From Candidatus Iainarchaeum sp. (GTDB lineage Archaea; Iainarchaeota; Iainarchaeia; Iainarchaeales; UBA10219), in contig JAGVWE010000003.1 in assembly GCA_018304425.1 (NCBI GenBank), forward strand, positions 138,413-202,412: DNA of 64,000 nt. Reading direction: 5' to 3'. This document shows, piece by piece, positions 1-64,000 of the stretch. The position numbers were made by a program, and so were the translations under genes. The notes below the pieces were generated by a model that ran no database searches, was not told where the DNA came from, and worked only from the letters and a program-made list of their open reading frames with translations. How positions within the stretch are numbered: the stretch's first letter is position 1; every line of letters begins with the position of its first letter.

Positions 1-660
1 GGCCCGGTAACCGCCCGAGAGCTTGCGGAAGTCATCGGACTTGAAGGAGTGGAAGCCTTCGGCGAACAAGGTGGAGTTCGAGAACACGCCGGCATCCAGG
101 TCCCTGATTCTTCCCACCAAATCGGTTTTCGCGTCCACGACCGTGCGGGGGATGCACTGGTCCTTCAAATCGCAGACCAGTTTTTCCACGCGCACCGGCA
201 CTTCCCGCACCAGTTGGCCGTCCTCGTCTACGACTTCGAGGAAGAGCTTTTTGGTTTCCACGGGCCTTGGGGCCGGCGGCTTTTCATCGCCGGGCGGCAC
301 GTAGTCCGGGCCCTCGACGGGTTTCTCAGCGCCCTTCTCGTGGCGGCACTCGACTTCCTCCGTCGTGGAGTCCAGGTAGAGCACCAGGGCCTTGGAGGCG
401 TTCTTGGCTTCCACACGGTAATAGTACTTGACGGGCATCTCCTTCTTGCACTCCGCGTCCAGCTCCTTTTTGACCGCGGAAACCGTGTCCTCGTCCCACA
501 AGGCGATGACTACTTCGGCGTCGGGAACCGAGTCAATGGCTTCCCGCACCACGGGAATGGCGCGCACCTTTTCCTCCAAGGAGGCCTTCCCGAAGTCCGG
601 CACGCAGCCAGCCAAAGCCACGAGGAAAGCCAGGGCAAGCAATAAAAGGGCTTTATTCAT
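1..660 (-). CDS. lipoprotein, 3' end beyond the window
   Basis: The minus strand is open from an ATG at 660 to the left edge, giving 220 residues without a stop. The N-terminus is a hydrophobic signal ending in a lipobox (LAGC, Cys19), so the product is probably lipid-anchored outside the membrane. A first domain of about 95 residues is followed by a Pro-rich linker (about residues 115-135) and a second domain starting with beta-strand-like sequence (KKLFLEVVDEDGQ) that resembles carboxypeptidase-regulatory or Ig-like modules. I do not recognise the family. The reading frame opposite (49-645) is a shadow. A T/A-rich region at 670-695 could hold the promoter. Confidence 0.8.
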   Translation of the reverse strand, partial: MNKALLLLALAFLVALAGCVPDFGKASLEEKVRAIPVVREAIDSVPDAEVVIALWDEDTVSAVKKELDAECKKEMPVKYYYRVEAKNASKALVLYLDSTTEEVECRHEKGAEKPVEGPDYVPPGDEKPPAPRPVETKKLFLEVVDEDGQLVREVPVRVEKLVCDLKDQCIPRTVVDAKTDLVGRIRDLDAGVFSNSTLFAEGFHSFKSDDFRKLSGGYRA

Positions 661-809
661 GGAATCCAAGTATATAATGCCTTTGGGGTTTAAATAGTTA
701 CGCCCCCCAGGCAGGCAAGAAAACGCATGGGCAAGCCTTTAAAACCTTGACGTTTCACAATTGGTATAGCGTTTTTTGCGCTGCAAAACGGATTTTTCGA
801 GGTGGGTTT

Positions 810-1238
810 ATGGCGGAAGACAAGAAACAAGTGCCCGTGGATGACGACGACGAGGGTTCCGACGAGGAACTGCCCTTTCCCCGCGCGACCATCGTCAACA
901 TGCTGCGACAGCACCTGGACTCCGGCAAGCAAATCAAGGGCCAGGTCAAGCGCGAGATGAACATCTGGCTGGGCAGCATGGTGGAACGCATCGCCCACAA
1001 GATGAACGCGCACCCCTACACCTACGTGGACGGCAGCATGTTCCGCGAGTCGATAGAGCCCTACGAGGCCATCCAAGAAATCGAGAAAGAAAAAGAACGC
1101 ATCATCAAGCAGCTGGAATCCGTCAAAGCGGCCTGCGACGTGCTCATCAGCGAAGTCGACCGGAAATTCGTGTTGAGAAGCGGTTTCGCCACCGAGTACC
1201 AGAAGGAAAAGGAAGCGGCCGCAAAGGGGAAGAAGTAA
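810..1238 (+). CDS. histone-fold protein with acidic N-tail and C-terminal coiled coil
   Basis: The ATG at 810 follows a purine-rich GGTGGG and gives 142 residues; an in-frame upstream start at 747 would add a poor 21-residue leader. Residues 10-20 are an acidic tail (DDDDEGSDEE). Residues 21-86 (starting LPFPRATIVNML) match the length and helix-strap-helix pattern of an archaeal histone fold. Residues 86-120 are a charged, heptad-like helix, followed by a Lys-rich end. Archaeal histones normally stop after the fold (about 67 residues), so both tails are unusual. DNA packaging or a histone-fold transcription-factor subunit are both possible. The fold call is by eye, moderately sure. Confidence 0.7.
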   Translation: MAEDKKQVPVDDDDEGSDEELPFPRATIVNMLRQHLDSGKQIKGQVKREMNIWLGSMVERIAHKMNAHPYTYVDGSMFRESIEPYEAIQEIEKEKERIIKQLESVKAACDVLISEVDRKFVLRSGFATEYQKEKEAAAKGKK

Positions 1239-1239
1239 A

Positions 1240-1268
1240 AACTTCCCTTTTCTTACCTATTTTTTAAG
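1240..1268 (+). terminator. pyrimidine-rich terminator after histone-like gene
   Basis: Runs of T and C (CTTCCCTTTTC, then ATTTTTT) start directly after the stop codon at 1238. Archaeal RNA polymerase commonly terminates at such U-rich stretches without a hairpin. Confidence 0.4.
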
Positions 1269-1368
1269 CCAGTCAATAGCTGCGCTTTGCAACCAGTTCG
1301 TAAAAGAAGATGTCCATGCAAAAGGCGCGTTGCCGCATGTAATGGTCAAACTCTTGCGCTGTTTGCCG

Positions 1369-1632
1369 TCAGGTTATCCTCAAGCCGGCAGCGTCATGCA
1401 GATTCCTGTGAAGCGAATCCAAGAACTGGCTCCGCAAGGCAGCGCGCCGCCAAGCTGAAATTTCGCCTCCCTGGTGGGCCAGAAAGTTCGCCTGGCGCTC
1501 CAATTCATACCAAGAGGAAGCAGGCCGGCCAAACACTTCCCGGATGCCCGCAGCCAGAGTGGCACGACGGGCTTTCCGTTCCCTGCGTACGGCCTTGAAC
1601 GAGGCCATTCGCTTCCTGAGGTTCAATCGCAT
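1369..1632 (-). CDS. small Arg-rich orphan protein (87 aa)
   Basis: This is a monocistronic minus-strand gene. An A/T-rich TATA-like element lies at about 1645-1662, 20-30 bp before the ATG at 1632, suggesting a leaderless transcript. The 87-residue product has a strongly basic N-terminal third (MRLNLRKRM, RRERKARR) and looks helical; no family recognised. It belongs by composition and gene style to a scattered set of Arg-rich orphans in this window (11546, 12935, 21094, 24565, 32307). A nucleic-acid-binding role is a guess from charge alone. Confidence 0.55.
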   Translation of the reverse strand: MRLNLRKRMASFKAVRRERKARRATLAAGIREVFGRPASSWYELERQANFLAHQGGEISAWRRAALRSQFLDSLHRNLHDAAGLRIT

Positions 1633-1671
1633 GCATTACAATTGGGGCCCGAAAAATAAAAGGTTATATGT

Positions 1672-1929
1672 TCAGCCCCCGAAAACAATCCGCTCGATGT
1701 CGGCCTTCCGATGGACATTCAGCGAAACCTGCAGGCCGTAGTGGGCGGGTTTCGGCACGATTAAGCCCTCCTTAACGAGCTTGTCGAGTTCCTCCTCAAC
1801 GTCCTTTCGCTGGTCCTTTGGCAAGCCATGCGCAATCAGTTCATAGTCCAAGTGCTTGCCGCCCCATAGGTTCTTTCTAACCATTTTGTTGAGAATCCAC
1901 CAGCGAAGCTTCGAAGAAGGAAGTTTCAT
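1672..1929 (-). CDS. small winged-helix protein (85 aa)
   Basis: The product looks like a single winged-helix domain: helices over residues 1-60 with the pattern DQRKDVEEELDKLVKEGLI, then a beta-wing (KPAHYGLQVSLNVH). A TATA-like TTTAAATATTTAA lies at about 1948-1962, just upstream of the ATG at 1929. It is divergent from the winged-helix gene at 2023, so the two share the 1930-2022 intergenic region, which contains an inverted repeat. A DNA-binding regulator is the likeliest role; target unknown. Confidence 0.65.
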   Translation of the reverse strand: MKLPSSKLRWWILNKMVRKNLWGGKHLDYELIAHGLPKDQRKDVEEELDKLVKEGLIVPKPAHYGLQVSLNVHRKADIERIVFGG

Positions 1930-1981
1930 TTATTGATACATAAAGCGTTAAATATTTAAACTTTGCCAACATACAGCTAAT

Positions 1982-2006
1982 TAGACAAACCGCAGGCGTT
2001 TGTCTA
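1982..2006. promoter_or_regulatory. 9-bp inverted repeat, candidate operator
   Basis: TAGACAAAC (1982-1990) and GTTTGTCTA (1998-2006) are perfect inverted arms around a 7-bp spacer. The right arm abuts a TATA-like ACTTAAAGG before the winged-helix gene at 2023. The size and symmetry fit a dimeric winged-helix repressor, probably the adjacent gene product acting on its own promoter. Confidence 0.55.
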
Positions 2007-2022
2007 CTTAAAGGTCGTTCGC

Positions 2023-2367
2023 ATGAAACAAATTCCCAATTCCCTGTTCGTCGAGTTCCTCGGAGATTACCCCCTTATTCGGGTGCTGGACTTCCTGATT
2101 GAGAATCGCATCTTCGACTACTCTAAGAAGGACATCTGCAAGTATGCTGACGTCTCTTGGAACACGCTGGAAGACTTCTGGGACGGCCTGGAAAAAAACG
2201 GCCTGGTGACCCACACCCGCAAGGTCGGCAAGGCCAACATGTACAAGCTAAACACGGCCAACCCCATGGCAAACCAACTCATCGAATTGGACAAAGCACT
2301 GATGAAGCAAGCCATGGATAAACTAGACGAGCACGAGAAAGTCAAGATTGTGGCGCGCAGCCACTGA
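2023..2367 (+). CDS. winged-helix transcriptional regulator (114 aa)
   Basis: The domain is a compact winged helix over residues 15-80, with recognition-helix-like sequence (CKYADVSWNTLEDFWDGLEK) and a wing (KVGKANMYKLN), followed by a C-terminal amphipathic helix that could mediate dimerisation. The ATG lies a few bases after TATA-like and inverted-repeat sequences, consistent with a leaderless, autoregulated gene. A very short ORF follows 6 bp downstream (2374-2493) and may be cotranscribed. The family resembles short MarR/ArsR-like archaeal regulators; ligand and targets unknown. Confidence 0.75.
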   Translation: MKQIPNSLFVEFLGDYPLIRVLDFLIENRIFDYSKKDICKYADVSWNTLEDFWDGLEKNGLVTHTRKVGKANMYKLNTANPMANQLIELDKALMKQAMDKLDEHEKVKIVARSH

Positions 2368-2373
2368 TTGGAT

Positions 2374-2493
2374 ATGAAACGAACGGAAGAAGACGAAGCG
2401 TGGGAACTCTTTGCCTGCCTATCCATGCGGCGCGCATGGGGCAAAACGGACCAGATTTGGGATAAAATCGCGGCAGAAGACTTAGCCAAGTAA
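2374..2493 (+). CDS. 39-aa ORF downstream of winged-helix regulator
   Basis: The ATG at 2374 comes 6 bp after the regulator's stop and the frame is open to TAA at 2491-2493. The peptide (MKRTEEDEAWELFACLSMRR, then AWGKTDQIWDKI) has an acidic, Trp-rich composition resembling the C-terminal toxin-wrapping segment of small archaeal antitoxins. No toxin gene is adjacent. It overlaps the end of the convergent kinase gene by 12 bp. Confidence 0.4.
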   Translation: MKRTEEDEAWELFACLSMRRAWGKTDQIWDKIAAEDLAK

Positions 2494-3045
2494 TTCCTCT
2501 ATTTTCCGCGCCACCATGCTCTCCGTGTTCCGGAACAGGAACGCCTCCACGGTGGAACCGTTGTGGCACTTGCGCACGTAGCTGGCTTTCTCGAAGTCGA
2601 GGATGCAGACCGTGTGGTCGGGGCGCACCAGGATGTTCCGCCCGCGCCCGGCGAGCTGACCATGGTCCACGCCGATTTTGTCGAGCTTTTGCGCCTGCTC
2701 CTGCAGGGAGGCGATGACTTTCTGCAGCAGGGCCTTGTCCGGCTTGCCTTCGAGGAACTTGTCGAAGGTCTGGCCCTCGACGAACTCCAGCAGCAGGCAG
2801 CGTTCCTCCTTGTCGAAGCCGATGAGCTTGGGGCCGATGCCGGCGCGGTTGGCCAGGGAGAGGCAGGCCGCCTCCTGTTCGACCATGAAGCGCCGCGTGG
2901 ACTTGTCCCGCTCGGCCTTGAGGGCAAAGGCCTTGCCCGCCTTGTCGTGGACGAGGTAGACCTGGCTGGAGTAACCCTTGGCCAGGGGCTTGCCCAGCAT
3001 AAGGTGACGGGCGGCGCAGAAGGCCTGGACGCGTTCCGAGTGCAT
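2482..3045 (-). CDS. RIO/Bud32-like serine/threonine protein kinase (COG2112 type)
   Basis: This 187-residue protein is a minimal kinase fold. Visible elements are a nucleotide loop (GKPLAKGYSSQVY, residues 18-30), a Lys in ALKAE (K43), a catalytic segment DHGQLAGRGRNILV (127-140) with Asn137, and a metal-binding DFE at 150-152. It corresponds to the archaeal predicted Ser/Thr kinases grouped as COG2112. Substrate unknown. It starts 24 bp after the DUF4344 lipoprotein on the same strand and is probably cotranscribed with it, an unexpected pairing of a cytoplasmic kinase and an external metallopeptidase-like protein. Confidence 0.8.
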   Translation of the reverse strand: MHSERVQAFCAARHLMLGKPLAKGYSSQVYLVHDKAGKAFALKAERDKSTRRFMVEQEAACLSLANRAGIGPKLIGFDKEERCLLLEFVEGQTFDKFLEGKPDKALLQKVIASLQEQAQKLDKIGVDHGQLAGRGRNILVRPDHTVCILDFEKASYVRKCHNGSTVEAFLFRNTESMVARKIEELLG

Positions 3046-3069
3046 GCAGGGAATGAGGCGGAAAGGGCT

Positions 3070-4059
3070 TTAAGTCCCTTCCTTCAAGTAGGGCTCCAGC
3101 AGGCGTGCCCAAGCCATCGAAAGTTTATAGTATTCGTCCGGGCAACTCTCCGCACGCTCCGCAGGCAAAACCTCGTCATCTATCAGATTGGCGAAGCCCT
3201 CGGGGTTTCTGCCATACACCCAGCAGGCGATGTTGTAAAACCGCTGCTGGCCCAGGGCGTGCTCGTCCCAGAACGCCAGTTCCCCGGGCTCTTCAAGGGA
3301 AGACCACAGCATGAAGGCGGCGGCCGCATTCAAGGCAATGCCTGGCCCCGCTTCATCCCCTCTTTCAATCAGCAAAAAAGTCGCCAATTGGTCCACGCTG
3401 TCCTCTTCGCGTCCGGTGGCCGGCAAATCCAGCAAGTGGATGAGGGCATGGCCGGCTTCGTGATAGAATATAAACTCCGTGGCAAACAAAGTGGACTTCG
3501 TGGGGTCCTCTTCTTCGGCCGTGTTCTCGGCAAACAACGCTTGCAACTCGGAGACCAATTCATAGCATAAAACAAGGGTGGTTTCTTCCGGCAAATAAAA
3601 GGCGTTGGCTTCCCCGCAGTCCTGGAAAACCACCGGAACATCCCGGGGCAACGCCACAAAAGCATTCAAGCCGTCAACGATGCCCTCGAAATGCCTGGAC
3701 TCCTTCAAGTAAACCATCCACTCGTTGGCCGTGGGGTCGCTGGATTCCGCGTACCCTAGCTTGAAGTCGCCTTGGTCTTCAAACCGGGGAGGCTCCACGG
3801 CGGGGGTTTCAAGGGGCTTGGTTTCAACGGGTTCGACCGGAGTGGGCGGCGGGTTTGGAGTGGCTGGAACTCGAATCATTTTTCCCGCGGAATCGGGCCC
3901 GGCAACGGGTTCAGCAGCCTGGTCAAGGGCGTCCGCGGTTTTTTCCAGGGCCTGGGAGGCCTTCTGGAGGCCCTGGGCCGTGCAGCCGGCCAGCAAAATA
4001 AGCACGACCAAAAACAAGCCACCCCCTGGCAGGGGCATCCGCCTGAAAGACAAGAACAT
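3070..4059 (-). CDS. lipoprotein with DUF4344-type putative metallopeptidase domain
   Basis: A signal with lipobox LLAGC anchors the protein; a Pro-rich linker covers about residues 45-95, then a globular domain runs to residue 329. The domain carries HEAGH (His200-Glu201-Ala-Gly-His204) within FIFYHEAGHALIHLLDLP and a following acidic stretch (REEDSVDQLATF), the layout of DUF4344 putative metallopeptidases, which are mostly known from bacteria. Expected activity is zinc-dependent hydrolysis at the cell surface; the substrate is unknown. An alternative start is Met8. It leads a probable two-gene operon with the kinase downstream. Confidence 0.8.
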   Translation of the reverse strand: MFLSFRRMPLPGGGLFLVVLILLAGCTAQGLQKASQALEKTADALDQAAEPVAGPDSAGKMIRVPATPNPPPTPVEPVETKPLETPAVEPPRFEDQGDFKLGYAESSDPTANEWMVYLKESRHFEGIVDGLNAFVALPRDVPVVFQDCGEANAFYLPEETTLVLCYELVSELQALFAENTAEEEDPTKSTLFATEFIFYHEAGHALIHLLDLPATGREEDSVDQLATFLLIERGDEAGPGIALNAAAAFMLWSSLEEPGELAFWDEHALGQQRFYNIACWVYGRNPEGFANLIDDEVLPAERAESCPDEYYKLSMAWARLLEPYLKEGT

Positions 4060-4222
4060 CCAAGAAGTAAGGCAATTGGGCTATATAAGCCTGTCTGGCC
4101 CCATTAACACGCATATCCATCAAAAAACGCGTTAGCTTTAAAAACCTTCATATCCATCAATAATTTACGATTCCAATTAACCCTGATTAGGGCATTTTTG
4201 CCACTGAATGGAGGTCGATTTC

Positions 4223-5878
4223 ATGGCGGAAGCAGGACAACAACCAGTCATTTTCCTCTCTGAGGGAACCAAGCGCACCCGGGGAAGGGACGCGCAGCGC
4301 ATCAACATCATGGTCGCCAAGGCGGTGGCCAACGCGGTCCGGTCAACATTAGGGCCGAAAGGCATGGACAAAATGATTGTCGACGAGTTGGGGGACATCA
4401 CGATTTCCAACGACGGCGCCACCATCTTGAAGGAGATGAGCATCGACCACCCCGCGGGGAAGATGATGGTCGAAGTCGCCAAGACCCAGGATGACGAGGT
4501 CGGCGACGGCACCACGACCGCAGTAGTCTTCGGCGGCACGCTCCTGAGCAAGGCCGAAAGCCTGCTCGACGACGAGATTCATCCCTCCATCATCGTGAAG
4601 GGCTACCGGCTCGCGGCCGAGAAGGCCCGGGAGTTTTACACGCAAATCGCGGACGTAATCAAGTTCGATGACGTCAAAACGCTGAAGGAAATCGCCATCA
4701 CTTCGATGACCGGCAAGGCCTCCGAGGGCGCGGAAGAACTCGCGAACCTGGTCGTGCAGGCCGTGCGGCAGGTCGCCGAAAAGGAAGGCGACAAGATGGT
4801 CATCGACCGGGACAACATCAAGCTCGAAAAGAAGGTCGGCGCCAGCCTGCACGAGAGCCAACTGGTCAAGGGCATCATCGTGGACAAGGAAATCGTGCAC
4901 TCGGGCATGCCCAAGAAAGTCCAGAACGCGAAAATCGCGTTGGTGGACTCCGCGCTCGAAATCAAGAGCACGGAAGTCGACGCCAAGATACAGATTTCGG
5001 ACCCCGACCAGTTGCAGGCGTTCCTCGACCAAGAGGAGAAGATGCTGAAGAACATGGTCGACAAGATTGTGGCTTCCGGAGCCAACGTCGTGTTCTGCCA
5101 GAAAGGCATTGACGACATGGCCCAGCACTTCCTCGCGAAAGCCGGCATCTCGGCCATCCGCAGGGTGAAGGCCAGCGACATGACGGCCTTGGCCAAGGCC
5201 ACGGACGCCAAGGTCGCCACCCGGCTCAGCGACCTGGGCAAGGACGACCTAGGCTACGCGCAAAGCGTCACCGCCAAGAAAGTCGCGGGCGATGACATGG
5301 TCTTTGTCGAGGGCTGCAAGAACCCGAAAGCCGTTTCCCTGCTGGTCAGGGGCGGTAGCGAGCACGTCGTAGACGAAGCCGAAAGGGCCGTGAACGACGC
5401 CATCGGGGCAACGATGTCCGCCATCAAGACCGAGAGGGTGCTGGCCGGCGGCGGTTCCTCGGACGTCGAGGTCGCGAACAAGCTCCGCGACTACGCCAAG
5501 ACGGTTGGAGGCAGGGAACAGCTGGCCATCGAGGCCTTTGCCGACACCCTGGAAATCATCCCCCGCACCCTGGCCGAAACCGCGGGCATGGACCCGTTGG
5601 ACACCATTGTCGCGTTGCGCAGCAGGCACTCGACCAAGGAAGGCAAGTACATTGGAGTGGACGTCTACAAGGGCAAGCTCTCGAACATGAAGGACTTGCA
5701 CGTCATCGAGCCCCTGGCCTTGAAGACGCAGGCCATTTCCTCGGCCAGTGAGGTCGCGGAAATGCTGTTGCGCATCGACGACATCATCGCCGGCAGCAGC
5801 AAGGGCCCACCCGGCGGAATGCCCGGCGGCCACGGCCACGGCGGCATGCCCGGCATGGGCGACATGGGCGAGATGTAA
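4223..5878 (+). CDS. thsA: thermosome subunit (group II chaperonin)
   Basis: This 551-residue protein is a full-length archaeal group II chaperonin subunit. It forms the double-ring ATP-driven protein-folding complex in the cytoplasm. Visible signatures are GPKGMDKM near residue 45, the GDGTTT nucleotide motif near residue 94, and a C-terminal Gly/Met-rich tail ([21 protein letters not shown] split over the last 22 residues), typical of the cavity-facing end. GGAGGT at 4210-4215 sets the ATG at 4223 rather than the ORF's earlier start at 4208. A pyrimidine-rich terminator follows. Only one subunit gene is in this window. Confidence 0.97.
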
Positions 5879-5890
5879 CCCGCCCACCCC

Positions 5891-5916
5891 CCTATTTCTT
5901 TTTTTCTTTTATTTCC
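5891..5916 (+). terminator. T-rich terminator between convergent genes
   Basis: A stretch of more than 20 mostly T residues (5891-5916) separates the thermosome stop from the convergent ABC permease stop at 5920. It would read as a U-tract for the thermosome transcript. Confidence 0.5.
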
Positions 5917-5919
5917 CGG

Positions 5920-7188
5920 TCACTCGTACCGGAGCGCGTCCACGGGATGCAAGCTCGCAGCCTGCCGGGCCGGCACCGCGCCGGCAACCACGCCGACCAC
6001 GGTGGAAAAAGCGATGGCGGCCAGCACCAGCAAGGGATTAACGACCGTGGTAATGCCTCCGCTGCTCCCCGGTCCCGGCAGGAGGCCCACGCCCAGCAAC
6101 GGCAGGGACAAGGCGATGAGGCTGCCGAGGACCGCGCCAATCACGCCGCCCACGAAACCGAACAACGCGGTCTCGATGAGGAACAACCGCAGGATTTCCT
6201 CGTTGCTGGAACCAAGTGCCTTCAGGATGCCGATTTCCTTGGTCTTCTCCAGCACCGAAGTGAACATGCTGTTCGCAATGCCAATCGAACCCACGACCAA
6301 TGAAACCGCGGCGATGGCCAGCAAGAACAAGACCAGGGTGCCGGTGACATCCGTTACCCGTTGCCGGATGGCCTCCGTGGAACTCACCGTGAAGTCCTTG
6401 TCGCGTTCCGTGACATGACGCGAAACCATGAGGCGCTGCTCAACGGCCTTCGCAGCCTCGGCCGAGTCGCTTCCCGCCACGAGCTTGACCTGGATGCCCG
6501 TGAACTCGTCTTCCGCAATGCCTTCCAGGAGGGCCTGGGCGGTCTCGTTCACCATGAAGGCCATCGAGTCATCCGAGCCGTTCAAGGACTCGCGGAGGAT
6601 GCCGACCACGCGGAAGGACCGCTTGTTCAGCACCAACAGGTTGCCGACCGCGAGCTTCTTCTTGAAGACCTCGTTGGCAATCCGCCACCCCACCACGACG
6701 CCATCCCGGTCGGCGGGCGTGAGATAGCGGCCCGAAGCCACTTCCGTGGTGTTGATGAGGCGCCAGGTCACCGGGTTGATGCCTTGCACGGACACCGTGG
6801 ATTCCTCGGCCAGGAACGACGCGGTCGCATTGCCCCGCACCACTTCATTGATGAACGCGACCTGGGGAATGGCTTTGAGGGCCAGCACGTCGCGGTCCGT
6901 GAGCGGCTCACTGGACGAAGCCGCAACCCCTCCGCCCCCGGGGATGCCGCCGCCGCGGAACTCGCCGAAGGTGCGGCTGGCCCGCGAAAAGCCGGGGCTG
7001 ACGTTGATGATGTCGGCTCCCAGGCCGCTCAGGCGCTGGTTGACGCTGGCCTGGGCTCCCTCCCCAATGGAGATGATGGCCACCACGGCAGCAACCCCAA
7101 TGATGATGCCGAGGAGGGTGAGCCACGAACGCAGCCTCCGGTGGAGGAGACTGTTCACAGCCAGGTTCACGGAGTCTTGGAACTTCAT
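5920..7188 (-). CDS. MacB/FtsX-type ABC transporter permease
   Basis: The 422-residue product has the MacB-like layout: an N-terminal membrane helix (SWLTLLGIIIGVAAVVAII), a large external MacB_PCD-like domain (about residues 45-270), and three C-terminal helices in an FtsX domain (residues 290-415). FtsX permeases of this type couple ATP hydrolysis to mechanical work on periplasmic or external partners rather than to direct transport. It starts 5 bp after the COG1361-type gene and is third in an operon with the ATPase at 8463-9134. Gly-rich loops at residues 75-95 are variable. Confidence 0.9.
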   Translation of the reverse strand: MKFQDSVNLAVNSLLHRRLRSWLTLLGIIIGVAAVVAIISIGEGAQASVNQRLSGLGADIINVSPGFSRASRTFGEFRGGGIPGGGGVAASSSEPLTDRDVLALKAIPQVAFINEVVRGNATASFLAEESTVSVQGINPVTWRLINTTEVASGRYLTPADRDGVVVGWRIANEVFKKKLAVGNLLVLNKRSFRVVGILRESLNGSDDSMAFMVNETAQALLEGIAEDEFTGIQVKLVAGSDSAEAAKAVEQRLMVSRHVTERDKDFTVSSTEAIRQRVTDVTGTLVLFLLAIAAVSLVVGSIGIANSMFTSVLEKTKEIGILKALGSSNEEILRLFLIETALFGFVGGVIGAVLGSLIALSLPLLGVGLLPGPGSSGGITTVVNPLLVLAAIAFSTVVGVVAGAVPARQAASLHPVDALRYE

Positions 7189-7192
7189 GCCC

Positions 7193-8442
7193 TCACTTGC
7201 CTGCTCTCTTGCGCTTTTTCAGGTAGAGGTAGTAGGCACCGCCCACCCCGACGAGTACGACCAGTGCAGGCAGCCAGGGAAAGCCGCCCTGCCTGGCCTG
7301 GCCCATGGCCTGCCCGCCTTCCGTGGAGGGCTGCCACAGGCTCTGGGGCAGGAAGTGCACGGTTTTCTTGACGGTCTGCCGTTCCCCCGTGGTATCGGTG
7401 TAGGTTATCTCGACCTGGAGGTCGGCAAACTTGGATTCCCCTGCCGGAGGCAAGGCATTGGTTTGCAGGAAGCCGCCCTGCCGGGCCTGCCTACGCGCTT
7501 CCGCTGTCCCACTGGTCGGCTCGATGCGAAAAGAGGCAATCGTGAAGTCGCCGCGGTTGAGGTTGCCGAGCACGGCCGTGTCAAAGCCCTGCGTCGAAAA
7601 ATGGGCCTGCTCGGGGATGCGCACCACGATGCCTTCCGCGTTGTTGGAGCCGATGTTCGCAATCGACAGGGAGACCTGGTTGTTGCCGGTTTCCTGGAGG
7701 CTCACGTCGAAGTCCGTCGTTCCCCCGACCACGAACCCGATTTTGGAAGTAAGCGTGTTGGTGGAAGCCGATTCGTCATTGTACGTGATGTTCGTGTCGA
7801 AGGCGTTCACGCCCGGCGTGATGTTGGGGTCAACGGCCACCAGGAACGTGACCTCGGCCTGCTTGCCTGCTCCCAGGGAGGCGACAGGTTGATGTTGGAC
7901 AAGACGTTGTTGCTGGTGTTGGACAAGGTGAACTTCACGTCCACCTTCCGACCCGGCAGCAAAACCACGGGCTCGACCTTCAATTCCAGGTTTTTCCGCG
8001 CCTTGTTGACGGGGATGGTGATGGTCTTGATGTCTTCCACTACTTCCTTTTCCACGTTTTCCGCGACGACGTTCATGCTCTTGTAGTTGATGCGGATGTT
8101 CAGGCTGTAAACGCCGGGCAAGGCGTCTTCCCTGATGCGGAACTTGAACAGGACGGTCTGCGTGATGTTGGGCCGGATGTTGTCCAGGCTGCTTTCCACG
8201 TCCAGGCCCTCGAACTCGGCCGGCAGCACCAGCTCGGCCTTGAGGTCCTTGGCCATGTTGACCATACCCTTGTTGTGGAGTTGCACGGACAAGCTGACCG
8301 TGTCCCCCACGTACACCTCGACCGGCAGGATGGAATAGTCGTCCTGGATGTTGATGACTTTGGCCGCCTCGATGTAGGCCGCATGGGCCGGCAGCGCCAG
8401 CCACGCCAGGGCCAATAAACCGATTACTGTTTTCATCTGCAT
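7193..8442 (-). CDS. COG1361-like surface protein, frameshifted near 7870-7885
   Basis: An AGGAGG at 8451-8456 positions the start at 8442. The N-terminal part (signal peptide ending PAHA, then beta-rich Ig-like sequence with N-glycosylation sequons) reads in one frame to about 7880; the rest, beginning LGAGKQAEVTFLVAVDPN, continues in another frame to a C-terminal membrane helix and a Lys/Arg stop-transfer tail. Restoring one base in the CCTCCC tract joins them into about 416 residues. Without it the protein ends early at 7807. Architecture (repeated beta domains, C-terminal anchor) fits the surface partner of MacB-like exporters. Sequencing error and true mutation cannot be separated here. 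Confidence 0.75.
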
Positions 8443-8462
8443 GTCCGTTCCTCCTTTGAGCG

Positions 8463-9134
8463 TCAAACAATCCGTCCATCCCTCACGTGCACTACGCGTT
8501 CCGCGTAGTCCGCGATGTCGGGTTCGTGCGTGATGACCACAATGGTGCGGCCCTGCTTCTCGTGCAAGCCGACCAAGAAATCCATGATTTCGTCCTTGGT
8601 CGCGGAGTCCACGTTGCCGGTGGGTTCGTCCGCGAGGATGAGCGGTGGGCCAGTTGACAGGGCGCGCGCGATGGCCACGCGTTGGCGTTCCCCTCCGGAG
8701 AGCTGGGCCGGGAAATGAGTCAACCGGTGCCCAAGGCCCACCAGCTTCAAGAGCTTCCGGGCGCGTTCCCCCATTTCCTGTTCGCCGAAGTCATGGATGC
8801 GGAGGGGCAGCAACACGTTTTCGAGGACGTTGAGGGTGGGGTATAAGTTGAACATCTGGAAGATGAAGCCGATTTTGCGGCCCCGGATACGGGCCAACTC
8901 GCTTTCGCGGAGGCTGGAAACCGGTTGCCCATCCAGCCAGACCTCGCCCCGCGTGGGAACGTCCAGGCAACCGATGAGGTTCAACAGGGTGGACTTGCCC
9001 GAGCCGCTGGGCCCCATGACGGCCACGAACTCCCCTGGCTTGACTGCAAGGTTGACGCCCCGCACGGCCTGGACTTCGACTTCCTCCATTTGATAGGTCT
9101 TCCAGACGTTTCGCAATTCGATGACCGGCCGCAT
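8463..9134 (-). CDS. ABC transporter ATPase, MacB/LolD type
   Basis: All ABC ATPase motifs are present: Walker [10 protein letters not shown] (41-49), Q-loop near residue 93, signature LSGGE (145-149), Walker B LILADEP (165-171) and switch His in VITHEPD. The short 223-residue single-domain form and the neighbours identify it as the motor of the FtsX-type system encoded downstream (surface protein, then permease). It is first in the operon and is divergent from the membrane HTH regulator at 9211. Confidence 0.95.
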
Positions 9135-9173
9135 GGTTTAAATGTAGGACGCAACCCTTAATATACGTTGAGT

Positions 9174-9205
9174 GAAACCAGTTGAAACGGGAAACGAGGT
9201 GAAAC
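9174..9205. promoter_or_regulatory. four GAAAC direct repeats between ABC operon and HTH gene
   Basis: GAAAC occurs at 9174, 9184, 9191 and 9201, that is at 10, 7 and 10 bp spacing, just downstream of a TATA-like TTAATATACG (9158-9167) and overlapping the leader of the HTH gene. Near-helical spacing suggests a protein-binding array, possibly for the adjacent HTH protein. Unproven. Confidence 0.35.
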
Positions 9206-9210
9206 GACTG

Positions 9211-9726
9211 ATGTCGACGGCGAAAAGGCACTCGTATGTCATGGTATTGGCCTTCTTGTATGCCGGCTTCTCCCTGGTTTTAACACTGCTGGTGGTGTAC
9301 CACCTCTTCTGGCGCCCGGAGGGCGGCGGCTTTGGCTTCCTGCCCCCGGGTGGCCGCGGTCACTCTCCCCTGTCTCCCTGGGCCTTAATCACTTCCGCGC
9401 CCTTCGTGGTGCTCTTGGCCGGCGGCCTCATCTCCCTATTCGCCGGCTACTCGATTTGGCAGTTGACGCGCAAAAAAGAGGTCCACGCGGCCCGGCACGG
9501 CGTCATGAACGCGTTACTGTTGCCCAATGAAGCCCGCCTCATCGGGTTGTTGAAGGCCTCCGAGAACGGCTTGACGCAGTCCAGGCTAGTGGTGGAGTCC
9601 GGCCTCTCCAAGGTGCAAGTGCACCGCATCGTCAAGAAACTGGAATCCCAGGACATCCTCTCCAAGCACAAGTACGGCTTGACCAACAAGCTCGTGCTCG
9701 CCAAGGACTACGCGGAACCAGCGTGA
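9211..9726 (+). CDS. membrane-anchored winged-helix regulator
   Basis: Two membrane helices (about residues 10-32 and 58-82) flank a Gly/Pro-rich external loop. The C-terminal cytoplasmic part (residues 100-171) is a winged helix with LIGLLKASENGLTQSRLVVE and recognition-helix-like LSKVQVHRIVKKLE. This matches membrane-bound HTH proteins of the COG2512 kind. GAGGTG at 9196-9201 supports the ATG at 9211; a GTG at 9172 is possible. Facing the MacB-like operon across 77 bp, it is a plausible sensor-regulator of that exporter. Confidence 0.85.
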   Translation: MSTAKRHSYVMVLAFLYAGFSLVLTLLVVYHLFWRPEGGGFGFLPPGGRGHSPLSPWALITSAPFVVLLAGGLISLFAGYSIWQLTRKKEVHAARHGVMNALLLPNEARLIGLLKASENGLTQSRLVVESGLSKVQVHRIVKKLESQDILSKHKYGLTNKLVLAKDYAEPA

Positions 9727-9739
9727 CGTCCGGCTTCGC

Positions 9740-10135
9740 TCAGGCCTTCGCCTTCTCTCCAAAGCACATTTCCGTTTTCGACTCGGTGCCTGGGACGCTG
9801 AAGACCACGCAGCCGTTGCCGACCGCTTTTTCGTTGCCCCTAAAGTGCTCCAGCGCGGTCTCGTCCAGGTAAAAGTCGGCCGTGACAGTCGAGTCCTTGG
9901 CTATGAGGTGGCAGAGCTTCCCTGCGCCCTCCAACCGGTCGCTGGAATAGTCCTCCAAGCCCACGATGGAAGGCATGTAATACTTCATGCCAATTTGGTC
10001 ACCGGGTTGGCACCATTGGCCGCCAAGGCTTCCGCCCTTCAAGCCCTTCATGGTTTGGGTGATGTCCTTGGACGAACAGCCGGCAAGCAGCAAAAGCAGG
10101 AGCAACAAACCCATTGCAAGCCAAGCGCGTTTCAC
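9740..10135 (-). CDS. small lipoprotein
   Basis: A leucine-rich signal ends in LLAGC (lipobox); the mature part is about 110 residues with four further Cys (WCQPGD, KLCHL, NGCVV, EMCFG) that could form two disulfides. A GTG at 10135 preceded by GGTGAG fits, because the upstream gene stops at 10137; an ATG at 10159 would overlap that gene. Family not recognised. It is probably cotranscribed with the Cys-rich secreted protein upstream. Confidence 0.75.
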   Translation of the reverse strand: MKRAWLAMGLLLLLLLLAGCSSKDITQTMKGLKGGSLGGQWCQPGDQIGMKYYMPSIVGLEDYSSDRLEGAGKLCHLIAKDSTVTADFYLDETALEHFRGNEKAVGNGCVVFSVPGTESKTEMCFGEKAKA

Positions 10136-10136
10136 G

Positions 10137-11435
10137 TCACTCACCTTTCCTGAACTCAAAGTACTGCGAGGAAATGCCGATGCTGTTCAAAATGCTGGTA
10201 GAAGTCTCGGAACCGCTGGGGCTCGTGCCTCCCGTGGGCACCAACTGGAAGTAGGTGCAGTCGCTGCTCGTGGAGAGGTTGCCGCGCACCGTGTAAGGCT
10301 CGGCAATCGAGCCCGTCATGGTAAAGGCCTTGTCGTCAAACGAACCCGAGAGATAGGCCACGGCGCCCGGAATGTTGTTGTATTCGTTGAAGACCGAGGC
10401 CTGGAAGCCCTGGTTGGAGCCCGTGACCTCGGCCCGACCCACCTTGAGACTGCCCTGCACCCAGTTCCAGGTGCCCATGAAGCTGCAGGCGGCCTCCGGT
10501 GGCTGCGCGGGAGGCAACTCGACGGGGGGCCGCTTGACGGGAGGGAGCGGCGGTTGGGTGGGCGGCTGTTCCGTGGGCGGGTAGTAGGGCGGTTGCTCGG
10601 CAGGCGGCGTGTATGGCGGCTGCGGAGGCGTTTCCATGCTTTCCCCTTTCTTGAGGACGGACTGCAGCAAGTCCACGAGTTGCTGGGTGCGCTCGGGGCC
10701 CAAGGCGTTCAAGAGCTGGCGGAGGTTCCGCGTGTTGTGGACGAAGTGCGCGTAAATGAGTTCGCTCATCATCGAGTCCAAGCCCGGGACGAGGAAGGTG
10801 TCGCCGCGGGGCGCGTATTTTATGAGGGACTTTATTTCGTCGGGCGCGTGCTCGACCATCAACTCCATGACGTCGTCGGGGATGCTGGACACCAGGCGCT
10901 TGAGGTTTTCCTTCACCGTCTTCGGGTCGAGGCAGACCGTGTGCAGGTCGTCAAACTGGCCCTCGCATTCGCACTTTTTTCCGTTCACCGAGAGGGAGGA
11001 GTTCGCGGGGCAGCCGTCGTCGCGGCCGTGGACGTAGAAATTGTAGAAGAATTCCTCGAGGTCGCGGCCCTGCGCGCGGACGGCGTTGCAGACGGCCGAA
11101 AACTTATCGCCATAGTGAAGCGGCCGGCACTGGCCGCTGGCAAAGCATTTATTGCAGTCCTTGACCAGGACTTCGGCTTCCGTTTCGGCGTCAATGGGTC
11201 GTCCGTCATCAGAGTAACCGCCGGGGCCATACTTCCAGGGCTCCTGGATGCATTGCTGGCTGCACTTGTTCAGAACCTTCCACTCGCATTGCACGAACTT
11301 CTGGCAAGCCTTGGCGCATTCCGCGGCGCAGACCGCGTAAAGGGCGCGGTCCTTGGAAACGGTGTAGTTGGCTGCCCAGACAGAAGCCGCAAGCAAGACC
11401 AAAAACGCTCCCACTAACCCCCAACCATGCTTCAT
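10137..11435 (-). CDS. secreted Cys-rich protein with Pro-rich linker
   Basis: The 432-residue protein has a signal peptide (cleavage near ASVWA-ANY), a Cys-rich N-terminal domain (residues 35-165, many CxxxC spacings such as CAAECAKAC), a helical middle (170-265), a Pro-rich linker (about 275-315, repeated PP.QPP units), and a beta-rich C-terminal domain starting CSFMGTWNWVQGS that looks like a lipocalin/DUF-type barrel. Not recognised as a named family. It leads a two-gene operon with the small lipoprotein and probably acts at the cell surface. Confidence 0.8.
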   Translation of the reverse strand: MKHGWGLVGAFLVLLAASVWAANYTVSKDRALYAVCAAECAKACQKFVQCEWKVLNKCSQQCIQEPWKYGPGGYSDDGRPIDAETEAEVLVKDCNKCFASGQCRPLHYGDKFSAVCNAVRAQGRDLEEFFYNFYVHGRDDGCPANSSLSVNGKKCECEGQFDDLHTVCLDPKTVKENLKRLVSSIPDDVMELMVEHAPDEIKSLIKYAPRGDTFLVPGLDSMMSELIYAHFVHNTRNLRQLLNALGPERTQQLVDLLQSVLKKGESMETPPQPPYTPPAEQPPYYPPTEQPPTQPPLPPVKRPPVELPPAQPPEAACSFMGTWNWVQGSLKVGRAEVTGSNQGFQASVFNEYNNIPGAVAYLSGSFDDKAFTMTGSIAEPYTVRGNLSTSSDCTYFQLVPTGGTSPSGSETSTSILNSIGISSQYFEFRKGE

Positions 11436-11545
11436 GGGCTTGGCCCACGGAATAACGTTGACCCCGTATTTATAGGTTTCGTTCGGGGTTAGGCGGGCTC
11501 ATAGGGCCGCAAAAGGAATAAATAGGCGGGCGGCATAATGCATGC

Positions 11546-12490
11546 ATGCGACGCATGCCGCCAGCCAAACGCCGGCCTTACCCCAACGCTTCCAACCTCG
11601 CCCCGGAAATCGCCGAACGTGGCAGGGCCTTTGACGACGCACCCGAACCCGGGCCACGTACGCGCAGGCAAGTCATCGCTGACGCCAAAGCCTACCTGCG
11701 CGCGGCAAGCACGGTGAAGAACAGGACGCCCGAACAGATACTGGATATCAAGCGGGCACGGCAGCGGCAAATGAGGAACCGGCGATGGCATCCAAGGTGG
11801 CGCTTGAAGAACCTCCTGAAACACGATGCAGAACTCCGCAAGGCCTACCACCGGCTGGGCCCCGCAACGCATGATTCCCCAAAACGCATCCTGGGCAGGG
11901 CGCTTGCCGTCGCAGAAGCCGCAGAAATCGCAAGAGGGGGAACGGGGCGCACGGCCGTGCGGAGGGTCTTGGCCAAGCTACGGGCACACTGGCCCCCCTA
12001 TGTGACGGTAGCCGCCATGGCAGAGCTTAACCGAGCGGATCCGACTACCCGGCGGTTCACCCGCATCCGCAGCGAGAACCTGGCCAACCCCAGCCAATTT
12101 CCAAAAGAAAAAAAGAACCGCATCGTGACTGCTTGGGAAACCGCGGGCAAGGAAATCAAGGGTGCCTGGCGGCGGCTGCGAGCGGAAGATCGAAAGATAT
12201 CGCTGGGCGACATCAGCTGGGTGCTGGTCGAACGCGGACTGAAAAGGCTGCCGCCCCGCAGGGACTCCCATCAGGCCTTTTTCACGGGACTCACCAGCGA
12301 GCGAACACGGCCACTTGGGCTCTCACCGTTCCAGACCCTCGTGCTGGCCGAACTCCGGACTCCACAGTCCATCGTGGAGATTGCCGTGAAACTCGGCGTG
12401 GACCCGGCACAGGTGTCCCGCGCCCGCCTACGAATCCTGAGAAAGGCCGGCGTGTGGCGCCCTGAAAGACACCGGTCACCGGGAAGATAG
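11546..12490 (+). CDS. Arg-rich orphan protein with C-terminal HTH (314 aa)
   Basis: The start MRRMPPAKRRPYP is strongly basic. A TATA-like GGAATAAATAGG (11512-11523) lies about 25 bp before the ATG, indicating a leaderless transcript. The body is helical and Arg/Ala-rich with Trp-Arg clusters. Residues about 265-300 (FQTLVLAELRTPQSIVEIA, then VDPAQVSRARLRILRKAGV) read as a helix-turn-helix of sigma-like or MarR-like type. No named family recognised. It stands alone and is the largest HTH-bearing member of the Arg-rich orphan set. Confidence 0.7.
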   Translation: MRRMPPAKRRPYPNASNLAPEIAERGRAFDDAPEPGPRTRRQVIADAKAYLRAASTVKNRTPEQILDIKRARQRQMRNRRWHPRWRLKNLLKHDAELRKAYHRLGPATHDSPKRILGRALAVAEAAEIARGGTGRTAVRRVLAKLRAHWPPYVTVAAMAELNRADPTTRRFTRIRSENLANPSQFPKEKKNRIVTAWETAGKEIKGAWRRLRAEDRKISLGDISWVLVERGLKRLPPRRDSHQAFFTGLTSERTRPLGLSPFQTLVLAELRTPQSIVEIAVKLGVDPAQVSRARLRILRKAGVWRPERHRSPGR

Positions 12491-12552
12491 CCTGCACCTT
12501 TAAATAGTTCCTCGGCCCAGATGGTATAGCTCCCAAGAATTGTTTGAATCCA

Positions 12553-12915
12553 GTGATTGCCTTGCAGGTTGGAGAGTTGCGGCCTTACGCGAAAAAAGTG
12601 GAAGTAATCGTCAAAGTACTCGACAAGAACGAGGCCAGGGAAGTCCACTCCAAGCTTGACAACCGAAACCACTCCGTCACCGAGGCGCTCGTCGGGGATT
12701 CCTCGGGAACCATCCTGCTCACTCTCTGGGATGACGCCATCGACAAGCTCGTCACCGGCAAATGCTACAAGCTCTCCAACGCCTTCACGTCTCTCTTCAA
12801 GAACACGCTGCGCTTGAACCTCGGCAGGTACGGCAAGCTCGAAGATCACCCCGAAGACGTGGCAGCCAACGCCCACCACAACCTGTCCGAGAAAGAGTTC
12901 GAGGGCCGAGGGTAA
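12553..12915 (+). CDS. OB-fold single-stranded DNA-binding protein (SOSS-B/RPA-like)
   Basis: The product of about 120 residues is one OB fold: VGELRPYAKKVEVIVKVLDK starts strand 1, VTEALVGDSSGTILLTLWDD is the typical strand 2-3 segment with a conserved LTLWDD, and KCYKLSNAF leads to the last strands. Archaeal SSB/RPA and SOSS-B proteins show this pattern. TTTAAATAG at 12499-12507 is the TATA box. The start is uncertain: TTG 12544, GTG 12553 and a later TTG are all in frame. Likely role is ssDNA protection or repair. Confidence 0.8.
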   Translation: MIALQVGELRPYAKKVEVIVKVLDKNEAREVHSKLDNRNHSVTEALVGDSSGTILLTLWDDAIDKLVTGKCYKLSNAFTSLFKNTLRLNLGRYGKLEDHPEDVAANAHHNLSEKEFEGRG

Positions 12916-12934
12916 GGTTGCGGGCCGGCGGGCT

Positions 12935-13924
12935 TCAGGACGGGAGTTCCTGGCCGGGAAACTTGGCGGCGAAACGGCGACGCAGTTCGACCACGTCTGC
13001 CCGGCTGAAATGGGCCGGGTGGGTGCGCAAGAGCCTCGAGAGCGCGGTGACGTCGGCCCCTCCAGGATTCCGGGCACTGGCCAAAAGGAGTGCGGCAGCC
13101 CGGACATAGTGCTTTTTTTCATAGGCCTTCGCAATGGCAGCGGCATAGCGGTTCTTCGGGGACTGGATTCTACCGGGACGCTTCCGAGAAAGCGAATAGG
13201 GCACTTCGGGGAGCGGCTCGTGGAAGCGCAGACGATAATTCCGCCGGACAATCTCTCGCTCGGTCTCCCTCAGCGGGGTCTCCAAAGAGGCGTTCCCGAA
13301 GATCAGCCGGATCTTGATTCTCGCCCCTGGAGTGCCTTCGAGGATATACCATTGCAACGCATCGAACACCCTTCCATCCCTCATCGCGGCTGCCCCCTCT
13401 TCCTCGTATCGCTCGGCCGGCCGAAGCATGCTGCTCAGCGACCTGGTGGTCTCAGGCTCGACGTAGCGAGGACTCACGTCCCCAGATGAAAGCCATGCGC
13501 GCACGCGCTCCGACATCCGGTGGATGGTGCCGAACTCGTCGCAATAGGGGCCGAGCGCCTCGACGAGTTCCCTCGCTTTTTCGTGGTCGGTCTTCGCCAG
13601 GTGCTCCGCGACCGCCAGGGCCTTCTGCTGCAGGTAACGTCTGAAGGTCTGCCTGACGCTGGCGTCGCGGATGGCGAGGAAGTTCTCGGCCAAGCGGAAC
13701 CACTTGTACACGTCCGGGACCTCGACCCCGGTGTTCCGGAAGAAGGTCCGTGCCCTCCGCTCCGCGAGCTCGTGCCGGCCGTGCAGGAAATCTAAGTCCA
13801 CGGCAGCGGAGACCGCATCGAGGGCCTTGGAGAGAGTCCTCTGCAGGGTTACCCGTTTCGCCTCAGGCAGTTTCCCACGCCCGCGGGTGAGGCCATGCCG
13901 TGCCCTGGAGGGAATCGCCGCCAT
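12935..13924 (-). CDS. Arg-rich orphan helical protein (329 aa)
   Basis: TATA-like GATTAAATAGG at 13945-13955 lies about 25 bp before the ATG at 13924. The protein is almost wholly helical and Ala/Arg/Glu-rich, with a basic N-terminus (RARHGLTRGRGK) and repeated helix pairs (AVAEHLAKTDHEKARELVEA, GRVFDALQWYI, KHYVRAAALLLASA) that resemble TPR-like hairpins. No family recognised. It converges on the OB-fold gene with 19 bp between stops. Confidence 0.65.
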   Translation of the reverse strand: MAAIPSRARHGLTRGRGKLPEAKRVTLQRTLSKALDAVSAAVDLDFLHGRHELAERRARTFFRNTGVEVPDVYKWFRLAENFLAIRDASVRQTFRRYLQQKALAVAEHLAKTDHEKARELVEALGPYCDEFGTIHRMSERVRAWLSSGDVSPRYVEPETTRSLSSMLRPAERYEEEGAAAMRDGRVFDALQWYILEGTPGARIKIRLIFGNASLETPLRETEREIVRRNYRLRFHEPLPEVPYSLSRKRPGRIQSPKNRYAAAIAKAYEKKHYVRAAALLLASARNPGGADVTALSRLLRTHPAHFSRADVVELRRRFAAKFPGQELPS

Positions 13925-14180
13925 GCAAAAACTAGCCTCCGCCCCCCTATTTAATCGTTTCGAGTAGGGGGGTGGACGGGACCAAGGCCCGGAGCACTCC
14001 TTAAAACCCTTTCTCCCCCCAAACTGAGTCTATGAACGGCAGAAGGGATCTAGAAATACTCCGGCAAATACCTCTCAGAAGGGGCCTTCGGCAAATTCTG
14101 CGGTACTAGCGCCGCGCCCAGCCGTTCGAATACCCCGTTTTTTAAACCTGTTTCCCTTGAAAACAATGGAACTAGGCCCG

Positions 14181-14254
14181 GGGCCCGTAGCTCAGCCTGG
14201 CAGAGCATTGGTCTTATACACCAAGCGCCGGCGGTTCAAATCCGCCCGGGCCCA
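14181..14254 (+). tRNA. tRNA-Ile (anticodon UAU)
   Basis: A complete 74-nt cloverleaf: acceptor GGGCCCG/CGGGCCC with discriminator A, D-stem GCTC/GAGC, anticodon stem TTGGT/ACCAA with loop CTTATAC, and T-arm GGCGG/CCGCC around TTCAAAT. The loop gives anticodon UAU with A37, as needed for reading AUA (Ile). No CCA is encoded and no intron is seen. Most archaea read AUA with a CAU tRNA carrying agmatidine at the wobble base; UAU isoacceptors are known only from a few lineages such as Nanoarchaeum and Korarchaeum. A TATA-like TTTTTTAAACC lies at 14140-14150. ileS begins 24 bp downstream. Confidence 0.93.
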
Positions 14255-14277
14255 TTCCAGCGCGAGGCGCTCAACCC

Positions 14278-17181
14278 ATGACCGACAAGAAAAACCTGGA
14301 GCCCTTCACCCTCCAAAAAGAAGAAGAAGTGAAGGCCTTCTGGAAGCAGGCGGGCGTTCCCGAAAAGGTGCGGAAGCAGCACGCGGGCAAGGGCAAGCCC
14401 TATTACTTCATGGACGGGCCGCCTTACGCGACCGGCCACATCCACATGGGAACGGCCTTGAACAAGGTGTTGAAGGACGTGGCTTTGCGCTCCAAGCGCA
14501 TGGAGGGCTTCGATGTCTTCGACCGGCCCGGCTATGACACGCATGGCCTGCCCATCGAGCACCAAATCGAGAAGGAACTGGGCTTCAAGGTGAAAGCCGA
14601 CATCGAACGGTTTGGGGTCAAGCCCTTCGTGGAGAAATGCAGGGAGTACGCGACGCGCTTCATCGGCACCATGAACGAGGAATTCGGGAACCTCGGCGTG
14701 TGGATGGACTGGAAGAACCCGTACCTGACGCTGAGCAACGAGTACGTGGAAGCCATCTGGTGGACGTTCAAGACCGCCTACGAAAAGGACTTGTTGTACT
14801 TGGACAGCTACTCGGTGCACGTATGCCCCCGGTGCGCGACCGCCGTGGCGTACAACGAGATAGAGTATTCCAAGGTCGGCGACGCCAGCGTCTACTACAA
14901 GCTGACCCTAAAAGACCAGCCCAACACCCACCTGGCGGTGTGGACGACCACCCCTTGGACCATCCCCGCCAACCGCGGGGTCATGGTGCATCCAGACTAC
15001 GAGTACGCTTTCGTGGAAACCAGGGAGCACGGCACCCTGGTGGTCGCGAAGGACCTGGTCTCCAAGCTCATGCCCAAGTTCGGCGTCAAAGAGCACCGCG
15101 TGACGCAGGTGAAGAAGGGAGCCGAATTGGTTGGTCTCCGGTATTCCGACCCGCTTGGCAAGCACATGAAAATGTCGTACACGGAAAAGGATTTGCGCGT
15201 CATCCCAAGCCCCCGCTACGTGAACCTCACGGATGGAACTGGCTTGGTGCACTGCGCGCCCGGCCACGGAAGGGAGGACTACGAGGAAGGCAAGCGCCAC
15301 GGCCTGAGCATCGCGTGCCCCGTGGACCTCACGGGCACGCTGAAACCCGAAACCGGGAAGTACGCGGGCAAGCGCGCGAAAATCGTGGACGCGGAAATCG
15401 TGGAAGACTTGAAAGCCGATGGCTTCGTGTTGGGCGAGGAAAAGTACGTGCACGATTATCCCTTCTGCTGGCGGTGCAAGCAGGCCCTGCTCATGCTGGC
15501 CGTGCCCCAGTGGTTTTTCCGCGTGACCAAGCTGCGCGAAAAGATGCTGAAAGAAAACGAGGAAGTCAACTGGGTGCCGGGCTGGATGAAGGACCGCATG
15601 AAGAACTGGCTCGAGAACCTGGGCGACTGGCCGGTTTCCAGGGAACGCTACTGGGGGACGCCGCTGCCCATCTGGCAATGCGGTGCCGCCGATGCCCCGG
15701 GCTGCGGGCACATCGAGGTGTTCGGTTCGGTGGCCGAGCTGGGCGGGAAAGCCAGGCTACCCAAGGAACTGAATCTACACAAGCCGGAGATTGACGGAAT
15801 AACCTTCCCCTGCCTCAAGTGCCGCAAGGAGATGAAGCGCATCCCCCACGTCCTAGACGTCTGGTTCGACGCGGGAGTTTCCTCTTGGGGGGCACTTGAC
15901 TACTCGAGGGACGACCAACTGTTCAAGCGCTATTGGCCGGCCGACCTCAACATCGAGGGCACGGACCAGGTGCGGGGCTGGTGGAACTCCGAAATCATCA
16001 CTTCCACGATTTGCTTTGACGCCAAGCCCTTCAAGAACATCGCCGTGCACGGCATGGTGCTGGACATCACGGGCAGCAAGATGTCCAAGTCAAAGGGCAA
16101 CGTGATTGGGCCCGCGGAAGTCATCGCCAAACACAACCGCGACTACTTGCGCTACTTTTTGGTCAGCGAGAGCCGGGGAGAGGACTTCAACTTCTCGTGG
16201 GATGCCTTCAAGGACATCGGGCGGTTCTTCAACATCCTGTGGAACACGTATAACTTCGCGCAAATGTACGCGTTCGTGGACTTCAAGGAATCCGCGGCGA
16301 AGGCGAAGCTGAACGTCGAAGACCAGTGGATTCTCAGCAAAATGAATTCCCTGGTGAAGAAAGTGCGGGAAGCCTATGACTCCTACGAGTATTTCAAGGC
16401 CCCGGATGCCATCAACCGGTTCGTGTTGGAGGACCTGAGCCGCACCTATGTCAAGCTCATCCGCGACCGCGTTGGAACAAAGGACGGGCGGGGCGCCGAG
16501 GAAACGCTCAACTACTGCCTCGTGACCCTGGCCCGGCTGTTGGCGCCCATTACCCCCCACGTGACCGAATACGTGTACCAGCACTTTAAGGGGCCAAGCC
16601 TTCCGGAAAGCATCCACTTGCTGTCCTTGCCGGAACCCGAGGAAAAGCGGATGGACGCGGGCCTGGAAAAGGAAATGGAGTTGGCCATGGAAATCGCGCA
16701 AGCCACGCTGGCCTTGCGCGAGGAAAAGAAGCTGCGCCTGCGCTGGCCGCTCAACGAGTTGGTCGTGCAGTCGAAGGACGGAAGGGGCGTAGGGCGCGCC
16801 GCGGGCATCCTGGCCACGATGTGCAACGTGAAAAAGGTTTCCGAGGCCACGACGGCCCCCAAGGGAGAGTATGCCAGCAAGCCTGTCGACGAGTTGACTC
16901 TGCACCTCAACACGGCTGCCGATGAAAGGCTGCGCGACGAGTGGGAGGTCAGGGAACTGGTGCGGCGCGTGCAGGAACTGAGGAAAGAAGCAAAGCTCCA
17001 GCCCGGCCAAAAAGTGGACTTGCTGATTGCCTGCGACGACGGCAAATTCCTCGAAGCCCACCGGAAGGCCGTCGAGGAAGAGACGCACACGCGGTTTGTG
17101 AACGGCGAGGGCCTGCCCCCAGCAGGGGAGAAACGCGAGAAGCTATTGGACCGCGTGTTCTACGTCAAGCTGAAGCCCTAG
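14278..17181 (+). CDS. ileS: isoleucyl-tRNA synthetase
   Basis: This 967-residue class Ia synthetase charges tRNA-Ile. The HIGH-type motif is HIHMG (54-58) and the KMSKS motif is at 601-605. An editing (CP1) insert is visible between residues about 190 and 400 (VWTTTPWTIPAN, then GLVHCAPGHG), and Cys pairs such as VCPRC suggest zinc sites. The anticodon-binding domain follows residue 640. It is slightly short for archaeal IleRS. The tRNA-Ile(UAU) gene lies just upstream, so tRNA and synthetase may share a transcript. Confidence 0.97.
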   Translation: MTDKKNLEPFTLQKEEEVKAFWKQAGVPEKVRKQHAGKGKPYYFMDGPPYATGHIHMGTALNKVLKDVALRSKRMEGFDVFDRPGYDTHGLPIEHQIEKELGFKVKADIERFGVKPFVEKCREYATRFIGTMNEEFGNLGVWMDWKNPYLTLSNEYVEAIWWTFKTAYEKDLLYLDSYSVHVCPRCATAVAYNEIEYSKVGDASVYYKLTLKDQPNTHLAVWTTTPWTIPANRGVMVHPDYEYAFVETREHGTLVVAKDLVSKLMPKFGVKEHRVTQVKKGAELVGLRYSDPLGKHMKMSYTEKDLRVIPSPRYVNLTDGTGLVHCAPGHGREDYEEGKRHGLSIACPVDLTGTLKPETGKYAGKRAKIVDAEIVEDLKADGFVLGEEKYVHDYPFCWRCKQALLMLAVPQWFFRVTKLREKMLKENEEVNWVPGWMKDRMKNWLENLGDWPVSRERYWGTPLPIWQCGAADAPGCGHIEVFGSVAELGGKARLPKELNLHKPEIDGITFPCLKCRKEMKRIPHVLDVWFDAGVSSWGALDYSRDDQLFKRYWPADLNIEGTDQVRGWWNSEIITSTICFDAKPFKNIAVHGMVLDITGSKMSKSKGNVIGPAEVIAKHNRDYLRYFLVSESRGEDFNFSWDAFKDIGRFFNILWNTYNFAQMYAFVDFKESAAKAKLNVEDQWILSKMNSLVKKVREAYDSYEYFKAPDAINRFVLEDLSRTYVKLIRDRVGTKDGRGAEETLNYCLVTLARLLAPITPHVTEYVYQHFKGPSLPESIHLLSLPEPEEKRMDAGLEKEMELAMEIAQATLALREEKKLRLRWPLNELVVQSKDGRGVGRAAGILATMCNVKKVSEATTAPKGEYASKPVDELTLHLNTAADERLRDEWEVRELVRRVQELRKEAKLQPGQKVDLLIACDDGKFLEAHRKAVEEETHTRFVNGEGLPPAGEKREKLLDRVFYVKLKP

Positions 17182-17243
17182 TTATCGGCAATCGACGAAG
17201 TAAGTTTATTAAGCAGGTGGGTGCCATTAGTTCCGGAGAATGC

Positions 17244-17393
17244 ATGGGTTGGCTAGGATTTCCAAAATACCAGTGGCGCGGATTAAGCTATCTACTGGTG
17301 ATTGGTGGCATCGGCTTGTTGCTCCTCAAAGAATACGCGGTGGGCGCCCCCTTGATAATCATTGGCGGCTTGATAGGAATAACCAATGGGTAA
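17244..17393 (+). CDS. 49-aa membrane protein
   Basis: CCGGAGAA precedes the ATG at 17244 by about 6 bp. The product (MGWLGFPKYQWRGLSYLLVI, then two hydrophobic segments rich in Gly, Leu and Ile) has two closely spaced membrane helices. Its last codons overlap the next gene's start by 8 bp, suggesting translational coupling. Function unknown. Confidence 0.65.
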   Translation: MGWLGFPKYQWRGLSYLLVIGGIGLLLLKEYAVGAPLIIIGGLIGITNG

Positions 17394-17715
17394 GAACATG
17401 AATCCGAGGGAATCACGAGCATTTGGTGCCGGAAAACTGAAGCACGACCGCATGATTAAAATCACGGCCCTGGTGCTCACTTTCGGCGGCTCCATTCTTG
17501 CCGGCCTCGCATTCAATGAAAAAATCCTGCTTCCCGCAAGCAAGGAAATAATCATCGTATTGTTGGCAGGCATCCTGTTCCTGTTGCTGCTTTTCCAAAA
17601 CGCGAAGTTGAACGCGCTGGAACAAATTTTGGGCTGGGATGAAAAAGCCGAAGAAGGAAAGATGAATCTGCTCGCCCGGTGGATTGACAAAGCAATTAAG
17701 CCAATCACAAGATAA
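17386..17715 (+). CDS. small membrane protein (109 aa)
   Basis: Two membrane helices (about residues 25-45 and 52-70) are followed by an amphipathic C-terminal helix ending in basic residues. It overlaps the preceding 49-aa membrane protein gene, so the pair probably works together. An ATG at 17398 (MNPRES) is an alternative start. Family not recognised. Confidence 0.7.
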   Translation: MGKNMNPRESRAFGAGKLKHDRMIKITALVLTFGGSILAGLAFNEKILLPASKEIIIVLLAGILFLLLLFQNAKLNALEQILGWDEKAEEGKMNLLARWIDKAIKPITR

Positions 17716-17721
17716 CAGAAG

Positions 17722-18882
17722 CTATTCGCCCTGACCCGCCACGTACTCCCCATAGTCGAAGTGCAGGTATTTCAGTACCTCGTTTTCGTCTTCGTGGCGC
17801 GTGTAAACCGTGGAGAAAAACGGGTACTGGGTGTGGTCCACGACGACGTAGTCCAGGACTTCGCGGAAGGTTTGCTTGAACTTTTCGTGGTCAACCGAGT
17901 AATGGCTTGGCAGGCCCTTTTTGGGGCGCTGGCCCAAGACGAAGGCATAGGTCCGGTCATCTGGTTTGGATAGGATGTGCTTCCAGTCGGGTGCCTGGCC
18001 TTCGAAGAAGTGCCGGTACTCGTTCACGCCGAAGGCATGGAAGGACAAATCGGCGAGGCCGAAGCCGCCAAACCGGAGGGGGTTGACTTCAATGGGGCGG
18101 AGGCCCTTCCGGGTCAAGCGGAACTCGAAGTGCACGGGAAAAGAAGCCAGCGGCGCCAGGGACCCGAGTTTTCCGAGGAAAGCCGTGACCGATTCCAATA
18201 ACCGGCGCAACAGGGCGTGGCTCGTATAGTACACGACGTTCCGCGAGTCCTCGGGCGAGGCAAACGGGTGCTTGGAGAGGCCGACCACGGCGGGTTTGCC
18301 GCGCGTGTCAAAGAAGGCATCGCACGCAAACTCCTCTCCCTCGATGAAGTCCTCGACCAGGAACTTGTCCGCGTTGAGCACGGCGTCATTGAACGAGCCC
18401 TGGAAGGCGCTGATTTCGGCGAGGACCCTTGGAACGGCGTCATCCCACTCGGCTTGACCTGAAACCCTGGCGTTGCCGCGGCCGCAAAAGCCAATTGAGG
18501 GCTTGAGGAACAGCGTCCTCCCGGCAGGCACGTGGAAGCCGGCGAGTTCCCCGCGTGTCAACTCGGCGAAAAAGAAGTCCGGAAACCAGGCGCGGAGTTT
18601 TTCCCGCAAGGCAGCCTTGTCCTTGAAAACCGTTATCGCATCCACCAGTGGCTTCCGCCCGGACGCGTACACGAGCGGAAGCGAGTCCTCGGCATTCGAG
18701 TACACCACGGTGTCGGGCGCGGCCAGCAATGCCTTGGCCCTGGCTTCATCCACGAAGGACAGGTTGACGGGAAGCAGGGCGCGGAGTTCCTTGGAGGCAT
18801 GCACGGGAACCCGGTACTTGGCCAGGGTCTCCAACAACAACCTGGAAAGAAAGGACTTGGACAACAAGCACAAGGCGTTCAT
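17722..18882 (-). CDS. ATP-grasp family ligase
   Basis: The 386-residue protein has the ATP-grasp order: N-terminal alpha/beta domain (1-95), a lid/ATP-binding region with FLKPSIGFCGRGN (about 148-160), VEDFIEGEEFACD (about 193-206) and the metal-binding FEFRLTRKGLRPIEVNPLRF near 265-285. ATP-grasp enzymes join a carboxylate to an amine or thiol through an acylphosphate. The substrate cannot be told; an ATP-dependent peptide or amino-acid ligase is likely. It is downstream of deoxyhypusine synthase on the same strand with a 31-bp gap. Confidence 0.85.
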   Translation of the reverse strand: MNALCLLSKSFLSRLLLETLAKYRVPVHASKELRALLPVNLSFVDEARAKALLAAPDTVVYSNAEDSLPLVYASGRKPLVDAITVFKDKAALREKLRAWFPDFFFAELTRGELAGFHVPAGRTLFLKPSIGFCGRGNARVSGQAEWDDAVPRVLAEISAFQGSFNDAVLNADKFLVEDFIEGEEFACDAFFDTRGKPAVVGLSKHPFASPEDSRNVVYYTSHALLRRLLESVTAFLGKLGSLAPLASFPVHFEFRLTRKGLRPIEVNPLRFGGFGLADLSFHAFGVNEYRHFFEGQAPDWKHILSKPDDRTYAFVLGQRPKKGLPSHYSVDHEKFKQTFREVLDYVVVDHTQYPFFSTVYTRHEDENEVLKYLHFDYGEYVAGQGE

Positions 18883-18913
18883 GGCGTTTGTACAAGGTAG
18901 AGGGCAACGCCTT

Positions 18914-19891
18914 TTAAAGATTGACCCACGCCCAGGCCAGCAGCGGGAAGACGAGGGTGGCCTCGGCCTCGATGGCCACCGCGTTGCGCTGGTCTTTGAG
19001 CTTGTTCCAGCTCACGGCCTCCTTGGGCAGGGCCCCGGACAGGCTGCCATCGTATTGGGTGCCCGTGGAAACGTAAACCGCGTAATCCAGGCCGTCGCGG
19101 AGGATGGCCGCGCCAATGAGGTGGTGCTTGGCGATGCCGCCCCCAAGGATAACTCCGCCAACCTTATCAGGCTGGAGGATTTGGTCGTAGAACTTGGTGA
19201 CGTCGGCCGCCTGGTCGATGACCAGCTTCTCGCGCTTGCCTTGGTTGAAGAAGTAAAAGTGGTCGCCCATGGCCCCGTCCACAAAGCCCGGGCAGTAGAT
19301 GGGAATGCGGTTCTGGGTGGCCCAATGGAGCACGGAGTGCTTGTCCTGGATTTCCTTGCCCAACTCGAAGACGTAGTCGCTGGGCGCCCAGATGCGCTTC
19401 TGCGCGTAGCGCTTTTCGATGAACTTCGTGTGGAAGGCCTCGAAGTCCACGTAGTGGTCGTCGGGCACGAAGAGGTTGCCGATGCGGTTGAGCTTGTTGG
19501 CCTTGACTTCCGAGTCATTCACTTCAAAGTCGCCGACCCGGAACGGGTGCCTGGACTTGATGCAGTCCTCTTCGATGGCGCCGGTGGAGGTGACGATGGC
19601 CGCAACCAACTTGTGTCTGACCAACTGGGCGATGATCTCCCGGAGGCCGGACGAAACCATGTTGGATGTGAGCGACAGGAAGACCGCGGCCTGGTCTTTT
19701 TTCATGCGCTGGACCAATTCGACGGCGCGGCCGAGGTTCGAGGCCTGGAAGCCGAGCGAGGAATAGTGGCCGAGCAGTTGCCTGACGGAAAGGTTCTTGT
19801 CGAGCGCGAAGCCCTGCACGGGCGGAAGCTGTTGGAGGTCGATGGACTTGCTTGCCTTGCGGCGGCGGAAGCTGGGGTTCTTTTGAGTCAT
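18914..19891 (-). CDS. dys: deoxyhypusine synthase
   Basis: The enzyme transfers the butylamine group of spermidine to a lysine of aIF5A in an NAD-dependent reaction. About 325 residues; the catalytic Lys is in LPKEAVSWNK (near residue 297), matching the conserved EAVSWGK region of DHS. Other signatures are the NAD-contacting TSNMVSSGLREII and GAIEEDCIK segments and GGGIAKHH. An in-frame GTG at 19900 is an alternative start. It follows the Sec61-beta gene by 19 bp. A second, divergent DHS-family gene is at 51450-52499. Confidence 0.93.
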   Translation of the reverse strand: MTQKNPSFRRRKASKSIDLQQLPPVQGFALDKNLSVRQLLGHYSSLGFQASNLGRAVELVQRMKKDQAAVFLSLTSNMVSSGLREIIAQLVRHKLVAAIVTSTGAIEEDCIKSRHPFRVGDFEVNDSEVKANKLNRIGNLFVPDDHYVDFEAFHTKFIEKRYAQKRIWAPSDYVFELGKEIQDKHSVLHWATQNRIPIYCPGFVDGAMGDHFYFFNQGKREKLVIDQAADVTKFYDQILQPDKVGGVILGGGIAKHHLIGAAILRDGLDYAVYVSTGTQYDGSLSGALPKEAVSWNKLKDQRNAVAIEAEATLVFPLLAWAWVNL

Positions 19892-19910
19892 GGAAAACAC
19901 GAAAAAGCGG

Positions 19911-20081
19911 TTACCCGGCCACTAGGTGGATGGCTAGGACGATGGCCGAGAACGCGCCCGCAAAGAGCACCACGAATTCGGGGGTGAGCTTGGGGCCCGC
20001 GGTGTCCGCGTCGAAGAACCGCATGATGCCGATGCTGGAGCTCGGAGCCGAGACCCCACCGGAAGTGCGCTGGAACTTCAT
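19911..20081 (-). CDS. preprotein translocase Sec61-beta (SecG-like) subunit, 56 aa
   Basis: The short ORF encodes a cytoplasmic Gly/Ser-rich segment (RTSGGVSAPSSSIGIMRFFD), the typical KLTPEFVV motif and one C-terminal membrane helix. This is the standard archaeal Sec61-beta layout and length. The protein is the accessory subunit of the SecYE translocon. A TATA element is at about 20100-20108. The deoxyhypusine synthase gene follows 19 bp downstream and is likely cotranscribed. Confidence 0.92.
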   Translation of the reverse strand: MKFQRTSGGVSAPSSSIGIMRFFDADTAGPKLTPEFVVLFAGAFSAIVLAIHLVAG

Positions 20082-20134
20082 TTTAACGCCTCAATAGAAG
20101 GCTTTTATAGGAGAAGGTTTAAAATATATCCTAT

Positions 20135-21097
20135 ATGTATCCCGTGCCTGAAAACCCGGCCAAGAGCGCCCTGAAAGTCACCATGCTGGTGGCGCTCATC
20201 GCGGTGCTCTGGTTTGTCGGGGTGTGGACCGGCGCCATCCGGTGCAGCCTGTTGCCCGGCGGCTGTCCGGTGTACTGGGGGTTACTGCGAAGCGGCACCG
20301 GCGGAAAACCCGAGATTTTGATTGTGCACGGCGAGGAAGACGACCCCGGCCTCGGCGACCCCAAGCTGTTGGAGAAAGCCCTGTCCGACCCCAACATCCT
20401 GGCAGTCCACCCGGATGCGGTGAAGGTGGAGCGGGTGACCAAGGACTTCCTGAAAGGCTATGACCTGGTCATCGTGACCAAGGCCAAAGTCATTCCCACC
20501 AAGAAGGTCAAGGAATTCATTGACTTTGCCGCGGAAGGCGGGCGCCTGGTGTGGACCGGGGACGCGGGCACGGCGTTGGGCGGAGACGAGAGCCCGGGAG
20601 AGGCCCTGTTGTTGAAGAGCCAGCGGCCCGGCGAAGAAGACGTGAACGAGGTCATCGGCCCCTGGGCGAGGAGGGACGGCGAGTACATGGTGCCCTTGGA
20701 CGAATTCATTGCCGCGGAATTCCTGGGCACGTACTGCGAGTTGAAGAACTGCCGGGACGCGAACCAGCTGATGGGGCTGTTGGAGGCCTTGCCGGGGAGA
20801 AAGCATCCACTCGTTGAAGGCATCCGCGATGACCTCGAATTCTATGGCGACTTCGCGTTGGTCAATCAACGCGAGGGCAACAACGCCAAGCGCGTGCTCA
20901 CCCTGAAATACGGTTCCGAACTCGTAACCAAGGACAAGCGCAAGCTCGGCAAGGAATTCCCGGTCATCATCAGTTCCGGGCTGGGCACCGGCAAGGTCGT
21001 CTATTACGCCGCACCCCTCGAATACTTCTTCGCCCCAGGGCGGCCCAAGAAGTACTACCAGTTCCTGGAAAACATGTACAAGGGCATGCTGAACTAA
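20135..21097 (+). CDS. membrane-anchored protein with alpha/beta (GATase/DUF4350-like) domain
   Basis: One N-terminal membrane helix (residues 13-33) is followed by CxxxxxxxC (CSLLPGGC) and an external alpha/beta domain. Rossmann-like strands are visible: EILIVHGEED, YDLVIVTKAK, GGRLVWTGDAG, then a C-terminal FPVIISSGLGTGKVVYYAAP strand as in DUF4350/ThuA-like glutamine-amidotransferase folds. The MYP start and layout match the gene at 21782, so the two are probably distant paralogues. Function unknown; no catalytic triad can be assigned by eye. Confidence 0.75.
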   Translation: MYPVPENPAKSALKVTMLVALIAVLWFVGVWTGAIRCSLLPGGCPVYWGLLRSGTGGKPEILIVHGEEDDPGLGDPKLLEKALSDPNILAVHPDAVKVERVTKDFLKGYDLVIVTKAKVIPTKKVKEFIDFAAEGGRLVWTGDAGTALGGDESPGEALLLKSQRPGEEDVNEVIGPWARRDGEYMVPLDEFIAAEFLGTYCELKNCRDANQLMGLLEALPGRKHPLVEGIRDDLEFYGDFALVNQREGNNAKRVLTLKYGSELVTKDKRKLGKEFPVIISSGLGTGKVVYYAAPLEYFFAPGRPKKYYQFLENMYKGMLN

Positions 21098-21588
21098 CGC
21101 CCGAATAGCGCATCGATGAAGTCAAGGCGCGCTGCCTTGTAGATTCTGTACTTTCTCACTCCAAGCGTTGCGGCCAGGGAAAGATGAAGCTGGATGTTTA
21201 GCATCATAACCTGAGCCTGCGTAAGAGGCGCAGATTTCTTCCGGAGGCGTCGCTTCAAGACCCCATGCTCAGACAACCAGACTTCAGCGTCGAATAATCC
21301 CCTTGCGATGTTTCTTGGGACTGCTTGCTTGCGCGTCAAGCAATTCATGGCTTCAAGAACATAACTCAGGAACAGGTTCGCCTGTTTTGCCCCAACCAGC
21401 TTTGCGGGGGGCAAATGAAACCCCTTAAGGACACGTTCACCAAGAGCCTGGAAAGCAAACGTCTTGCCTGGGCCACCTAATTCAGGCCGTGCTTCCTCAA
21501 GGAACCGCTGATGTTGGGGACGCAGGCGATTGCGGCGGGCAACCGAAACAACACCCCGACGGCGGCGGCTGGACCCTGGAGTGGACAT
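21094..21588 (-). CDS. Arg-rich orphan protein (164 aa)
   Basis: A TATA-like ATTTATAGG at about 21610-21620 lies 25 bp before the ATG at 21588, fitting a leaderless transcript. The N-terminus is very basic (SSRRRRGVVSVARRNRLR); the remainder is helical with hydrophobic face patterns (NLFLSYVLEAMN, MLNIQLHLSLAATLG). It overlaps the convergent gene ending at 21097 by 4 bp. No family recognised; grouped with the Arg-rich orphans. Confidence 0.65.
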   Translation of the reverse strand: MSTPGSSRRRRGVVSVARRNRLRPQHQRFLEEARPELGGPGKTFAFQALGERVLKGFHLPPAKLVGAKQANLFLSYVLEAMNCLTRKQAVPRNIARGLFDAEVWLSEHGVLKRRLRKKSAPLTQAQVMMLNIQLHLSLAATLGVRKYRIYKAARLDFIDALFGR

Positions 21589-21660
21589 ATTCAAGCAGAA
21601 GCAGCAAATTCCTATAAATCTTGCTTTAGCGGTTTAAGCGACCTAAAACAGCCCGCGGAA

Positions 21661-21781
21661 ACCTTTATATATACTAAAAGCATAGGTATAGTAGGGTTCA
21701 GGGGGCAAGGGAAAGGTATATAAATCCCTTAAGCCCTAAATACATAGCAATTAACAAGTTAATTGGAGAGGGTGAAAAAGA
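21661..21781 (+). promoter_or_regulatory. promoter region with two TATA-like boxes and Shine-Dalgarno
   Basis: CCTTTATATATAC (about 21662-21674) and GGTATATAAATC (about 21715-21726) are both strong TATA-like elements, and GGAGAGGGTG (21764-21773) precedes the ATG at 21782. Two start points or a regulated switch are possible. Confidence 0.5.
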
Positions 21782-22675
21782 ATGTATCCTGAAGCTGGTG
21801 GAGCGGATTTGCCTCCGGCAGGCGGCGGGGGTTATTTCCCGGAGCCTGATTGGAAGAGCCGGATTGCCTACAATCTCGAAGGACTTATTCCCTTAATCCT
21901 CATACTCATCATCGCCTTTTTCTTGGCGGTCAAGTTCAACATCGTTTCGAGTTCGACCCCTTTCGTGGGGCCCATTGCAAACGTTTTCGGCGTCGGCAGC
22001 AGCCCCGTCAAGTTGCTCATCATCGGCAAGAGCAGCCCGGAAGTCATCGACGTCCTGAACAAGAACCCGGACCTCGTGGTTTACCGCATGAAGTCCCCGC
22101 ATGAACTCGAGCGGAACCCCAAGGAACAGATTTCACAGTACGACGTCGTCATGCTGGACCAGAGCCAGGAAGCCGACAAAGCCATTTCCCGGAGGCTCGG
22201 CGATGCCTTGAACAGCTGGGTCAAGGGCGGCGGAAACCTGGTCACGGTCATGGACTCGGGAATCCGGCGCACGGGCCTGGGTGGACAGGTCGCGTTTGAC
22301 GTCGTCGGCTGGCAGGGTACCATCGGAGACGTAGTTCCCGTTAGCTGCGACCGCGTCGGCGAAGGACAATTGGCATGCGAAAACAAGATTATCGTCCGCG
22401 GAAAACTCACGCGACAGATTGAGTCCCATGCCATCATGTCCGGCATCGAGGTGGCGCCACCCCAGGAAGGAGCCTTCTTCCTGCTGGAAACCTTTGACGT
22501 CACCCCCACCGGCACCGAGGTGGCCTATGTTTCCGAGGCAAGGGGCATCGACTCCTTCCCCGGCATCGTGGAAAAGAAGATGGTGGTCGGGAAAAGCGTT
22601 TACTTCAACTATAACCCGGGCATCACCCAAACCATCCTCGAGAACACGCTTAAATACATGCGGAAAGCGATTTAA
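21782..22675 (+). CDS. membrane-anchored alpha/beta-domain protein (297 aa)
   Basis: The N-terminus is Gly/Pro-rich (MYPEAGGADLPPAGGGG), then one membrane helix (residues 36-56), then an external domain with Rossmann-like strands (VKLLIIGKSSPEVIDVLN, YDVVMLDQSQ, GGNLVTVMDSG) and a final GKSVYFNYNPG strand. The fold reading is GATase/DUF4350-like, as in the protein at 20135. It has a strong promoter and a hairpin terminator of its own, implying solid expression. Function unknown. Confidence 0.75.
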   Translation: MYPEAGGADLPPAGGGGYFPEPDWKSRIAYNLEGLIPLILILIIAFFLAVKFNIVSSSTPFVGPIANVFGVGSSPVKLLIIGKSSPEVIDVLNKNPDLVVYRMKSPHELERNPKEQISQYDVVMLDQSQEADKAISRRLGDALNSWVKGGGNLVTVMDSGIRRTGLGGQVAFDVVGWQGTIGDVVPVSCDRVGEGQLACENKIIVRGKLTRQIESHAIMSGIEVAPPQEGAFFLLETFDVTPTGTEVAYVSEARGIDSFPGIVEKKMVVGKSVYFNYNPGITQTILENTLKYMRKAI

Positions 22676-22740
22676 CCCCCTTAAGGGGGTGGAAACCGCC
22701 TCCCCTCTTTCCTTTTTCTTTCAGCCCTTTTTCCGGCCAG
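22676..22740 (+). terminator. hairpin plus T-rich terminator
   Basis: CCCCCTT/AAGGGGG forms a perfect tight hairpin directly after the stop codon (22676-22690), followed by C/T-rich sequence with several T runs to 22735. It closes the transcript of the 21782 gene. Confidence 0.6.
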
Positions 22741-22822
22741 CGGCAGCCCTTTAAAATGAGTTTGGGAAAACCATGCTATTAGTGCCACCAATAGGGAACG
22801 ACTTACCAGTGGAGGCGATGGC

Positions 22823-23098
22823 ATGGCGGAAAACGACAACACGGTGTTCGTGGGAAAAAAGGGGACCATGGCCTATGTCTTGGCCGTGGTCACGCAAATC
22901 AACCAGGGTGCGAGGGAAGTCACGGTCAAGGCCCGGGGCAAGGCCATTTCGCGTGCCGTGGACGTCGCGGAAATCGTGCGCAACAAGTTCGACACGAACC
23001 TCCTGGTGTCCGGCATCGGCATCTCGACCGAGGAAGTAAGCACCGAGGACGGCACCCCGTTAAAGGTTTCGGCCATTGAAATCACGCTCAGGAAGTGA
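22823..23098 (+). CDS. albA: Alba-type DNA/RNA-binding protein
   Basis: This 91-residue protein has the Alba pattern: [20 protein letters not shown], then [20 protein letters not shown] and the [16 protein letters not shown] loop before a last beta strand. Alba dimers coat DNA and RNA and help shape archaeal chromatin. GGAGG at 22811-22815 sets the ATG at 22823. The canonical 'KPVM' lysine segment appears as KGTM. It is followed 18 bp later by the KH-domain gene, probably one operon. Confidence 0.93.
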
Positions 23099-23116
23099 GC
23101 CAAGGAGTTGGAGCCG

Positions 23117-23614
23117 ATGAAGTTCCCGCTGTGCGAGCAATGCATTGAAGCCGAAGAGCTTTGCCCGGCCTGCGAACAGCTGCTCCGGGAGGGGAAAATC
23201 ACCGCGCTCGACGTCGCGGTATCGCACCTCCTCGGCAGGCTCAAGCGGAAGCTCTCGCTGGAGAACGCGGACTTCGTGAAGGCCCTGGACCTCGGAAAGC
23301 TCGTGGTCATCGTGGCCACGGGAAAAATCGGGGTCTTCATCGGCCGGAAGGGCCGCATCGTGACCGAGGTCAGCCGCGAGCTCGGAAGGAAGGTCCGGGT
23401 CATCGAGCAGACTTCGGATGAGAAAAAGATGGTCCAGGACCTGGTGGGAAAGGCACAGGTCCTCGGCATCAACAAGGTGTTTTCCCCGGCCGGCCAGGAA
23501 TACAAGGTCGTGGTGGCCAAGAAGGACGCGCCGCGCCTGGTGTCCGGCAAGGCAAGGCTCGAAGAAGCCATCCGCCAGCTGCTGGGCGCCAAGGCCACGA
23601 TTGCGTTCGAGTGA
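23117..23614 (+). CDS. zinc-ribbon plus KH-domain protein (NusA-like)
   Basis: Residues 1-25 carry CEQC and CPAC, a four-Cys zinc site; residues 35-75 are a linker domain and residues 75-165 hold KH-type sequence with the GRKGR loop (VFIGRKGRIVTEVSRELGRK) and a second KH-like half. Archaeal homologues are annotated as NusA-like or KH-domain RNA-binding proteins. AAGGAG at 23102-23107 selects the ATG at 23117 over the upstream TTG. Its position after Alba suggests an RNA- or transcription-related role. Confidence 0.85.
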   Translation: MKFPLCEQCIEAEELCPACEQLLREGKITALDVAVSHLLGRLKRKLSLENADFVKALDLGKLVVIVATGKIGVFIGRKGRIVTEVSRELGRKVRVIEQTSDEKKMVQDLVGKAQVLGINKVFSPAGQEYKVVVAKKDAPRLVSGKARLEEAIRQLLGAKATIAFE

Positions 23615-23761
23615 ACGGCAGGCGAAAACTATTTATGCTCCTTCGACCCAATAGGTTTACGCAAATTCTTGGACAGCCTTTCGCTGCCGAACCAAGTAGG
23701 GGTTTCCGTCCACCGGCTTATACGGGCTTCGAGAACAAAAAGCGAAAGATATATTAAGGAG

Positions 23762-23797
23762 TCATGATGTATCATGATACAACATGAGCGGTCATGA
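23762..23797. promoter_or_regulatory. three phased TCATGA hexamers with 14-bp palindrome, candidate operator
   Basis: TCATGA occurs at 23762, 23772 and 23792, exactly 10 and 20 bp apart. The middle copy lies in a perfect 14-bp palindrome, TGTATCATGATACA (23768-23781). The set spans from just downstream of the TATA element (AGATATATTAAGG, about 23746-23758) across the ATG at 23784, so bound protein would block the start of the HTH gene. Confidence 0.6.
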
Positions 23798-24287
23798 CAC
23801 CAGGCAAAACGAACAAAACCGGGGCTTCGTGGAGCGCATTGCCCCCGAATTCACCGAGTTGACCCTAGACGTCAAGGAATTGCAGGAGCAGGGCAAGGAC
23901 CCGTTGTTCGTCTCTGCGCTCTTATTCCGCCTCATAAAGGAGCGGGAGCGCACCAACCGGCTCTTGGACGACTTGAACGACAAATATGACCACCTGATGC
24001 TGGAATTAAAGCAGCGAAGAGGGGGGGAGTCCGCCGGCCCTACACCCATGCCCCTGGGAACGGGCATGCAACCGGATGCCGGTAACTTCCACCTGCTGGC
24101 TGTGCAGGACGACCAAATCCTTAAATACGTCGAAGAGCACGGCCAGGCCACCGCTGCCGACATCAAGGCCATCATGAACTACAAGCGATTGAACGCGGCC
24201 TCGCAGAGGCTCAACAAACTGCACCGGGAGGGGCACCTCAAAAAAGTCCAGCAAGGCAAGCGGGTGTTATTCTTGTCCAGAAACTAG
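23784..24287 (+). CDS. winged-helix regulator with N-terminal coiled coil
   Basis: Residues 1-75 form a charged helical region (ELTLDVKELQEQGKDPLFVS, ERTNRLLDDLNDKYDHLM). After a Pro/Gly linker, residues 105-167 are a winged helix (DDQILKYVEEHGQATAADIK, then SQRLNKLHREGHLKKVQQGK). The promoter carries phased TCATGA repeats over the start codon, suggesting autoregulation. Family not named; likely a DNA-binding dimer. Confidence 0.75.
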   Translation: MSGHDTRQNEQNRGFVERIAPEFTELTLDVKELQEQGKDPLFVSALLFRLIKERERTNRLLDDLNDKYDHLMLELKQRRGGESAGPTPMPLGTGMQPDAGNFHLLAVQDDQILKYVEEHGQATAADIKAIMNYKRLNAASQRLNKLHREGHLKKVQQGKRVLFLSRN

Positions 24288-24463
24288 GAGCAGGCGTTTG
24301 GCATCATGGAACGTATTCAACCCCCACCTCACTTCCCTGGTGCCAAAAACTGCCTCCTTCCATTCAGAGGAAAACAAGCCTCCTTGACTCCCAATATCAA
24401 GGAAACCTCCCAAGTCAACGCCAACAGAAAAACAACAAAAAAAGCGAATCGGGTGAAACGGGG

Positions 24464-24485
24464 CCCCGCTGCTCGTGCAGCGGGG
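24464..24485 (+). terminator. perfect 9-bp hairpin in a 277-bp intergenic region
   Basis: CCCCGCTGC/GCAGCGGGG pair perfectly around a TCGT loop. It lies 175 bp after the HTH gene stop and 80 bp before the next start, followed by C/T-rich sequence. It may be a terminator for the HTH transcript or part of a small RNA; the A-rich stretch just before it (24425-24445) has no plausible gene. An ORF at 24306-24539 runs through the hairpin and looks like noise. Confidence 0.45.
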
Positions 24486-24564
24486 TATCCCATTTCCTAC
24501 TTCTTTCACGCCGCCTTTCACCCCCCCCCAAAGGCTTAAATAACACCTTGGACAAGAGTAAGGT

Positions 24565-25002
24565 ATGCGACGCCGAAGCGTTCCGAGTAGAATGCGTACA
24601 CCGGGTGGACGGCCGGACGCCAAACCAACCGGCGCCTCGAAGCCGTCTGACGCTGCCAGGGCACGGAGAGCACAGACAATAAGGGACCTCAAAAGAATTG
24701 GGAGGCACCGCGTCCCGCCTGAACTCGTGGCAGGGTTGAGAAAAGCCGTGGCCCGGGAAGACCGCATCCGGCAGGTGATGATAGCCGCGCAACGAGCCTG
24801 GCACCGCAAGCCCGGGAGCCCGGCACAGGCCGCTTTCTGGGCAAGACTAGACGAACGCAAGGCACGCGCTTTCTTTGAAGACTGCGCGGCCAAGGAAGTG
24901 GCCTTGCGCGCAGCCCAGCGGAAGCGTGTGTCCTCCAACCTCGAGCGAACGCTTGCCAACATGTGGTGGACCGAGTGGAAGGCGCTGCCGACCGGCAAGT
25001 GA
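24565..25002 (+). CDS. Arg-rich orphan protein (145 aa)
   Basis: TATA-like GGCTTAAATAAC (24533-24544) is 22-30 bp before the ATG, as in the other Arg-rich orphans. The N-terminus is MRRRSVPSRMRTPGGRP; the rest is helical and rich in Arg, Ala and Trp (QRAWHRKPGS, LANMWWTEWKAL). No family recognised and no operon partner; only the charge pattern hints at nucleic-acid binding. Confidence 0.6.
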   Translation: MRRRSVPSRMRTPGGRPDAKPTGASKPSDAARARRAQTIRDLKRIGRHRVPPELVAGLRKAVAREDRIRQVMIAAQRAWHRKPGSPAQAAFWARLDERKARAFFEDCAAKEVALRAAQRKRVSSNLERTLANMWWTEWKALPTGK

Positions 25003-25039
25003 GGCGGCAGACTATACGAGAAGCAGTAGAAAGCCGTGA

Positions 25040-25501
25040 TTATTTTTTGGCCATGCTCTCGCGTAGTTGCTGCAAGAGCTTCTTGCCGGACTGCATCTGG
25101 TTGAAGGCCTGCTCCGTGTCCGCGTCCCTGAACTCGACTTCGAATTCGCCGGAAGGCAGTTTGACGAGTTGGACGCTGTCCCCGTATTTTTCCTGCAAGC
25201 CTTCGAGGAGTTCTTCTTCTTTGACGACCAGGTTGAGGCGGCTGGCCACCAGGTTCTTGGTCTTGCCCAGGTCCAGGACATGGGAACGCAGTTCCTCGAC
25301 GAGGCTCCGGGCTTCCTCGCCGTGCGGGGAAACGTTGACCTCAACGTTGTCCAAGCCTTCCTTGGCGATGGCCTGGCCGAGCCCGGCCTGCTTGGCCTCC
25401 ACTTGTTTGAGTAACCGCTCGAATTTCGCGAGCTCGGCTTCCACGCGCGTCAACAAAAAGCGGAGCCGTTCCTCTTGCTCTTTCAACTCGGATTCAGGCA
25501 T
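25040..25501 (-). CDS. coiled-coil protein (prefoldin-like layout)
   Basis: The 153-residue product has an N-terminal heptad helix (ELKEQEERLRFLLTRVEAEL), a short central beta-like segment (NVEVNVSPHG) and a second long helix ending LLQQLRESMAKK. Helix-hairpin-helix with central strands resembles prefoldin, but no diagnostic motif is seen. It is divergent from the HerA-type ATPase across 58 bp that contain a shared AT-rich TATA region. Confidence 0.65.
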   Translation of the reverse strand: MPESELKEQEERLRFLLTRVEAELAKFERLLKQVEAKQAGLGQAIAKEGLDNVEVNVSPHGEEARSLVEELRSHVLDLGKTKNLVASRLNLVVKEEELLEGLQEKYGDSVQLVKLPSGEFEVEFRDADTEQAFNQMQSGKKLLQQLRESMAKK

Positions 25502-25559
25502 AAAACCGAGTAATTTAGTGGCCTAAAAGATTTATATACGCGAACGCCGTAGTCCTTGC

Positions 25560-26855
25560 ATGGGCATGGACCTGAGCGAAAAGAAGTCGGTGCTGGGCCG
25601 GACCCTGGAAGACATCGAAAGATACGGGGAAAGGGGCACGGCCTACATCGGCAAGGTCGTGATGTCGGCAGGGGAAAAGCCGGTGCTGGGCCGGAAAATC
25701 CTCTTGGACGTCGCAAAGCCCCACCTCATCCTGATTTGCGGCAAACGCGGCGGCGGGAAGTCCTTCAGCATGGCCGTCCTCCTCGAGGAGATGGCGCGCC
25801 AGCCCCCGGAAATCCGGAACCGGTTGAGTGTCATCGTGATTGACACGGTCGGCATTTTTTGGACGCTCAAAATCCCGGACCGGAGGAACCCAGCCGAGTT
25901 AGCGGACTGGGACTTGAAGGCCGACAAGACCAATGTCAAGGTATTGGTGCCGAAAGGCAGACTCGACTTCTACCAGAAAAACGGTTTGCCGGTGGACGGC
26001 GCCTTCACCATCAAGGTGTCCGAAATCGGCGCCGAGGAATGGCTGGCCTTGTTCAAGCTGACGTGGAAGGACGCGGAAGGCGTCTTGCTGGCCCGGGTGC
26101 TTGAACGCGTGCGGGAAACGCTGGGCACCCTGTACGGCTTGGACGAACTCATTGCCGAGACCAAGAAGGACGATGAAAGCGAGAAGCTGGCCCGGCAGGC
26201 CCTGGCCAACCGCTTCGAGGTGGCCAAGGTGTGGGGCTTGTTCGAAAAGGAGGGCACCAAGATGAAGGACCTGGCTGCGCCCGGGGAAATCACCATCATC
26301 GACGTCTCGGCGTACCGGCAGGCCATCGGCATGCAGGGAACCAGGGACATCATCGTGGGCTTGATTGGCAAGAAACTGTTCGAGGAGCGCATGCTGTTCC
26401 GCAAGGAGGAAGAGGTCAAGGTCATCAAGGGCTTGAAGCGGGAGTCGTCCATGCCGATTGTCTGGATGTTCATTGACGAGGCCCACATGTTCATGCCCAA
26501 GGACGAGGACAACATCGCATTGCAGGTGCTATTGGAATGGGTGCGGGTGGGAAGGCAGCCGGGCCTGAGCCTGGTGCTGGCCACGCAGAGGCCGAACAAA
26601 CTGCACCCGGACGCGATTTCGCAGGCGGACCTGTTCATCAGCCACCGCCTGACCGCGCAGCCGGACATCGAGGCCGTGGCCGAGCTCCGCCCGAGTTACA
26701 TGGCGCAGGACTTCGGCAAGTACTACCAGGAGATGCCGCGCAGTAAGGGCTTTGCCGTGGTCTTGGACGACAACACGGAGAAGATGTGGCTCATCAAGAT
26801 GCGGCCCCGGTTCTCGTGGGACGGGGGAGTTACCGCGAGCGCGTTCACCGACTGA
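25560..26855 (+). CDS. HerA/VirB4-type P-loop ATPase
   Basis: The 431-residue ATPase has Walker A GKRGGGKS (61-68), Walker B FIDEAH with Asp304-Glu305, and a sensor region LSLVLATQRPNKLHPDAISQ. These match DUF87/HerA-FtsK-type hexameric ATPases. No neighbouring NurA nuclease is present, so it may be a stand-alone HerA-like translocase and not the repair helicase. TTTATATACG at 25530-25539 is the promoter. It ends overlapping the convergent membrane protein gene. Confidence 0.88.
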   Translation: MGMDLSEKKSVLGRTLEDIERYGERGTAYIGKVVMSAGEKPVLGRKILLDVAKPHLILICGKRGGGKSFSMAVLLEEMARQPPEIRNRLSVIVIDTVGIFWTLKIPDRRNPAELADWDLKADKTNVKVLVPKGRLDFYQKNGLPVDGAFTIKVSEIGAEEWLALFKLTWKDAEGVLLARVLERVRETLGTLYGLDELIAETKKDDESEKLARQALANRFEVAKVWGLFEKEGTKMKDLAAPGEITIIDVSAYRQAIGMQGTRDIIVGLIGKKLFEERMLFRKEEEVKVIKGLKRESSMPIVWMFIDEAHMFMPKDEDNIALQVLLEWVRVGRQPGLSLVLATQRPNKLHPDAISQADLFISHRLTAQPDIEAVAELRPSYMAQDFGKYYQEMPRSKGFAVVLDDNTEKMWLIKMRPRFSWDGGVTASAFTD

Positions 26856-28269
26856 TGACCACGGGGTTTTCGTTGCCGGCCGCGTGCAGGTAGTTCAAGG
26901 TGAACAAGTTCGCGTACAAGGGGTCGAGGGGGCCGGTGAGGGTGTACGAGCCGCTGCCGGCCGCGCGCACGGAGACGAAGTCCGAGGCCACGCTTTCGAG
27001 GCCGGAGAGGTCGTTGGGCGAGCGCAGCAGGGTGCTGTACTCCTGGTCACGCAAATAGACCACGAACAGGTAGCCCTGGGGCCCCAGGCCCTCGGTTAAG
27101 CTGGTTTCCAGGAATTTGGCGGCAGTCAGGGATTTGACGGTGCCACGGAAGAAGGCAATCCAGCCATGCCTTTCCACGACCACCTCATCCAGGTGGGGGG
27201 CGAGGAGGCCCGCGATTTCGGGGTCCCTGGCGTCTGCCGGCACGCCGTAGACGAAGAAAACCGCCTTTTCCCCTGGGTGGAGGACGCGACCGAAGCCGGT
27301 TCCAACCAGGGCGTCGAAGGTCTGGTAGCCGAAGAACAACAGGAGCAGCAGCCAGACGACCCGGTGGGGCACGGCGAAGCGGCGCAGGAAAAGCACCAGG
27401 CAGAGCAAGGAGAAGGCGAGCACGCTGAAGGCGTAGGTAGCTGCGATGGTGGCCCCGAACAGGTAGCTGCCCAGGAAGAGGATGCCGCCGGTGCCGAAGA
27501 GGGGGTAGAGGAATTCCTGCCAGGGCTTCAACGCGAGGCCGGAGCGGGCCTTGAGCCAGTAGAAGAGCAGCAGGCCGATGAGGAGTTGCGAGGCCGCGGT
27601 GAAAAAGTTTCCGTCCAGCATCACCACCAGGAGGCCGAAGGAAACAATCCCCCAAAGCATGGGGCGGACGTTGTGCTGCCCCGAATAGGCGGCCAGGCCT
27701 TCCTGGAGGGCGAAGTAGGCGGCGAAGAAGAGCATCACCAGGAGGGCCAGGGAAAAGAGGGCGGCAAAGGGAACGATGGCGTACATGGGTCTGCCGGTGT
27801 CGTATTTGAGGGGCGCACCCAGCCACTGCGTGACCTGGGACAACGCGATTTTCCCTTCATGGGTGTGGCCGAGGTAGCTGGCCTCCCATTCGATGCGGTC
27901 ACCTGAACCGATCAGGGTGCCAACAATGGAAGAAGAATCTTGCAGGGTGAAGCCTGGCACGGTCGTGTAGAGGACGAGGAAGTGCAGGAAGAAGCCGGTC
28001 AACGAGGCAAGGCAGACCATGTAGAGGAACCAGTGGAAGGGGTGCGGGTTGCGCAGGAAAAAAGCGGGAAGCCTGCCATGGTCTTTCAGGTGGAGCACGC
28101 CAAAGTAGAGCAGGAGCCAGCCGAAGAAGGCCAGGCTCTTGCCGAAGGAGTTGCCCTCGAAATAGGTCTTGGTGAAGGCATGCACGAGGAGTTCAACGGG
28201 TTTGAACAGGAAAGCCAGGACCAGCACGAACAGGGAGGCAAGCAGGGCGGTTTTCGCGTTAAAGGCCAT
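26845..28269 (-). CDS. polytopic membrane protein (474 aa)
   Basis: About ten membrane helices fill residues 5-345, followed by an external C-terminal domain of about 125 residues (starting GTGFGRVLHPGEKAVFFVYG). The ATG at 28269 is chosen because the long upstream extension to 28491 overlaps the divergent gene and lacks membrane-protein character. Paired head-to-head with another membrane protein at 28331; both may act in envelope glycan or lipid assembly. Family not recognised. Confidence 0.75.
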   Translation of the reverse strand: MAFNAKTALLASLFVLVLAFLFKPVELLVHAFTKTYFEGNSFGKSLAFFGWLLLYFGVLHLKDHGRLPAFFLRNPHPFHWFLYMVCLASLTGFFLHFLVLYTTVPGFTLQDSSSIVGTLIGSGDRIEWEASYLGHTHEGKIALSQVTQWLGAPLKYDTGRPMYAIVPFAALFSLALLVMLFFAAYFALQEGLAAYSGQHNVRPMLWGIVSFGLLVVMLDGNFFTAASQLLIGLLLFYWLKARSGLALKPWQEFLYPLFGTGGILFLGSYLFGATIAATYAFSVLAFSLLCLVLFLRRFAVPHRVVWLLLLLFFGYQTFDALVGTGFGRVLHPGEKAVFFVYGVPADARDPEIAGLLAPHLDEVVVERHGWIAFFRGTVKSLTAAKFLETSLTEGLGPQGYLFVVYLRDQEYSTLLRSPNDLSGLESVASDFVSVRAAGSGSYTLTGPLDPLYANLFTLNYLHAAGNENPVVISR

Positions 28270-28330
28270 GGTATCCAGTGCCCGGCAAGCGAATAAAAAC
28301 ATATTTAAAGCCTTGAACCGTATTCCTTGC

Positions 28331-29704
28331 ATGGGGGAAACCAAAGCCATTGGCTTGCTGCTGGTCGTGTGCCTAGCGGCCTTGCTGGTCCCGTTCGCGC
28401 GGTTCGACCAATTCGTTTCCAGCGACTTGTGGGAAAGGCAACGGGTTTCCGCCGAGATACTGGAAAACGGTTTCGTCCCCGAAAAAAACATGGCCTACTC
28501 GCCTTCGGCGCCGTTCCTCTACCCGCCCTCGTTTGACCTGCTGTTGTCGCTGGCGGTGGCGACGGGCGCAGACTACCTGTCAGCCGTGAAAGTGCTTTCG
28601 TTGGCCGTTGGAGTCTCGCTGGCGTTCTTTGCCTACCTGCTTTCCCGGCGGTTTTTCAGGCCCGAGATTGCCTTGTTGTCCGCGTTCTTCGTCTTCTTCA
28701 TGCCGCGCGTGTTCCGGTTAAGCCTCCAGCCCATTCCGGAGACCCTGGGCCTGTTGTTGTTCGTGGTCACACTCTACTTTGCCTCCACCAACCGGTTGAA
28801 GCTGGCCGGCTTGTTTGCTTCGGCGTTGATGTTCTACCACACGCGGTCCTTCTTCAACTTACTGCTGGTCAGCGGCATCCTGTTCCACTCCCTGCACGGC
28901 GTGCAGGGACTCAAGAAGATGAAGTGGCTGCTGGCCTTGCCCCTGCTTTTTTCCCTGGCCTACTGGCTGGAGCGACTGCCTGCCGCGTTCAAGTCCACGC
29001 AGTTGCTGAACCCCTTTGTCTCCGAGTGGAGCCTCCTGCAAGTGCTGGGCCCCCAAGCCCTGCTGGCCGCCTTCTACCTGGTGTTCTGGTGGAAATACGC
29101 CCGCTACAAGCCCCTCATCCACTGGACCGGGGCCTTCGTCCTCTTGTACGTGGCGGCGCTGGGCACCGGCAACAAGACCCTGGCCTTCCGGGAACTGACT
29201 TACTTGTTTGTGCCGGTTGGCCTACTCTCCAGCGCCCTGGTATGGCGTTTACGGGCTTTAAAGGGCTTCATCGTGCCATTGGCCCTGCTTTTTTCGCTGG
29301 GCTACGCGTTTTACCTGAACTTTAACCCAGCCTATCCCCTCGAAAAAGAGGGCGTGCAAGCCCTTTCCATGGCTTCCCGACAAGGGTTTGGAGCCGTTTT
29401 AACCGATTTCGTGACCGGTTACGGGGTGCCAGGCATTGCCCACAAGAAAACCGTGATTGGCGCCTTCATGGAAAACCTACCGGACGCCAACCAGCGGCTC
29501 TTGGACGCCAAAGAATTCCTGTCCACTTCCAGCCCCGAAACCGCGGTGGCGCACATGAAAAAGTACCGGGCGGGAACGGCTTTCCTGGGCAGGCTGGCCG
29601 CCGAAAACCAGTGGGGCCTCGACACGGACTACACGAAATTCGATTCCCCTTCCTTCAACAAGGTGTACGACAACGCGTTCACGAAAGGCTACTCACTTAC
29701 TTGA
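28331..29704 (+). CDS. GT-C-like membrane glycosyltransferase (457 aa)
   Basis: The layout is GT-C-like: one helix, then a long first external loop with acidic residues (DQFVSSDLWERQRVSAEILE, PSAPFLYPPSFDLLL), then many helices and a C-terminal soluble domain from about residue 365. GT-C enzymes use lipid-linked sugars on the external face. No DXD-type catalytic residue can be fixed by eye, so the assignment is by architecture. The last 12 bases overlap the convergent gene ending at 29693. Confidence 0.65.
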   Translation: MGETKAIGLLLVVCLAALLVPFARFDQFVSSDLWERQRVSAEILENGFVPEKNMAYSPSAPFLYPPSFDLLLSLAVATGADYLSAVKVLSLAVGVSLAFFAYLLSRRFFRPEIALLSAFFVFFMPRVFRLSLQPIPETLGLLLFVVTLYFASTNRLKLAGLFASALMFYHTRSFFNLLLVSGILFHSLHGVQGLKKMKWLLALPLLFSLAYWLERLPAAFKSTQLLNPFVSEWSLLQVLGPQALLAAFYLVFWWKYARYKPLIHWTGAFVLLYVAALGTGNKTLAFRELTYLFVPVGLLSSALVWRLRALKGFIVPLALLFSLGYAFYLNFNPAYPLEKEGVQALSMASRQGFGAVLTDFVTGYGVPGIAHKKTVIGAFMENLPDANQRLLDAKEFLSTSSPETAVAHMKKYRAGTAFLGRLAAENQWGLDTDYTKFDSPSFNKVYDNAFTKGYSLT

Positions 29705-31045
29705 AGGCACGGGCTGCGCGGCCGGTGGCTGCTGGGGTTGTGCTCCGGAAACGGGTTGCGGTTTTTCCTGCACGGCTTCCTTGGAGGCGAAGACGGCCAG
29801 GCCATCGTTCAACAAAAACGAGTCCAGGGAACGCTGGTTGGCGTGCGTGATAATGGTTTGCATGACGGCCTCCTTTTCCGCCAAGAACAACAGCACGTTC
29901 TTTTCCTTGCCCAAAACGAGGGCCACGATGCCTGAACCCTCGTGATCCAGCTCAATGCCGTTGACGGAAAGCGCGGGCTCCGTGGTCAAGCCGATGGCAG
30001 CCGCGTTCTCCCCCACCAGGTTCTTGGAACCGAAATCCGTGACAATGATTTGGTTGGCCGCGGCCGATGCCGGGCCCTGGCCCTGGCCCGGCGCCACGAC
30101 ATTGGCTTCCAAGCCCTTTCCGTCCAGCAGCCCCTTGAGGGCCAGCGCCACCCGCAGGAACTTCGGGGAATACACGATGTCCACGCGTCCCCTGAACAGG
30201 TAGGGGAAGTCCCTGAGCGAGGGCCGCTTGTTGGCGGAGACCAGCCACTGCGCGAGGTTGCTGGCGAACTGCTTGTTGCCGGCCGACTCGTTGAATTGGT
30301 CGCTCAAAAAGGTCTGGTCGCAGAGGGCAAGCACGCCCCCGTTCAAGGCGACCGGCGAAAACGAGGCCCGGGACTCGATGGCGGTTGATTTCGTTCCCTT
30401 GGAGGAGAACACGATGCCTTTCTCGTTGGGCGCCACGCTGCACGCGATGTAAAAGGCGAGCTTCTTCACTCCCTTGAAGAGCGCGTTGCCCGCGAACTGG
30501 CTGAAGTACGGGTAGCGGAAGTTGCCGTCGTTTTCCCCGAAGTCATACAAGTAACCGGATTCGAAGAACAAGTCAAAGGCCGTGGCCAGGGAATTGGCTT
30601 GATGGCTTTTCTCGGGGTCCGCGATCAAAAGGATGCGGCCGCCCCGCGAAGCAAACCGCTGGACGACAACGATTTCCTGTTCCTGGAACGCCTTGACCGA
30701 CTGGATGGACACGAAGGCGCTGGCTTCCGCGAGCTTGTCCTCCAAGAGGTTCCCGTCCGCCACATACTCGACGCGGTAGCCCTTGGAGGCCAGGGAAGAA
30801 AAAAAGCCCGAGAAATTCCGTTCATCAAAGGCGTTGTCATGCGCCCGGTCCACCAAGACCATTCCGTCTCCTTGCGCGAACTTTTCCCTGAACTCCTGCA
30901 CCGGGGCTTCCGGAACGGAAATGTCGAGGTTGTGGAGGACGGTCTTCGGCGGCACGTAAACGCCCCTATAGTACAAGAGGGCGTGGGCCGCCAAAACCAG
31001 CAAAACCAGGGCAACGAACAGTTTCACGTGCTTTTTTCCGTTCAT
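29693..31045 (-). CDS. membrane-anchored DUF4350-like protein
   Basis: The ATG at 31045 (MNGKKHVKLF) gives a signal-anchor helix (residues 6-25) then an external domain of DUF4350 type: DGMVLVDRAHDNAFDERNFS, a Rossmann-like half and RFASRGGRILLIADPE. A second part (residues 250-420) has further alpha/beta sequence and the tail is Gln/Pro-rich. It starts 2 bp after the SppA stop and is surely cotranscribed. DUF4350 proteins are often near AAA/DUF58 gene sets; none is seen here. Confidence 0.8.
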   Translation of the reverse strand: MNGKKHVKLFVALVLLVLAAHALLYYRGVYVPPKTVLHNLDISVPEAPVQEFREKFAQGDGMVLVDRAHDNAFDERNFSGFFSSLASKGYRVEYVADGNLLEDKLAEASAFVSIQSVKAFQEQEIVVVQRFASRGGRILLIADPEKSHQANSLATAFDLFFESGYLYDFGENDGNFRYPYFSQFAGNALFKGVKKLAFYIACSVAPNEKGIVFSSKGTKSTAIESRASFSPVALNGGVLALCDQTFLSDQFNESAGNKQFASNLAQWLVSANKRPSLRDFPYLFRGRVDIVYSPKFLRVALALKGLLDGKGLEANVVAPGQGQGPASAAANQIIVTDFGSKNLVGENAAAIGLTTEPALSVNGIELDHEGSGIVALVLGKEKNVLLFLAEKEAVMQTIITHANQRSLDSFLLNDGLAVFASKEAVQEKPQPVSGAQPQQPPAAQPVPSSK

Positions 31046-31047
31046 GT

Positions 31048-31902
31048 TCAGCCCTCGTGCTCCACGTACAAGAAGTAATTGGCCGGAACCGTGTTGGTCT
31101 TCGGGCTCAACTGGTTTTCGTCGACGAACAACACGACTTGCACGCCCTGCTTCTTCTTGCCCATCCACTCGCTTACATCCCTCACCCGGTAATGGACGAT
31201 GCCGGCGAGTTCCGCCGCCTTTTCGAGGGCGCGAATCCCCGAGCCGATTTCGTCGACCAAGCCGTACTTCACGGCCTCCATGCCCTTGTAGACCTGGGCT
31301 TCGGCGATGACTTCCTTGGGCAGCTTAAGCCTTCCCTGCCGTTGTTCGACGACGGCGTTGAGGAAGCTCTCCTTTATCAACTCCACTTGCCGCGCGTAGT
31401 GCCGCTTGCCGGTCCGCTGGCCCTTGAAGGGCCCGGTGATGATCTTGTTTTCGCCGACTTCCTCGGGCTCGGGCAACGACGAAATCACGCCCACGCCCCC
31501 GATGTCACTGGAAGGCTTGGCGACCACGTAGTTGGCGGCCACCGAGGCATAGTAGGCGCCGCTGGCCGCAATCTGCTCGACTTCCACCACCACGGGCTTG
31601 GCCTTCCGCAACTCCAGGAGGCTCAGGTAGAGGTCCTCGGAGGCCGCCGCTTCGCCGCCCGGGCTGTTGACCCTGACCACCACGGCCTTGATTTCCGGGT
31701 TCTCCCGGGCAAACCGCACCTGCTCGGAAAAGTCTTCGGCGAACGCGGAATTGATTTCGGCCTTCAAGTCCAGGGTGCCAATCACGGGCTGGGGCACGAG
31801 GTAAGAGGCCAATACCAGGCCAAACGCCAGGGCCAAGGCCATGGTCAAAGGCAGTGAGTGCCTGCGCCAAAAGCGTTTAACGGGTTCCCAGCTGTTCTCC
31901 AT
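31048..31902 (-). CDS. sppA: signal peptide peptidase SppA-type (S49) serine protease
   Basis: An N-terminal membrane helix (residues 18-36) is followed by the S49 domain: VVVRVNSPGGEAAASEDLY, then nucleophile Ser114 in IAASGAYYAS and the likely general-base Lys near 160 (ITGPFK). 284 residues is the usual short archaeal SppA. It cleaves hydrophobic peptides or remnant signal peptides at the membrane. It leads an operon with the DUF4350-like gene. Confidence 0.92.
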   Translation of the reverse strand: MENSWEPVKRFWRRHSLPLTMALALAFGLVLASYLVPQPVIGTLDLKAEINSAFAEDFSEQVRFARENPEIKAVVVRVNSPGGEAAASEDLYLSLLELRKAKPVVVEVEQIAASGAYYASVAANYVVAKPSSDIGGVGVISSLPEPEEVGENKIITGPFKGQRTGKRHYARQVELIKESFLNAVVEQRQGRLKLPKEVIAEAQVYKGMEAVKYGLVDEIGSGIRALEKAAELAGIVHYRVRDVSEWMGKKKQGVQVVLFVDENQLSPKTNTVPANYFLYVEHEG

Positions 31903-31997
31903 ACCTTACCGCTCCCGCACTAAAATAGCCTGGATTGAGTTTAAAAGGGTTTCACACGAGAAATCTGGAAGCCCAGGCCAACGAAGAGAGGCCTACC

Positions 31998-32152
31998 GCC
32001 CCATTGAACCCTGCGGGTGAAATGGGGCACGTCCGCAAGTGCCAGTTGACCAGGGCAGTGTCCTGCAAGGCAGGACACGTTTCCCCGAAGACACAGTCTT
32101 CGGGGCCTCGTCCCCAAGGGGACAAGGTCGCAGGCCTTTTGTAAAAAGGCCT
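31998..32152 (+). repeat. array of five hairpins directly before tRNA-Val
   Basis: Successive near-perfect inverted repeats fill this stretch. (0) 31998-32028: arms GCCCCATT/AATGGGGC, then GA/GA opposed, then ACCC/GGGT. (1) 32058-32078: GTGTCCTGC/GCAGGACAC. (2) 32083-32105: CCCCGAAGAC/GTCTTCGGGG. (3) 32110-32123: GTCCCC/GGGGAC. (4) 32132-32152: AGGCCTTTT/AAAAGGCCT. The tRNA starts one base later at 32154. Hairpins 2-3 joined by CCTC and followed by AAGGTC match a unit in the array at 35886-36048 with paired changes. The only TATA-like element nearby is GTTTAAAAGG near 31939, so the array may be a transcribed leader of the tRNA. No protein gene in 31903-32153. Confidence 0.8.
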
Positions 32153-32153
32153 T

Positions 32154-32225
32154 GGGCGCGTGGTCTATCGGTATGACGTCGCCTTCACACGGCGGAGGTA
32201 GTCGGTTCAATTCCGGCCGCGCCCA
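32154..32225 (+). tRNA. tRNA-Val (anticodon CAC)
   Basis: 72-nt cloverleaf: acceptor GGGCGCG/CGCGCCC with discriminator A, anticodon stem TCGCC/GGCGG (loop TTCACAC, anticodon CAC for GUG), T-arm GTCGG/CCGGC around TTCAATT. The D-arm is weak (GTC/GAC with a TATCGGTAT loop). No CCA is encoded and no intron is seen. There is no TATA box at the usual 25-30 bp; a hairpin array lies immediately upstream. Confidence 0.92.
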
Positions 32226-32306
32226 TTTCTTCCCTTTTTTCCAAGTGCGTGGCCTGCGGTCGGCGAAGGCAAAAGGTTTTATGCACGCACCCCCCACCAA
32301 GTATAT

Positions 32307-32771
32307 ATGAAGAAGGGAACGCCTGGATGGAATCCCCTGCAGAAGGGAAGGCGAACACCCAAGAGGAAACTGCGCCTGCTCGCGGCGAAGCGGCACGCGC
32401 CTCCCGCTGACGTAGTCGCGCGGATGTCCCCAGAGAAACAGTTGGCGTTCGCGGCCAGGGAACTACACATTTTCCACCAGGTGCCAAGGTTCCTGAGGGA
32501 AGCGATCTGCCGGCAGGTATTCGAGTACATGACGGATGAAGTGGCGCGGCTCAGCCGGGCGCGGATGCGGTTGGGCACGCGGCTGAGGCAGACCCGCGGG
32601 TCAGCCAAGGCAGTGGCACGCGCAAAAACCAAACTGGATGAATTGGATGCGGAAATCGGCTGGCTTGAAAAAATCCGGGATGAACCGTCCGAGCAATGGA
32701 TAGAGGCCGAGAACTGGATCCGGGCGAAGCGCAGGGAACTCCTCAGGCAGGGCATCCTGAAAAAGGGGTAA
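32307..32771 (+). CDS. Arg/Lys-rich orphan protein (154 aa)
   Basis: A TATA-like GGTTTTATGC at about 32274-32283 lies 24-30 bp before the ATG, indicating a leaderless message. The N-terminus is basic (QKGRRTPKRKLRLLAAKRH); the rest is helical with a coiled-coil-like stretch (AKTKLDELDAEIGWLEKIRD). No family recognised. It lies just after tRNA-Val. Confidence 0.6.
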   Translation: MKKGTPGWNPLQKGRRTPKRKLRLLAAKRHAPPADVVARMSPEKQLAFAARELHIFHQVPRFLREAICRQVFEYMTDEVARLSRARMRLGTRLRQTRGSAKAVARAKTKLDELDAEIGWLEKIRDEPSEQWIEAENWIRAKRRELLRQGILKKG

Positions 32772-32828
32772 GGCTGCCTGGGCCAGGCGAACCGTTTTAA
32801 GACCTTGGATGCAAGTGGAGTGGGAAAC

Positions 32829-33500
32829 ATGCTCGAATCCCTGCCAAGCCTTTCATTCGCCTTCCTGGCCCTCGCGTTGGGCTTCAAGCACAGCTATGAC
32901 GCTGACCACATCGTGGCCGTTGCCAACCTCCTCCGAAAGTCGAAGTCGTTGCGGGAAGCCCTGGGCATGAGCGTCAGTTGGAGCCTGGGCCACATGCTCA
33001 CGGCTTCCGGCATCACCGCGTTCCTCTACGTGTTCCGGGAATCCGTGCTCCGCTTGCTGCTCGAAAAATTCGAGTTGCTGGTGGCCGTGATGCTGATTGG
33101 CCTGGGCCTCTACAGCCTCTACGACTTGACGCGGTTCCACCGGCACGAGCACGAAGGCGAAAGCGGAAAGCACGCGCACCTCCACGTGCACGCGAAGAAC
33201 GAGCAAGGCAGGCACCTGCACCAGCACATGTTCGGCATCGGCATCGTGCACGGCCTCGCCAGCAACGACGAACTCCTCATCCTCTTGACGGCCTCGCTGG
33301 GCCTGAACTCCCTGGCCGGGATGCTGGCCGGAACCGCCTTGTTCAGCGTTGGAGTGGTTGCGGGCATGATGGTGTTTGCCGTGGTTTTCACGTACCCCTT
33401 GTTCCGCGCGCACTCCGACAAGCTCTACGCCGCGTTCACGGTGTTGGTAGCCCTGGCCAGCATAGCCTATGGCTGGTTGATGCTGCGCGGGCTGGCCTGA
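32829..33500 (+). CDS. NicO/HupE-type nickel-cobalt transporter
   Basis: Six or so membrane helices, with the family signature in helix 1 (FKHSYDADHIVAV; NicO proteins have H-x4-D-H) and a second one in GHMLTASG. Between helices 3 and 4, a cytoplasmic or external loop is very His-rich (FHRHEHEGESGKHAHLHVHA, residues about 104-124). This points to Ni or Co export or uptake. GTGGAGTGGG precedes the ATG at 32829. The next locus is a structured RNA and a His-rich propeller protein, which may form a metal-handling set. Confidence 0.88.
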   Translation: MLESLPSLSFAFLALALGFKHSYDADHIVAVANLLRKSKSLREALGMSVSWSLGHMLTASGITAFLYVFRESVLRLLLEKFELLVAVMLIGLGLYSLYDLTRFHRHEHEGESGKHAHLHVHAKNEQGRHLHQHMFGIGIVHGLASNDELLILLTASLGLNSLAGMLAGTALFSVGVVAGMMVFAVVFTYPLFRAHSDKLYAAFTVLVALASIAYGWLMLRGLA

Positions 33501-33513
33501 ACCGGGCGGGCAA

Positions 33514-33526
33514 AACCTTAATAACC
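33514..33526 (+). promoter_or_regulatory. promoter of structured RNA copy 1
   Basis: AAACCTTAATAAC is a BRE/TATA element about 25-30 bp before the RNA's first helix at 33548. A nearly identical AAAGCCTTAATAAG lies before copy 2 at 35079-35092, so promoter and RNA were duplicated together. Confidence 0.55.
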
Positions 33527-33547
33527 CGTTAAGCCAATAATCTGCTG

Positions 33548-33628
33548 AGGGGCGACCCGGAAAAGGCGGCGCTAATTTCAAGCTCCCCAAGATTGAAATG
33601 CCGCGCAATAAGAAGGGCACGCGCTCCT
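33548..33628 (+). ncRNA. structured RNA of unknown class, copy 1 (leader of propeller gene)
   Basis: Nested helices are visible: P1 AGGGGCG (33548-33554)/CGCTCCT (33622-33628); P2 CCC (33556-33558)/GGG (33615-33617); P3 GCGGC (33566-33570)/GCCGC (33600-33604); P4 ATTTCAA (33575-33581)/TTGAAAT (33593-33599), with an 11-nt loop GCTCCCCAAGA. Copy 2 at 35132-35217 keeps the same loop and GGAAAA and AATAAG joints while P1, P2 and P3 change in a paired way. It lies between its own promoter and the lipoprotein gene at 33655, so it could be a cis-regulatory leader or a separate small RNA. No class I know fits. Confidence 0.7.
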
Positions 33629-33654
33629 TAGCCACTTATTTGAGGCGCTCGGAC

Positions 33655-34728
33655 ATGAAGCTACCCCTTGCCACAGGCGTTTTGCTGCTTGTTTTGCTGC
33701 TGGGATGCACGAGCCCGCCAAAAACGGGGCCGGAGCGCGCGGTCTATGTCGCCAACGAAAAAGGCGCCAGTCTCTCGGTCGTTGATGCGGCAACCAACAA
33801 AGTCGTGGAAACGATTGCATTGGGCGGCCACCCGCACAACGTCAACGTGAGCGCCGACGGGAAATACTTCTTCGCCACCAACCACTCCGAAGACGAGGAA
33901 GAAGAAGCGGGGAAAAAGGAGGAAACAGAGCACGACGACCACCATGCCGGTGGCGAAAGCTTTGTCCGCATCCTGGACGCGCGAACGTTGCAACTCGTGA
34001 ACTCGATTGCGCTGGAACAATTCGGCGCCCACGTCGTGCCAAGCCACGATGGCAGGAGCCTGTTCGCCTCTGACCAGGGCGCGGACTTCCTGGAAGTCCT
34101 TGACCTGGAGGAAGGCACCAGGCTGTCGCGCATCAAGACCGGGCATGGGCCGCACGGCTTCGTGGTGAGCCCGAACGACCAATTCGTTTACACGCCCAAC
34201 GTGGCAAGCAACGACATAACGGTCATCGACGTTGCGGCGCAAGAAGCGATTGGGACCATTGTCCCGGAATACGGCGGACACGCCTGCGAAAAACCCGTGG
34301 CCATGGGCATTGACACAGGAGGCCGTTATGGTGTTGTTACTTGCGGCGGCAGCTTCGACGCCTACAAGATAGATTTCGCGGAAAAGAAAGCCGTAGGCCG
34401 CGTGGAGTTCAGGAAAGGGGAATACCCAGGCCCCATCCAAACACCCTTACACCCCGACGGAAAAACCCTCTACATCCCGGACATGCGGAACGGCGTGGTG
34501 CACAAGGTTGACTTCGAGTCCTTCAAGCTGTTGAAAGATATCCCTGTAGGAAAGGGCGCGCACGGCATCGCCTTCAGCGCCGACGGGAAAACGGCTTACA
34601 TCACCCTGACCTGGGAGAACGCCCTGGCCGTCCTTGACCTGGCTACGGAGCAGGTCAGGGCCCGCATCCCGGTGGGCGAGGAACCCAACGGCGTGGCCGT
34701 GCGGGGCGGAAAGAACCAGGGATGGTAG
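33655..34728 (+). CDS. lipoprotein with YncE/YVTN-type beta-propeller and His/acidic insertion
   Basis: A signal with lipobox LLLGC (Cys18) anchors a seven-bladed propeller; repeated blades end in motifs such as AVYVANEKGASLSVVDAATN, DNQFVYTPNVASNDITVID-like and KTAYITLTWENALAVLDLAT. Residues 78-100 are a charged insertion (SEDEEEEAGKKEETEHDDHH) likely to bind divalent metal. The ATG at 33655 follows GAGG at 33642-33645; the longer frame from 33598 would run through the structured RNA. It may capture metal outside the cell for the NicO-type transporter upstream. That link is inference. Confidence 0.85.
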   Translation: MKLPLATGVLLLVLLLGCTSPPKTGPERAVYVANEKGASLSVVDAATNKVVETIALGGHPHNVNVSADGKYFFATNHSEDEEEEAGKKEETEHDDHHAGGESFVRILDARTLQLVNSIALEQFGAHVVPSHDGRSLFASDQGADFLEVLDLEEGTRLSRIKTGHGPHGFVVSPNDQFVYTPNVASNDITVIDVAAQEAIGTIVPEYGGHACEKPVAMGIDTGGRYGVVTCGGSFDAYKIDFAEKKAVGRVEFRKGEYPGPIQTPLHPDGKTLYIPDMRNGVVHKVDFESFKLLKDIPVGKGAHGIAFSADGKTAYITLTWENALAVLDLATEQVRARIPVGEEPNGVAVRGGKNQGW

Positions 34729-34730
34729 CG

Positions 34731-35069
34731 TCAAATGGATTGGACCGGGGGCGTTGTGCCGAAGAAGAAGGCAGCCGCTCCAACCAAAGCAAACAGGACT
34801 CCCATTCCCAGGAACACCCAGAAAAACAGGCTGCCGCCTCCAAGGAACGCCTCGACTGGTTGGGCTTCATATGGATTCCCTGGGTTGACTTTTACCGCCA
34901 ACGTTGAACCCGGTGAGTGTTCGTCCGCATAGCGTTGGGCGGCACCGTAATCGCCAGAACCGGGGGACGTGTAAGCGTTCGTGTATTCTTTTCCCTGATA
35001 AGTGAATTTGTATTTCAGGATGCTGCCCCACGCGATGCCGGTGTCCTTGACCCAGCCAAGCCAGCCCAA
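34731..35069 (-). pseudogene. truncated DUF3592-like gene
   Basis: This frame matches the C-terminal two thirds of the complete DUF3592 protein at 35301-35804 (shared LKYKFTYQGKEYTNAYTSPG pattern, then DYGAAQRYADEHSPG and a final membrane helix). It lacks the N-terminal helix, has no ATG (TTG at 35069 is the best start) and is bounded upstream by a stop. The missing 5' part coincides with the promoter of structured RNA copy 2. It may be non-functional or a short membrane protein. Confidence 0.65.
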
Positions 35070-35078
35070 GCCCCAGAA

Positions 35079-35092
35079 AGCCTTAATAAGCA
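35079..35092 (+). promoter_or_regulatory. promoter of structured RNA copy 2
   Basis: AAAGCCTTAATAAG matches the element upstream of copy 1 at 33514-33526, both followed by a GTTA. It sits about 40 bp before the first helix of copy 2. Confidence 0.5.
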
Positions 35093-35131
35093 GTTAGCGC
35101 CTATAATGTGATTGAAAGTGGTTGGAAAAAT

Positions 35132-35217
35132 AAGGAGCCACCTGGAAAAAGCGGTCCTCTTTCAAGCTCCCCAAGATTGAATCAAACCGCATAATAAGCA
35201 AGGCAACGGCTCCTTAC
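35132..35217 (+). ncRNA. structured RNA of unknown class, copy 2
   Basis: Same layout as copy 1: P1 TAAGGAGCC (35132-35140)/GGCTCCTTA (35209-35217), nine perfect pairs; P2 CCT (35142-35144)/AGG (35202-35204); P3 GCGGT (35152-35156)/ACCGC (35187-35191); P4 TTCAA (35162-35166)/TTGAA (35178-35182), and the identical loop GCTCCCCAAGA. No coding region follows on this strand, so this copy is probably a free small RNA, ending near the inverted repeat at 35283-35304. Confidence 0.7.
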
Positions 35218-35282
35218 AATCCATTCGCCAGCTAGTTCTTCGAATACGGTTTCAAGGCAGCCAGCAGGCGACAAAAAAGGGG

Positions 35283-35304
35283 TTAACCTCCCTGCAGGGG
35301 TTAA
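35283..35304 (+). terminator. inverted repeat after structured RNA copy 2
   Basis: TTAACC at 35283 pairs with GGTTAA at 35299, with further C/G pairs inside a TGCA-containing loop. It overlaps the stop codon of the opposing DUF3592 gene and could end either transcript. Confidence 0.4.
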
Positions 35305-35804
35305 AGGTTTTGGCCGGCAGCCGGGGCCACGCCCAGGAATAATACCGCTGCGCCAATCAAGGCAAACCCGATGCCCATGCCGAGGAAAATCATCATAGCC
35401 AACCCCATTCCGCCCAGCAAGGCATCCGCGGGATGGGAGTCATAGGGGTCGGCCGGGTTGACTTTCACTTGAATCGGGGTTCCCGAAAGGTGCTCGTCCG
35501 TGTACCGCTGCGCGGCCCCATAGTCGCTGGAACTCGGTGAATTGAAAGCATTCGTGTAGTCTTTGCCCTCGAACGTGAAAGAATACTTGAGCGTGTTGCC
35601 CCAGGTGACGCTCGAGCCACTGCGCCCCGTGGAACGGTCCTCGAACACGCTGGACTCCACGACCCTGGCATCTATGGAAACCCAGGGCGTGGTCTGCTCC
35701 TTGTACAAGAAGTAACCGCCTAGGCCGGCAAAAACGAGGCCCACCACCAAGAAAAGGGCTCCAACCAGTTTCGGGTTATTGGTTTGATACGAATACAATT
35801 GCAT
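35301..35804 (-). CDS. DUF3592 membrane protein (168 aa)
   Basis: Two membrane helices (residues about 15-35 and 138-160) flank an external beta-rich domain with the DUF3592 pattern: ARVVESSVFEDRSTGRSGSS, LKYSFTFEGKDYTNAF, then GTPIQVKVNPADPYDSHPAD. The ATG at 35804 lies about 25 bp after CCTTTAAATAGG (35828-35839); another ATG at 35813 is in frame. A truncated paralogue lies at 34731-35069. Function unknown. Confidence 0.82.
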   Translation of the reverse strand: MQLYSYQTNNPKLVGALFLVVGLVFAGLGGYFLYKEQTTPWVSIDARVVESSVFEDRSTGRSGSSVTWGNTLKYSFTFEGKDYTNAFNSPSSSDYGAAQRYTDEHLSGTPIQVKVNPADPYDSHPADALLGGMGLAMMIFLGMGIGFALIGAAVLFLGVAPAAGQNL

Positions 35805-35861
35805 GCAAGGCAATAGAAGACCATGGACCTATTTAAAGGTTCCTCCAATGGCAGCTGAGAG

Positions 35862-35873
35862 TGCACGGGGCAG
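35862..35873. repeat. 12-bp duplicate of tRNA-Leu 3' end (att-like)
   Basis: TGCACGGGGCAG here is identical to 36104-36115, the complement of the 3' acceptor/T-arm end of tRNA-Leu. The two copies are direct repeats flanking the 230-bp hairpin array. A chance 12-bp match this close is very unlikely. This is the footprint left by site-specific integration into a tRNA 3' end. Confidence 0.6.
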
Positions 35874-35885
35874 ACCTTTTTACAA

Positions 35886-36048
35886 CCATCAAAAGCTTCG
35901 CTTTTGGTGGCGTCGTCCACGAAGTGGACAACGAAGCCCTGGGAAAACGTCCCCTGCGCGGCAGGGGGCTGGCTTGGCCTATCGGCCTCGCTATTTATGG
36001 CCCACCATCAAAACCTTCGGTTTTGGTGGCCTCGTCCACGAAGTGGAC
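35886..36048. repeat. hairpin array downstream of tRNA-Leu
   Basis: A unit of two hairpins is present twice. Copy a: stem 35886-35896/35900-35910 (11 bp, TTC loop), CGTC, then GTCCAC/GTGGAC (35915-35929). Copy b: stem 36005-36015/36019-36029, CCTC, then GTCCAC/GTGGAC (36034-36048). The first stems differ by a paired G-C to C-G swap next to the loop. Between them lie CCCCTGC/GCAGGGG (35951-35967) and a small GGCC hairpin. The same unit, with a different sequence but the same pairing, is in the array before tRNA-Val. No protein gene in 35814-36103. Confidence 0.8.
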
Positions 36049-36103
36049 AAGGTCTTTAGATGGGCCGACGTATAGCGCGCAGCCGCCGCTATCGTGCGGC
36101 TAA

Positions 36104-36187
36104 TGCACGGGGCAGGATTCGAACCTGCGCACGCACTGAGCGACCGGGTTCTAAGCCCGGCGGATTTGGCCGCTTTCCTACCCGTGC
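36104..36187 (-). tRNA. tRNA-Leu (anticodon UAG)
   Basis: 84-nt class II tRNA: acceptor GCACGGG/CCCGTGC with discriminator A, anticodon stem CCGGG/CCCGG with loop CTTAGAA (anticodon UAG, reading CUA and related Leu codons), a long variable arm, and T-arm GCAGG/CCTGC around TTCGAAT. No encoded CCA or intron. A TATA-like CCTTAAATAAG lies at 36208-36218, about 25 bp upstream, inside an inverted repeat TCAGGCT/AGCCTGA (36202-36226). Confidence 0.95.
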
Positions 36188-36228
36188 AGCAAGAGGATGG
36201 CTCAGGCTTATTTAAGGCGAGCCTGAAT

Positions 36229-36387
36229 TTAAAGTAGTAGTTCGGATAAATAGAGCGACTGGGCCTCATGAACGTTGCACAGGGCTTCCGCTTTGGTCTC
36301 GCCCTGTGAAATGCATCCCGGCAGTTCTGGGATGTAAACCGTGTACCCGCCCTCTTCTTGGGCTTCAAGAACCACATGCAATTTCAT
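36229..36387 (-). CDS. HicB-family antitoxin-like protein (52 aa)
   Basis: The short product starts MKLHVVLEAQEEGGYTVYIP and continues ELPGCISQGETKAEAL, the standard HicB partial-RNase-H-fold pattern, ending without a DNA-binding tail. HicB neutralises the HicA mRNA-cleaving toxin. No HicA (a 60-residue dsRBD-like protein) is seen within 600 bp on either strand, so this is a solitary HicB. It could also be one of the HicB-like proteins not tied to a toxin. The gene is just upstream of tRNA-Leu. Confidence 0.85.
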   Translation of the reverse strand: MKLHVVLEAQEEGGYTVYIPELPGCISQGETKAEALCNVHEAQSLYLSELLL

Positions 36388-36437
36388 GACAACCAAGGAA
36401 TATAGGTGCTTAGCTTATTTAAAAACATTTGGCCTGT

Positions 36438-37010
36438 TCAGCCCAGCTTATGCCGTTTAAGCCATCTCGCCAGCTTCTTGGCGGCCACGGCCCGGTGGCT
36501 GAACTTGTTTTTCTCGGCCAAGGGCATCTCGACGATGGTCTTCGAATAGCCTTCGGGGATGAAGAGCTTCTCGTAGGCCAGGCGCTTGGAGTGCGGCTTC
36601 TTCAGCTTCGAGCCCATGCTACCCTCCAGCGTGCCCACGAACAGCTTGCGCTGGTTCTTGCGCTTGCCCCACTGGAGGACGATAACAACCTTGAACAACG
36701 CGCGCCGGTCCTCTCCCTGCAAGAGCTTGAGCAAGCCCTTGAACCCGATTCCCAAGTAGACGCGTTTGGCGAAGATGCCGGGAAAATCATGATAGGCCTT
36801 GAAGTAAATGCCGGTGTCCTCGACGATGACCGGCTTTTTCACGAGGGCATAGGCTTGCTCGGCCTTGTAGAGCGCCACCCTTTCCTGGGAGCCCACGTCC
36901 GGCTCCGCCAGCTCGGTGTCCACCTGCTCGACTTCAATGCCGTGGGAAGCCAGGACGTGCGCGACCTCTTCGACCTTGTGCTCGTTGGAAGTTACGAAAA
37001 AGAGTTTCAT
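36438..37010 (-). CDS. non-canonical purine NTP pyrophosphatase (XTP/dITP, HAM1 family)
   Basis: This 190-residue enzyme cleaves XTP and dITP to monophosphates and keeps deaminated purines out of nucleic acid. Signatures: N-terminal FFVTSNEHKVEEVAHVL, VIVEDTGIYFKAYHDFPGIF, and C-terminal MPLAEKNKFSHRAVAAKKLA with the SHR motif. The ATG at 37010 is the natural start; the ORF's extension to 37163 runs into the MscS gene. It follows MscS by 16 bp. Confidence 0.95.
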   Translation of the reverse strand: MKLFFVTSNEHKVEEVAHVLASHGIEVEQVDTELAEPDVGSQERVALYKAEQAYALVKKPVIVEDTGIYFKAYHDFPGIFAKRVYLGIGFKGLLKLLQGEDRRALFKVVIVLQWGKRKNQRKLFVGTLEGSMGSKLKKPHSKRLAYEKLFIPEGYSKTIVEMPLAEKNKFSHRAVAAKKLARWLKRHKLG

Positions 37011-37026
37011 GTTGGTTCCCCGCCCT

Positions 37027-37965
37027 TCAGCCGAACATGTAGACTTCGGTGTCCCCGCCCTTCTTGTGCCAGACGCCCTTCTTGGACTGCTTGGGCTTGG
37101 GAAGGTCCTTCTTGTTGACCAGGGTACGGTAAGGGAACGGGATTTCCACGCCTTCGGCGTCAAACCGCTTTTTCACGGACTCCAGCAGGTCCATGGCCAT
37201 GAAATCGGCTATCTTCTGGTCCTTGGCCCAGTAAAAGAGGCGCAGGACGACGGCCGAATCGTCCAACTTGGCCACCTTGACGACCACGGACTGTTCCCCG
37301 TCGAAGACGCCCTGCTTCACCTTATAGGCAAAATAGTCCGGGTGCTTCCGCACCTCCGACTGGAGGATGGCCCGTGCCAGGTCGATGTCGGAATCGTAGC
37401 TGATGCCGAAGTCCAGCTGTTTGATGGCCTTCTCGTCCTTGATCGTGTGGTTGAAAATCAGCTCCTCGGTGATGATGGAATTGGGGATGATGACGCGCGC
37501 GTTCTCATTGGTGCGGATGACCGTATCCCGCAAGGTGATGTCCTCCACCTTCCCATAGATGTCCTTAACCTTGATGCGGTCCCCCACGCGGAAGGGCTGG
37601 TACATCGCGATGGTGACGCCGCCGATGATGTTGGAGGCAGCCTTTTGCGCCGCGAAACCGATGATGATCGCCAGGACACCGGCACCGGCGAAGAGGCTCA
37701 GGGTCAGCTGGCTCAGCTCAGGAACCAGGGAAATCGCAGAGATTATGCCGAACAACCAGATGAGCGCCACGACGATGCGCGCCGTGATGGTGTATTGCGT
37801 CTTGTTGAAATGGATTCGTTTGCTGGTCTTGTCAAAGACCCCCCGCAGGATGTTGCTCACCACGAGTGCCACCACGTACGTGATGAGGAGCACGAGGAAA
37901 GGCCCCAATACGTGCTCGTATTGGCCAAGGAAGTCAAGGGCCGTAGTCAAGTCAAGCAGTGCCAT
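37027..37965 (-). CDS. mscS: MscS-family mechanosensitive channel
   Basis: Three membrane helices (residues about 20-42, 65-88, 92-115), the last with the pore-lining Gly/Ala-rich sequence GAGVLAIIIGFAAQKAASNI, then the cytoplasmic vestibule (FRVGDRIKVKDIYGKVEDIT, VIIPNSIITEELIFN) and a C-terminal basic tail. The channel opens under membrane tension to release osmolytes. TATA-like CCTATTATAG at about 37993-38002 precedes the ATG at 37965. It is followed by the XTPase gene. Confidence 0.93.
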   Translation of the reverse strand: MALLDLTTALDFLGQYEHVLGPFLVLLITYVVALVVSNILRGVFDKTSKRIHFNKTQYTITARIVVALIWLFGIISAISLVPELSQLTLSLFAGAGVLAIIIGFAAQKAASNIIGGVTIAMYQPFRVGDRIKVKDIYGKVEDITLRDTVIRTNENARVIIPNSIITEELIFNHTIKDEKAIKQLDFGISYDSDIDLARAILQSEVRKHPDYFAYKVKQGVFDGEQSVVVKVAKLDDSAVVLRLFYWAKDQKIADFMAMDLLESVKKRFDAEGVEIPFPYRTLVNKKDLPKPKQSKKGVWHKKGGDTEVYMFG

Positions 37966-38041
37966 GCAAACCATTCTAATAACGGCAATGAGCTATAATA
38001 GGCTTTGGGTTCGGAAAGGCAAACTCCTGGGCTGCCGCAAA

Positions 38042-39388
38042 TCAGTAATCCTGTTCCCGGATTCCCTCGACTTCCCTGGGCTCCGGCCCGGCTTCAAGGT
38101 GGACCGCTTCCCGGGGCGGCCGCTCCATGGGCTTCGATTCTTCCAAGACCTTCTTGCCCGGCGGCCCTTTCCCCGCGCTTCCATTGCCTGAACCCGGTGC
38201 GCAGAAAAACCGGAACCCAATGGTGAACACCAGGATGGTGATGAGTATCACGGAAAAGGCGATGCCCGTGTACTGCTCGCTCCCCGGAATGCCGTAGGTC
38301 GAGGGCATCACGGCCAGCACGGCCGCCGCGAACCCGCGCGGCATGGCGATGGTCATGAGTTTTTTTTCCTGGGAAGAGAATTTCCCGCCAGCGGCCGACA
38401 GCCACACGGCGAGGGGCCGCACCAGCAGGACGGCGGCGGAAACCGCGAGCCCGATTAGGAACGTGCCGGTCTCCAGGGACATCAGCAGCCCGATGAAGAC
38501 GAAGAAAAAGGTCTTGATGAAGAAGCTCAGCTGTTCGTGGAAGCCGCGCGCGTCCTGCTTGAAGGCGATGACTTCGGGGAACCGCAGGGCCCTGGAGATG
38601 GCCGCGCCGTTGCCCAGCACCACGCCGAACAACAGCACCGTGATGGCCGCGCTTCCGTTCACCGCATTGGATATCACGTACAAGAACATCATGACGGCAA
38701 AGGTCAGCGTATACGAGTAGGCCGTGCCCTGCAGGAACCGCAGCAGCCACAGCCACAGCAGGCCGGCGACGATTCCCAGGAAGCCGCCGACCGAGAACTG
38801 GGCGGCGATGTTTTTCACCACCGTGTCAAGGCCCGAGCCCGGCTCCAAAATGAATTGGATGACGGCGATGACCAGCACCACGCACAGGGTGTCGTTGACC
38901 GCGGACTCGATGCTGAGCAGGTTCGCCACTTCTTCCCGGAGTTTCGCGGTCTTCCCCAAGGGCATGATGATGATGGAAGAGGTTCCCCCCACAATGGAGC
39001 CCAGCAGCACGCTGTTGGGCAGCGACCAGCCGGGGAGGAAACCAAGAAACGCGAGTCCCTCGCTCACTGCCACGACGGCCGCCACCGAAAAGAGCACGCC
39101 CAGCACGGCCAAGGCGAATCCACGGGGGGCACCGGAGAGCAGTTCGCCCAGCTTCAAGCCCAGGCCGCCCTCGAACATGATGACCACCAGGGCCAGGGCC
39201 GAAAAGAAGGGCGCAAGGCCCCACACGAAGTCCCGTGAAACCAGGTGGAAGACCGGGCCGAGGAGCACGCCGATGAGCACCAGCCAGAGGACGTCCGGCA
39301 CCTTCGTGCGCACGAAGATGACTTCGCCCAGGGTGCCCATGACCAGGATGCCGGCCACGATGAGCAAGAACAACGAAATGGGGTCCAT
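38042..39388 (-). CDS. CPA1/NhaP-type cation:proton antiporter
   Basis: The 448-residue protein has 11-13 membrane helices with the family's conserved SAVNDTLCVVLV (ion-site Asn-Asp pair) and GSIVGGTSSIIIMPLG segments and a short cytoplasmic tail rich in Pro and Glu. It exchanges Na+ or K+ for H+. CCTTTTAATGC upstream at about 39410-39420 acts as the TATA box, and the ATG at 39388 is then the natural leaderless start. Confidence 0.92.
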   Translation of the reverse strand: MDPISLFLLIVAGILVMGTLGEVIFVRTKVPDVLWLVLIGVLLGPVFHLVSRDFVWGLAPFFSALALVVIMFEGGLGLKLGELLSGAPRGFALAVLGVLFSVAAVVAVSEGLAFLGFLPGWSLPNSVLLGSIVGGTSSIIIMPLGKTAKLREEVANLLSIESAVNDTLCVVLVIAVIQFILEPGSGLDTVVKNIAAQFSVGGFLGIVAGLLWLWLLRFLQGTAYSYTLTFAVMMFLYVISNAVNGSAAITVLLFGVVLGNGAAISRALRFPEVIAFKQDARGFHEQLSFFIKTFFFVFIGLLMSLETGTFLIGLAVSAAVLLVRPLAVWLSAAGGKFSSQEKKLMTIAMPRGFAAAVLAVMPSTYGIPGSEQYTGIAFSVILITILVFTIGFRFFCAPGSGNGSAGKGPPGKKVLEESKPMERPPREAVHLEAGPEPREVEGIREQDY

Positions 39389-39440
39389 GGGAGAATAGAA
39401 GCGTAAGTGCATTAAAAGGCTTTCGCCGCTTTGCCTGGCC

Positions 39441-41060
39441 TCAAATCGGGCACACGTTTTTGTCGAATTTGTCCGAGAAAATCATGTTTTCGCCGTAGGT
39501 GATGGGCACGTCCACGATGCAGACGTTCTTCGTGGACAAGGCTTTTTCCAGGGTCGGGTAGAGGTCGGCCGCGCTTTCCACCCGGTAGCCCTTGGCGCCG
39601 AAGCTCTCCGCGTAGGCCACGAAGTCAGGGTTGGTGAAACTGACCCCGGACTCCCGGCCGAACTTTTTTTTCTGCTTCCAGCCGATGACCCCGTACTTGG
39701 CGTCGTTGAAGACGACGATGGTGAAGTGGACGCCCAACCGCTTGGCGGTCTCTATTTCCTGGGAGTTCATGAGGAAGCCCCCGTCCCCCGTGACCGCCAG
39801 GACCTGCCGCTTGGGTTCCGCGAGCTTGGCCGCCACGGCCCCGGGAACCGCGATTCCCATGGAGGCGAAGCCGTTGGAGATGATGACCGTGTTGGGTTCG
39901 CGCGCGGGATAGTTGCGCGCAATCCACAGCTTGTGCGCGCCGACGTCACTGATCAGGATGTCGCAATCGCCCATGGCCTTGCGGATGTCGTACAACACTT
40001 TTTGGGGCTTCAAGGGGAAGGAGACATCCAGCTTGTTGGCCGCGTATTCTTCCTTGATGAGGGTCCGCAGCGTGTTGGGATAGTCAAAGCCCTTCCGGAA
40101 GCCCGTCCGGGTGGAGAGGATTTTGAGCGTGGTCCGGAGGTCGCCCACGAGTTCCACGGCGGGAACATAGTTGGCGTCGACTTCCGCTGGCACCGAGTCC
40201 ACGTGGATGATTTTCTTGTTGTTGGCCGGGTTCCAGAGGCTTGACCCGTATTCCACGAAGTCATAGCCTACCGCGATGACCAAATCAGCCTGGTCAAAGC
40301 CGCAGGACACGTAGTCCTTTTGCTGCAAGCCAATCGTGGCCAGGCAGAGCTCGTGCTTGGCCGGAATCACGCCCTTGGCCATGAACGTGTTGGCCACGAA
40401 CACGTTGTTCTTGACCGCGAACTCAACGAGTTCCCTGGAAGCGCGGCCGCGGATGACGCCGTTGCCGGCCAGGATGAGGGGCTTTTCGGCTTGCTGGATG
40501 AGTTCAACGGCCTTGTCGAGTTCCAGTATGTCCGGGTGGAAGCGCGGGCTGGAGGTCACGCGCAGGGGCCTGGCGTCCGACTGGAGGCCGGCAATATCTT
40601 CCGGCAACTCGATGTGGGTTGCCCCAAACTTCTCGGTTTGCGCGACGCGGAAGGCCTTTCGCACGATTTCCGCGACCGAGTCAGGGGAAGCGATGCGGGC
40701 ATTCCATTTGGTGATGGGTCGCAACGCGCTCACGATATCAATGTACTGGTGGGATTCCTTGTGGGTCTTGGCCAGGCCGGCCTGGCCAGTGATGGCCACG
40801 AGGGGCGCGCGGTCCATGTTCGCGTCCGCAACCCCCGTGATGAGGTTCGTTGCCCCAGGACCAAGCGTTGCCAGGCACACGCCCGCGCGCTGGGTCAACC
40901 GCCCATAGACATCCGCCATGAAGGCCGCACCTTGTTCGTGGCGCACGGGCACGAATTTTATCCTGGCCCCGTTCATGGAATCCAGGATATCAATGGTTTC
41001 CTCGCCAGGCAAGCCGAAGACGTACTCGGCTTCCTCGTTTTCGAGGCATTCCACGAACAA
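39441..41060 (-). CDS. acetolactate synthase-like TPP enzyme (large subunit)
   Basis: The 539-residue TPP enzyme condenses two pyruvates to acetolactate or a related product. Visible are the N-terminal catalytic Glu in RHEQGAAFMADVYGR, FAD/substrate region GPGATNLITGVADANMD and the TPP-binding GDGGFLMNSQEIETAK ending in N-DAKYG. No regulatory small subunit is adjacent, as in AlsS-type enzymes. The usual KVSDLFVECLENE start is present but its first codon reads ATC, so the likely start is the TTG at 41060 with AAGG 7 nt before. It is 5 bp after the Fur-family gene and probably in its operon. Confidence 0.9.
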   Translation of the reverse strand: MFVECLENEEAEYVFGLPGEETIDILDSMNGARIKFVPVRHEQGAAFMADVYGRLTQRAGVCLATLGPGATNLITGVADANMDRAPLVAITGQAGLAKTHKESHQYIDIVSALRPITKWNARIASPDSVAEIVRKAFRVAQTEKFGATHIELPEDIAGLQSDARPLRVTSSPRFHPDILELDKAVELIQQAEKPLILAGNGVIRGRASRELVEFAVKNNVFVANTFMAKGVIPAKHELCLATIGLQQKDYVSCGFDQADLVIAVGYDFVEYGSSLWNPANNKKIIHVDSVPAEVDANYVPAVELVGDLRTTLKILSTRTGFRKGFDYPNTLRTLIKEEYAANKLDVSFPLKPQKVLYDIRKAMGDCDILISDVGAHKLWIARNYPAREPNTVIISNGFASMGIAVPGAVAAKLAEPKRQVLAVTGDGGFLMNSQEIETAKRLGVHFTIVVFNDAKYGVIGWKQKKKFGRESGVSFTNPDFVAYAESFGAKGYRVESAADLYPTLEKALSTKNVCIVDVPITYGENMIFSDKFDKNVCPI

Positions 41061-41065
41061 GTCGC

Positions 41066-41491
41066 TTACCTTGATGGTTCCACCTTCAGGCAGTCGTTGC
41101 AGAGGCCCTGGAAAGTGAGGTGGTGGCCTGAGATGTGGAGCCCGGTTTTCTCGGAAAAGCTTCGCTCGATTTCGCGGCTATAGCTTGGCACGTCGGAAAC
41201 CCTTTGGCAGGACGTGCAATGGAAGTGATAGTGCTCGGAGAGGTTGGAGTCGAACCGCGTGATGCCGCGGTCGCAGTGGATTTCCCGGAGCAGGCCCTCC
41301 AGGCGGAGGATGTGGAGGTTCCGGTAGACGGTTGCCAGGGAAATCGAGGGCAGCCTGGGTTTCACGGCTTCAAAGACTTCCAAGGCGCTGGGATGCGAGT
41401 CCAGGCCCTTCACGCCTTCAAAGACCTGCATGCGTTGAACGGTGATGCGGCGGTTTGCCTTCCGCAACTGGTCCACCAATACAGCCTGCAA
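41066..41491 (-). CDS. Fur/PerR-family metalloregulator
   Basis: 141 residues: winged helix with the family recognition helix LATVYRNLHIL (52-62) and a dimerisation domain with HYHFHC and two structural zinc pairs, Cys92-Cys95 and Cys131-Cys134. Fur-family proteins sense Fe, Zn, Mn or peroxide. It is upstream of and nearly touching the acetolactate-synthase-like gene, an uncommon pair. The metal sensed cannot be told from sequence, though the His-rich stretch is PerR-like. Confidence 0.9.
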   Translation of the reverse strand: MQAVLVDQLRKANRRITVQRMQVFEGVKGLDSHPSALEVFEAVKPRLPSISLATVYRNLHILRLEGLLREIHCDRGITRFDSNLSEHYHFHCTSCQRVSDVPSYSREIERSFSEKTGLHISGHHLTFQGLCNDCLKVEPSR

Positions 41492-41596
41492 TCAAACCCC
41501 CCTTACCGATAAAAGTTCTCAATAGCATGCATTGGCAAGCGTCAGGTATAAAAACCCTATTAAGGCCATTAAATAGCGTTTTGTTGAACCTACTTC

Positions 41597-42841
41597 ATGG
41601 TGCCAGGAATGCCGGACAAAGCACAAGAATTTGACGTCATCGTGGTGGGAGGCGGACCTGGCGGGAGCACATGCGCGTCCTTCTGCAGCAAGGCCGGGTT
41701 GAAGACCCTTTTATTGGAGGCCAGCAAGTTCCCCCGCGACAAGGTGTGCGGGGACGCGATTTCCGGGAAATCCATCGGCATCCTCCGCGAACTCGGCATC
41801 GAAGCCGAGATGCAGAACATCCTGCACGGCCGGGTCAATGGAGTCCTGTTGAGCAGCCCCAAGGGCACCCTGCTGGAAGTGCCGATTCCGCAAACGTTCA
41901 AGGACCGCGAGTCCTACGGCTACTGCTCGCGGCGCATGGTGTATGATAATTTCCTGTTCCAGCACGCGAAAAAACTCGCGGTGACCATGGAGGAATTCCG
42001 GGTAACGGACCTGGTCAGGGAAGGCAGCCAGGTAGTCGGAGTCAAGGGCCTGGACTTGAAGACCCGGCAGGAAAAGGAGTTCCGCGCCAAAATGGTCGTG
42101 GGCGCGGACGGCGCCAACTCAGTGGTTGCCATGAAAACCGGCTTGCACGAAGTCGACCCCAATCATTCCTGCATCGCTTTGAGGGCCTACTACGAGGGCA
42201 TCACCGGGATGAAGAACCTGATTGAAATCCATTTCCTCGAAGAAGTCCTGCCGGGTTATTTCTGGATTTTTCCCCTCGAAAACGGCCTCGCCAACGTTGG
42301 TGTTGGCATGATTACCCATGACCTGCGGAAGTCCAACAAGAAGCTCGAGGAAGCCTTGAACAACGCCATCCAGAGCAAGCTGTTCCGGGAACGGTTCAAG
42401 GACGCGAAACTCATCGCCCCCATCCGGGGCTGGACCCTGCCATTCGGCTCGAAGCACCGGAAATGCTATGGCAACGGCTTCGTGCTCCTAGGCGATGCCG
42501 CCTCGCTCATCGACCCCTTTTCCGGGGAAGGCATCGGCAACGCCATGACTTCGGGGAGGACGGCTGCCCGCATCATCAAACAGGCCTTCGAGGCAGGGGA
42601 TTTCTCGGAAGCGTTCCTCAAAAAATACGATGCAACGCTCTGGCAGGAAATCGGGCCCGAACTGCAGACGAGCCTCATGCTGCAGAAAGTGGGGAGGAAC
42701 ACGATGCTGCTGAACATGATTATCAGCAAGGCCGCGAAAAACAAGCACCTGCGCGACCTGATTTCCGGCATGCTCGTCAACGAGGTGCCCAAGAAGACCC
42801 TCGCCGACCCCTTGTTCCTGCTGAAAGTGCTGGTCAGCTGA
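41597..42841 (+). CDS. geranylgeranyl reductase family FAD protein
   Basis: Residues 13-40 are the FAD-binding FDVIVVGGGPGGSTCASFCS fold; CGDAISGKSIGIL, GADGANSV and the C-terminal GFVLLGDAASLIDPFSGEGIGN motifs follow. This is the geranylgeranyl reductase/halogenase-like family that saturates isoprenoid chains of archaeal lipids; a substrate is not proven. The leaderless start ATG at 41597 lies 20-30 bp after ATTAAATAG (41568-41576); another in-frame ATG is at 41609. It converges on the SufT-like gene. Confidence 0.93.
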   Translation: MVPGMPDKAQEFDVIVVGGGPGGSTCASFCSKAGLKTLLLEASKFPRDKVCGDAISGKSIGILRELGIEAEMQNILHGRVNGVLLSSPKGTLLEVPIPQTFKDRESYGYCSRRMVYDNFLFQHAKKLAVTMEEFRVTDLVREGSQVVGVKGLDLKTRQEKEFRAKMVVGADGANSVVAMKTGLHEVDPNHSCIALRAYYEGITGMKNLIEIHFLEEVLPGYFWIFPLENGLANVGVGMITHDLRKSNKKLEEALNNAIQSKLFRERFKDAKLIAPIRGWTLPFGSKHRKCYGNGFVLLGDAASLIDPFSGEGIGNAMTSGRTAARIIKQAFEAGDFSEAFLKKYDATLWQEIGPELQTSLMLQKVGRNTMLLNMIISKAAKNKHLRDLISGMLVNEVPKKTLADPLFLLKVLVS

Positions 42842-42852
42842 GCCGCCTACGT

Positions 42853-43161
42853 TCAGCGGAATTGCTCGAAAAGCAGGCGCACTTCTTCGCTGGCCTTTTC
42901 AGGGCTCCACGGAGGGTCGAACACCACTTCGATGTCGATTTCCGGGTCCTTGAAGCCCAGGTCCTCGAGGGCCAGCCGGGAGTTGCCCACAATCATGGGC
43001 GCGGCCGGGCAGCCGGGGCTGGTCAAGGTCATCCGCACGTACACCTTCCCGCCTTCCCTCAATTGAATGTCGTAAACCAGGCCCAGGCTCACGATGTCGA
43101 TTCCCAACTCCGGGTCGATGACCTGTTTGAGGCCTTCGCGGACTTGTTCAACGGAAACCAT
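42853..43161 (-). CDS. MIP18/SufT-type (DUF59) iron-sulfur assembly protein
   Basis: 102 residues with the DUF59 signatures VIDPELGIDIVSLGLVYDI and MTLTSPGCPAAPMI, containing the conserved Cys. These proteins assist Fe-S cluster maturation. GGTGAATGTTG-like sequence precedes; the ATG at 43161 removes a poor N-terminal extension starting at 43185. Confidence 0.92.
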   Translation of the reverse strand: MVSVEQVREGLKQVIDPELGIDIVSLGLVYDIQLREGGKVYVRMTLTSPGCPAAPMIVGNSRLALEDLGFKDPEIDIEVVFDPPWSPEKASEEVRLLFEQFR

Positions 43162-43206
43162 GGCGCCCCCCTTAACAACATTCACCCATAAGAATTTAAA
43201 AGAGGT

Positions 43207-45867
43207 TCAACCGGCTGAAAACGGGTTATAGGCCTGGCAGGCGGACTTATCTGGGCACACCGGGTTTTCACCGGGGCAGTCAAAGCAAGGCAAAGTCTTT
43301 TGCGCCATGAAACAACAGGTGAATTGGTTCATGACCTGGTTGTTGTATGTGTATTTCTGGGTGCCGAACTTTATGTAAGTGCATAGAGTAGTACACACGG
43401 GTGGTTCTTGTTGTGGGACAAAACCGCCGCAAAAGCTTTGAGGGTCTTGGCCCATGGTCTGGCCGCTGCCAATAAACCTACCAATGGAACCAAGGCTCTG
43501 GCCAAACCGTTGATTGCAGTCAAAGGGCGTGGAATCACAGACATCCCCTAACCTGTCCGCATCCTCGTCCCCTTGGTTAGAGTTAGGCGTGTGCGGGCAG
43601 TTGTCCTGGTCATCGCAGATGCCATCATTGTCCGAGTCAGGGCAACTGGGGGTCTGCGGGCCTTCGTCGACAGGCGGGCCTTCATCGACCGGGGGCTGGG
43701 TTACAAGTCCTGTGCCAGGTGTTTCGGTAACCAACTGCTGGCAAATGCAGCTGTTGGGGTTACACGTGTATCCAGCAGGGCAAGTCGTTGTATCACAGTA
43801 CATCGTCTGCTGGTTATACAAAATACTGCCCCCGCCCCAGCCACAGGGAAGCCTCCTCTTTGGCTCACAGGCACAGGAATTGGGGTTGCAGGCTAATCCT
43901 TCGGGGCAGTCATCCTTACAGACCTCCTTGCCTTGGTTAAAGTACGAGGTATATGTTTCGCCCATCCTGGCTATTATGCCCGAGCATTTCCGCACAGGCT
44001 TTTCAACGATGGTTTTGGGGGTGCAGGTACAACTGCTGGCATTGCACTGATAACCCGGCGGGCAGTCGTCCTTACAGGTCATTCCCGAGGGACTGAAGGG
44101 ATTGCGGTCAGTCGCATCCACGTAGGTTGTGTTGGCCGCGCAACTCTTTTCTTCCTTGACCGGCTCACAGACACAGGCCGAATTGCAGCGCTGGTCTCCT
44201 GGACAGTCATCCACGCACTCCTTGCCTGGCGGCAGTCTTGCAATCGTGCCACCGGGTCTATAACCAGTTGTGCGCGTTCTCTCCCTGCAGGATTCCCCTG
44301 GTTTTTTCACGCAGACACAACTCCTTTGGTCGCATTCGGTTCCGTCAGGACAGTTGTCTTCGCAAGCCATTTTCTTGGCGTCAAAGTCGGAGGCAAAGGT
44401 TTCCCCTGGTTTAACGGTTTTTTCAGCGCACTTCCTTGTGGGAGGCTCTTCCTTTTTCTTGCACGTGCAATCATTCAAATTGCAGGTTTCTTTTGGATCC
44501 TTGCATGGCGTTCCCACTTCGCATTGCTCCCAGGGGTCGAGGATTTTGTCCCCACAATAGGGGATATCCCATGGCCACTCCTCACATGTGCAGTTATTCA
44601 TGTTGCACATCTGCCAAGGATTGGGACAGGGGTCAAACCACTCGCATTGCTCGGGCGGAGACTGCAGCACACCGTCCCCACAGAATTCCTCGGGCGGGAT
44701 TTTTTTGAATCTCCAGAGCTGGAGCGGCGTTACGGCGGGGTTCCTGTCAAAGCCTTCCAGCACTTTTCCGTTCACCGGCTCGGCTTTCCTCCACTTGCCG
44801 TCATAGCGCGAGAAGTAAATCTCGCCGGGAGCGTCTGCATCACTCCACCAAACATCCAAGCCAATGGTGCGCCCAAGAATAAAGGTCAAAGAATTCCTGA
44901 AATCCTTGCCCTTCGTGTCAGCGGCGAGGGCCTTTGCCAGGCCCCCAAAGACATCCACTGCATACCATAAAGCCCCTTTCTTCAGGTAAACGCTGTACGC
45001 CTTGCTTTCCCGGTCGTACGCCAAATCAGGCATCATTTCCTTGTCAACAAGTAGGCTGGGCCCTGATTCCTCTGCCCACATGGCGGCATAGACTTGGCCA
45101 TCGATTGCAGGCCAAACCGCTGCCCCCGGCCCTTTGGAGGCTGCATCAACGCCCGTCCTTTGATCGGTTGGAATCTTGTTATCTATCACTGCCTCAGCCA
45201 GTTGCCCTGGCACCTCTTTTGCCGGCCGCCATTTTCCTTCCTTGAAATAACTGCCATAGGCTTTTCCGCCGGAACCGTTATCTGCTGTGAACACTAAACC
45301 AAACGCTCCCCAGGGACTCCAGGCAAGCTCTGGGAGGCTAACCTTTTTTAGGCCTGCTCCCCTCCAAAGGGGTTCGGCTTTCCCGCCAAGCACAGCGTAC
45401 ATGAGTTCACTGGAACCATCCTCATTCAAGTGTACCCAAACAATTAGCACAGAATCGGGGCCCACTGCAACGGTTGGATCCAAGTCGTTGCCTGGCAACG
45501 CTGCCAAAGAGGTGGGCGCAGCCCATTTCCTGGACTTCCATTCAGAAAAATAAATGTCAAAGTCCCCGGACGGGTTTTTGTGAGACCAAACCGTTACCGC
45601 ATAATTATCCTTGGATGAAACATCTGGGTCATGGTCTTCGCCGGACAGAAGGGCAACCGGTGCACTCCTCCCCCCGCCTGGCACAAACCAGGCAACCCTT
45701 TGGTCGTCGTACAAGGAATACCAGATGTCCCAGTCTTTTCCCTTGTGCTGCCAGACCACGAGGGCATCAACGGCTTCCTTGGAGGCAGTCACAAGCCCGG
45801 TACTGCAGCCAGCCAAAAGAATCAGCAAAACTAGGAAAGCAACCACTAAAACAGGCTGGCCCCTCAC
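43207..45867 (-). CDS. large Cys-rich surface lipoprotein with beta-propeller, TSP3 repeats and DCPG domain
   Basis: 886 residues: a lipobox LLAGC (Cys21); a region (about 30-390) with repeated VVWVHL- and AVTVWSHKN-type strands reminiscent of a sialidase-like propeller; a series of Cys repeats (FCGDGVLQSPPEQCE, then several CxxDxCPxGxxCxxxxCxC modules over about 400-730); a TSP3-type calcium stretch (DSDNDGICDDQDNCPHTPN) near 755; and a C-terminal Cys domain ending TLPCFDCPGENPVCPDKS. The last two elements are shared with the next two large genes. Likely a surface protein with many disulfides. Confidence 0.82.
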   Translation of the reverse strand: MRGQPVLVVAFLVLLILLAGCSTGLVTASKEAVDALVVWQHKGKDWDIWYSLYDDQRVAWFVPGGGRSAPVALLSGEDHDPDVSSKDNYAVTVWSHKNPSGDFDIYFSEWKSRKWAAPTSLAALPGNDLDPTVAVGPDSVLIVWVHLNEDGSSELMYAVLGGKAEPLWRGAGLKKVSLPELAWSPWGAFGLVFTADNGSGGKAYGSYFKEGKWRPAKEVPGQLAEAVIDNKIPTDQRTGVDAASKGPGAAVWPAIDGQVYAAMWAEESGPSLLVDKEMMPDLAYDRESKAYSVYLKKGALWYAVDVFGGLAKALAADTKGKDFRNSLTFILGRTIGLDVWWSDADAPGEIYFSRYDGKWRKAEPVNGKVLEGFDRNPAVTPLQLWRFKKIPPEEFCGDGVLQSPPEQCEWFDPCPNPWQMCNMNNCTCEEWPWDIPYCGDKILDPWEQCEVGTPCKDPKETCNLNDCTCKKKEEPPTRKCAEKTVKPGETFASDFDAKKMACEDNCPDGTECDQRSCVCVKKPGESCRERTRTTGYRPGGTIARLPPGKECVDDCPGDQRCNSACVCEPVKEEKSCAANTTYVDATDRNPFSPSGMTCKDDCPPGYQCNASSCTCTPKTIVEKPVRKCSGIIARMGETYTSYFNQGKEVCKDDCPEGLACNPNSCACEPKRRLPCGWGGGSILYNQQTMYCDTTTCPAGYTCNPNSCICQQLVTETPGTGLVTQPPVDEGPPVDEGPQTPSCPDSDNDGICDDQDNCPHTPNSNQGDEDADRLGDVCDSTPFDCNQRFGQSLGSIGRFIGSGQTMGQDPQSFCGGFVPQQEPPVCTTLCTYIKFGTQKYTYNNQVMNQFTCCFMAQKTLPCFDCPGENPVCPDKSACQAYNPFSAG

Positions 45868-45931
45868 CCTCGCATCCCCTTAAAATAAATCTCCCCCAGA
45901 AATGCATTAAAAGCCCTCGCATTGGGAGCAG

Positions 45932-46276
45932 CTATTTAAAGGCCGTTGTTTGCTGCAAGGCATCGATTTTGGCCGCCAACACGAAGTCGTTTTCGCTCAA
46001 GCCCCCGATGGCGTGGGAGGACAAGCGCAGCGTCAAGCGGTTCCACTTGACTTCCATGTCCGGGTGGTGGCCCTCGCTTTCCGCGAGTTCAGCCACTTTG
46101 TTCACGAACGCCATGTTTTCCTTGAAGTCCTTGAACTTGAATGCCCGCGAAATGGATTTCGCGTCCGGGCCCAGGTCCCAGGTGCCAAGCTCGGCGTGGT
46201 AAAACCGTGCCTGGGCTTCCGTGAACGGCTTTACGCCGCCCTCACAGGGTTTGCAGCGTTTGGAGGCAAGGTCCAT
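45932..46276 (-). CDS. pterin-4a-carbinolamine dehydratase
   Basis: 114 residues with the family core FKENMAFVNKVAELAESEGH followed by HPDMEVKWNRLTLRLSSHAIG, containing the [E]GHHPD catalytic site. The enzyme dehydrates pterin-4a-carbinolamine; in archaea its role is often molybdopterin or folate related. An extra N-terminal CKPCEGG motif is common in the family. It is single-gene and divergent from the large gene at 46346. Confidence 0.93.
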   Translation of the reverse strand: MDLASKRCKPCEGGVKPFTEAQARFYHAELGTWDLGPDAKSISRAFKFKDFKENMAFVNKVAELAESEGHHPDMEVKWNRLTLRLSSHAIGGLSENDFVLAAKIDALQQTTAFK

Positions 46277-46345
46277 GCCTACAATAAGGCTTAAATAATA
46301 GAAAAACCTATTGATTGCCTACTTTGAGGGGTATGGGTTAGCTCA

Positions 46346-48910
46346 ATGGCTTGGACAGACCTGTTCGCGGAAATCAAGGCACACCCCAAGCGGTTCCTGG
46401 CCGCCTTCCTGGTCGGCATGGTTCCAGTCCTGAACCTGTTGTCCTGGGGCTACGCCCACCGCGTCCTCCAGGAAACCAGCCGCCAACGAAAACCCACCCT
46501 GCCCGCCTTCGAACCCTCGGTGGAACTGTGGCTAACGGGCCTGAAAGTGGGCCTGCTGCTTTTCCTCTACAACCTCGTGCCGGGCCTCCTCCAATTCGTG
46601 CTCGCCGTACTCGCCGCCTGGATTAACTCCCCGCTTGCCGCTTTGCTCGTCCTGCTGGTGTCCATCGTCCTGAGCTTTGCCGCCATGATGGTTTTCTTCA
46701 TTGCCTGGAAACGGTTTGCCGCCACCGACTCGTTCAAGCAGGGCCTGCGCTGGCAGTCCTTCCTGTCCGAGGCCCTTGAAAGGGGTTTCCTCTGGTTGTC
46801 CGTCAAGCTCACGGTGTTCGCGGTCCTGGTGCTGGTCGTGGCAAGAATGCTGGGCCTCTTCGGCTTGCTTCCCCTGGCCGGCCTGTTCCTCTTCCTGCTC
46901 GTGGCCGCCATGGCCCTGGGCTTGCGCCAAAAAATGTCGTTCGAAAAAATCTCGATTCCCACGCCCCCCAAACGGGGCGGCCCCGGCCAGAAGGGCCTCG
47001 GCCAACCCGGCCTCGGCCGGAAAGGCCTGCTGGTGCTGGGCCTCGTGCTCCTGTTAGTCGGCGAATTCGCCTTCGTGGGCAGCCACATGGAACCCATTCA
47101 ATCCCAGACCCAGAAGAAAATCGGCGTAGAATTGTGGAGCGTGAAGCTGATAGCGCCCTCGTTCTGGCAGTGGCTCTGGCTGTCCGAAGAAGAACTCAGC
47201 CTTACCACGCGGGTCAATGAAACCCAGCACGACCACGGCTGGCAGTCCAACGCCTTTCAGCTCGACAAAAGCGCGAACGCGAGCTGGGACCCACTTGGCA
47301 CCAGCGGCTACTTCAGTTTTTCAAAACCAAAACCCCCGATTTACTCCCACCTCCAATGCCACTACCTGGATGACCCGACCGATGGCTGCTTTGAAGTCAA
47401 GAATTCCAGCATCGGCATCACCTGGAAGTTCATGCAAAAACTGTTCGAACTCTTGGCCGGGCAAATCCTGAAAACCCTAACTGGCCAAATCACGCCCGGC
47501 GGCATCGCCATCGACTTCCTGGTTGGGCTGGTCACCGACCAAATCAGCGGCTTCCTGGGCCTGGACGCTGGCATCCTGGATGGCTTGACGGGCGCAGGCA
47601 AGTCCAGTGCCGGCTCGGTGCAAGCCGCAGGCACTTCGGAAGCCATCAACGCGGGCATGGAGGCCCTTGGCAAGGCCACGGAAGAAGGCGCGGGCATGCT
47701 GGGCCAGTCGCGGCTCGGAAAAGCCGTCACCTCCGCCCTCGAAAAACAGTTCGGAAAGGGCACGGGCGGAAAAATCGGCTTGAACATCACCCTCGGTGCC
47801 TTGACCGACATCCTCGTCAAAATCATTTCCGAACTCATCTTTGGCTTGATTCCCAAGACCACCACGGTGCTGGCCAGCGGCTGTGCGAACCTCGCAACCG
47901 AAAGCAAGGTCGGGCTCTCAGGGGACTACACGGGCTATGTGCTTACACTGGCTCGCGAAGAGACCACGGACATCCAATGTGAGGAAAAAATCGTTCCGCC
48001 CACGACCGGCACCATCTACATCCCCCCGGATGGCACGGGCAAGACCGGGGGAGACCCCTGGCGGGAGCCTCCACCCATTCCCCCGCCGGAGCCGCCGCCT
48101 GTCACGCCCCTGCCGCCCACGACACCGGGAACCCCTGGCGGGGCCAAGAAATGCACCAGTGAAAAGGACTGCTATGACCTCGACCAATACTATTGTTCGG
48201 GGCTGGTCGCGCACGCCGACATGGGCCAGTGCATCAAAGGCGAGTGCCGCGTCCTCAAGCAGTCCAGGGACTGCGACGACAAAAAGGACTCCACCGAAGA
48301 CCTGTGCGAGGCCTCGAAGACCGACGTGAAATGCATCAACCGGCCCAGGTGCGGCAACGGCAAGCAGGACTCCGGGGAAAACTGCTCGAATTGCTCGAAG
48401 GACGTGAAGTGCGCGGCCGGGCAATACTGCGAGGCCGGCGTCTGCAAGGAGCCGCCCTGCAAGGACCACGGCGGGGACACGGACGGGGACGGCACCTGCG
48501 ACGACGTGGACAACTGCAAGGACATTCCCAACGACCAGCGCGACCTGGACGGGGACGGCACGGGCGATGTATGCGACGAGGCCCCCATCGACTGCGGGGG
48601 ATGGGCAGCGGAAAACGGCCACGAAAGCTTTTCCAGCGGCTGGACTTCCCCCGGCACCGAGGAAGCCGCCAAAGACTTCTGCATCCGCAAGATGTGGGAA
48701 GGCGTGGACAAGCCGGTTTGCTATACGACGTGCCTCAAGGTGTTCATCAACGCCTACATGACGCCCAACAACGTATTCACCTGCTGTGCCCGCTACGTGA
48801 CCAGGATTGCCTGCGACGACTGCCCGGGCCAGCACCCCAACTGCCATCCCTGCGGCGAAGACTATGACAGCTGGATTGGCGGCGGGCCCGTTGTAGAAGG
48901 CGGGTCCTAG
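46346..48910 (+). CDS. DUF4013-like membrane domain fused to TSP3/DCPG Cys-rich surface region
   Basis: 854 residues. Residues 1-240 hold about five membrane helices with a DUF4013-like start (HPKRFLAAFLVGMVPVLNLL, then a Gly-Tyr loop LSWGYAHRVLQETSRQRKPT). A large extracytoplasmic part follows: beta/helical region (250-540), a Pro linker (565-595, PPIPPPEPPPVTPLPP), Cys pairs, a TSP3 stretch (DTDGDGTCDDVDNCKDIPN) and the DCPG C-terminal domain (residues 760-840: CYTTCLKV, FTCCARYV, ACDDCPGQHPNC). A tandem paralogue follows at 48934. Function unknown; an envelope protein is certain only by topology. Confidence 0.82.
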   Translation: MAWTDLFAEIKAHPKRFLAAFLVGMVPVLNLLSWGYAHRVLQETSRQRKPTLPAFEPSVELWLTGLKVGLLLFLYNLVPGLLQFVLAVLAAWINSPLAALLVLLVSIVLSFAAMMVFFIAWKRFAATDSFKQGLRWQSFLSEALERGFLWLSVKLTVFAVLVLVVARMLGLFGLLPLAGLFLFLLVAAMALGLRQKMSFEKISIPTPPKRGGPGQKGLGQPGLGRKGLLVLGLVLLLVGEFAFVGSHMEPIQSQTQKKIGVELWSVKLIAPSFWQWLWLSEEELSLTTRVNETQHDHGWQSNAFQLDKSANASWDPLGTSGYFSFSKPKPPIYSHLQCHYLDDPTDGCFEVKNSSIGITWKFMQKLFELLAGQILKTLTGQITPGGIAIDFLVGLVTDQISGFLGLDAGILDGLTGAGKSSAGSVQAAGTSEAINAGMEALGKATEEGAGMLGQSRLGKAVTSALEKQFGKGTGGKIGLNITLGALTDILVKIISELIFGLIPKTTTVLASGCANLATESKVGLSGDYTGYVLTLAREETTDIQCEEKIVPPTTGTIYIPPDGTGKTGGDPWREPPPIPPPEPPPVTPLPPTTPGTPGGAKKCTSEKDCYDLDQYYCSGLVAHADMGQCIKGECRVLKQSRDCDDKKDSTEDLCEASKTDVKCINRPRCGNGKQDSGENCSNCSKDVKCAAGQYCEAGVCKEPPCKDHGGDTDGDGTCDDVDNCKDIPNDQRDLDGDGTGDVCDEAPIDCGGWAAENGHESFSSGWTSPGTEEAAKDFCIRKMWEGVDKPVCYTTCLKVFINAYMTPNNVFTCCARYVTRIACDDCPGQHPNCHPCGEDYDSWIGGGPVVEGGS

Positions 48911-48933
48911 TTGCTCGTGCCCAACTGATATCC

Positions 48934-51453
48934 ATGGGACTCAATGAAATCATGGGGGAAATCCAGCGGCACCCCAAACGGTTCCTCGCGGCCTTGGCTG
49001 CCAGCCTCTTTCCGCTGACGGGCTTGTTTTCGGCCGGTTATTTGACGGCCGTGCTCCGGGAAACCAGCAAAAACGGGAAACCGTTGTTGCCACCCATTCA
49101 TGCGCCCACACGGCTTTTCATGGACGGTGTAAAGGTCGGGACCCTGTTTTTCCTCTACAACCTCCCCACCAGCGTAGTGGGCGCCTTCCTGGGGCTGGCG
49201 GCCGCAACCGTCGGCGGTGCTTTGCCGTGGCTTGCGGCAGCGGTTTACCTTGCCCTTGGCTTCGCTTCCCTGGCCCTCTTTTTTGTTGCCTGGAAGGAAT
49301 TCGCGTTGACGGGCTCCCTGCGGAACGCGCTTCGCTGGCGAGAAAAAATTCCGGCGGCATTCGAAAAGACGTTCCTGGTCAGCTACCTTAAACTCTGCGG
49401 GTTCGGAATCCTGGTGTTGGCCATTGCCCGGCTGATGGGCTTCTACGGCATCCCCTATTCGGCCGGCATGTTCCTGTTCCTCCTCACCGCAGCTTGCTCC
49501 CTTGGAACCAAAAACCAAGGGCCCTCGCCGAATGCGCCACCGGCCCAAACAGCCGGAAAAGCGCGGAATCCCGGAAAACTGGTGCCCCTGCTTCTGGTGT
49601 TGCTGCTGTTTTCATCGGCGGCTGCGCAGGCCCCCCTTATCGCGCCCAGCGAGTTCAAGTACGTCAAGAACGTGACCGTGTACATCAGAAACGCGGATAT
49701 CACCGCCAGGAATTCGTGGTACTATTATTGGCTGGAGGACAAGGAACTCGCCATTGAGTCAGAGGCGACGGAAGGTAAGGACAAGAGCATGAACGCTTCC
49801 GTCGGCCTAGAGAATGCAATCCATTCCAATTGGGATTACTGGAGCCTGACAGGCCAATTCACGTTCCGCGAGCAGCCTGGAAAAATATACGCCTATTCCA
49901 AATGCAGTGAATTCAAGCCAGCCCTGCGCGGCTGCTTCAAGCTGGTCGAAACCAGCGCGGGAAGGGGCACGAAGTTCGCGCAAAAATTGTATGAGTTCAC
50001 GGCCTCCAACGCCGCCAAACTCCTCACCGGCCAGTACACGCCAGCAGGCTTTGCGCTGGACATGGTAGTCGACCAATTGGTTGGCCTCCTCATCGGGCAG
50101 ATAGACCGGCTCACGGGCATCAGCGCCATCGAAGAGCCAGGGGTCTTCGACCAGGCCGGCATCGCCACCGAAGGAGGGGTAGTGAGCGGCGGCGCAGGCA
50201 AGGCAGCCGACATCTTCCGCGCAGGCACGCGGTTCGAGGTGGGGGACACGAAAATCTCTGATTGGGTGAAGGGAAAGCTCCACACCGAACTCGGAAAGTT
50301 CGCCGGCGACGTCTCGATGAGCGTGGTCACCGACCTCGTCGTGAGCCTCACCTCAAAAGCCATATTCGAGTGGTGGATTGAAAAACAGTCCACGGTGCTG
50401 GCAAGCGGTTGTAGCCCCATCAACCTGGAGCCCGAGCAACCGCTTGGAAACTATGAAATAACGCTCACGGACCCTTCGGGGGAGTCAAAGTATTCCGCTA
50501 CGCTCGTCGTCGGCCCCATTGAAAAGGACACGGCCCAGGAATGCTTGCAGCCAAGGGACCTCATCAAGGCAGACAACGCTGGCAACGCTCCCGCGGACGC
50601 GCCAACACCCGACGCCAAAGGCGGGAAACCGCCTGCGCCTGGCAAACCCCCGGAGCCAGGGGACGACAAAAAGGGCCATCCCTATACCGTGGACGAACCT
50701 GAATGCAGGTCGGATGCCGAGTGCGGGCACCTTTCCGGCGCGCGCTGCAACGGCCCCATGGTGGTCAACGAGAAAGGCATCTGCATTGGAGGAAGGTGCG
50801 TGAAGGGCGAGGGAAAATCAGTGGTCTGCGATGACCGGGACAGTAGCACCGATGACTCCTGTGAGGAAGGCGGGGCCGGGGGAGCGCACTGTGTTTTCAC
50901 GCCCAAGTGCGGGAACGGCAAAAAAGACTCGCGAGAGAACTGCAGCAACTGTCCAGCTGATGTCCCATGCCCTCCTGGCACGCAATGCCAGAACAAGGTC
51001 TGCGAGAAAATCGACCCCTGCAAGGACAAGGGCGGCGATTCCGACAATGATGGAATATGCAATGACCAGGACAACTGCGACAACGCGCCGAACCCGGACC
51101 AAGTGGATGCGGACGGAGACGGGAAAGGCGATGCCTGTGACACGAGCCCAATCGACTGCGGGAAATGGGCGGACGGCGTTGGCGGCTCTGGATACAGCAG
51201 CGGCTTTGTCTCACCCGGCACCGAGCAGGCCGCCAAAGACTTCTGCGGGGAAAGCATGTGGAACGGCGTCGAGAAACCGGTGTGTTACACCACTTGCCTC
51301 AAGGTGGAAGTGAAAATGTACCACACGGCCAACGGCATGTACGTTTGCTGCTCCCGTACCAGCAGCTACCTGCAGTGCACGGACTGCCCAGGTGAATCCC
51401 CAGCCTGCCCCAGTTGCGGGCCCGGATACTCGCAGAGCGCACCCGCCAATTAA
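48934..51453 (+). CDS. paralogue of the 46346 gene: DUF4013-like membrane domain plus TSP3/DCPG region
   Basis: 839 residues with the same order: membrane domain (IQRHPKRFLAALAASLFPLT; GYLTAVLRETSKNGKPLLPP), an extracytoplasmic region with LTGQYTPAGFALDMVVDQLV, which parallels LTGQITPGGIAIDFLVGLVT in the neighbour, linker (APGKPPEPGDDKKG), Cys region, TSP3 (DSDNDGICNDQDNCDNAPN) and DCPG domain (CYTTCLKVEVKMYH, then QCTDCPGESPACPSC). 23 bp separate it from the first copy, so the pair is one operon born by tandem duplication. Its last 4 bases overlap the convergent DHS-family gene. Confidence 0.82.
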   Translation: MGLNEIMGEIQRHPKRFLAALAASLFPLTGLFSAGYLTAVLRETSKNGKPLLPPIHAPTRLFMDGVKVGTLFFLYNLPTSVVGAFLGLAAATVGGALPWLAAAVYLALGFASLALFFVAWKEFALTGSLRNALRWREKIPAAFEKTFLVSYLKLCGFGILVLAIARLMGFYGIPYSAGMFLFLLTAACSLGTKNQGPSPNAPPAQTAGKARNPGKLVPLLLVLLLFSSAAAQAPLIAPSEFKYVKNVTVYIRNADITARNSWYYYWLEDKELAIESEATEGKDKSMNASVGLENAIHSNWDYWSLTGQFTFREQPGKIYAYSKCSEFKPALRGCFKLVETSAGRGTKFAQKLYEFTASNAAKLLTGQYTPAGFALDMVVDQLVGLLIGQIDRLTGISAIEEPGVFDQAGIATEGGVVSGGAGKAADIFRAGTRFEVGDTKISDWVKGKLHTELGKFAGDVSMSVVTDLVVSLTSKAIFEWWIEKQSTVLASGCSPINLEPEQPLGNYEITLTDPSGESKYSATLVVGPIEKDTAQECLQPRDLIKADNAGNAPADAPTPDAKGGKPPAPGKPPEPGDDKKGHPYTVDEPECRSDAECGHLSGARCNGPMVVNEKGICIGGRCVKGEGKSVVCDDRDSSTDDSCEEGGAGGAHCVFTPKCGNGKKDSRENCSNCPADVPCPPGTQCQNKVCEKIDPCKDKGGDSDNDGICNDQDNCDNAPNPDQVDADGDGKGDACDTSPIDCGKWADGVGGSGYSSGFVSPGTEQAAKDFCGESMWNGVEKPVCYTTCLKVEVKMYHTANGMYVCCSRTSSYLQCTDCPGESPACPSCGPGYSQSAPAN

Positions 51454-52499
51454 TACGGCCAGGACCTTCCCAGCATCCGCGCATAGTTCCTGGGCTTGCG
51501 CTTCTTCCAGTCCCCCTTGTGGTAGAGGTAGCTGGCGATGAGTGGAACAACGGTTGTGGCTTCGGCGTACACCATTTGTTCGTAGACCGTGTCCACCTTG
51601 CCCCAGGAACTGGCTTCCTTGAGGGTGGAACTCGAGCAGGCGCCGTCGCGGACGTCGGCCACCGTTATTTGCACCGCGTACTTGTGGGGGGGCACGTCGT
51701 GGCCGAGGACTTCCGCGCAAACCACGGTGTCTTGCGCGAAGTTCTTGGGAACGCCGCCCCCAACCATGAAGAGCCCGGAAACCGGCGAAGCCATCTTCAG
51801 CCGGGTCAGCTCGTGGAAGTCCTTGACCGAGTCAATGGACAGGTAGGGCTTGCGCTTCTCCATGCGCCGCACCTGGTGCATGACCAGGCCAAAGCCCGCG
51901 CTCGAGTCCGTGAACGCCGGGCAGAAGATGGGCACCTTCTTCTTGTACGCGATTTCGACCAGGGAGCTGTGTTTTTTGGCGTGCTTGGAGGCCCATTTCC
52001 CCATCTCCCAAATGAATTCCCTTGAACTGTAGGGCCGCGGCTCCAGGTAGTCGGCTATCTTGCCCACGGTCTTGTCGCAGTGCTGGAGTTCCTCTTCGTC
52101 GATGAAAGTATCGTAAATGCGGTCGATGTAGTTCCGGCGCAGCATCTTGTCGTCGACGTTGACTCTTCCCTTGTAGTGGCTGTAGCCAAGGGCTTCCAGG
52201 AAATCCATGTCCACGATGCTGGCCCCGGTTGCCACAACCGCGTCCACCATGTTGTGCTTGACGAGGTCATGATAAACTTGCATGCAGCCGCCCGCGCTGG
52301 TGCTGCCCGCCAAGACCAGGGTGATGGCGCAGTCCCGGTCCTTGACCATCATGTCGTAGAGGTCGGCGGCACGCGCGGTGTCCCGCGAGGAAAACGACAT
52401 GCCCCTGTAAGAGTTTATGATGGGTCGGGCGTCAAAGGACTTGATGTTGATGTGCCTTATTTTTTCCCTGAGCAACTGGCGTTTTTGCTTTTTGTTCAT
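51450..52499 (-). CDS. deoxyhypusine synthase family protein, second paralogue
   Basis: 349 residues with the DHS fold: TLVLAGSTSAGGCMQVYHDL, VDAVVATGASIVDMDFLEAL, and the catalytic-Lys region TLKEASSWGK with Lys near 301. Unlike the dys at 18914 it has the CSSS(S)TLKEASSWGKV form common to DHS-like proteins, which in other organisms act as homospermidine synthase or on other substrates. The presence of two paralogues suggests this one is not the eIF5A-modifying enzyme, but that is inference. No operon partner. Confidence 0.88.
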   Translation of the reverse strand: MNKKQKRQLLREKIRHINIKSFDARPIINSYRGMSFSSRDTARAADLYDMMVKDRDCAITLVLAGSTSAGGCMQVYHDLVKHNMVDAVVATGASIVDMDFLEALGYSHYKGRVNVDDKMLRRNYIDRIYDTFIDEEELQHCDKTVGKIADYLEPRPYSSREFIWEMGKWASKHAKKHSSLVEIAYKKKVPIFCPAFTDSSAGFGLVMHQVRRMEKRKPYLSIDSVKDFHELTRLKMASPVSGLFMVGGGVPKNFAQDTVVCAEVLGHDVPPHKYAVQITVADVRDGACSSSTLKEASSWGKVDTVYEQMVYAEATTVVPLIASYLYHKGDWKKRKPRNYARMLGRSWPY

Positions 52500-52542
52500 G
52501 GCACGGAGAAGGAACTAAAACCATAAAAAGGTATCCTGTGCC

Positions 52543-52980
52543 TCATTCGCCCAAGAATTTCTTGCGCGCTTCGTACGAGAAAATGACGGGCACGAAGTAG
52601 GTTACGTCCGCCAACAGGGTGCCGGCCGCAATGGCCAGGGCGTAGTCCGCGATGACCAGGGGGAGCGCCGCCAAATAGAAGGGGCGGATGAGGAAGCTGT
52701 CCAGGTACTCGCCGGGGCCGAACTCCAGCACCAGGTTCCGCAAGGCCAAGGCGTACGCCTTCCACCCAAACCGCTGGTGCCGGCGCTGGCGCGCGAGTTC
52801 CTACCAGGCCAGGGTACCATAAAAGAAGAAGTTGGTGGCCCAGGTCGTAATGAACGCGGAAACCAGGATGCTGCCGGACAACCCCAAGGCGGCCTGCGCG
52901 GAAAGGAGGGCGGCCACGAAACTGATGACTTCGGCTGGGCCATAGCGTTTCAGCCACTCAACGAGTTTTTCGCGGAACAT
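52543..52980 (-). pseudogene. small membrane protein interrupted by in-frame amber codon
   Basis: Reading from ATG 52980 gives MFREKLVEWLKRYGPAEVIS, a membrane helix and FFFYGTLAW before TAG (plus-strand CTA at 52801-52803). The same frame then continues without break through ELARQRRHQRFG and two more hydrophobic segments (SFLIRPFYLAALPLVIADYA) to a natural stop at 52543. Codon usage and character are alike on both sides. An ATG/GTG-type restart could give a 68-residue C-terminal half. A nonsense mutation, a sequencing error or readthrough are all possible. Confidence 0.7.
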
Positions 52981-53032
52981 GCATCCACCTGGCTCGGAAA
53001 CGTTTTTATTGACAATTACCGACCATTGGTTG

Positions 53033-54085
53033 ATGCAAGCCTTTCCCGCGCAGGCCCTCTTGAAGTGGTTCTCAGCCGAGCAGCGCCCTCTGCCTTGGCG
53101 CGAGGCCTATAACCCGTACGAGGTCTGGGTCTCGGAAATCATGCTCCAGCAGACGCGCGTCGAACAGATGCTGCCCTACTACGAGCGGTTCCTCCAAAAA
53201 TTCCCTTCCGTCGAGGCCCTTGCGCAGGCGGACGAACAGGCCGTGCTGAAGGCCTGGGAGGGCCTGGGGTATTATTCGCGGGCGCGGAACTTCCACGCGG
53301 CGGCGAAGCGGGTCGTGGAGAGGTTCGGGGGAAAACTGCCGATGCGGCTGGATGACCTGCTGGAACTGCCGGGCCTCGGCCCCTACACCGCTGCGGCAGT
53401 GGCGAGCATCGCCTTCAACAAGAACCATGCGGTGGTGGACGGCAACGTGGTGCGCGTGCTGTCGCGGTTTTTCGCGCGAGCGGGAGAGGCAAAGGACTTC
53501 CAGGAGACCGCACAACAAATCCTTCCAAAGGGAAGGGCTCGCGCCTTCAACCAGGCCCTGATGGAGCTGGGCGCGCTGGTGTGCGTGCCGCAGCAGCCCC
53601 TGTGCGGGCAGTGCCCCTTGAACGGGGAGTGTGTGGCGCGGAAACAGGGAATGCAAGAAGAGTTCCCCGAGCGCGCCACCAAAAAGCGGCGGCCCACCAA
53701 GGTGTTCGCGGCCGCTTGCGTGCGCGAGCCCCTGCTGGGGGCCGGCAGCAGGGACGGGTTGTGGCTGGTGAAGGGCGAGAACAAGTTGTTGGGCGGTTTG
53801 TGGGGTTTTCCCCTGGTTCCATTCAAGCCCTTGGCCGACGCCAAGGAGACGCTGGAAAAGCGGTTCGACCGCGAGTTCGGCGTGCAGTTGACGCTCCACA
53901 AGGAGCTCGGCCGGGCCGAGCATGACTACACGCACTTCCACCAAGTTATCGTCTTGTTCGAGGCCAGCGCGGAGGGCAGGAAACTCGTGCTGGCCTCGGA
54001 AAAGGAGCTGGCCAGGCTCCCGCTGTCGAAGGTCAACCAGAAGCTGTTGAAGCTCAGCGGGGCGGCAATTTCAAGGCGTTCCTGA
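53033..54085 (+). CDS. mutY: A/G-specific adenine glycosylase MutY
   Basis: 350 residues. Catalytic residues are Glu35 (WVSEIMLQQT) and Asp136 (AVVDGNV); the helix-hairpin-helix is LPGLGPYTA (112-120). Four Cys in CVPQQPLCGQCPLNGEC spacing form the Fe-S loop. The C-terminal part (from about 215) is a NUDIX-like MutT domain recognising 8-oxoG (LLGGLWGFPLVPF). The ATG at 53033 follows TATA-like CGTTTTTATTG, giving a leaderless start; the earlier frame from 52979 overlaps the divergent gene. Confidence 0.95.
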   Translation: MQAFPAQALLKWFSAEQRPLPWREAYNPYEVWVSEIMLQQTRVEQMLPYYERFLQKFPSVEALAQADEQAVLKAWEGLGYYSRARNFHAAAKRVVERFGGKLPMRLDDLLELPGLGPYTAAAVASIAFNKNHAVVDGNVVRVLSRFFARAGEAKDFQETAQQILPKGRARAFNQALMELGALVCVPQQPLCGQCPLNGECVARKQGMQEEFPERATKKRRPTKVFAAACVREPLLGAGSRDGLWLVKGENKLLGGLWGFPLVPFKPLADAKETLEKRFDREFGVQLTLHKELGRAEHDYTHFHQVIVLFEASAEGRKLVLASEKELARLPLSKVNQKLLKLSGAAISRRS

Positions 54086-54364
54086 ACCGCGAATACCGGT
54101 CATGGCATTCCGTCAACTTCTTTTGGTGGAATTTGTCGTCCGCATAGCGGTCGTCCTCCGACCACGACGTGAGAATGGTGCGGTGTTTTCGGACGAGTTC
54201 AGCGTTTTTCCGTTTTTTCTCCAGTGCTTTCGTCTTTTCTCGCCAACTTCCTTCAGGCAAGTGTTCAAGTCATGGAGTTCCTGTTCCTCTGCGTTGGTAG
54301 TCGAAAGCCGCAAAAGGGAAAACAGCGCAGACTGGAGTGTCCGACCAAGAGAACCCGAAACCAT
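54054..54364 (-). pseudogene. small helical protein gene with probable frameshift near 54230
   Basis: From the ATG at 54364 the frame reads a natural helical protein (NAEEQELHDLNTCLKEVGEK) but turns into unlikely Arg/Thr-rich sequence after about 54230. Another frame takes over with good composition (EKTKALEKKRKNAELVRKHR, then EDDRYADDKFHQKKLTECHD) and stops at 54054. A one-base change would join them into about 103 residues. TATA-like CATATTAATTT at about 54389 supports a promoter. The 3' end overlaps MutY. Confidence 0.4.
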
Positions 54365-54394
54365 ATTTTAAATGATGCGGGGAAGGAAATTAAT

Positions 54395-54616
54395 ATGAAG
54401 CGGTTGTGGGTGGCAATTGCACTGGCCTTGTCCACTGGCCTCTTGCAACTGGAATCAATACGCGCCGTTTTTTCCGGGGTGTTCTCGGCTGAAACCAGCG
54501 GGCTCTTATTTGATGTGGCGACCGTAGTGGTGTTCGCACTCTTCCTGCTCAGCGCCCAACGCTTTGCCTCCAAGCACGCCAAAGGCTGGCGGCAAACGGC
54601 CAACGGCGTCCACTGA
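54395..54616 (+). CDS. small membrane protein (73 aa)
   Basis: GGGGAAGGAAATTAAT precedes the ATG at 54395. The product has two membrane helices (LWVAIALALSTGLLQLESIR and LLFDVATVVVFALFLLSAQR) with a short basic tail. Family unknown. A longer frame from 54224 is probably not used because it runs through the opposing gene. Confidence 0.65.
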   Translation: MKRLWVAIALALSTGLLQLESIRAVFSGVFSAETSGLLFDVATVVVFALFLLSAQRFASKHAKGWRQTANGVH

Positions 54617-54647
54617 CTTGGCGGGCGCAACCAGAAGCTGCTTGCCC

Positions 54648-54986
54648 TCACCTGTACTTGAATTTCCGGTCGTACTCCTTGTAGTCCATCCACTCAAGAC
54701 AGATGAGGAACAAGTTGACCTGATCGCCCAAAAGCGTGTAGATGAGGCGCCAATAGGAATCGAGGCTAAGTTTCCATGGGTTGGTGACGTCGTACTTGCG
54801 CACGTACTCCAATGGCCAGAGTTTGCGTGGAATCTTCTTTCCGGCTTCGCGGTTTTCGGCCAGCTTCGTGGTCGCCTTCTCAATCAATCCAAGCAGATAG
54901 CGCGCTTCACCATCCCCACGCAAAGTCTTCGCCTTCAGTTTGGCGAAATCCTTTTCGAATTCGGGGGAATAACGCAGTTCATGCAT
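54648..54986 (-). CDS. RelE/ParE-superfamily toxin
   Basis: 112 residues with the RelE-like pattern: LRYSPEFEKDFAKLKAKTLR, a central strand region with WKLSLDSYWRLIYTL and C-terminal LEWMDYKEYDRKFKYR. These toxins cut mRNA at the ribosome or poison gyrase. The start ATG at 54986 overlaps the antitoxin-like gene's end by 8 bp, the usual coupled order. A leader to 55037 is possible but overlaps the partner. Confidence 0.85.
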   Translation of the reverse strand: MHELRYSPEFEKDFAKLKAKTLRGDGEARYLLGLIEKATTKLAENREAGKKIPRKLWPLEYVRKYDVTNPWKLSLDSYWRLIYTLLGDQVNLFLICLEWMDYKEYDRKFKYR

Positions 54987-55254
54987 GGACTGGCACGCTC
55001 TCGGCAAGGAGTTTCCTTGATTTCGGCGAGCCAGCAAAAATCCAGACCAACTTATCGTCTTGGGTGAGCATTACTTTTCTTGAATCAATTAGGTAGTTGA
55101 TGACCAGCTTATAGGTTTGGTACATCATCTTCTTGGGCAACCGCTGCCAGAGCCTCGTACGGGAGGGGTAATCCCGCGCATTCTTTATGGTGTCCTCAAT
55201 CATGAGCACCGTGTCCAGACGCGGATAATGAAGCACTTCGGTTCGGGCCTGCAT
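54979..55254 (-). CDS. winged-helix-type partner (antitoxin) of RelE-like toxin
   Basis: The 91-residue protein (MQARTEVLHYPRLDTVLMIE start) has a helix-turn-helix-like body (SRTRLWQRLPKKMMYQTYKL, VINYLIDSRKVMLTQDDKLVW), which reads as a small winged helix. It precedes and overlaps a RelE-type toxin gene, the usual position of an antitoxin, and its own promoter bears a perfect 18-bp palindrome 2 bp before the ATG. An upstream frame to 55329 runs through the operator and is not used. Likely a DNA-binding antitoxin that autoregulates. Confidence 0.75.
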   Translation of the reverse strand: MQARTEVLHYPRLDTVLMIEDTIKNARDYPSRTRLWQRLPKKMMYQTYKLVINYLIDSRKVMLTQDDKLVWIFAGSPKSRKLLAESVPVHA

Positions 55255-55255
55255 A

Positions 55256-55273
55256 TCATATAAGTTTATATGA
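55256..55273. promoter_or_regulatory. 18-bp palindromic operator of RelE-type module
   Basis: TCATATAA/TTATATGA, perfect 8-bp arms with a 2-bp GT centre, ends 2 bp before the antitoxin start (54979-55254 gene) and overlaps its TATA-like sequence. Fits autoregulation by the antitoxin. Confidence 0.65.
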
Positions 55274-55407
55274 CGATAATTTAAGCTTATTTGAGGATTT
55301 TGTCCAGGCATCGACGATCGAAGCAGCAAAAACTATTTAAATATTTCGTCATTCAACGTAATTCATGCAAAACCGAGGGCCTAATATAGCAAATACATGC
55401 ATAGATA

Positions 55408-55424
55408 ATGCATTGGCAATGCAT
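55408..55424. promoter_or_regulatory. 17-bp palindromic operator of RHH antitoxin
   Basis: ATGCATTG and CAATGCAT form perfect arms around a single G, ending exactly one base before the antitoxin ATG at 55425. A shorter TGCAT/ATGCA repeat lies just upstream (55398-55412), giving tandem half-sites as expected for a ribbon-helix-helix dimer pair. A TATA-like TAATATAG lies at 55382-55389. Confidence 0.65.
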
Positions 55425-55688
55425 ATGCGTACCACCTTGGAGTTCAAGGGAGCGACCAACCTTATCCTCGAGAAAGCCATAGAATTGGGTTTGGCGCGCT
55501 CCAAGACCGAAGCCATCCGACTCGGCGTGTTCGCCTTGAACAAGGAATACCGGCTGGTCAAGGACCTGGAGATGGAGTTAGTGGCCAGGAAACTGCAAAA
55601 AGAAGAAGCCGAAATGAAAAGGAAAGGCATAAAGTCCCTTTCCGAAGAAAAAGCCCTCGCCCCTTACAGGCGGGAGCATGGACCTTAA
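55425..55688 (+). CDS. ribbon-helix-helix antitoxin
   Basis: 87 residues. The N-terminus (MRTTLEFKGATNLILEKAIE, then LGLARSKTEAIRLGVFALNK) is a ribbon-helix-helix DNA-binding domain; the C-terminal charged helix (ELVARKLQKEEAEMKRKGIK) should wrap a toxin. The start codon at 55425 directly follows the palindrome. The next ORF begins 11 bp before its stop and encodes only the start of a RelE-like toxin. Confidence 0.82.
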   Translation: MRTTLEFKGATNLILEKAIELGLARSKTEAIRLGVFALNKEYRLVKDLEMELVARKLQKEEAEMKRKGIKSLSEEKALAPYRREHGP

Positions 55689-55790
55689 ACCCTGGAAAGT
55701 CACGTTCAAGTCCGGTTGGGACAAGCACTTCCCAAAATTCGACAAAGGCACGCAACAACGCATCCTCAAGAAACTAATGGCTGGCCGAAC
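55678..55790 (+). pseudogene. truncated RelE-like toxin
   Basis: From ATG 55678 the first 36 residues (MDLKPWKVTFKSGWDKHFPK, then FDKGTQQRILKKLMAG) are a RelE-type toxin start. After about 55790 the frame runs into the antisense of the lipoprotein gene that ends at 55797 and loses all family resemblance. The remaining two thirds of the toxin, including the catalytic region, are missing, so it cannot be active. The break lies within a few bases of the neighbour's stop codon, suggesting a rearrangement. Confidence 0.7.
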
Positions 55791-55796
55791 AATGAA

Positions 55797-58187
55797 TCAT
55801 TTCGGCGCAACCGTCACGTGGCCGGTGACGTTGACCGGGTTCGGGTCGCCCAAGTGGAGCAGCACTCCATTGGCCCAGTCGTTCTTGTTATAGATGTCCG
55901 TGCAGCCCGGCGTGGTGTCCGTGAAGGTAAAACCGTAATGGTATTGGGGATAGTAGAAGAAGCTCAGGGCCCCGCTCGCCGTCACGCAAACCGAGATGGT
56001 CGACTTTGGCGGGATGCCCAGTATGCGGTAACCATAGGTCCCTCCCGTGGGAGTCAAGTCAAAGGCGATGTTGGCGCCACTGTAATTGAGGTTGCTGATT
56101 CTGCCGGCGCCGCTTAAGCTGCTTTCATGACTGGAATACTCGGGTTTCTGCTGGGTGGGCGTGAACGAGCAGCTCTGCGTCCCCGTTTCGGTGGTTGGAG
56201 GTTTAGAGGCCGTGGTGCCGCAGGCGTTGGCATCGGTGCAGGTCCTGGTCCTTGTCCGGCTCTGCGTCCCGCTTTCCGGGCACGTGTCCCACGCGCTCCA
56301 GGAAGACCATTCCCCGCAACCCCAGTTCTCCACGCAGGCCTGGCAGTTCTGGGACTCCGTCACGGGCGGCCTCGAACTGGTGGTGTCACAACCCGCGGCA
56401 TCCATGCAATTCCGGCTCCGATTCTGGCTTCCGCTGGTGCAAGAACCCCACGCGCCCCACTCCCCGCAAGACCAGTTCTCCTGGCAGGCGAGGGCATTGA
56501 CCATGATTTGAGCGGCCGCCTTGCTAATCCGGGTTGTCTGAACGTTCACGCCGACAACCAAGGGGATACGGCCGCTTTCATTGGGTTGGGCGACCAGCCC
56601 GATGTTGCGAACCCAATCGTCGAGGTTGACCGTGCATTGGTTGGGGGAACCGCACTGCGCGAGATTGCCGATTAGCTTGGGCTTGATAGTTGGAATAACG
56701 GGTTCAACCAAGGACAATTCAATGGGGATGTCCAGGGGCCTGTTCGGATAAGCGATGGAGAGCCCGAAGCCCGTGGCGTCCGCGGCCACTTCGCTGACGG
56801 GTTTGCCGTCCAGGGTCAAGGTCACGGTGGGAGGGTTGTACTTGCAGTTCCGCTCCATGGTCTCGCTTTCCTTGGGCTTGTCGGCGCCCACGCAATCAGC
56901 CGGGCAGGTCCGGGTCCTGGTGCCGGTTTGCTTTCCTTTGGGGTTGCAATCAGTCCACTGCCAGTCGGCCCAGGCACTGCAGCGGCTTTCGCAGGGCGAA
57001 GCCGGCGCGCTCCTAGCACTGATCGTGTGGTCCACACGGTACAGGCCCCTGTCCTCGACAAAGAGCCCCAGGTTGCCGGCAGGCAATCCCGTGGTGTCCA
57101 AGGGAATGATGAACGTGTCGTTTCCCTGGCGGCAGCCGGTAAGTCCTTTTATCTCCGTGTCTATGTGGGTCAACGTGCTGGATCCGGTCGTCAGGCTCGA
57201 GTCCAGGTAAATGGAGGTTCCTCCGTAGGGAGTGAGGTCCACGGGCACCGGTTCATTGGTGCCGCTGCCCGCACAGCTTGCTTCCCCTGAAACACCGGAG
57301 CTAATAATGCCTATCCTGAAAACCTCGCCCGCGAGCCTGGCCGCAAGGTTGGTGCCGGCAATGGCGTCAGCAGAAATAGAGCCAGCACCCAGGACAAACC
57401 CCATTTCCTCTCCGTCCAGGCCGCTGGGAAGCGAATCGAGCCCGAGGGTTATACTCTGAAACGCGGCCTTCTTTCCCCTCGTGACCACCACTTCGTTTTT
57501 CTTTCCCGGCGTTAAGTCAATGAAAGAAGACTTCTTTCCGTCCACCCGGATTTCGACGTCCAGTGGGGGGTCGCCGTCTTTTTTGGAGCCCGCCATGTAA
57601 ACCTCCAAGTGGTCTGCCTTGCCGCCCACGAATTCAACGCCGAGGTTGAGGCCGGCATCAGCAGAAAAGAGGGCGCAGTTCCCTGAATCGTCTGGCGCGC
57701 ACACCCGGAGTTGCTCGAACGCCATCCCGTCATCGCCTAGCTTGCCTTCCATCACGTGGTTACCTCCGCTTGCGGGGGCCGTGGCTTTGACGGTGTAGGG
57801 AGTGCCTGCCGGCCCAGCCAAGAGAATGCTGACTATGGAAGGCTTTCCTGGAACTGGTTGTCTTTGGATGCCCATGGAATCAAAACCAATGGCTTGGCGC
57901 TCGGGCTGGTAGGTGTAGGCCAACAGGAGGGAGTCCTTCAGGTTCTTGAGGGCTGCCCTGATTTCAGTTGGGTCCGTGGAGACCAGGGTTGTACTGGACT
58001 GGACGCGTTTGGGGGGCGTTCCCTGGTCGGGCGTTTTTGTCGTCGAAGGCGAAGCCGCGGGTTCACCAGGCGTTGGAGGCGCGGAACCCGTGTCAGGAGC
58101 AGGTGCAGGGATTTTCTGGTCGTTGCAGCCGGCCAGCAAGAGAAAGCCAACCAGCAGCAGACAGAGCAGGGCTTTTCCGGCAACCAT
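55797..58187 (-). CDS. large lipoprotein with thrombospondin type-1 repeats
   Basis: 796 residues: lipobox LLAGC (Cys21), Pro/Thr/Ser linker to about 70, a large beta-rich middle (80-390), then Cys repeats of thrombospondin type-1 style: CSAWADWQWTDCNPKG, later WSCGEWGAWGSCTSGSQNRS and WGCGEWSSWSAWDTC, and a C-terminal beta-domain. TSP1 repeats in archaea are rare and probably serve adhesion or surface display. The gene ends near the broken toxin. Confidence 0.82.
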   Translation of the reverse strand: MVAGKALLCLLLVGFLLLAGCNDQKIPAPAPDTGSAPPTPGEPAASPSTTKTPDQGTPPKRVQSSTTLVSTDPTEIRAALKNLKDSLLLAYTYQPERQAIGFDSMGIQRQPVPGKPSIVSILLAGPAGTPYTVKATAPASGGNHVMEGKLGDDGMAFEQLRVCAPDDSGNCALFSADAGLNLGVEFVGGKADHLEVYMAGSKKDGDPPLDVEIRVDGKKSSFIDLTPGKKNEVVVTRGKKAAFQSITLGLDSLPSGLDGEEMGFVLGAGSISADAIAGTNLAARLAGEVFRIGIISSGVSGEASCAGSGTNEPVPVDLTPYGGTSIYLDSSLTTGSSTLTHIDTEIKGLTGCRQGNDTFIIPLDTTGLPAGNLGLFVEDRGLYRVDHTISARSAPASPCESRCSAWADWQWTDCNPKGKQTGTRTRTCPADCVGADKPKESETMERNCKYNPPTVTLTLDGKPVSEVAADATGFGLSIAYPNRPLDIPIELSLVEPVIPTIKPKLIGNLAQCGSPNQCTVNLDDWVRNIGLVAQPNESGRIPLVVGVNVQTTRISKAAAQIMVNALACQENWSCGEWGAWGSCTSGSQNRSRNCMDAAGCDTTSSRPPVTESQNCQACVENWGCGEWSSWSAWDTCPESGTQSRTRTRTCTDANACGTTASKPPTTETGTQSCSFTPTQQKPEYSSHESSLSGAGRISNLNYSGANIAFDLTPTGGTYGYRILGIPPKSTISVCVTASGALSFFYYPQYHYGFTFTDTTPGCTDIYNKNDWANGVLLHLGDPNPVNVTGHVTVAPK

Positions 58188-58256
58188 TTCATTTTACAAG
58201 GATTTAACTCCTATATAAGCGTTTTTATGGCCCACTGGAATTGCGCCCCAACGCAA

Positions 58257-58790
58257 TCAGCGCCTTCTCCGCCCGATGGCACGCCCCGGGTTTTTTCGCC
58301 TGGGTGCAGGCCGCTGGAAAACTGGCATTTTCCGACGCGCTTTCAGTTGCAACGCGTGGGGGAGTTCAGGCGCCTTTTCTTTAATGTTTTTGTCGATGTC
58401 CCATTGGGTGGTGCACCCGATTGCCTTGCCAGGGTACCCCATTTCCCGCATGAATCGCGCGAACCTGGCATGCGTTCTTGCCAGCACCTTTTCAACCCCG
58501 TGTTTCCTCAACACCATTTCAACGGAGGGCACCAGCACGCCGATGGCCCGCAACCCAGCCGCTGCTTCAATGCCCTCTGCCGGCATTATCCGCGAATACG
58601 ACGCCGTTGTGCCCCCTCCAACGATGGTGCCTTCCAAGGCAGCCACTTCCTGTCGCCCGACAAATGCCGCTGCCAGCACGGGAACCGTGCCACCAACCGA
58701 CCTCCCAATGCGAACCCGGATGCGGTGGCCCAACCAAGCTATTCCAGCGCCCCCGCGGACCACACGCAAAACCGGCTTGGATTCGTCCAT
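58257..58790 (-). CDS. hypothetical protein with basic C-terminal tail (177 aa)
   Basis: The start ATG at 58790 (MDESKPVLRVVRGGAGIAWL) avoids an implausible extension. The middle is Gly/Ala-rich (GTIVGGGTTASYSRIMPAEG, IEAAAGLRAIGVLVPSVEMV) with possible alpha/beta character; the last 45 residues are very basic and end RRRR. No family recognised. Its divergent neighbour is at 58852. The basic tail suggests RNA or DNA contact. Confidence 0.6.
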   Translation of the reverse strand: MDESKPVLRVVRGGAGIAWLGHRIRVRIGRSVGGTVPVLAAAFVGRQEVAALEGTIVGGGTTASYSRIMPAEGIEAAAGLRAIGVLVPSVEMVLRKHGVEKVLARTHARFARFMREMGYPGKAIGCTTQWDIDKNIKEKAPELPHALQLKARRKMPVFQRPAPRRKNPGRAIGRRRR

Positions 58791-58851
58791 AGCATTCCTT
58801 GCAGGCCTTAGGGTAATTAAATACGAACGCCTTACACCGTTTAAGGTTCGA

Positions 58852-59031
58852 ATGCACACCAAAAGCGTGGCCTTCTCACTGGACCGGCAAGGCGTGACAG
58901 GCAAGGGCCTGCTTGCATGCATCCAAGCCTATTTCAGCGAGCACGGACTTGAACCGCTGCGGTTCGCCATCGTGAAGGCAACCCGCGAAAAAGTGTCCGT
59001 CGAAGCCATTGTCTTGGAGCGGGGCAAATGA
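58852..59031 (+). CDS. 59-aa protein upstream of DUF3326 gene
   Basis: TATA-like TAATTAAATACG (58814-58825) precedes the ATG by about 30 bp. The product (MHTKSVAFSLDRQGVTGKGL, then LACIQAYFSEHGLEPLRFAI) looks like one small alpha/beta domain. Its TGA overlaps the next gene's start (ATGA at 59028), so the two are co-translated. Function unknown. Confidence 0.7.
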   Translation: MHTKSVAFSLDRQGVTGKGLLACIQAYFSEHGLEPLRFAIVKATREKVSVEAIVLERGK

Positions 59032-60029
59032 GCCGCGAATTCGTCGTCGCGCACGTGGTGCCCACCGGCCTCCGCGCCAGCGTGGGCGGCTATGTGGGGG
59101 ACGCAACGCCCCCGACCAATAAGATGGCCGAGGTGTGCGACAAGGTCATCGTGCACCCGAACGTGGTCAACGGGGTCATGCTGAACTGCGCCAAGGAAAA
59201 CGTGCTCTACGTCGAGGGCTATCACCTGGACCGCTTCTTCCTCGGCGAAACCGCGTTACGCGAAGTCAAGCAAAACCGAATCGGCGTGGTGCTTGACCAC
59301 GTCGACGAAAGGCACTATAACTTCGGCGTCAACCAGGTGAACGCCGTCAAGGCCAACAAGGGCATCAAAGTTACCGGCATCGTGCGCACGCGCGAGAAAA
59401 TCAAGGACAGCGTTTTCAGGAGCAAGACAGGGGCCTACATCGGGAAAATCGGGAACCCCGAGGTAATCTTCGAGGCCTGCCATGCCCTGCTGGCCGAGGG
59501 CGCGGACGCGCTCTGCCTTTCCGCGAAAATCAACGTCTCGCACAAAATCATGGCCGAATATTTTCGTGGCAGGATACCGAACCCCTATGGGGGATTGGAG
59601 GCCATACTCTCGCACGCGGTGTCGAAAAAGTTTGGGGTGGCCTGCGCGCACGCGCCCCTGCAACTCTACTCCCAGCGATTGCATGACTTTGGCATCGTGG
59701 ACTGGAGGGGCGCGGCCGAAGTAGTTAGTACGGCCTACCTTGGATGCGTCTTGCAGGGCCTGGACAGGGCACCAAGGCCGGTGCCGGTGAAGCGGGCCAA
59801 GCCAAGCGATTGGCGGATTGGAGACCTGGCCGCCCTGGTGTGCCCACACAATGCCTTGGGCGGCATCCCCATGCTGGCCTGTGAGGAACGCGGCATCCCT
59901 GTCCTCGCCGTCAAGGAAAACAGCACGATTTTGCGGGTGACAAAGGAACGGCTTGGCTTGAAGAACGTGGTCAAGGTCAAGTCGTATGATGAGACCGTAA
60001 AACTGTTGAAGAAGATGCGGCGGCGCTGA
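59028..60029 (+). CDS. DUF3326-family protein
   Basis: 333 residues. DUF3326 signatures are VPTGLRASVGGYVGDATPPT and VIVHPNVVNGVMLN, followed by GIVRTREKIKDSVFRSKTGA and PHNALGGIPMLACEERGIPV. The family is conserved in archaea and bacteria and uncharacterised; a Rossmann-like enzyme is likely. It is coupled to the preceding 59-aa gene by a 4-bp overlap and stands apart from other genes. Confidence 0.88.
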   Translation: MSREFVVAHVVPTGLRASVGGYVGDATPPTNKMAEVCDKVIVHPNVVNGVMLNCAKENVLYVEGYHLDRFFLGETALREVKQNRIGVVLDHVDERHYNFGVNQVNAVKANKGIKVTGIVRTREKIKDSVFRSKTGAYIGKIGNPEVIFEACHALLAEGADALCLSAKINVSHKIMAEYFRGRIPNPYGGLEAILSHAVSKKFGVACAHAPLQLYSQRLHDFGIVDWRGAAEVVSTAYLGCVLQGLDRAPRPVPVKRAKPSDWRIGDLAALVCPHNALGGIPMLACEERGIPVLAVKENSTILRVTKERLGLKNVVKVKSYDETVKLLKKMRRR

Positions 60030-60098
60030 GCCGGAACGCAAAAATCGTGCCACTCCAGCCTGTTGCTTTTTAACAGTATTTCATTTTGCTTATTGGTG

Positions 60099-61262
60099 AT
60101 GAAGTTTTTGAAATGGGCTGCTAAACAGTTTTCTGATTTTTTGGATGGCGTGGTTTTCGAAGTATTGTCGTTTTTTTACCGTGAACGGGCCAGTGTCGTC
60201 ATTCCGGCCTTCAACGAACAGAAAACGGTTAGAAACGTCGCACAGGCGGCGCTGAAGTCGCGTTTTGTGGGCGAAGTCATCGTCGTGGATGACGGCAGCA
60301 CGGACAAAACCGTCGAAGTGGCCGGGAAACTGGGCCGAACCAGGGTGGTTTTGCACAAGCGAAACCTGGGAAAGGGCCTGGCCATAAAAACAGGCATCAA
60401 ACACGCGGCAAACGATGTCGTGCTCTTTTTGGATGCCGACCTGCAAAACATGACCCCGCATAAAATTGACAACCTCTTGTGGCCCTTGATTAGCGGGGAA
60501 GCCGATTTCGTGAAGGCCGGTTTTTCCCTTAAACGCGGGCGCGTCACCGAAATCGCCGTAAAACCGATGATGAAAATACTGTTCCCCGAACACGATTTCA
60601 GTCAGCCCATTTCAGGGCAATTCGGGGCAAGGAAAAACTTCCTGACAAAAATAAAGGTCATCGACCGGTGGGGCATTGACATCGGCATTTTCCTGGACGC
60701 AATAAAAAACAGGTTGCGCGTGGTGGAAGTGGACATCGGCGAAATAGTGCATAAGGCGCGCAGCACCGAAGAAAAAGCCGAAATGTCCAGACAGGTCATG
60801 GAAGTGATGCTGTCCAAGGCGGGGTTGTTTGCCGAACGCTTCCCGAACGTGGTTTTCTCCGAGCATGCCCTGTTCTCCGGCGACTCGGTCAAGGACCCCA
60901 TTGCATCTGCCGTGATTCAGCGCCTTAAAAAACGCCGGTTCAACCTGTTCCTGCTTTGCTATGGTTCCGCGGAAAACGCCAGGGAAAAAGCCAGGCAATT
61001 GCAGATAGGAAAATACTTGGTTGCCGGAAAGAACGGGCCGCTGGAACTCCTGAGGGACTTTAAAAAAGCGCTGAAAAAGAATCACGTGAAGCCCGCAGAA
61101 ACGGCCTTCATTGGTTCGAAAACGTTTGAAGCCACCTTATTCGGCACGGTGGGCATGGGAATCGCCTTCTCCAAGCAAAAAGAGGTCTGCCTGAAGGCAG
61201 ACCGGACCATTAAGTCGCTCCCCGAAATACTGTTGCTGGAAGAATGGACTGCGCCGGCCTAA
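60099..61262 (+). CDS. family 2 glycosyltransferase fused to degenerate HAD-like domain
   Basis: Residues 25-240 are a GT2 (GT-A) domain: SVVIPAFNEQKTVRNVAQ, VVDDGSTDKTVE and DADLQN (a DXD-like metal site). Residues 255-387 resemble a HAD phosphatase half (FNLFLLCYGSAENAREKARQ, then AETAFIGSKTFEATLFGTVG and MGIAFSKQKEV), but the expected GDGxND metal motif reads IGSKTFEA. A TTG/ATG start at 60063 is possible; ATG 60099 follows a TATA-like TTTTTAAC. Base composition is lower in GC than the neighbours. Confidence 0.82.
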   Translation: MKFLKWAAKQFSDFLDGVVFEVLSFFYRERASVVIPAFNEQKTVRNVAQAALKSRFVGEVIVVDDGSTDKTVEVAGKLGRTRVVLHKRNLGKGLAIKTGIKHAANDVVLFLDADLQNMTPHKIDNLLWPLISGEADFVKAGFSLKRGRVTEIAVKPMMKILFPEHDFSQPISGQFGARKNFLTKIKVIDRWGIDIGIFLDAIKNRLRVVEVDIGEIVHKARSTEEKAEMSRQVMEVMLSKAGLFAERFPNVVFSEHALFSGDSVKDPIASAVIQRLKKRRFNLFLLCYGSAENAREKARQLQIGKYLVAGKNGPLELLRDFKKALKKNHVKPAETAFIGSKTFEATLFGTVGMGIAFSKQKEVCLKADRTIKSLPEILLLEEWTAPA

Positions 61263-61320
61263 GCCCCCCCCAGGCAAGGAAGGCCAATGGTATTTTATTT
61301 GTTTTAACTCTACTAAGTTC

Positions 61321-62328
61321 ATGAACCCGCTGGACCTTGCCTCGTTTGCTTTTGGCTTGGCCGTCCTGTTAAAGGGCTCAGACTTATTCGTGGAATCGGC
61401 TTCCCGCTTGGCGCGGTTCCTCCGCATGCCCCCCCTGGTTATTGGGTTAACCATTGTCGCCATCGGAACCTCGTTGCCCGAACTGGCCACCTCCGTGGTT
61501 GCCTCCCTCCAGAACAGCCCGTCCATCGCGGTCGGCAACGTCATCGGCTCGAACATCGCGAACATTTTACTCATCCTTGGTGTCAGTGGCCTGCTCTTCA
61601 ACGGCGTGAACGCCCAAAAAAAGGTTTTCCAAAAGGACTGCTTCATCATGTTCGCGGTAACGGTTTTGTTTTATATTTCGATGATGGATGGCATACTCTC
61701 GCCGAGGCAGGGGCTGTTCTTCCTCCTCCTCTTTTTTCTTTACACGCTCATCAGGCTGAAAATGAGGTTCGAGTTCAGGAAGCTGTTCGACTTCCGGACT
61801 TACCTGCACGCGGCCTACCATTTTAATCACCGGGGGCACCACTTTCAAACAAAACTGGTGCTGGACCGAAAGCTGGCGTCCAGCTGCTTCCGACAATTTT
61901 CCCTGCTTGTCATTGGCTTGGCGGGCGTAACGTATGGCGCCCAACTGCTGGTGGATGCAGCCAAAGGCATTGCCCTGGCGCTTGGAGTAAGCGCGGAAAT
62001 AATCGCGGTTACCGTCATTGCAGTTGGAACGTCCCTGCCGGAAGCCAGCGTATCCATCACGGCAATAAGGAAGAAACTGCCTGAAATCGCATTGGGAAAC
62101 ATCATCGGCTCGAACATCGCGAACATTTTGCTTATCCTTGGAACCTCGGCACTGATTGCGCCCCTCGCCGTTGAGTTTGCCAGGATCCAGACCCAACTGG
62201 TGTTCATGCTTGTTGCCGCCGCGCTCCTCACCCTGACCGTGAGCGCAGGCGAAAAAATTTCAAGAAACGACGCCATTGTTTTCCTGCTGGTCTTCGCCTT
62301 GTTCCTGGCCAGCCTGGGCTCCGCCTGA
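61321..62328 (+). CDS. Na+/Ca2+ exchanger (CaCA, YrbG-type)
   Basis: 335 residues, about ten membrane helices. The two inverted alpha repeats are clear: GTSLPELATSVVASLQNSPS with GNVIGSNIANILLILG, and GTSLPEASVSITAIRKKLPE with GNIIGSNIANILLILG, each with the conserved GTSLPE and GNxxGSN. It exchanges Na+ or H+ for Ca2+. It starts 59 bp after the GT2 gene and is of similar composition. Confidence 0.95.
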   Translation: MNPLDLASFAFGLAVLLKGSDLFVESASRLARFLRMPPLVIGLTIVAIGTSLPELATSVVASLQNSPSIAVGNVIGSNIANILLILGVSGLLFNGVNAQKKVFQKDCFIMFAVTVLFYISMMDGILSPRQGLFFLLLFFLYTLIRLKMRFEFRKLFDFRTYLHAAYHFNHRGHHFQTKLVLDRKLASSCFRQFSLLVIGLAGVTYGAQLLVDAAKGIALALGVSAEIIAVTVIAVGTSLPEASVSITAIRKKLPEIALGNIIGSNIANILLILGTSALIAPLAVEFARIQTQLVFMLVAAALLTLTVSAGEKISRNDAIVFLLVFALFLASLGSA

Positions 62329-62392
62329 AGGGGAAAAATTGCCCCACAGAAAGTAATAAATAGGGGAAAACCCCTTTTTCTGTGGAAATCCG

Positions 62393-63385
62393 GTGAAAGG
62401 TTTTGCTGTGCAGGAATTAACCGCGTTGGTCTTAATTTCCTTGGTTTTTTTAGCGGGCTGTCCACAGGCAGGAACGCCCCAGCAAACCCCGCAGACGCCG
62501 ACAGAGCCTTCCAGTGACTCCCAGCCAACGACGGGAACCGAACCCGCTACGCCGACCCCACCCGCCGCTTTGCGGGAAAACGATGGCAGCAGCGGAGGGG
62601 ACGCGCCCGACCGGTTCCAGGACGGCCTGGTGGAATTGGCGGCCGGCGAATACACGGAGAACGCGATTGCGAAACCCGGAGACCTCGACTTCTACAAGTT
62701 CACGGTGGGAGCAGGGGACTGGTTCAAGGCAACGGTTACCCCGACTTCAGAGTTGGACGCCCAAATCCTGATTTACGGCGAAGGCGGAAAAGAATCCACG
62801 TGGGACTACACATATTATTGGGTTGGAAACACGGAAGGCGATTCCACCTTCAAAATCAATTCCGCCGCGGCGGGAAAAGAAGAGGGCTTCTGGAGCCAGA
62901 TGAGCTCGGAAGAAAAAACCTACACGTATTATTTTAGCGTGGGCCCGGCCGAAGGAGGGGGCACGGGGAACTACACCATCCAGCTCGAAGTGCGGCCGCA
63001 GGACGACGCGGGCACGGGAAAAGACGCCGGGGAAACCCCGGCCAAGGCCCTGGCCATTGGCCCAGGAACCGAGCACCGGGCACTGCTCAACTGGAACGAC
63101 AAAGTCGACTGCTTCAAGCTTTCAACCGGGGGCAACGCGACCGTGACGATAAGCCCGGAAACGGACTTGGACGTTTCCCTCACCCTCCACGACCACGGGG
63201 GAAAGGACGCGACCTGGGACCTCACCTACTACAAGAAAACCAACAAGGACAAGGCAGGCTTCTCCATCGACGACGCCTCCGCGGGCATCCCCGAAAGCGT
63301 GACCTGGGAGACGACCGGAAGCATGCAATTCGTTTGCGTGAAAAAGAAGGGCGGCCAAGGGAATTACACGGTCGAATATTCCTGA
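62393..63385 (+). CDS. lipoprotein with two pre-peptidase C-terminal-like domains
   Basis: A GTG start at 62393 gives a signal with lipobox FLAGC (Cys23), a Pro/Thr/Gln-rich linker (25-62), then two similar beta-sandwich domains: GDLDFYKFTVGAGDWFKATV and later DKVDCFKLSTGGNATVTISP, each followed by LDAQILIYGEGGKESTWDYT or LDVSLTLHDHGGKDATWDLT. This duplicated pattern matches the PPC (pre-peptidase C-terminal) fold of secreted proteins. Surface display with an unknown ligand is likely. Confidence 0.8.
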   Translation: MKGFAVQELTALVLISLVFLAGCPQAGTPQQTPQTPTEPSSDSQPTTGTEPATPTPPAALRENDGSSGGDAPDRFQDGLVELAAGEYTENAIAKPGDLDFYKFTVGAGDWFKATVTPTSELDAQILIYGEGGKESTWDYTYYWVGNTEGDSTFKINSAAAGKEEGFWSQMSSEEKTYTYYFSVGPAEGGGTGNYTIQLEVRPQDDAGTGKDAGETPAKALAIGPGTEHRALLNWNDKVDCFKLSTGGNATVTISPETDLDVSLTLHDHGGKDATWDLTYYKKTNKDKAGFSIDDASAGIPESVTWETTGSMQFVCVKKKGGQGNYTVEYS

Positions 63386-63478
63386 TTGACTCAAATCCCC
63401 GGAGGGTTGCGGCTAAAGCGACCCCCAAGCGGCCGGTTTAAAGCACTTCGCCAGGAAAATTTGTAGGACAAGGTACTA

Positions 63479-64000
63479 ATGACATTCAAGGAATTGAACC
63501 TGTTGGAACCGCTGCAACGGGCGTTGGACAAGGAAGGCTACACCGAGCCCACGCCCATCCAAGCCAAGGCCATCCCGCCCTTACTGCAGGGCCGCGACCT
63601 GATAGGCATCGCCCAGACCGGCACCGGCAAGACCGCGGCCTTCGTGCTGCCCATCCTCCAACGGATGTCACTCGACCGCAAGCAAACCCAGCCCGGGGCC
63701 CCACGCGTGCTAGTACTCGCCCCCACCCGGGAACTGGCCAGCCAAATAAACGAAAGCTTTTCCGCGTACGGGAGGTTCATGCCCTTCCGGCACACCGCCA
63801 TCTTCGGGGGCGTTGGACAATTTCCCCAGACCCGGGCCCTAGCGCACGGCGTCGACATCCTCGTTGCAACACCCGGAAGGCTCATGGACCTCATGCAGCA
63901 AGGCTACGTAAAATTGCGCGCCGTGGATTTCTTCGTCCTGGACGAGGCCGACCGCATGCTGGACATGGGCTTCATCCACGACGTCCGCAAAATCGTGGCC
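63479..64000 (+). CDS. DEAD-box RNA helicase, 3' end beyond the window
   Basis: 174 residues are visible from ATG 63479. Motifs in order: Q motif [21 protein letters not shown], Ia APTRELASQ, Ib TPGRLMDLM and [12 protein letters not shown] typical cold- or ribosome-biogenesis-type helicase that unwinds RNA with ATP. TATA-like CGGTTTAAAG at about 63433-63442 is the promoter. The C-terminal helicase half lies outside the window. Confidence 0.95.

Follow-up and report, generated by a model that had tools for sequence, protein, structure and literature searches.

The 64,000-nucleotide stretch of DNA analysed here (the window) carries, 1.6 kb apart, two copies of a real, selected and structured RNA of no recognised class, a finding that is based on two paralogues in one genome. 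The kind of RNA is ordinary, namely unclassified and lineage-specific. In our interpretation, for which the arguments on the two sides are about evenly balanced, the copies form a small family of independent, highly structured noncoding RNAs of which copy 1 doubles as an mRNA leader. The initial annotation had described two copies, and both were found at almost the coordinates given there. The copies and their parts are the following:

33546-33630, + strand, structured RNA copy 1 (own fold, covariation, alifold, single-copy model match)
33546-33554/33622-33630 (P1), 33556-33558/33615-33617 (P2), 33566-33570/33600-33604 (P3) and 33576-33581/33593-33598 (P4), + strand, helices of copy 1
33582-33592, 33559-33564 and 33607-33612, + strand, unpaired parts of copy 1 (loop, joint GGAAAA and joint AATAAG, respectively)
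35131-35216, + strand, structured RNA copy 2 (own fold, covariation, alifold, single-copy model match)
35131-35139/35208-35216 (P1), 35141-35143/35201-35203 (P2), 35151-35155/35186-35190 (P3) and 35161-35165/35177-35181 (P4), + strand, helices of copy 2
35166-35176, 35144-35149 and 35193-35198, + strand, unpaired parts of copy 2 (loop, joint GGAAAA and joint AATAAG, respectively)

The architecture first described for the two copies is borne out in each of its parts. Indeed, the copies do not differ in the 11-nt loop GCTCCCCAAGA, in the whole 22-nt hairpin TTTCAAGCTCCCCAAGATTGAA or in the joints GGAAAA and AATAAG, and the four nested helices are all present in the minimum free energy (MFE) fold of either copy alone (z -2.1 and -3.3). 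The paired changes proposed for P1, P2 and P3 are compensatory exchanges of G-C/C-G in P1 and of C-G/U-A in both P2 and P3, and P1 contains two further one-sided G-U/A-U changes. The P4 hairpin is invariant, its pairing being supported by energy and identity, without covariation. Every one of the 23 compared pairs is standard in both copies; when the partner strand was slid by 1-3 columns as a control, 33-48% of cells were kept and no compensatory pair appeared. The alifold consensus reaches -27.7 kcal/mol as compared to -7.0 +/- 2.6 kcal/mol in column shuffles (z -7.9), none of 1000 being as good, while a per-pair shuffle control, which has low power as two sequences allow few shuffles, gave 65/500. 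Upon random placement of the 8 observed paired-site changes, all pairs stayed intact in 5-11 of 200,000 trials and at least three compensations arose in 80-93 of 200,000. In addition, a model built from copy 1 alone retrieved copy 2 at 60 bits (E 4.2e-13) as its sole other match in the window.

Searches for known classes and for relatives were then relevant to two further points. That the RNA belongs to no known class is upheld by the Rfam comparison, as nothing came near a gathering score in 4227 families; the best Rfam 15 covariance-model matches, at 18-19 bits against cut-offs of 50-56, lie on the opposite strand. The suggested check of related genomes for further copies with paired changes turned out differently. 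The initial annotation had named a lack of such homologues as speaking against a conserved structure, and no homologue with paired changes was found anywhere searched, so that the claim is carried by covariation between the two paralogues alone. In particular, a two-copy model (R1, at the level of order and phylum) and a structure-weighted one with artificially randomised stems (R2) gave weak matches and nothing convincing in the 86 other genomes of the phylum set, in which the genome of the window is the sole representative of its family. Those of the weak R1 and R2 matches in relatives that were inspected turned out to be in coding frames or to be a hairpin with broken pairs, and twelve-base loop matches in relatives were coding or unrelated. 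No third copy was found in the genome itself (1.48 Mb) with the pattern, R1 or R2, and a weak R2 match on C4 (L102) was rejected as it lies inside coding sequence. The large scans used strict filters, those of GTDB and IMG/VR requiring exact loop-and-joint matches. The exact joint-loop-joint pattern had 14 matches among 84,980 species in GTDB, none of which was recognised by R1; the exact loop-and-joint pattern had no real match in IMG/VR, one chance match in coding sequence being rejected, and phage records gave no match.

Each copy is preceded by promoter-like boxes on the + strand, which is also the strand on which the unpaired parts of the RNA are A-rich:

33512..33542, + strand, copy 1 promoter, AAAACCTTAATAA (BRE/TATA-like) and ATAATCTG, common to copy 2 and resembling tRNA-gene boxes
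35077..35111, + strand, copy 2 promoter, AAAGCCTTAATAA and TATAATGTG (alignment with copy 1, box count)
35112..35130, + strand, extra 5' leader of 19 nt specific to copy 2 (alignment)

A AAARCCTTAATAA box lies upstream of each copy, like the TATA boxes before the tRNA genes of this genome, where upstream boxes include AAAAAGCCTTATAAATG and GGAAAACCTTTATATG. The view that matching promoters had been duplicated along with the RNAs is supported. CCTTAATAA boxes occur in the window only at these two sites (0.06 expected). The motif AAARCCTTWAW occurs three times in the 64 kb of the window (0.15 expected): two of these sites precede the RNA copies, one each, and the third belongs to the codons at the end of the full-length DUF3592 gene. 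The boxes of the RNA copies are probably ordinary archaeal-type BRE/TATA elements, with transcription predicted to start at about 33546 for copy 1 and at about 35112 for copy 2, the latter start leaving 19 nt before P1. This copy 2-specific segment contains TTGAAAG, complementary to CTTTCAA in its own P4, and continues into GGAAAAATAAG, where both conserved joint motifs are joined; this may reflect a fold that competes with the conserved one or the decayed remains of a partial repeat. No U-tract terminator follows either copy, a point against independent RNA genes, and copy 2 leads no open reading frame (ORF). Together with the intron-containing tRNA genes and the gene content, promoters of this type suggest that the genome is archaeal.

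The surroundings of the two RNAs provide information on their history. The locus reads RNA 1, a lipoprotein gene (+), a truncated DUF3592 gene (-), RNA 2 and a second DUF3592 gene (-), with the following coordinates for the genes:

33642..33645, + strand, GAGG, putative Shine-Dalgarno sequence of the lipoprotein gene, 12 nt past P1 and nine bases before the ATG
33655..34728, + strand, YncE-like beta-propeller lipoprotein with a His/acidic-rich insert (Pfam YNCE 1.8e-18; signal MKLPLATGVLLLVLLLGC)
34731..35069, - strand, 5'-truncated DUF3592 protein, adjoining the promoter of RNA copy 2
35301..35813, - strand, full-length DUF3592 paralogue, which together with the truncated one marks a tandem duplication

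The two DUF3592 proteins, the only matches to this family in the whole genome, are 56% identical over 98 amino acids. The first one is devoid of the N-terminal part, and its reading frame is closed by a stop codon at the start of the RNA 2 promoter. Based on the locus order and on this truncation ending at the second promoter, the copies probably go back to an ancient tandem duplication whose unit started at the RNA promoter and stopped midway through the DUF3592 gene; presumably, either the second unit later lost the lipoprotein gene or the first one gained it. Silent sites of the DUF3592 pair have reached saturation (6/32 four-fold sites and 37/98 third positions identical), while the RNA core positions are identical at 34/34 and the helices are altered in paired ways only. 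Thus, if one event gave rise to both pairs, the two RNAs have been under selection, and copy 2, which heads no gene, appears to have been retained because of the RNA itself. This argument would lose weight if the RNA copies arose later than the DUF3592 ones, as they may have done.

The same observations bear on the idea that the two sequences are functionless duplicated leaders, alike through recent duplication or gene conversion. Only two paralogues exist, in one genome, and gene conversion can act on direct repeats at a distance of 1.6 kb; however, the helices have diverged with compensation whereas the core is identical, a difference in treatment not expected from conversion or recency, and synonymous sites of the linked DUF3592 pair have been saturated, which makes this explanation very improbable. 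More improbable still is a mobile or repetitive intergenic element whose fold is a by-product of inverted repeats. Although two copies in one region and the presence of other palindromic intergenic repeats near the tRNA genes of this genome would fit such an element, there are just two copies in 1.48 Mb, and conserved joints and loop, compensatory helix changes and a shared promoter are unexpected for a neutral repeat. An unlikely option, somewhat less so than these two, is that the RNA belongs to a known archaeal class, for instance the H/ACA guides or other housekeeping RNAs, and has diverged strongly from it. Size and rod-like hairpin recall single-hairpin guide RNAs, and the promoters are like those of stable RNA genes. 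Against this stand the lack of any Rfam match near a gathering score and the absence from the copies of class-defining sequences. Indeed, alignment reveals no UGA/GA strand pair of a kink-turn or K-loop in either copy, the position of an ANA box 3' of the lower stem is occupied by GCCAC in copy 1 and by ACAA overlapping P1 in copy 2, so that no box is common to both, and neither copy has RUGAUGA or C/D boxes. Archaeal H/ACA guides do resemble the present RNA in having a hairpin with a large internal loop, a long lower stem and an own promoter, but the RNA described here, beyond its missing kink-turn and inconsistent ANA box, has A-rich joints instead of variable guide sequences.

A stronger competitor, which we nevertheless hold to be doubtful, is a purely cis-regulatory leader of the His-rich YncE-like lipoprotein gene, either a metal-sensing riboswitch or a protein-bound element, with copy 2 as a leftover or repurposed. 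Copy 1 does lie between the promoter and the start codon (ATG) of the lipoprotein gene, from which P1 is separated by just 24 nt that include the GAGG, and its position in this 5' leader is the part of the cis-regulatory claim that stands. The conserved fold is the MFE fold for RNA up to 33665; with more coding sequence, alternatives become equal or better, and longer mRNA folds offer alternatives to P1 of near-equal energy. Yet blocking P1 makes little difference to the GG of the Shine-Dalgarno sequence, which is predicted to be mostly paired in either case, so that the folds point to no clear switch and offer no clear on/off platform. The context is consistent with metal handling, as the gene upstream of copy 1 is NicO-like and its product, like the lipoprotein, is His-rich. 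In the lipoprotein, the His/acidic-rich insert is EEEEAGKKEETEHDDHHAGGE. The metal connection of the locus is only suggestive because the match to the zinc metallochaperone AztD, seen along with NCBIfam beta-propeller repeats in the lipoprotein, is weak and far below the cut-off, and NicO is just under the Pfam cut-off. The gene association recurs in no second genome: of the NicO protein, the phylum contains one close relative, whose gene neighbourhood differs, and for the lipoprotein no relative reached E 1e-15 among 86 phylum genomes. Possibly the lipoprotein was acquired and is metal-binding. As judged from sequence and predicted folds, the riboswitch claim would have no support beyond position. 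Above all, copy 2 is fully intact yet heads no gene; it is mainly because this copy, without an ORF, is apparently conserved that an independent RNA is preferred over a leader-only role.

As for how such independent RNAs might work, the two would be transcribed independently as molecules of about 86-105 nt, each from a TATA-type promoter and each folding into a rod of four stacked helices, after an origin by tandem duplication of the unit from the RNA promoter to inside the neighbouring DUF3592 gene. The purine-rich joint GGAAAA/AATAAG and the 11-nt loop GCUCCCCAAGA would offer an invariant surface, most likely for the binding of a protein partner. Copy 1 would double as the 5' leader in the lipoprotein mRNA, with a possible tuning effect on that gene, and copy 2 may act as a free small RNA in trans. 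The latter role, already suggested at the outset for a copy without a gene, is plausible in that no ORF follows copy 2 and conservation favours it; the target side of the proposal found no counterpart. Indeed, loop complements (TCTTGGGGAGC, at most 1 mismatch) numbered 47 as compared to 35 in a reversed control, and the 30 sites examined were mostly inside genes, with no enrichment at start sites. A simple anti-Shine-Dalgarno mechanism based on the entire loop is thus not supported, as loop complements are not concentrated before start codons. A more ambitious reading, which appears rather unlikely, is that of a new archaeal regulatory RNA class in which the GGAAAA/AATAAG joint and the GCUCCCCAAGA loop would form a ligand or protein site tied to metal handling, deployed as an mRNA leader in copy 1 and as a free small RNA in copy 2.

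Comparison with known systems helps to place the RNA. The 104 orphan candidate motifs obtained by comparative genomics (PMC2864571) are alike in helices with paired changes, invariant joints and loop, lineage restriction and the lack of an assigned function; those motifs are founded on alignments of homologues from genomes and metagenomes, whereas the RNA described here comprises two paralogues from one genome with no Rfam model match. The archaeal L7Ae k-turn leader (PMC6298567) is similar as a stem-loop in an archaeal mRNA 5' leader with potential protein binding, but the present RNA is without the k-turn sequence, one of its copies is without a gene, and its P1 is predicted to be stable without protein. 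Coverage of structured RNAs from uncultured archaea is poor; the RNA presented here adds a compact candidate whose fold, promoter and conserved core are defined, its value being limited as no relative was found outside one genome. A structured leader and a free paralogue in the same genome would allow one to examine whether the two, one in cis and the other in trans, have a common partner.

Other repeated elements accompany the tRNA genes of this genome, some of which contain introns. One tRNA gene is adjoined, at 35885-36050, by two 47-nt repeats that contain the palindrome GTCCACGAAGTGGAC, and this palindrome is also found next to a tRNA-Gly gene elsewhere (L043). A hairpin element, TTTTTACAAAA / TTTTGTAAAAA, present at 32137 and at tRNA loci L027-L056, lies within about 200 bases of 8/30 tRNA genes and of 0/27 other locus centres. 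Finally, TAGCCGCACGAAAGCGGCGGCTGCGCGCT-like hairpins are located 3' of three tRNA genes (L027, L029, L049).

Follow-up and report, generated by a model that had tools for sequence, protein, structure and literature searches.

A gene-less hairpin interval behind a tRNA-Leu gene of Candidatus Diapherotrites, probably one of a family of short mobile elements inserting at tRNA borders

The window analysed here, a stretch of 64,000 nucleotides from a genome (G000; 1.48 Mb in 7 contigs) that its protein relatives place in Candidatus Diapherotrites, carries on its minus strand an intact tRNA-Leu(tag) gene, placed at 36104-36187 by Rfam and at 36103-36188 by ARAGORN. A sequence search of the window retrieved TGCACGGGGCAG as an exact 12-bp direct repeat at 35862-35873 and 36104-36115, as a sequence-only reading of this DNA had described. 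The second of these copies is the 3' end (the last 12 nt) of the tRNA-Leu(UAG) gene and the first a displaced copy of the same end, reading CTGCCCCGTGCA on the minus strand. The 230 bp separating the gene from its displaced end contain only hairpins and fold well beyond shuffled sequences on both strands (z -5.6 and -6.6). The overlapping open reading frames of 80-128 aa in this interval lack support and we infer that it holds no credible gene, so that its earlier description as a gene-free hairpin array also stands; a scan against Rfam returned no known RNA family above threshold except the tRNA itself. Under a local first-order Markov model, 7e-5 exact copies of the last 12 nt of tRNA-Leu(tag) are expected within 400 nt downstream. 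Shuffling of the whole window with one mismatch allowed yields a mean of 0.6 matches to the 12-mer, which is less impressive, and the significance of the copy therefore rests on its position and on its recurrence.

Comparison with the rest of the genome, taken in stretches surrounding matches and tRNA genes, resolved the insert into two modular palindromic repeats, A and B. In general, A combines a P1 stem, whose core is CTTTTTACAAAAG, with a GCGAAAACG-like linker and a P3 hairpin; often a P4 hairpin is present as well. The A element of the window (35874-35991, plus strand; copies at L010-L013 and other loci) comprises the P1 start ACCTTTTTACA (35874-35884), two nested hairpins inside P1 (35885-35931), the linker CGAAGCCCTGGGAAAAC (35932-35948), the P3 hairpin (35949-35969) and a P4 region (35970-35991). 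Element B (35991-36103, plus strand), which abuts the tRNA 3' end and has copies at tRNA-Ala(tgc) (L014) and tRNA-Ala(cgc) (L050), extends from CTATTTATG via a stem to ACGTATAGCGCGCAGCCGC..GCGGCTA; its CTATTTATGGCCCA at 35991-36004 pairs with TGGGCC..TATAG at 36061-36074, and its terminal hairpin AGCCGC..GCGGCT ends at 36102. The nested hairpin pair (47 nt) that expands P1 of the A element recurs inside B, on the same strand at 36004-36050, with 94% identity. A palindrome belonging to this nested hairpin, GTCCACGAAGTGGAC (36028-36056), was also seen at many places in G034, a genome of another family. Read outward from the tRNA-Leu gene, the locus thus consists of B and A with their nested hairpins, followed by the 12-bp copy of the tRNA end, the insert being a composite of both modules, which may have arrived together or one after the other.

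The sequence-only reading had named a non-autonomous, MITE-like element as one possibility and suggested looking for other copies of the array. The insert is built of repeats present elsewhere in the genome, and of the two possibilities raised the MITE-like one is favoured: covariance models (E ~1e-3 or better) located about 29 copies of A and about 15 of B in G000. As in MITEs, the units are short, non-coding, multicopy and furnished with common structured ends. In a P1 alignment made by hand from sequences partly picked by similarity to the first model, a procedure that favours structure, P1 is paired in 100% of cells, and the number of cells with both partners changed is 29, whereas shuffles give 6.8. 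The A pattern was not found in viral contigs.

Both repeats are concentrated at tRNA genes. Tracts reaching up to 200 bp from a tRNA gene account for 1.5% of the G000 genome and contain 23 of the 29 A copies and 9 of the 15 B copies, where about 0.4 and 0.2 would be expected. The end facing the tRNA is almost always constant (the P1 end for A, the GCGGCT hairpin end for B), and since the same end points toward the gene on its 5' and 3' sides, the elements lie in mirror orientation. A second A-type array of the window, on the minus strand at 32045-32154 (C5:170457-170566), is located directly upstream of tRNA-Val(cac) (32153-32226), and at tRNA-Val(gac) and tRNA-Gly(gcc) an A copy separates, by eye, the tRNA from an apparent TATA box, which is what an insertion would give. 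This end rule fails at the two tRNA-Leu genes whose 3' end is duplicated, the neighbouring A having its P1 end against the displaced piece of the tRNA. These two genes are also the only ones in G000 with their own 12-mer end downstream, most A and B copies at its tRNAs having no duplicated end; therefore either duplication is dispensable or A and B are also placed in other ways. A-type P1 hairpins are likewise enriched at tRNAs in G029 (14/27). The association is weaker in G013 (only 3/39 near tRNAs) and G025 (6/35), so that the preference for tRNAs varies within the order. Inspection by eye also revealed A copies behind a 23S rRNA and within apparent introns of tRNA-Ser, tRNA-Trp and tRNA-Glu genes of G000, the intron-borne loci being L056 (C4:152360-152538), L049 (C1:296871-297018) and L046 (C3:170050-170190); another A-type element lies in an apparent tRNA intron of a relative (L092, G054).

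Duplication of tRNA ends behind hairpins recurs in G000 itself and in related genomes. In G000, a hairpin and an A element separate tRNA-Leu(CAG) from ATCCTGCCCCGTGCA, located 76 nt downstream of the gene. The syntenic, HAM1-linked tRNA-Leu(tag) of G023, which belongs to another family, has a 20-bp copy with hairpins between, and in a related contig (L147) the displaced copy is visibly decayed and the tRNA-Leu intact. This contig (DAOWAC010000109.1) is labelled Chloroflexota and presents an archaeal tRNA-Leu with the HAM1 neighbourhood as in Diapherotrites, so that its bin is probably mislabelled or mixed. Three genomes that belong to a single genus (g20; G019, G029 and G074) contain about 20 different tRNAs that are followed by hairpins (46-165 bp) and then by a copy of their own end (~16 nt). 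The order in G029 is tRNA, hairpins, P1, GTTC and own 3'-end copy, and inspection revealed it at Ile, Lys, Lys, Gln, Gln, Trp, Pro, Leu and Ser-like genes. Counting 16-mers with 3 mismatches allowed within 350 bp of the tRNA, own-end copies accompany 10/45 tRNAs in G029, 11/41 in G019 and 4/29 in G074, about three of these matches being doubtful; the ends of other tRNAs, used as control, matched in 4/1620, 5/1440 and 1/678 trials, respectively (10 in 3,738 altogether). The arrangement has a weaker, mirrored counterpart at the 5' ends of tRNAs, positions 1-12 or more being copied ~60-250 nt upstream at 8 of the 115 tRNAs of the genus (control, 7/3622). Such 5'-end copies (12-20 nt), with hairpins between, were noted at G029 C2:205159, G029 C2:139863, G074 C75:889 and other sites. 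Assembly error is an unlikely source of tRNA-specific copies in five draft genomes.

The borders of the copied segment were profiled on 21 matches chosen solely by exact identity at positions 63-73. On the upstream side 16/21 are identical to the tRNA at position 58 and 18-21/21 at 59-62, falling to 12/21 at 57, and the base preceding the copy is often unlike the tRNA's own base 57; on the downstream side identity drops to 15, 11 and 6 of 21 at 74-76, position 74 being mostly T. The duplicated segment is therefore about 16 bp long, from the T-loop to the discriminator base (58-73), and does not include CCA. A few copies extend further (G029 C2:254929; G019 C1:25988, where units 1 and 3 are identical), because the array has been tandemly duplicated. 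The copy in the window measures 12 bp, versus roughly 16 bp typically found in relatives, and was either shorter from the outset or has decayed.

Between tRNA and copy, the units vary widely in length and internal sequence and have recognizable ends: 11 of 25 start with a hairpin at the tRNA (2.0 in shuffles), 18 of 25 end with a hairpin near the copy (4.2 in shuffles) and 21 of 25 have TTC near their right end. Similar units occur at different tRNAs, those at G019 C12:12476 and C14:4298 being 98.9% identical over 89 nt with tRNA ends that differ at 8/16 positions, and several other pairs share 34-119 nt at ~85-95%. At a tRNA-Lys locus with a common downstream gene, G029 and G074 bear different units. 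Tandem arrays comprise one to three units, and in the few cases available the copy closest to the tRNA generally has the fewest mismatches (means of 0.4, 2.2 and 2.5 for copies 1-3; n=22, 6 and 2). The comparison for empty sites suggested by the sequence-only reading covered g20, a genus other than that of G000, and no clean empty site with matching flanks was found there; the best pair, a weak candidate, is tRNA-Gln at G019 C17:10488 versus G074 C151:7295, with only 4 common flank bases next to the gene and a syntenic gene further downstream, the G019 site itself having a faint tRNA-end match.

The recurrence of the arrangement, the tRNA-specific copies with fairly sharp borders, the hairpin ends, the similar units at different tRNAs and the decay of a displaced copy lead us to regard the 230-bp interval as probably belonging to an order-wide family of mobile elements, short, non-coding and hairpin-ended, that insert at tRNA borders. 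Inserts on the 3' side begin directly behind the last base of the tRNA, whose end (ideally 58-73) recurs beyond them. If the DNA were cut in staggered fashion at the T-loop and the gene end, and the cuts joined to the element's hairpin ends, filling of the gaps would duplicate the tRNA end as a target-site duplication and leave the tRNA intact. Movement of these non-autonomous elements would depend on a putative factor acting in trans, and recognition of the folded tRNA gene end on either strand might account for the mirrored orientation. It is also possible, if rather doubtful, that a Cas1-independent, CRISPR-like insertion is at work, in which a putative enzyme would recognize folded tRNA gene ends (T-loop or D-loop to border) and add hairpin units on the tRNA-proximal side, each time duplicating the tRNA end, to generate polarised arrays behind, and mirrored in front of, many tRNAs.

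The main rival to insertion of defined elements is template switching at the T-loop, in a replicative or reverse-transcriptive process: synthesis starting from the tRNA 3' end would halt at position 58, switch to a hairpin repeat through the common TTC and return to the tRNA end. It owes this rank to the suitability of position 58 and of the TTC microhomology, given that the copies begin close to 58 and that 21 of the 25 right ends have TTC like the T-loop; hairpins favour switching, and arrays also grow by tandem duplication, as at G019 C1:25988. Position 58 of tRNAs is a common site of m1A, a modification that blocks reverse transcriptases and that may occur in this lineage as well. Nonetheless, near-identical units dispersed to different tRNAs and constant ends point to defined elements, and we consider template switching unlikely.

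A scar of integration is still less probable. According to this explanation the tRNAs once hosted an integrated plasmid or virus carrying a tRNA 3' end, the content between attL and attR was mostly deleted and hairpin repeats were collected later. Indeed, tRNA genes are the usual targets of archaeal integrases and a partial tRNA copy at the far end is normal (PMC8371274, PMC9897764), and integrase genes are located next to tRNA-Thr in G000 and, judged by eye, next to a tRNA-Ile in G019. However, the archaeal integrations described at tRNAs are kilobases long, about 9-23 kb in one study (PMC9897764), whereas here the same class of gene-less unit of 46-165 bp lies behind ~20 different tRNAs, and similar units are found at different ones. 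Since each of these tRNAs is accompanied by its own last ~16 nt, a single att site of a tyrosine integrase cannot explain the units, and the integrase-type geometry advanced by the sequence-only reading is not supported. Least probable of all, and quite improbable, is that the hairpins are functional RNA parts of pre-tRNAs (terminators, processing signals or intron structures) kept by selection, with duplicated ends as by-products of gene conversion: their position right against tRNA ends, the five consecutive T (T5) of A, which resemble an archaeal-type terminator, and the paired, covarying P1 stem suit such a role, but only some tRNAs carry them, copies also exist away from tRNAs, A elements in leaders turn their other strand to the tRNA and would give a different RNA, and the units at the tRNA-Lys locus differ between G029 and G074.

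tRNA genes are the commonest docking sites of mobile DNA, and the known users of these sites carry their own recombinase and have a fixed site. Tyrosine-integrase elements share with the hairpin units an intact tRNA on one side, a displaced 3' fragment on the other and the involvement of the T-loop region, but differ from the inserts described here, which span 46-230 bp, have no genes and are found at many tRNAs with tRNA-specific copies; the absence of an encoded integrase and of a single att site, with ~20 different tRNA ends in use, speaks against this class. Archaeal MITEs and palindrome-associated derivatives of IS200/IS605 are comparable as short, non-autonomous palindromic repeats, presumably moved in trans. 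IS200/IS605 insertions cause no target duplication, and the duplication, like the different end hairpins, by eye, of the Y1 element of G000, speaks against an IS200/IS605-derived origin (PATE). CRISPR arrays likewise alternate a repeat (here the tRNA end) with inserts beside a fixed sequence, the nearest copy being usually the most exact; they differ in having Cas1 and foreign spacers, whereas our inserts are mutually related hairpin repeats in one to three units and the genomes have no cas1, on which grounds a CRISPR array was discarded. Casposons insert at the very 3' end of tRNA genes (tRNA-Leu in Methanosarcina mazei, tRNA-Pro in Aciduliprofundum boonei) with a duplication of 14-15 bp (PMC6977970). 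The insertion site and the size of the duplication recall those of the hairpin units (~16 bp, 58-73), but the M. mazei duplication consists of the last 4 bp of tRNA-Leu and 10 bp of flank, whereas ours is inside the tRNA, comprising its last ~16 nt. Moreover, casposons bear genes, terminal inverted repeats and Cas1, unlike these gene-less units in genomes without Cas1. Palindromic GC clusters and double-hairpin elements of fungal mitochondria are tiny, gene-less and apparently mobile, and they merge and nest (PMC4478555); they differ in their duplications of 2-3 nt (AG, ACT), and no fixed targeting of tRNA borders is described in that work. Our literature search for such elements in DPANN archaea gave no match, its journal coverage being incomplete so that an earlier description may exist.

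The hairpin units of Diapherotrites, a little-known lineage of archaea, seem to be mobile elements of a kind not described before, devoid of genes and directed at tRNAs. A family of this sort, using many tRNAs, copying the segment from T-loop to end of each and forming arrays, would point to a new integration activity, whose insertions parallel the casposon and CRISPR reaction without Cas1. It is tempting to speculate that the units may also show the origin of tRNA flanks, intron inserts and partial tRNA genes in DPANN archaea.

As for candidate enzymes, Cas1 (PF01867) is absent from G000 (an assembly 92.6% complete), G019, G023, G029 and G074, and a casposase or Cas1 was therefore rejected as mobiliser; the domain is present in 8 of the 68 genomes of the order. 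A search of G000 restricted to PF01797 and PF00589 identified no transposase or recombinase tied to the elements and no autonomous parent for them. It retrieved one IS200-like Y1 gene and two or three tyrosine-recombinase matches, two of which resemble halves of one gene. The Y1 protein was set aside as mobiliser because its gene is single-copy and its end hairpins are unlike those of A and B by eye, an argument of little weight. The sequence-only reading had suggested a search for an integrase acting at the same tRNA; the only integrase gene found to adjoin a tRNA in G000 is located instead at tRNA-Thr(CGT), where it is apparently interrupted by an IS200-like element at a contig break. At this locus (L190/L193 and L194; C1:1-1405 and C7:1-600 of G000), the Y1 transposase gene apparently lies inside the tyrosine-integrase gene, which is split over two contig ends.
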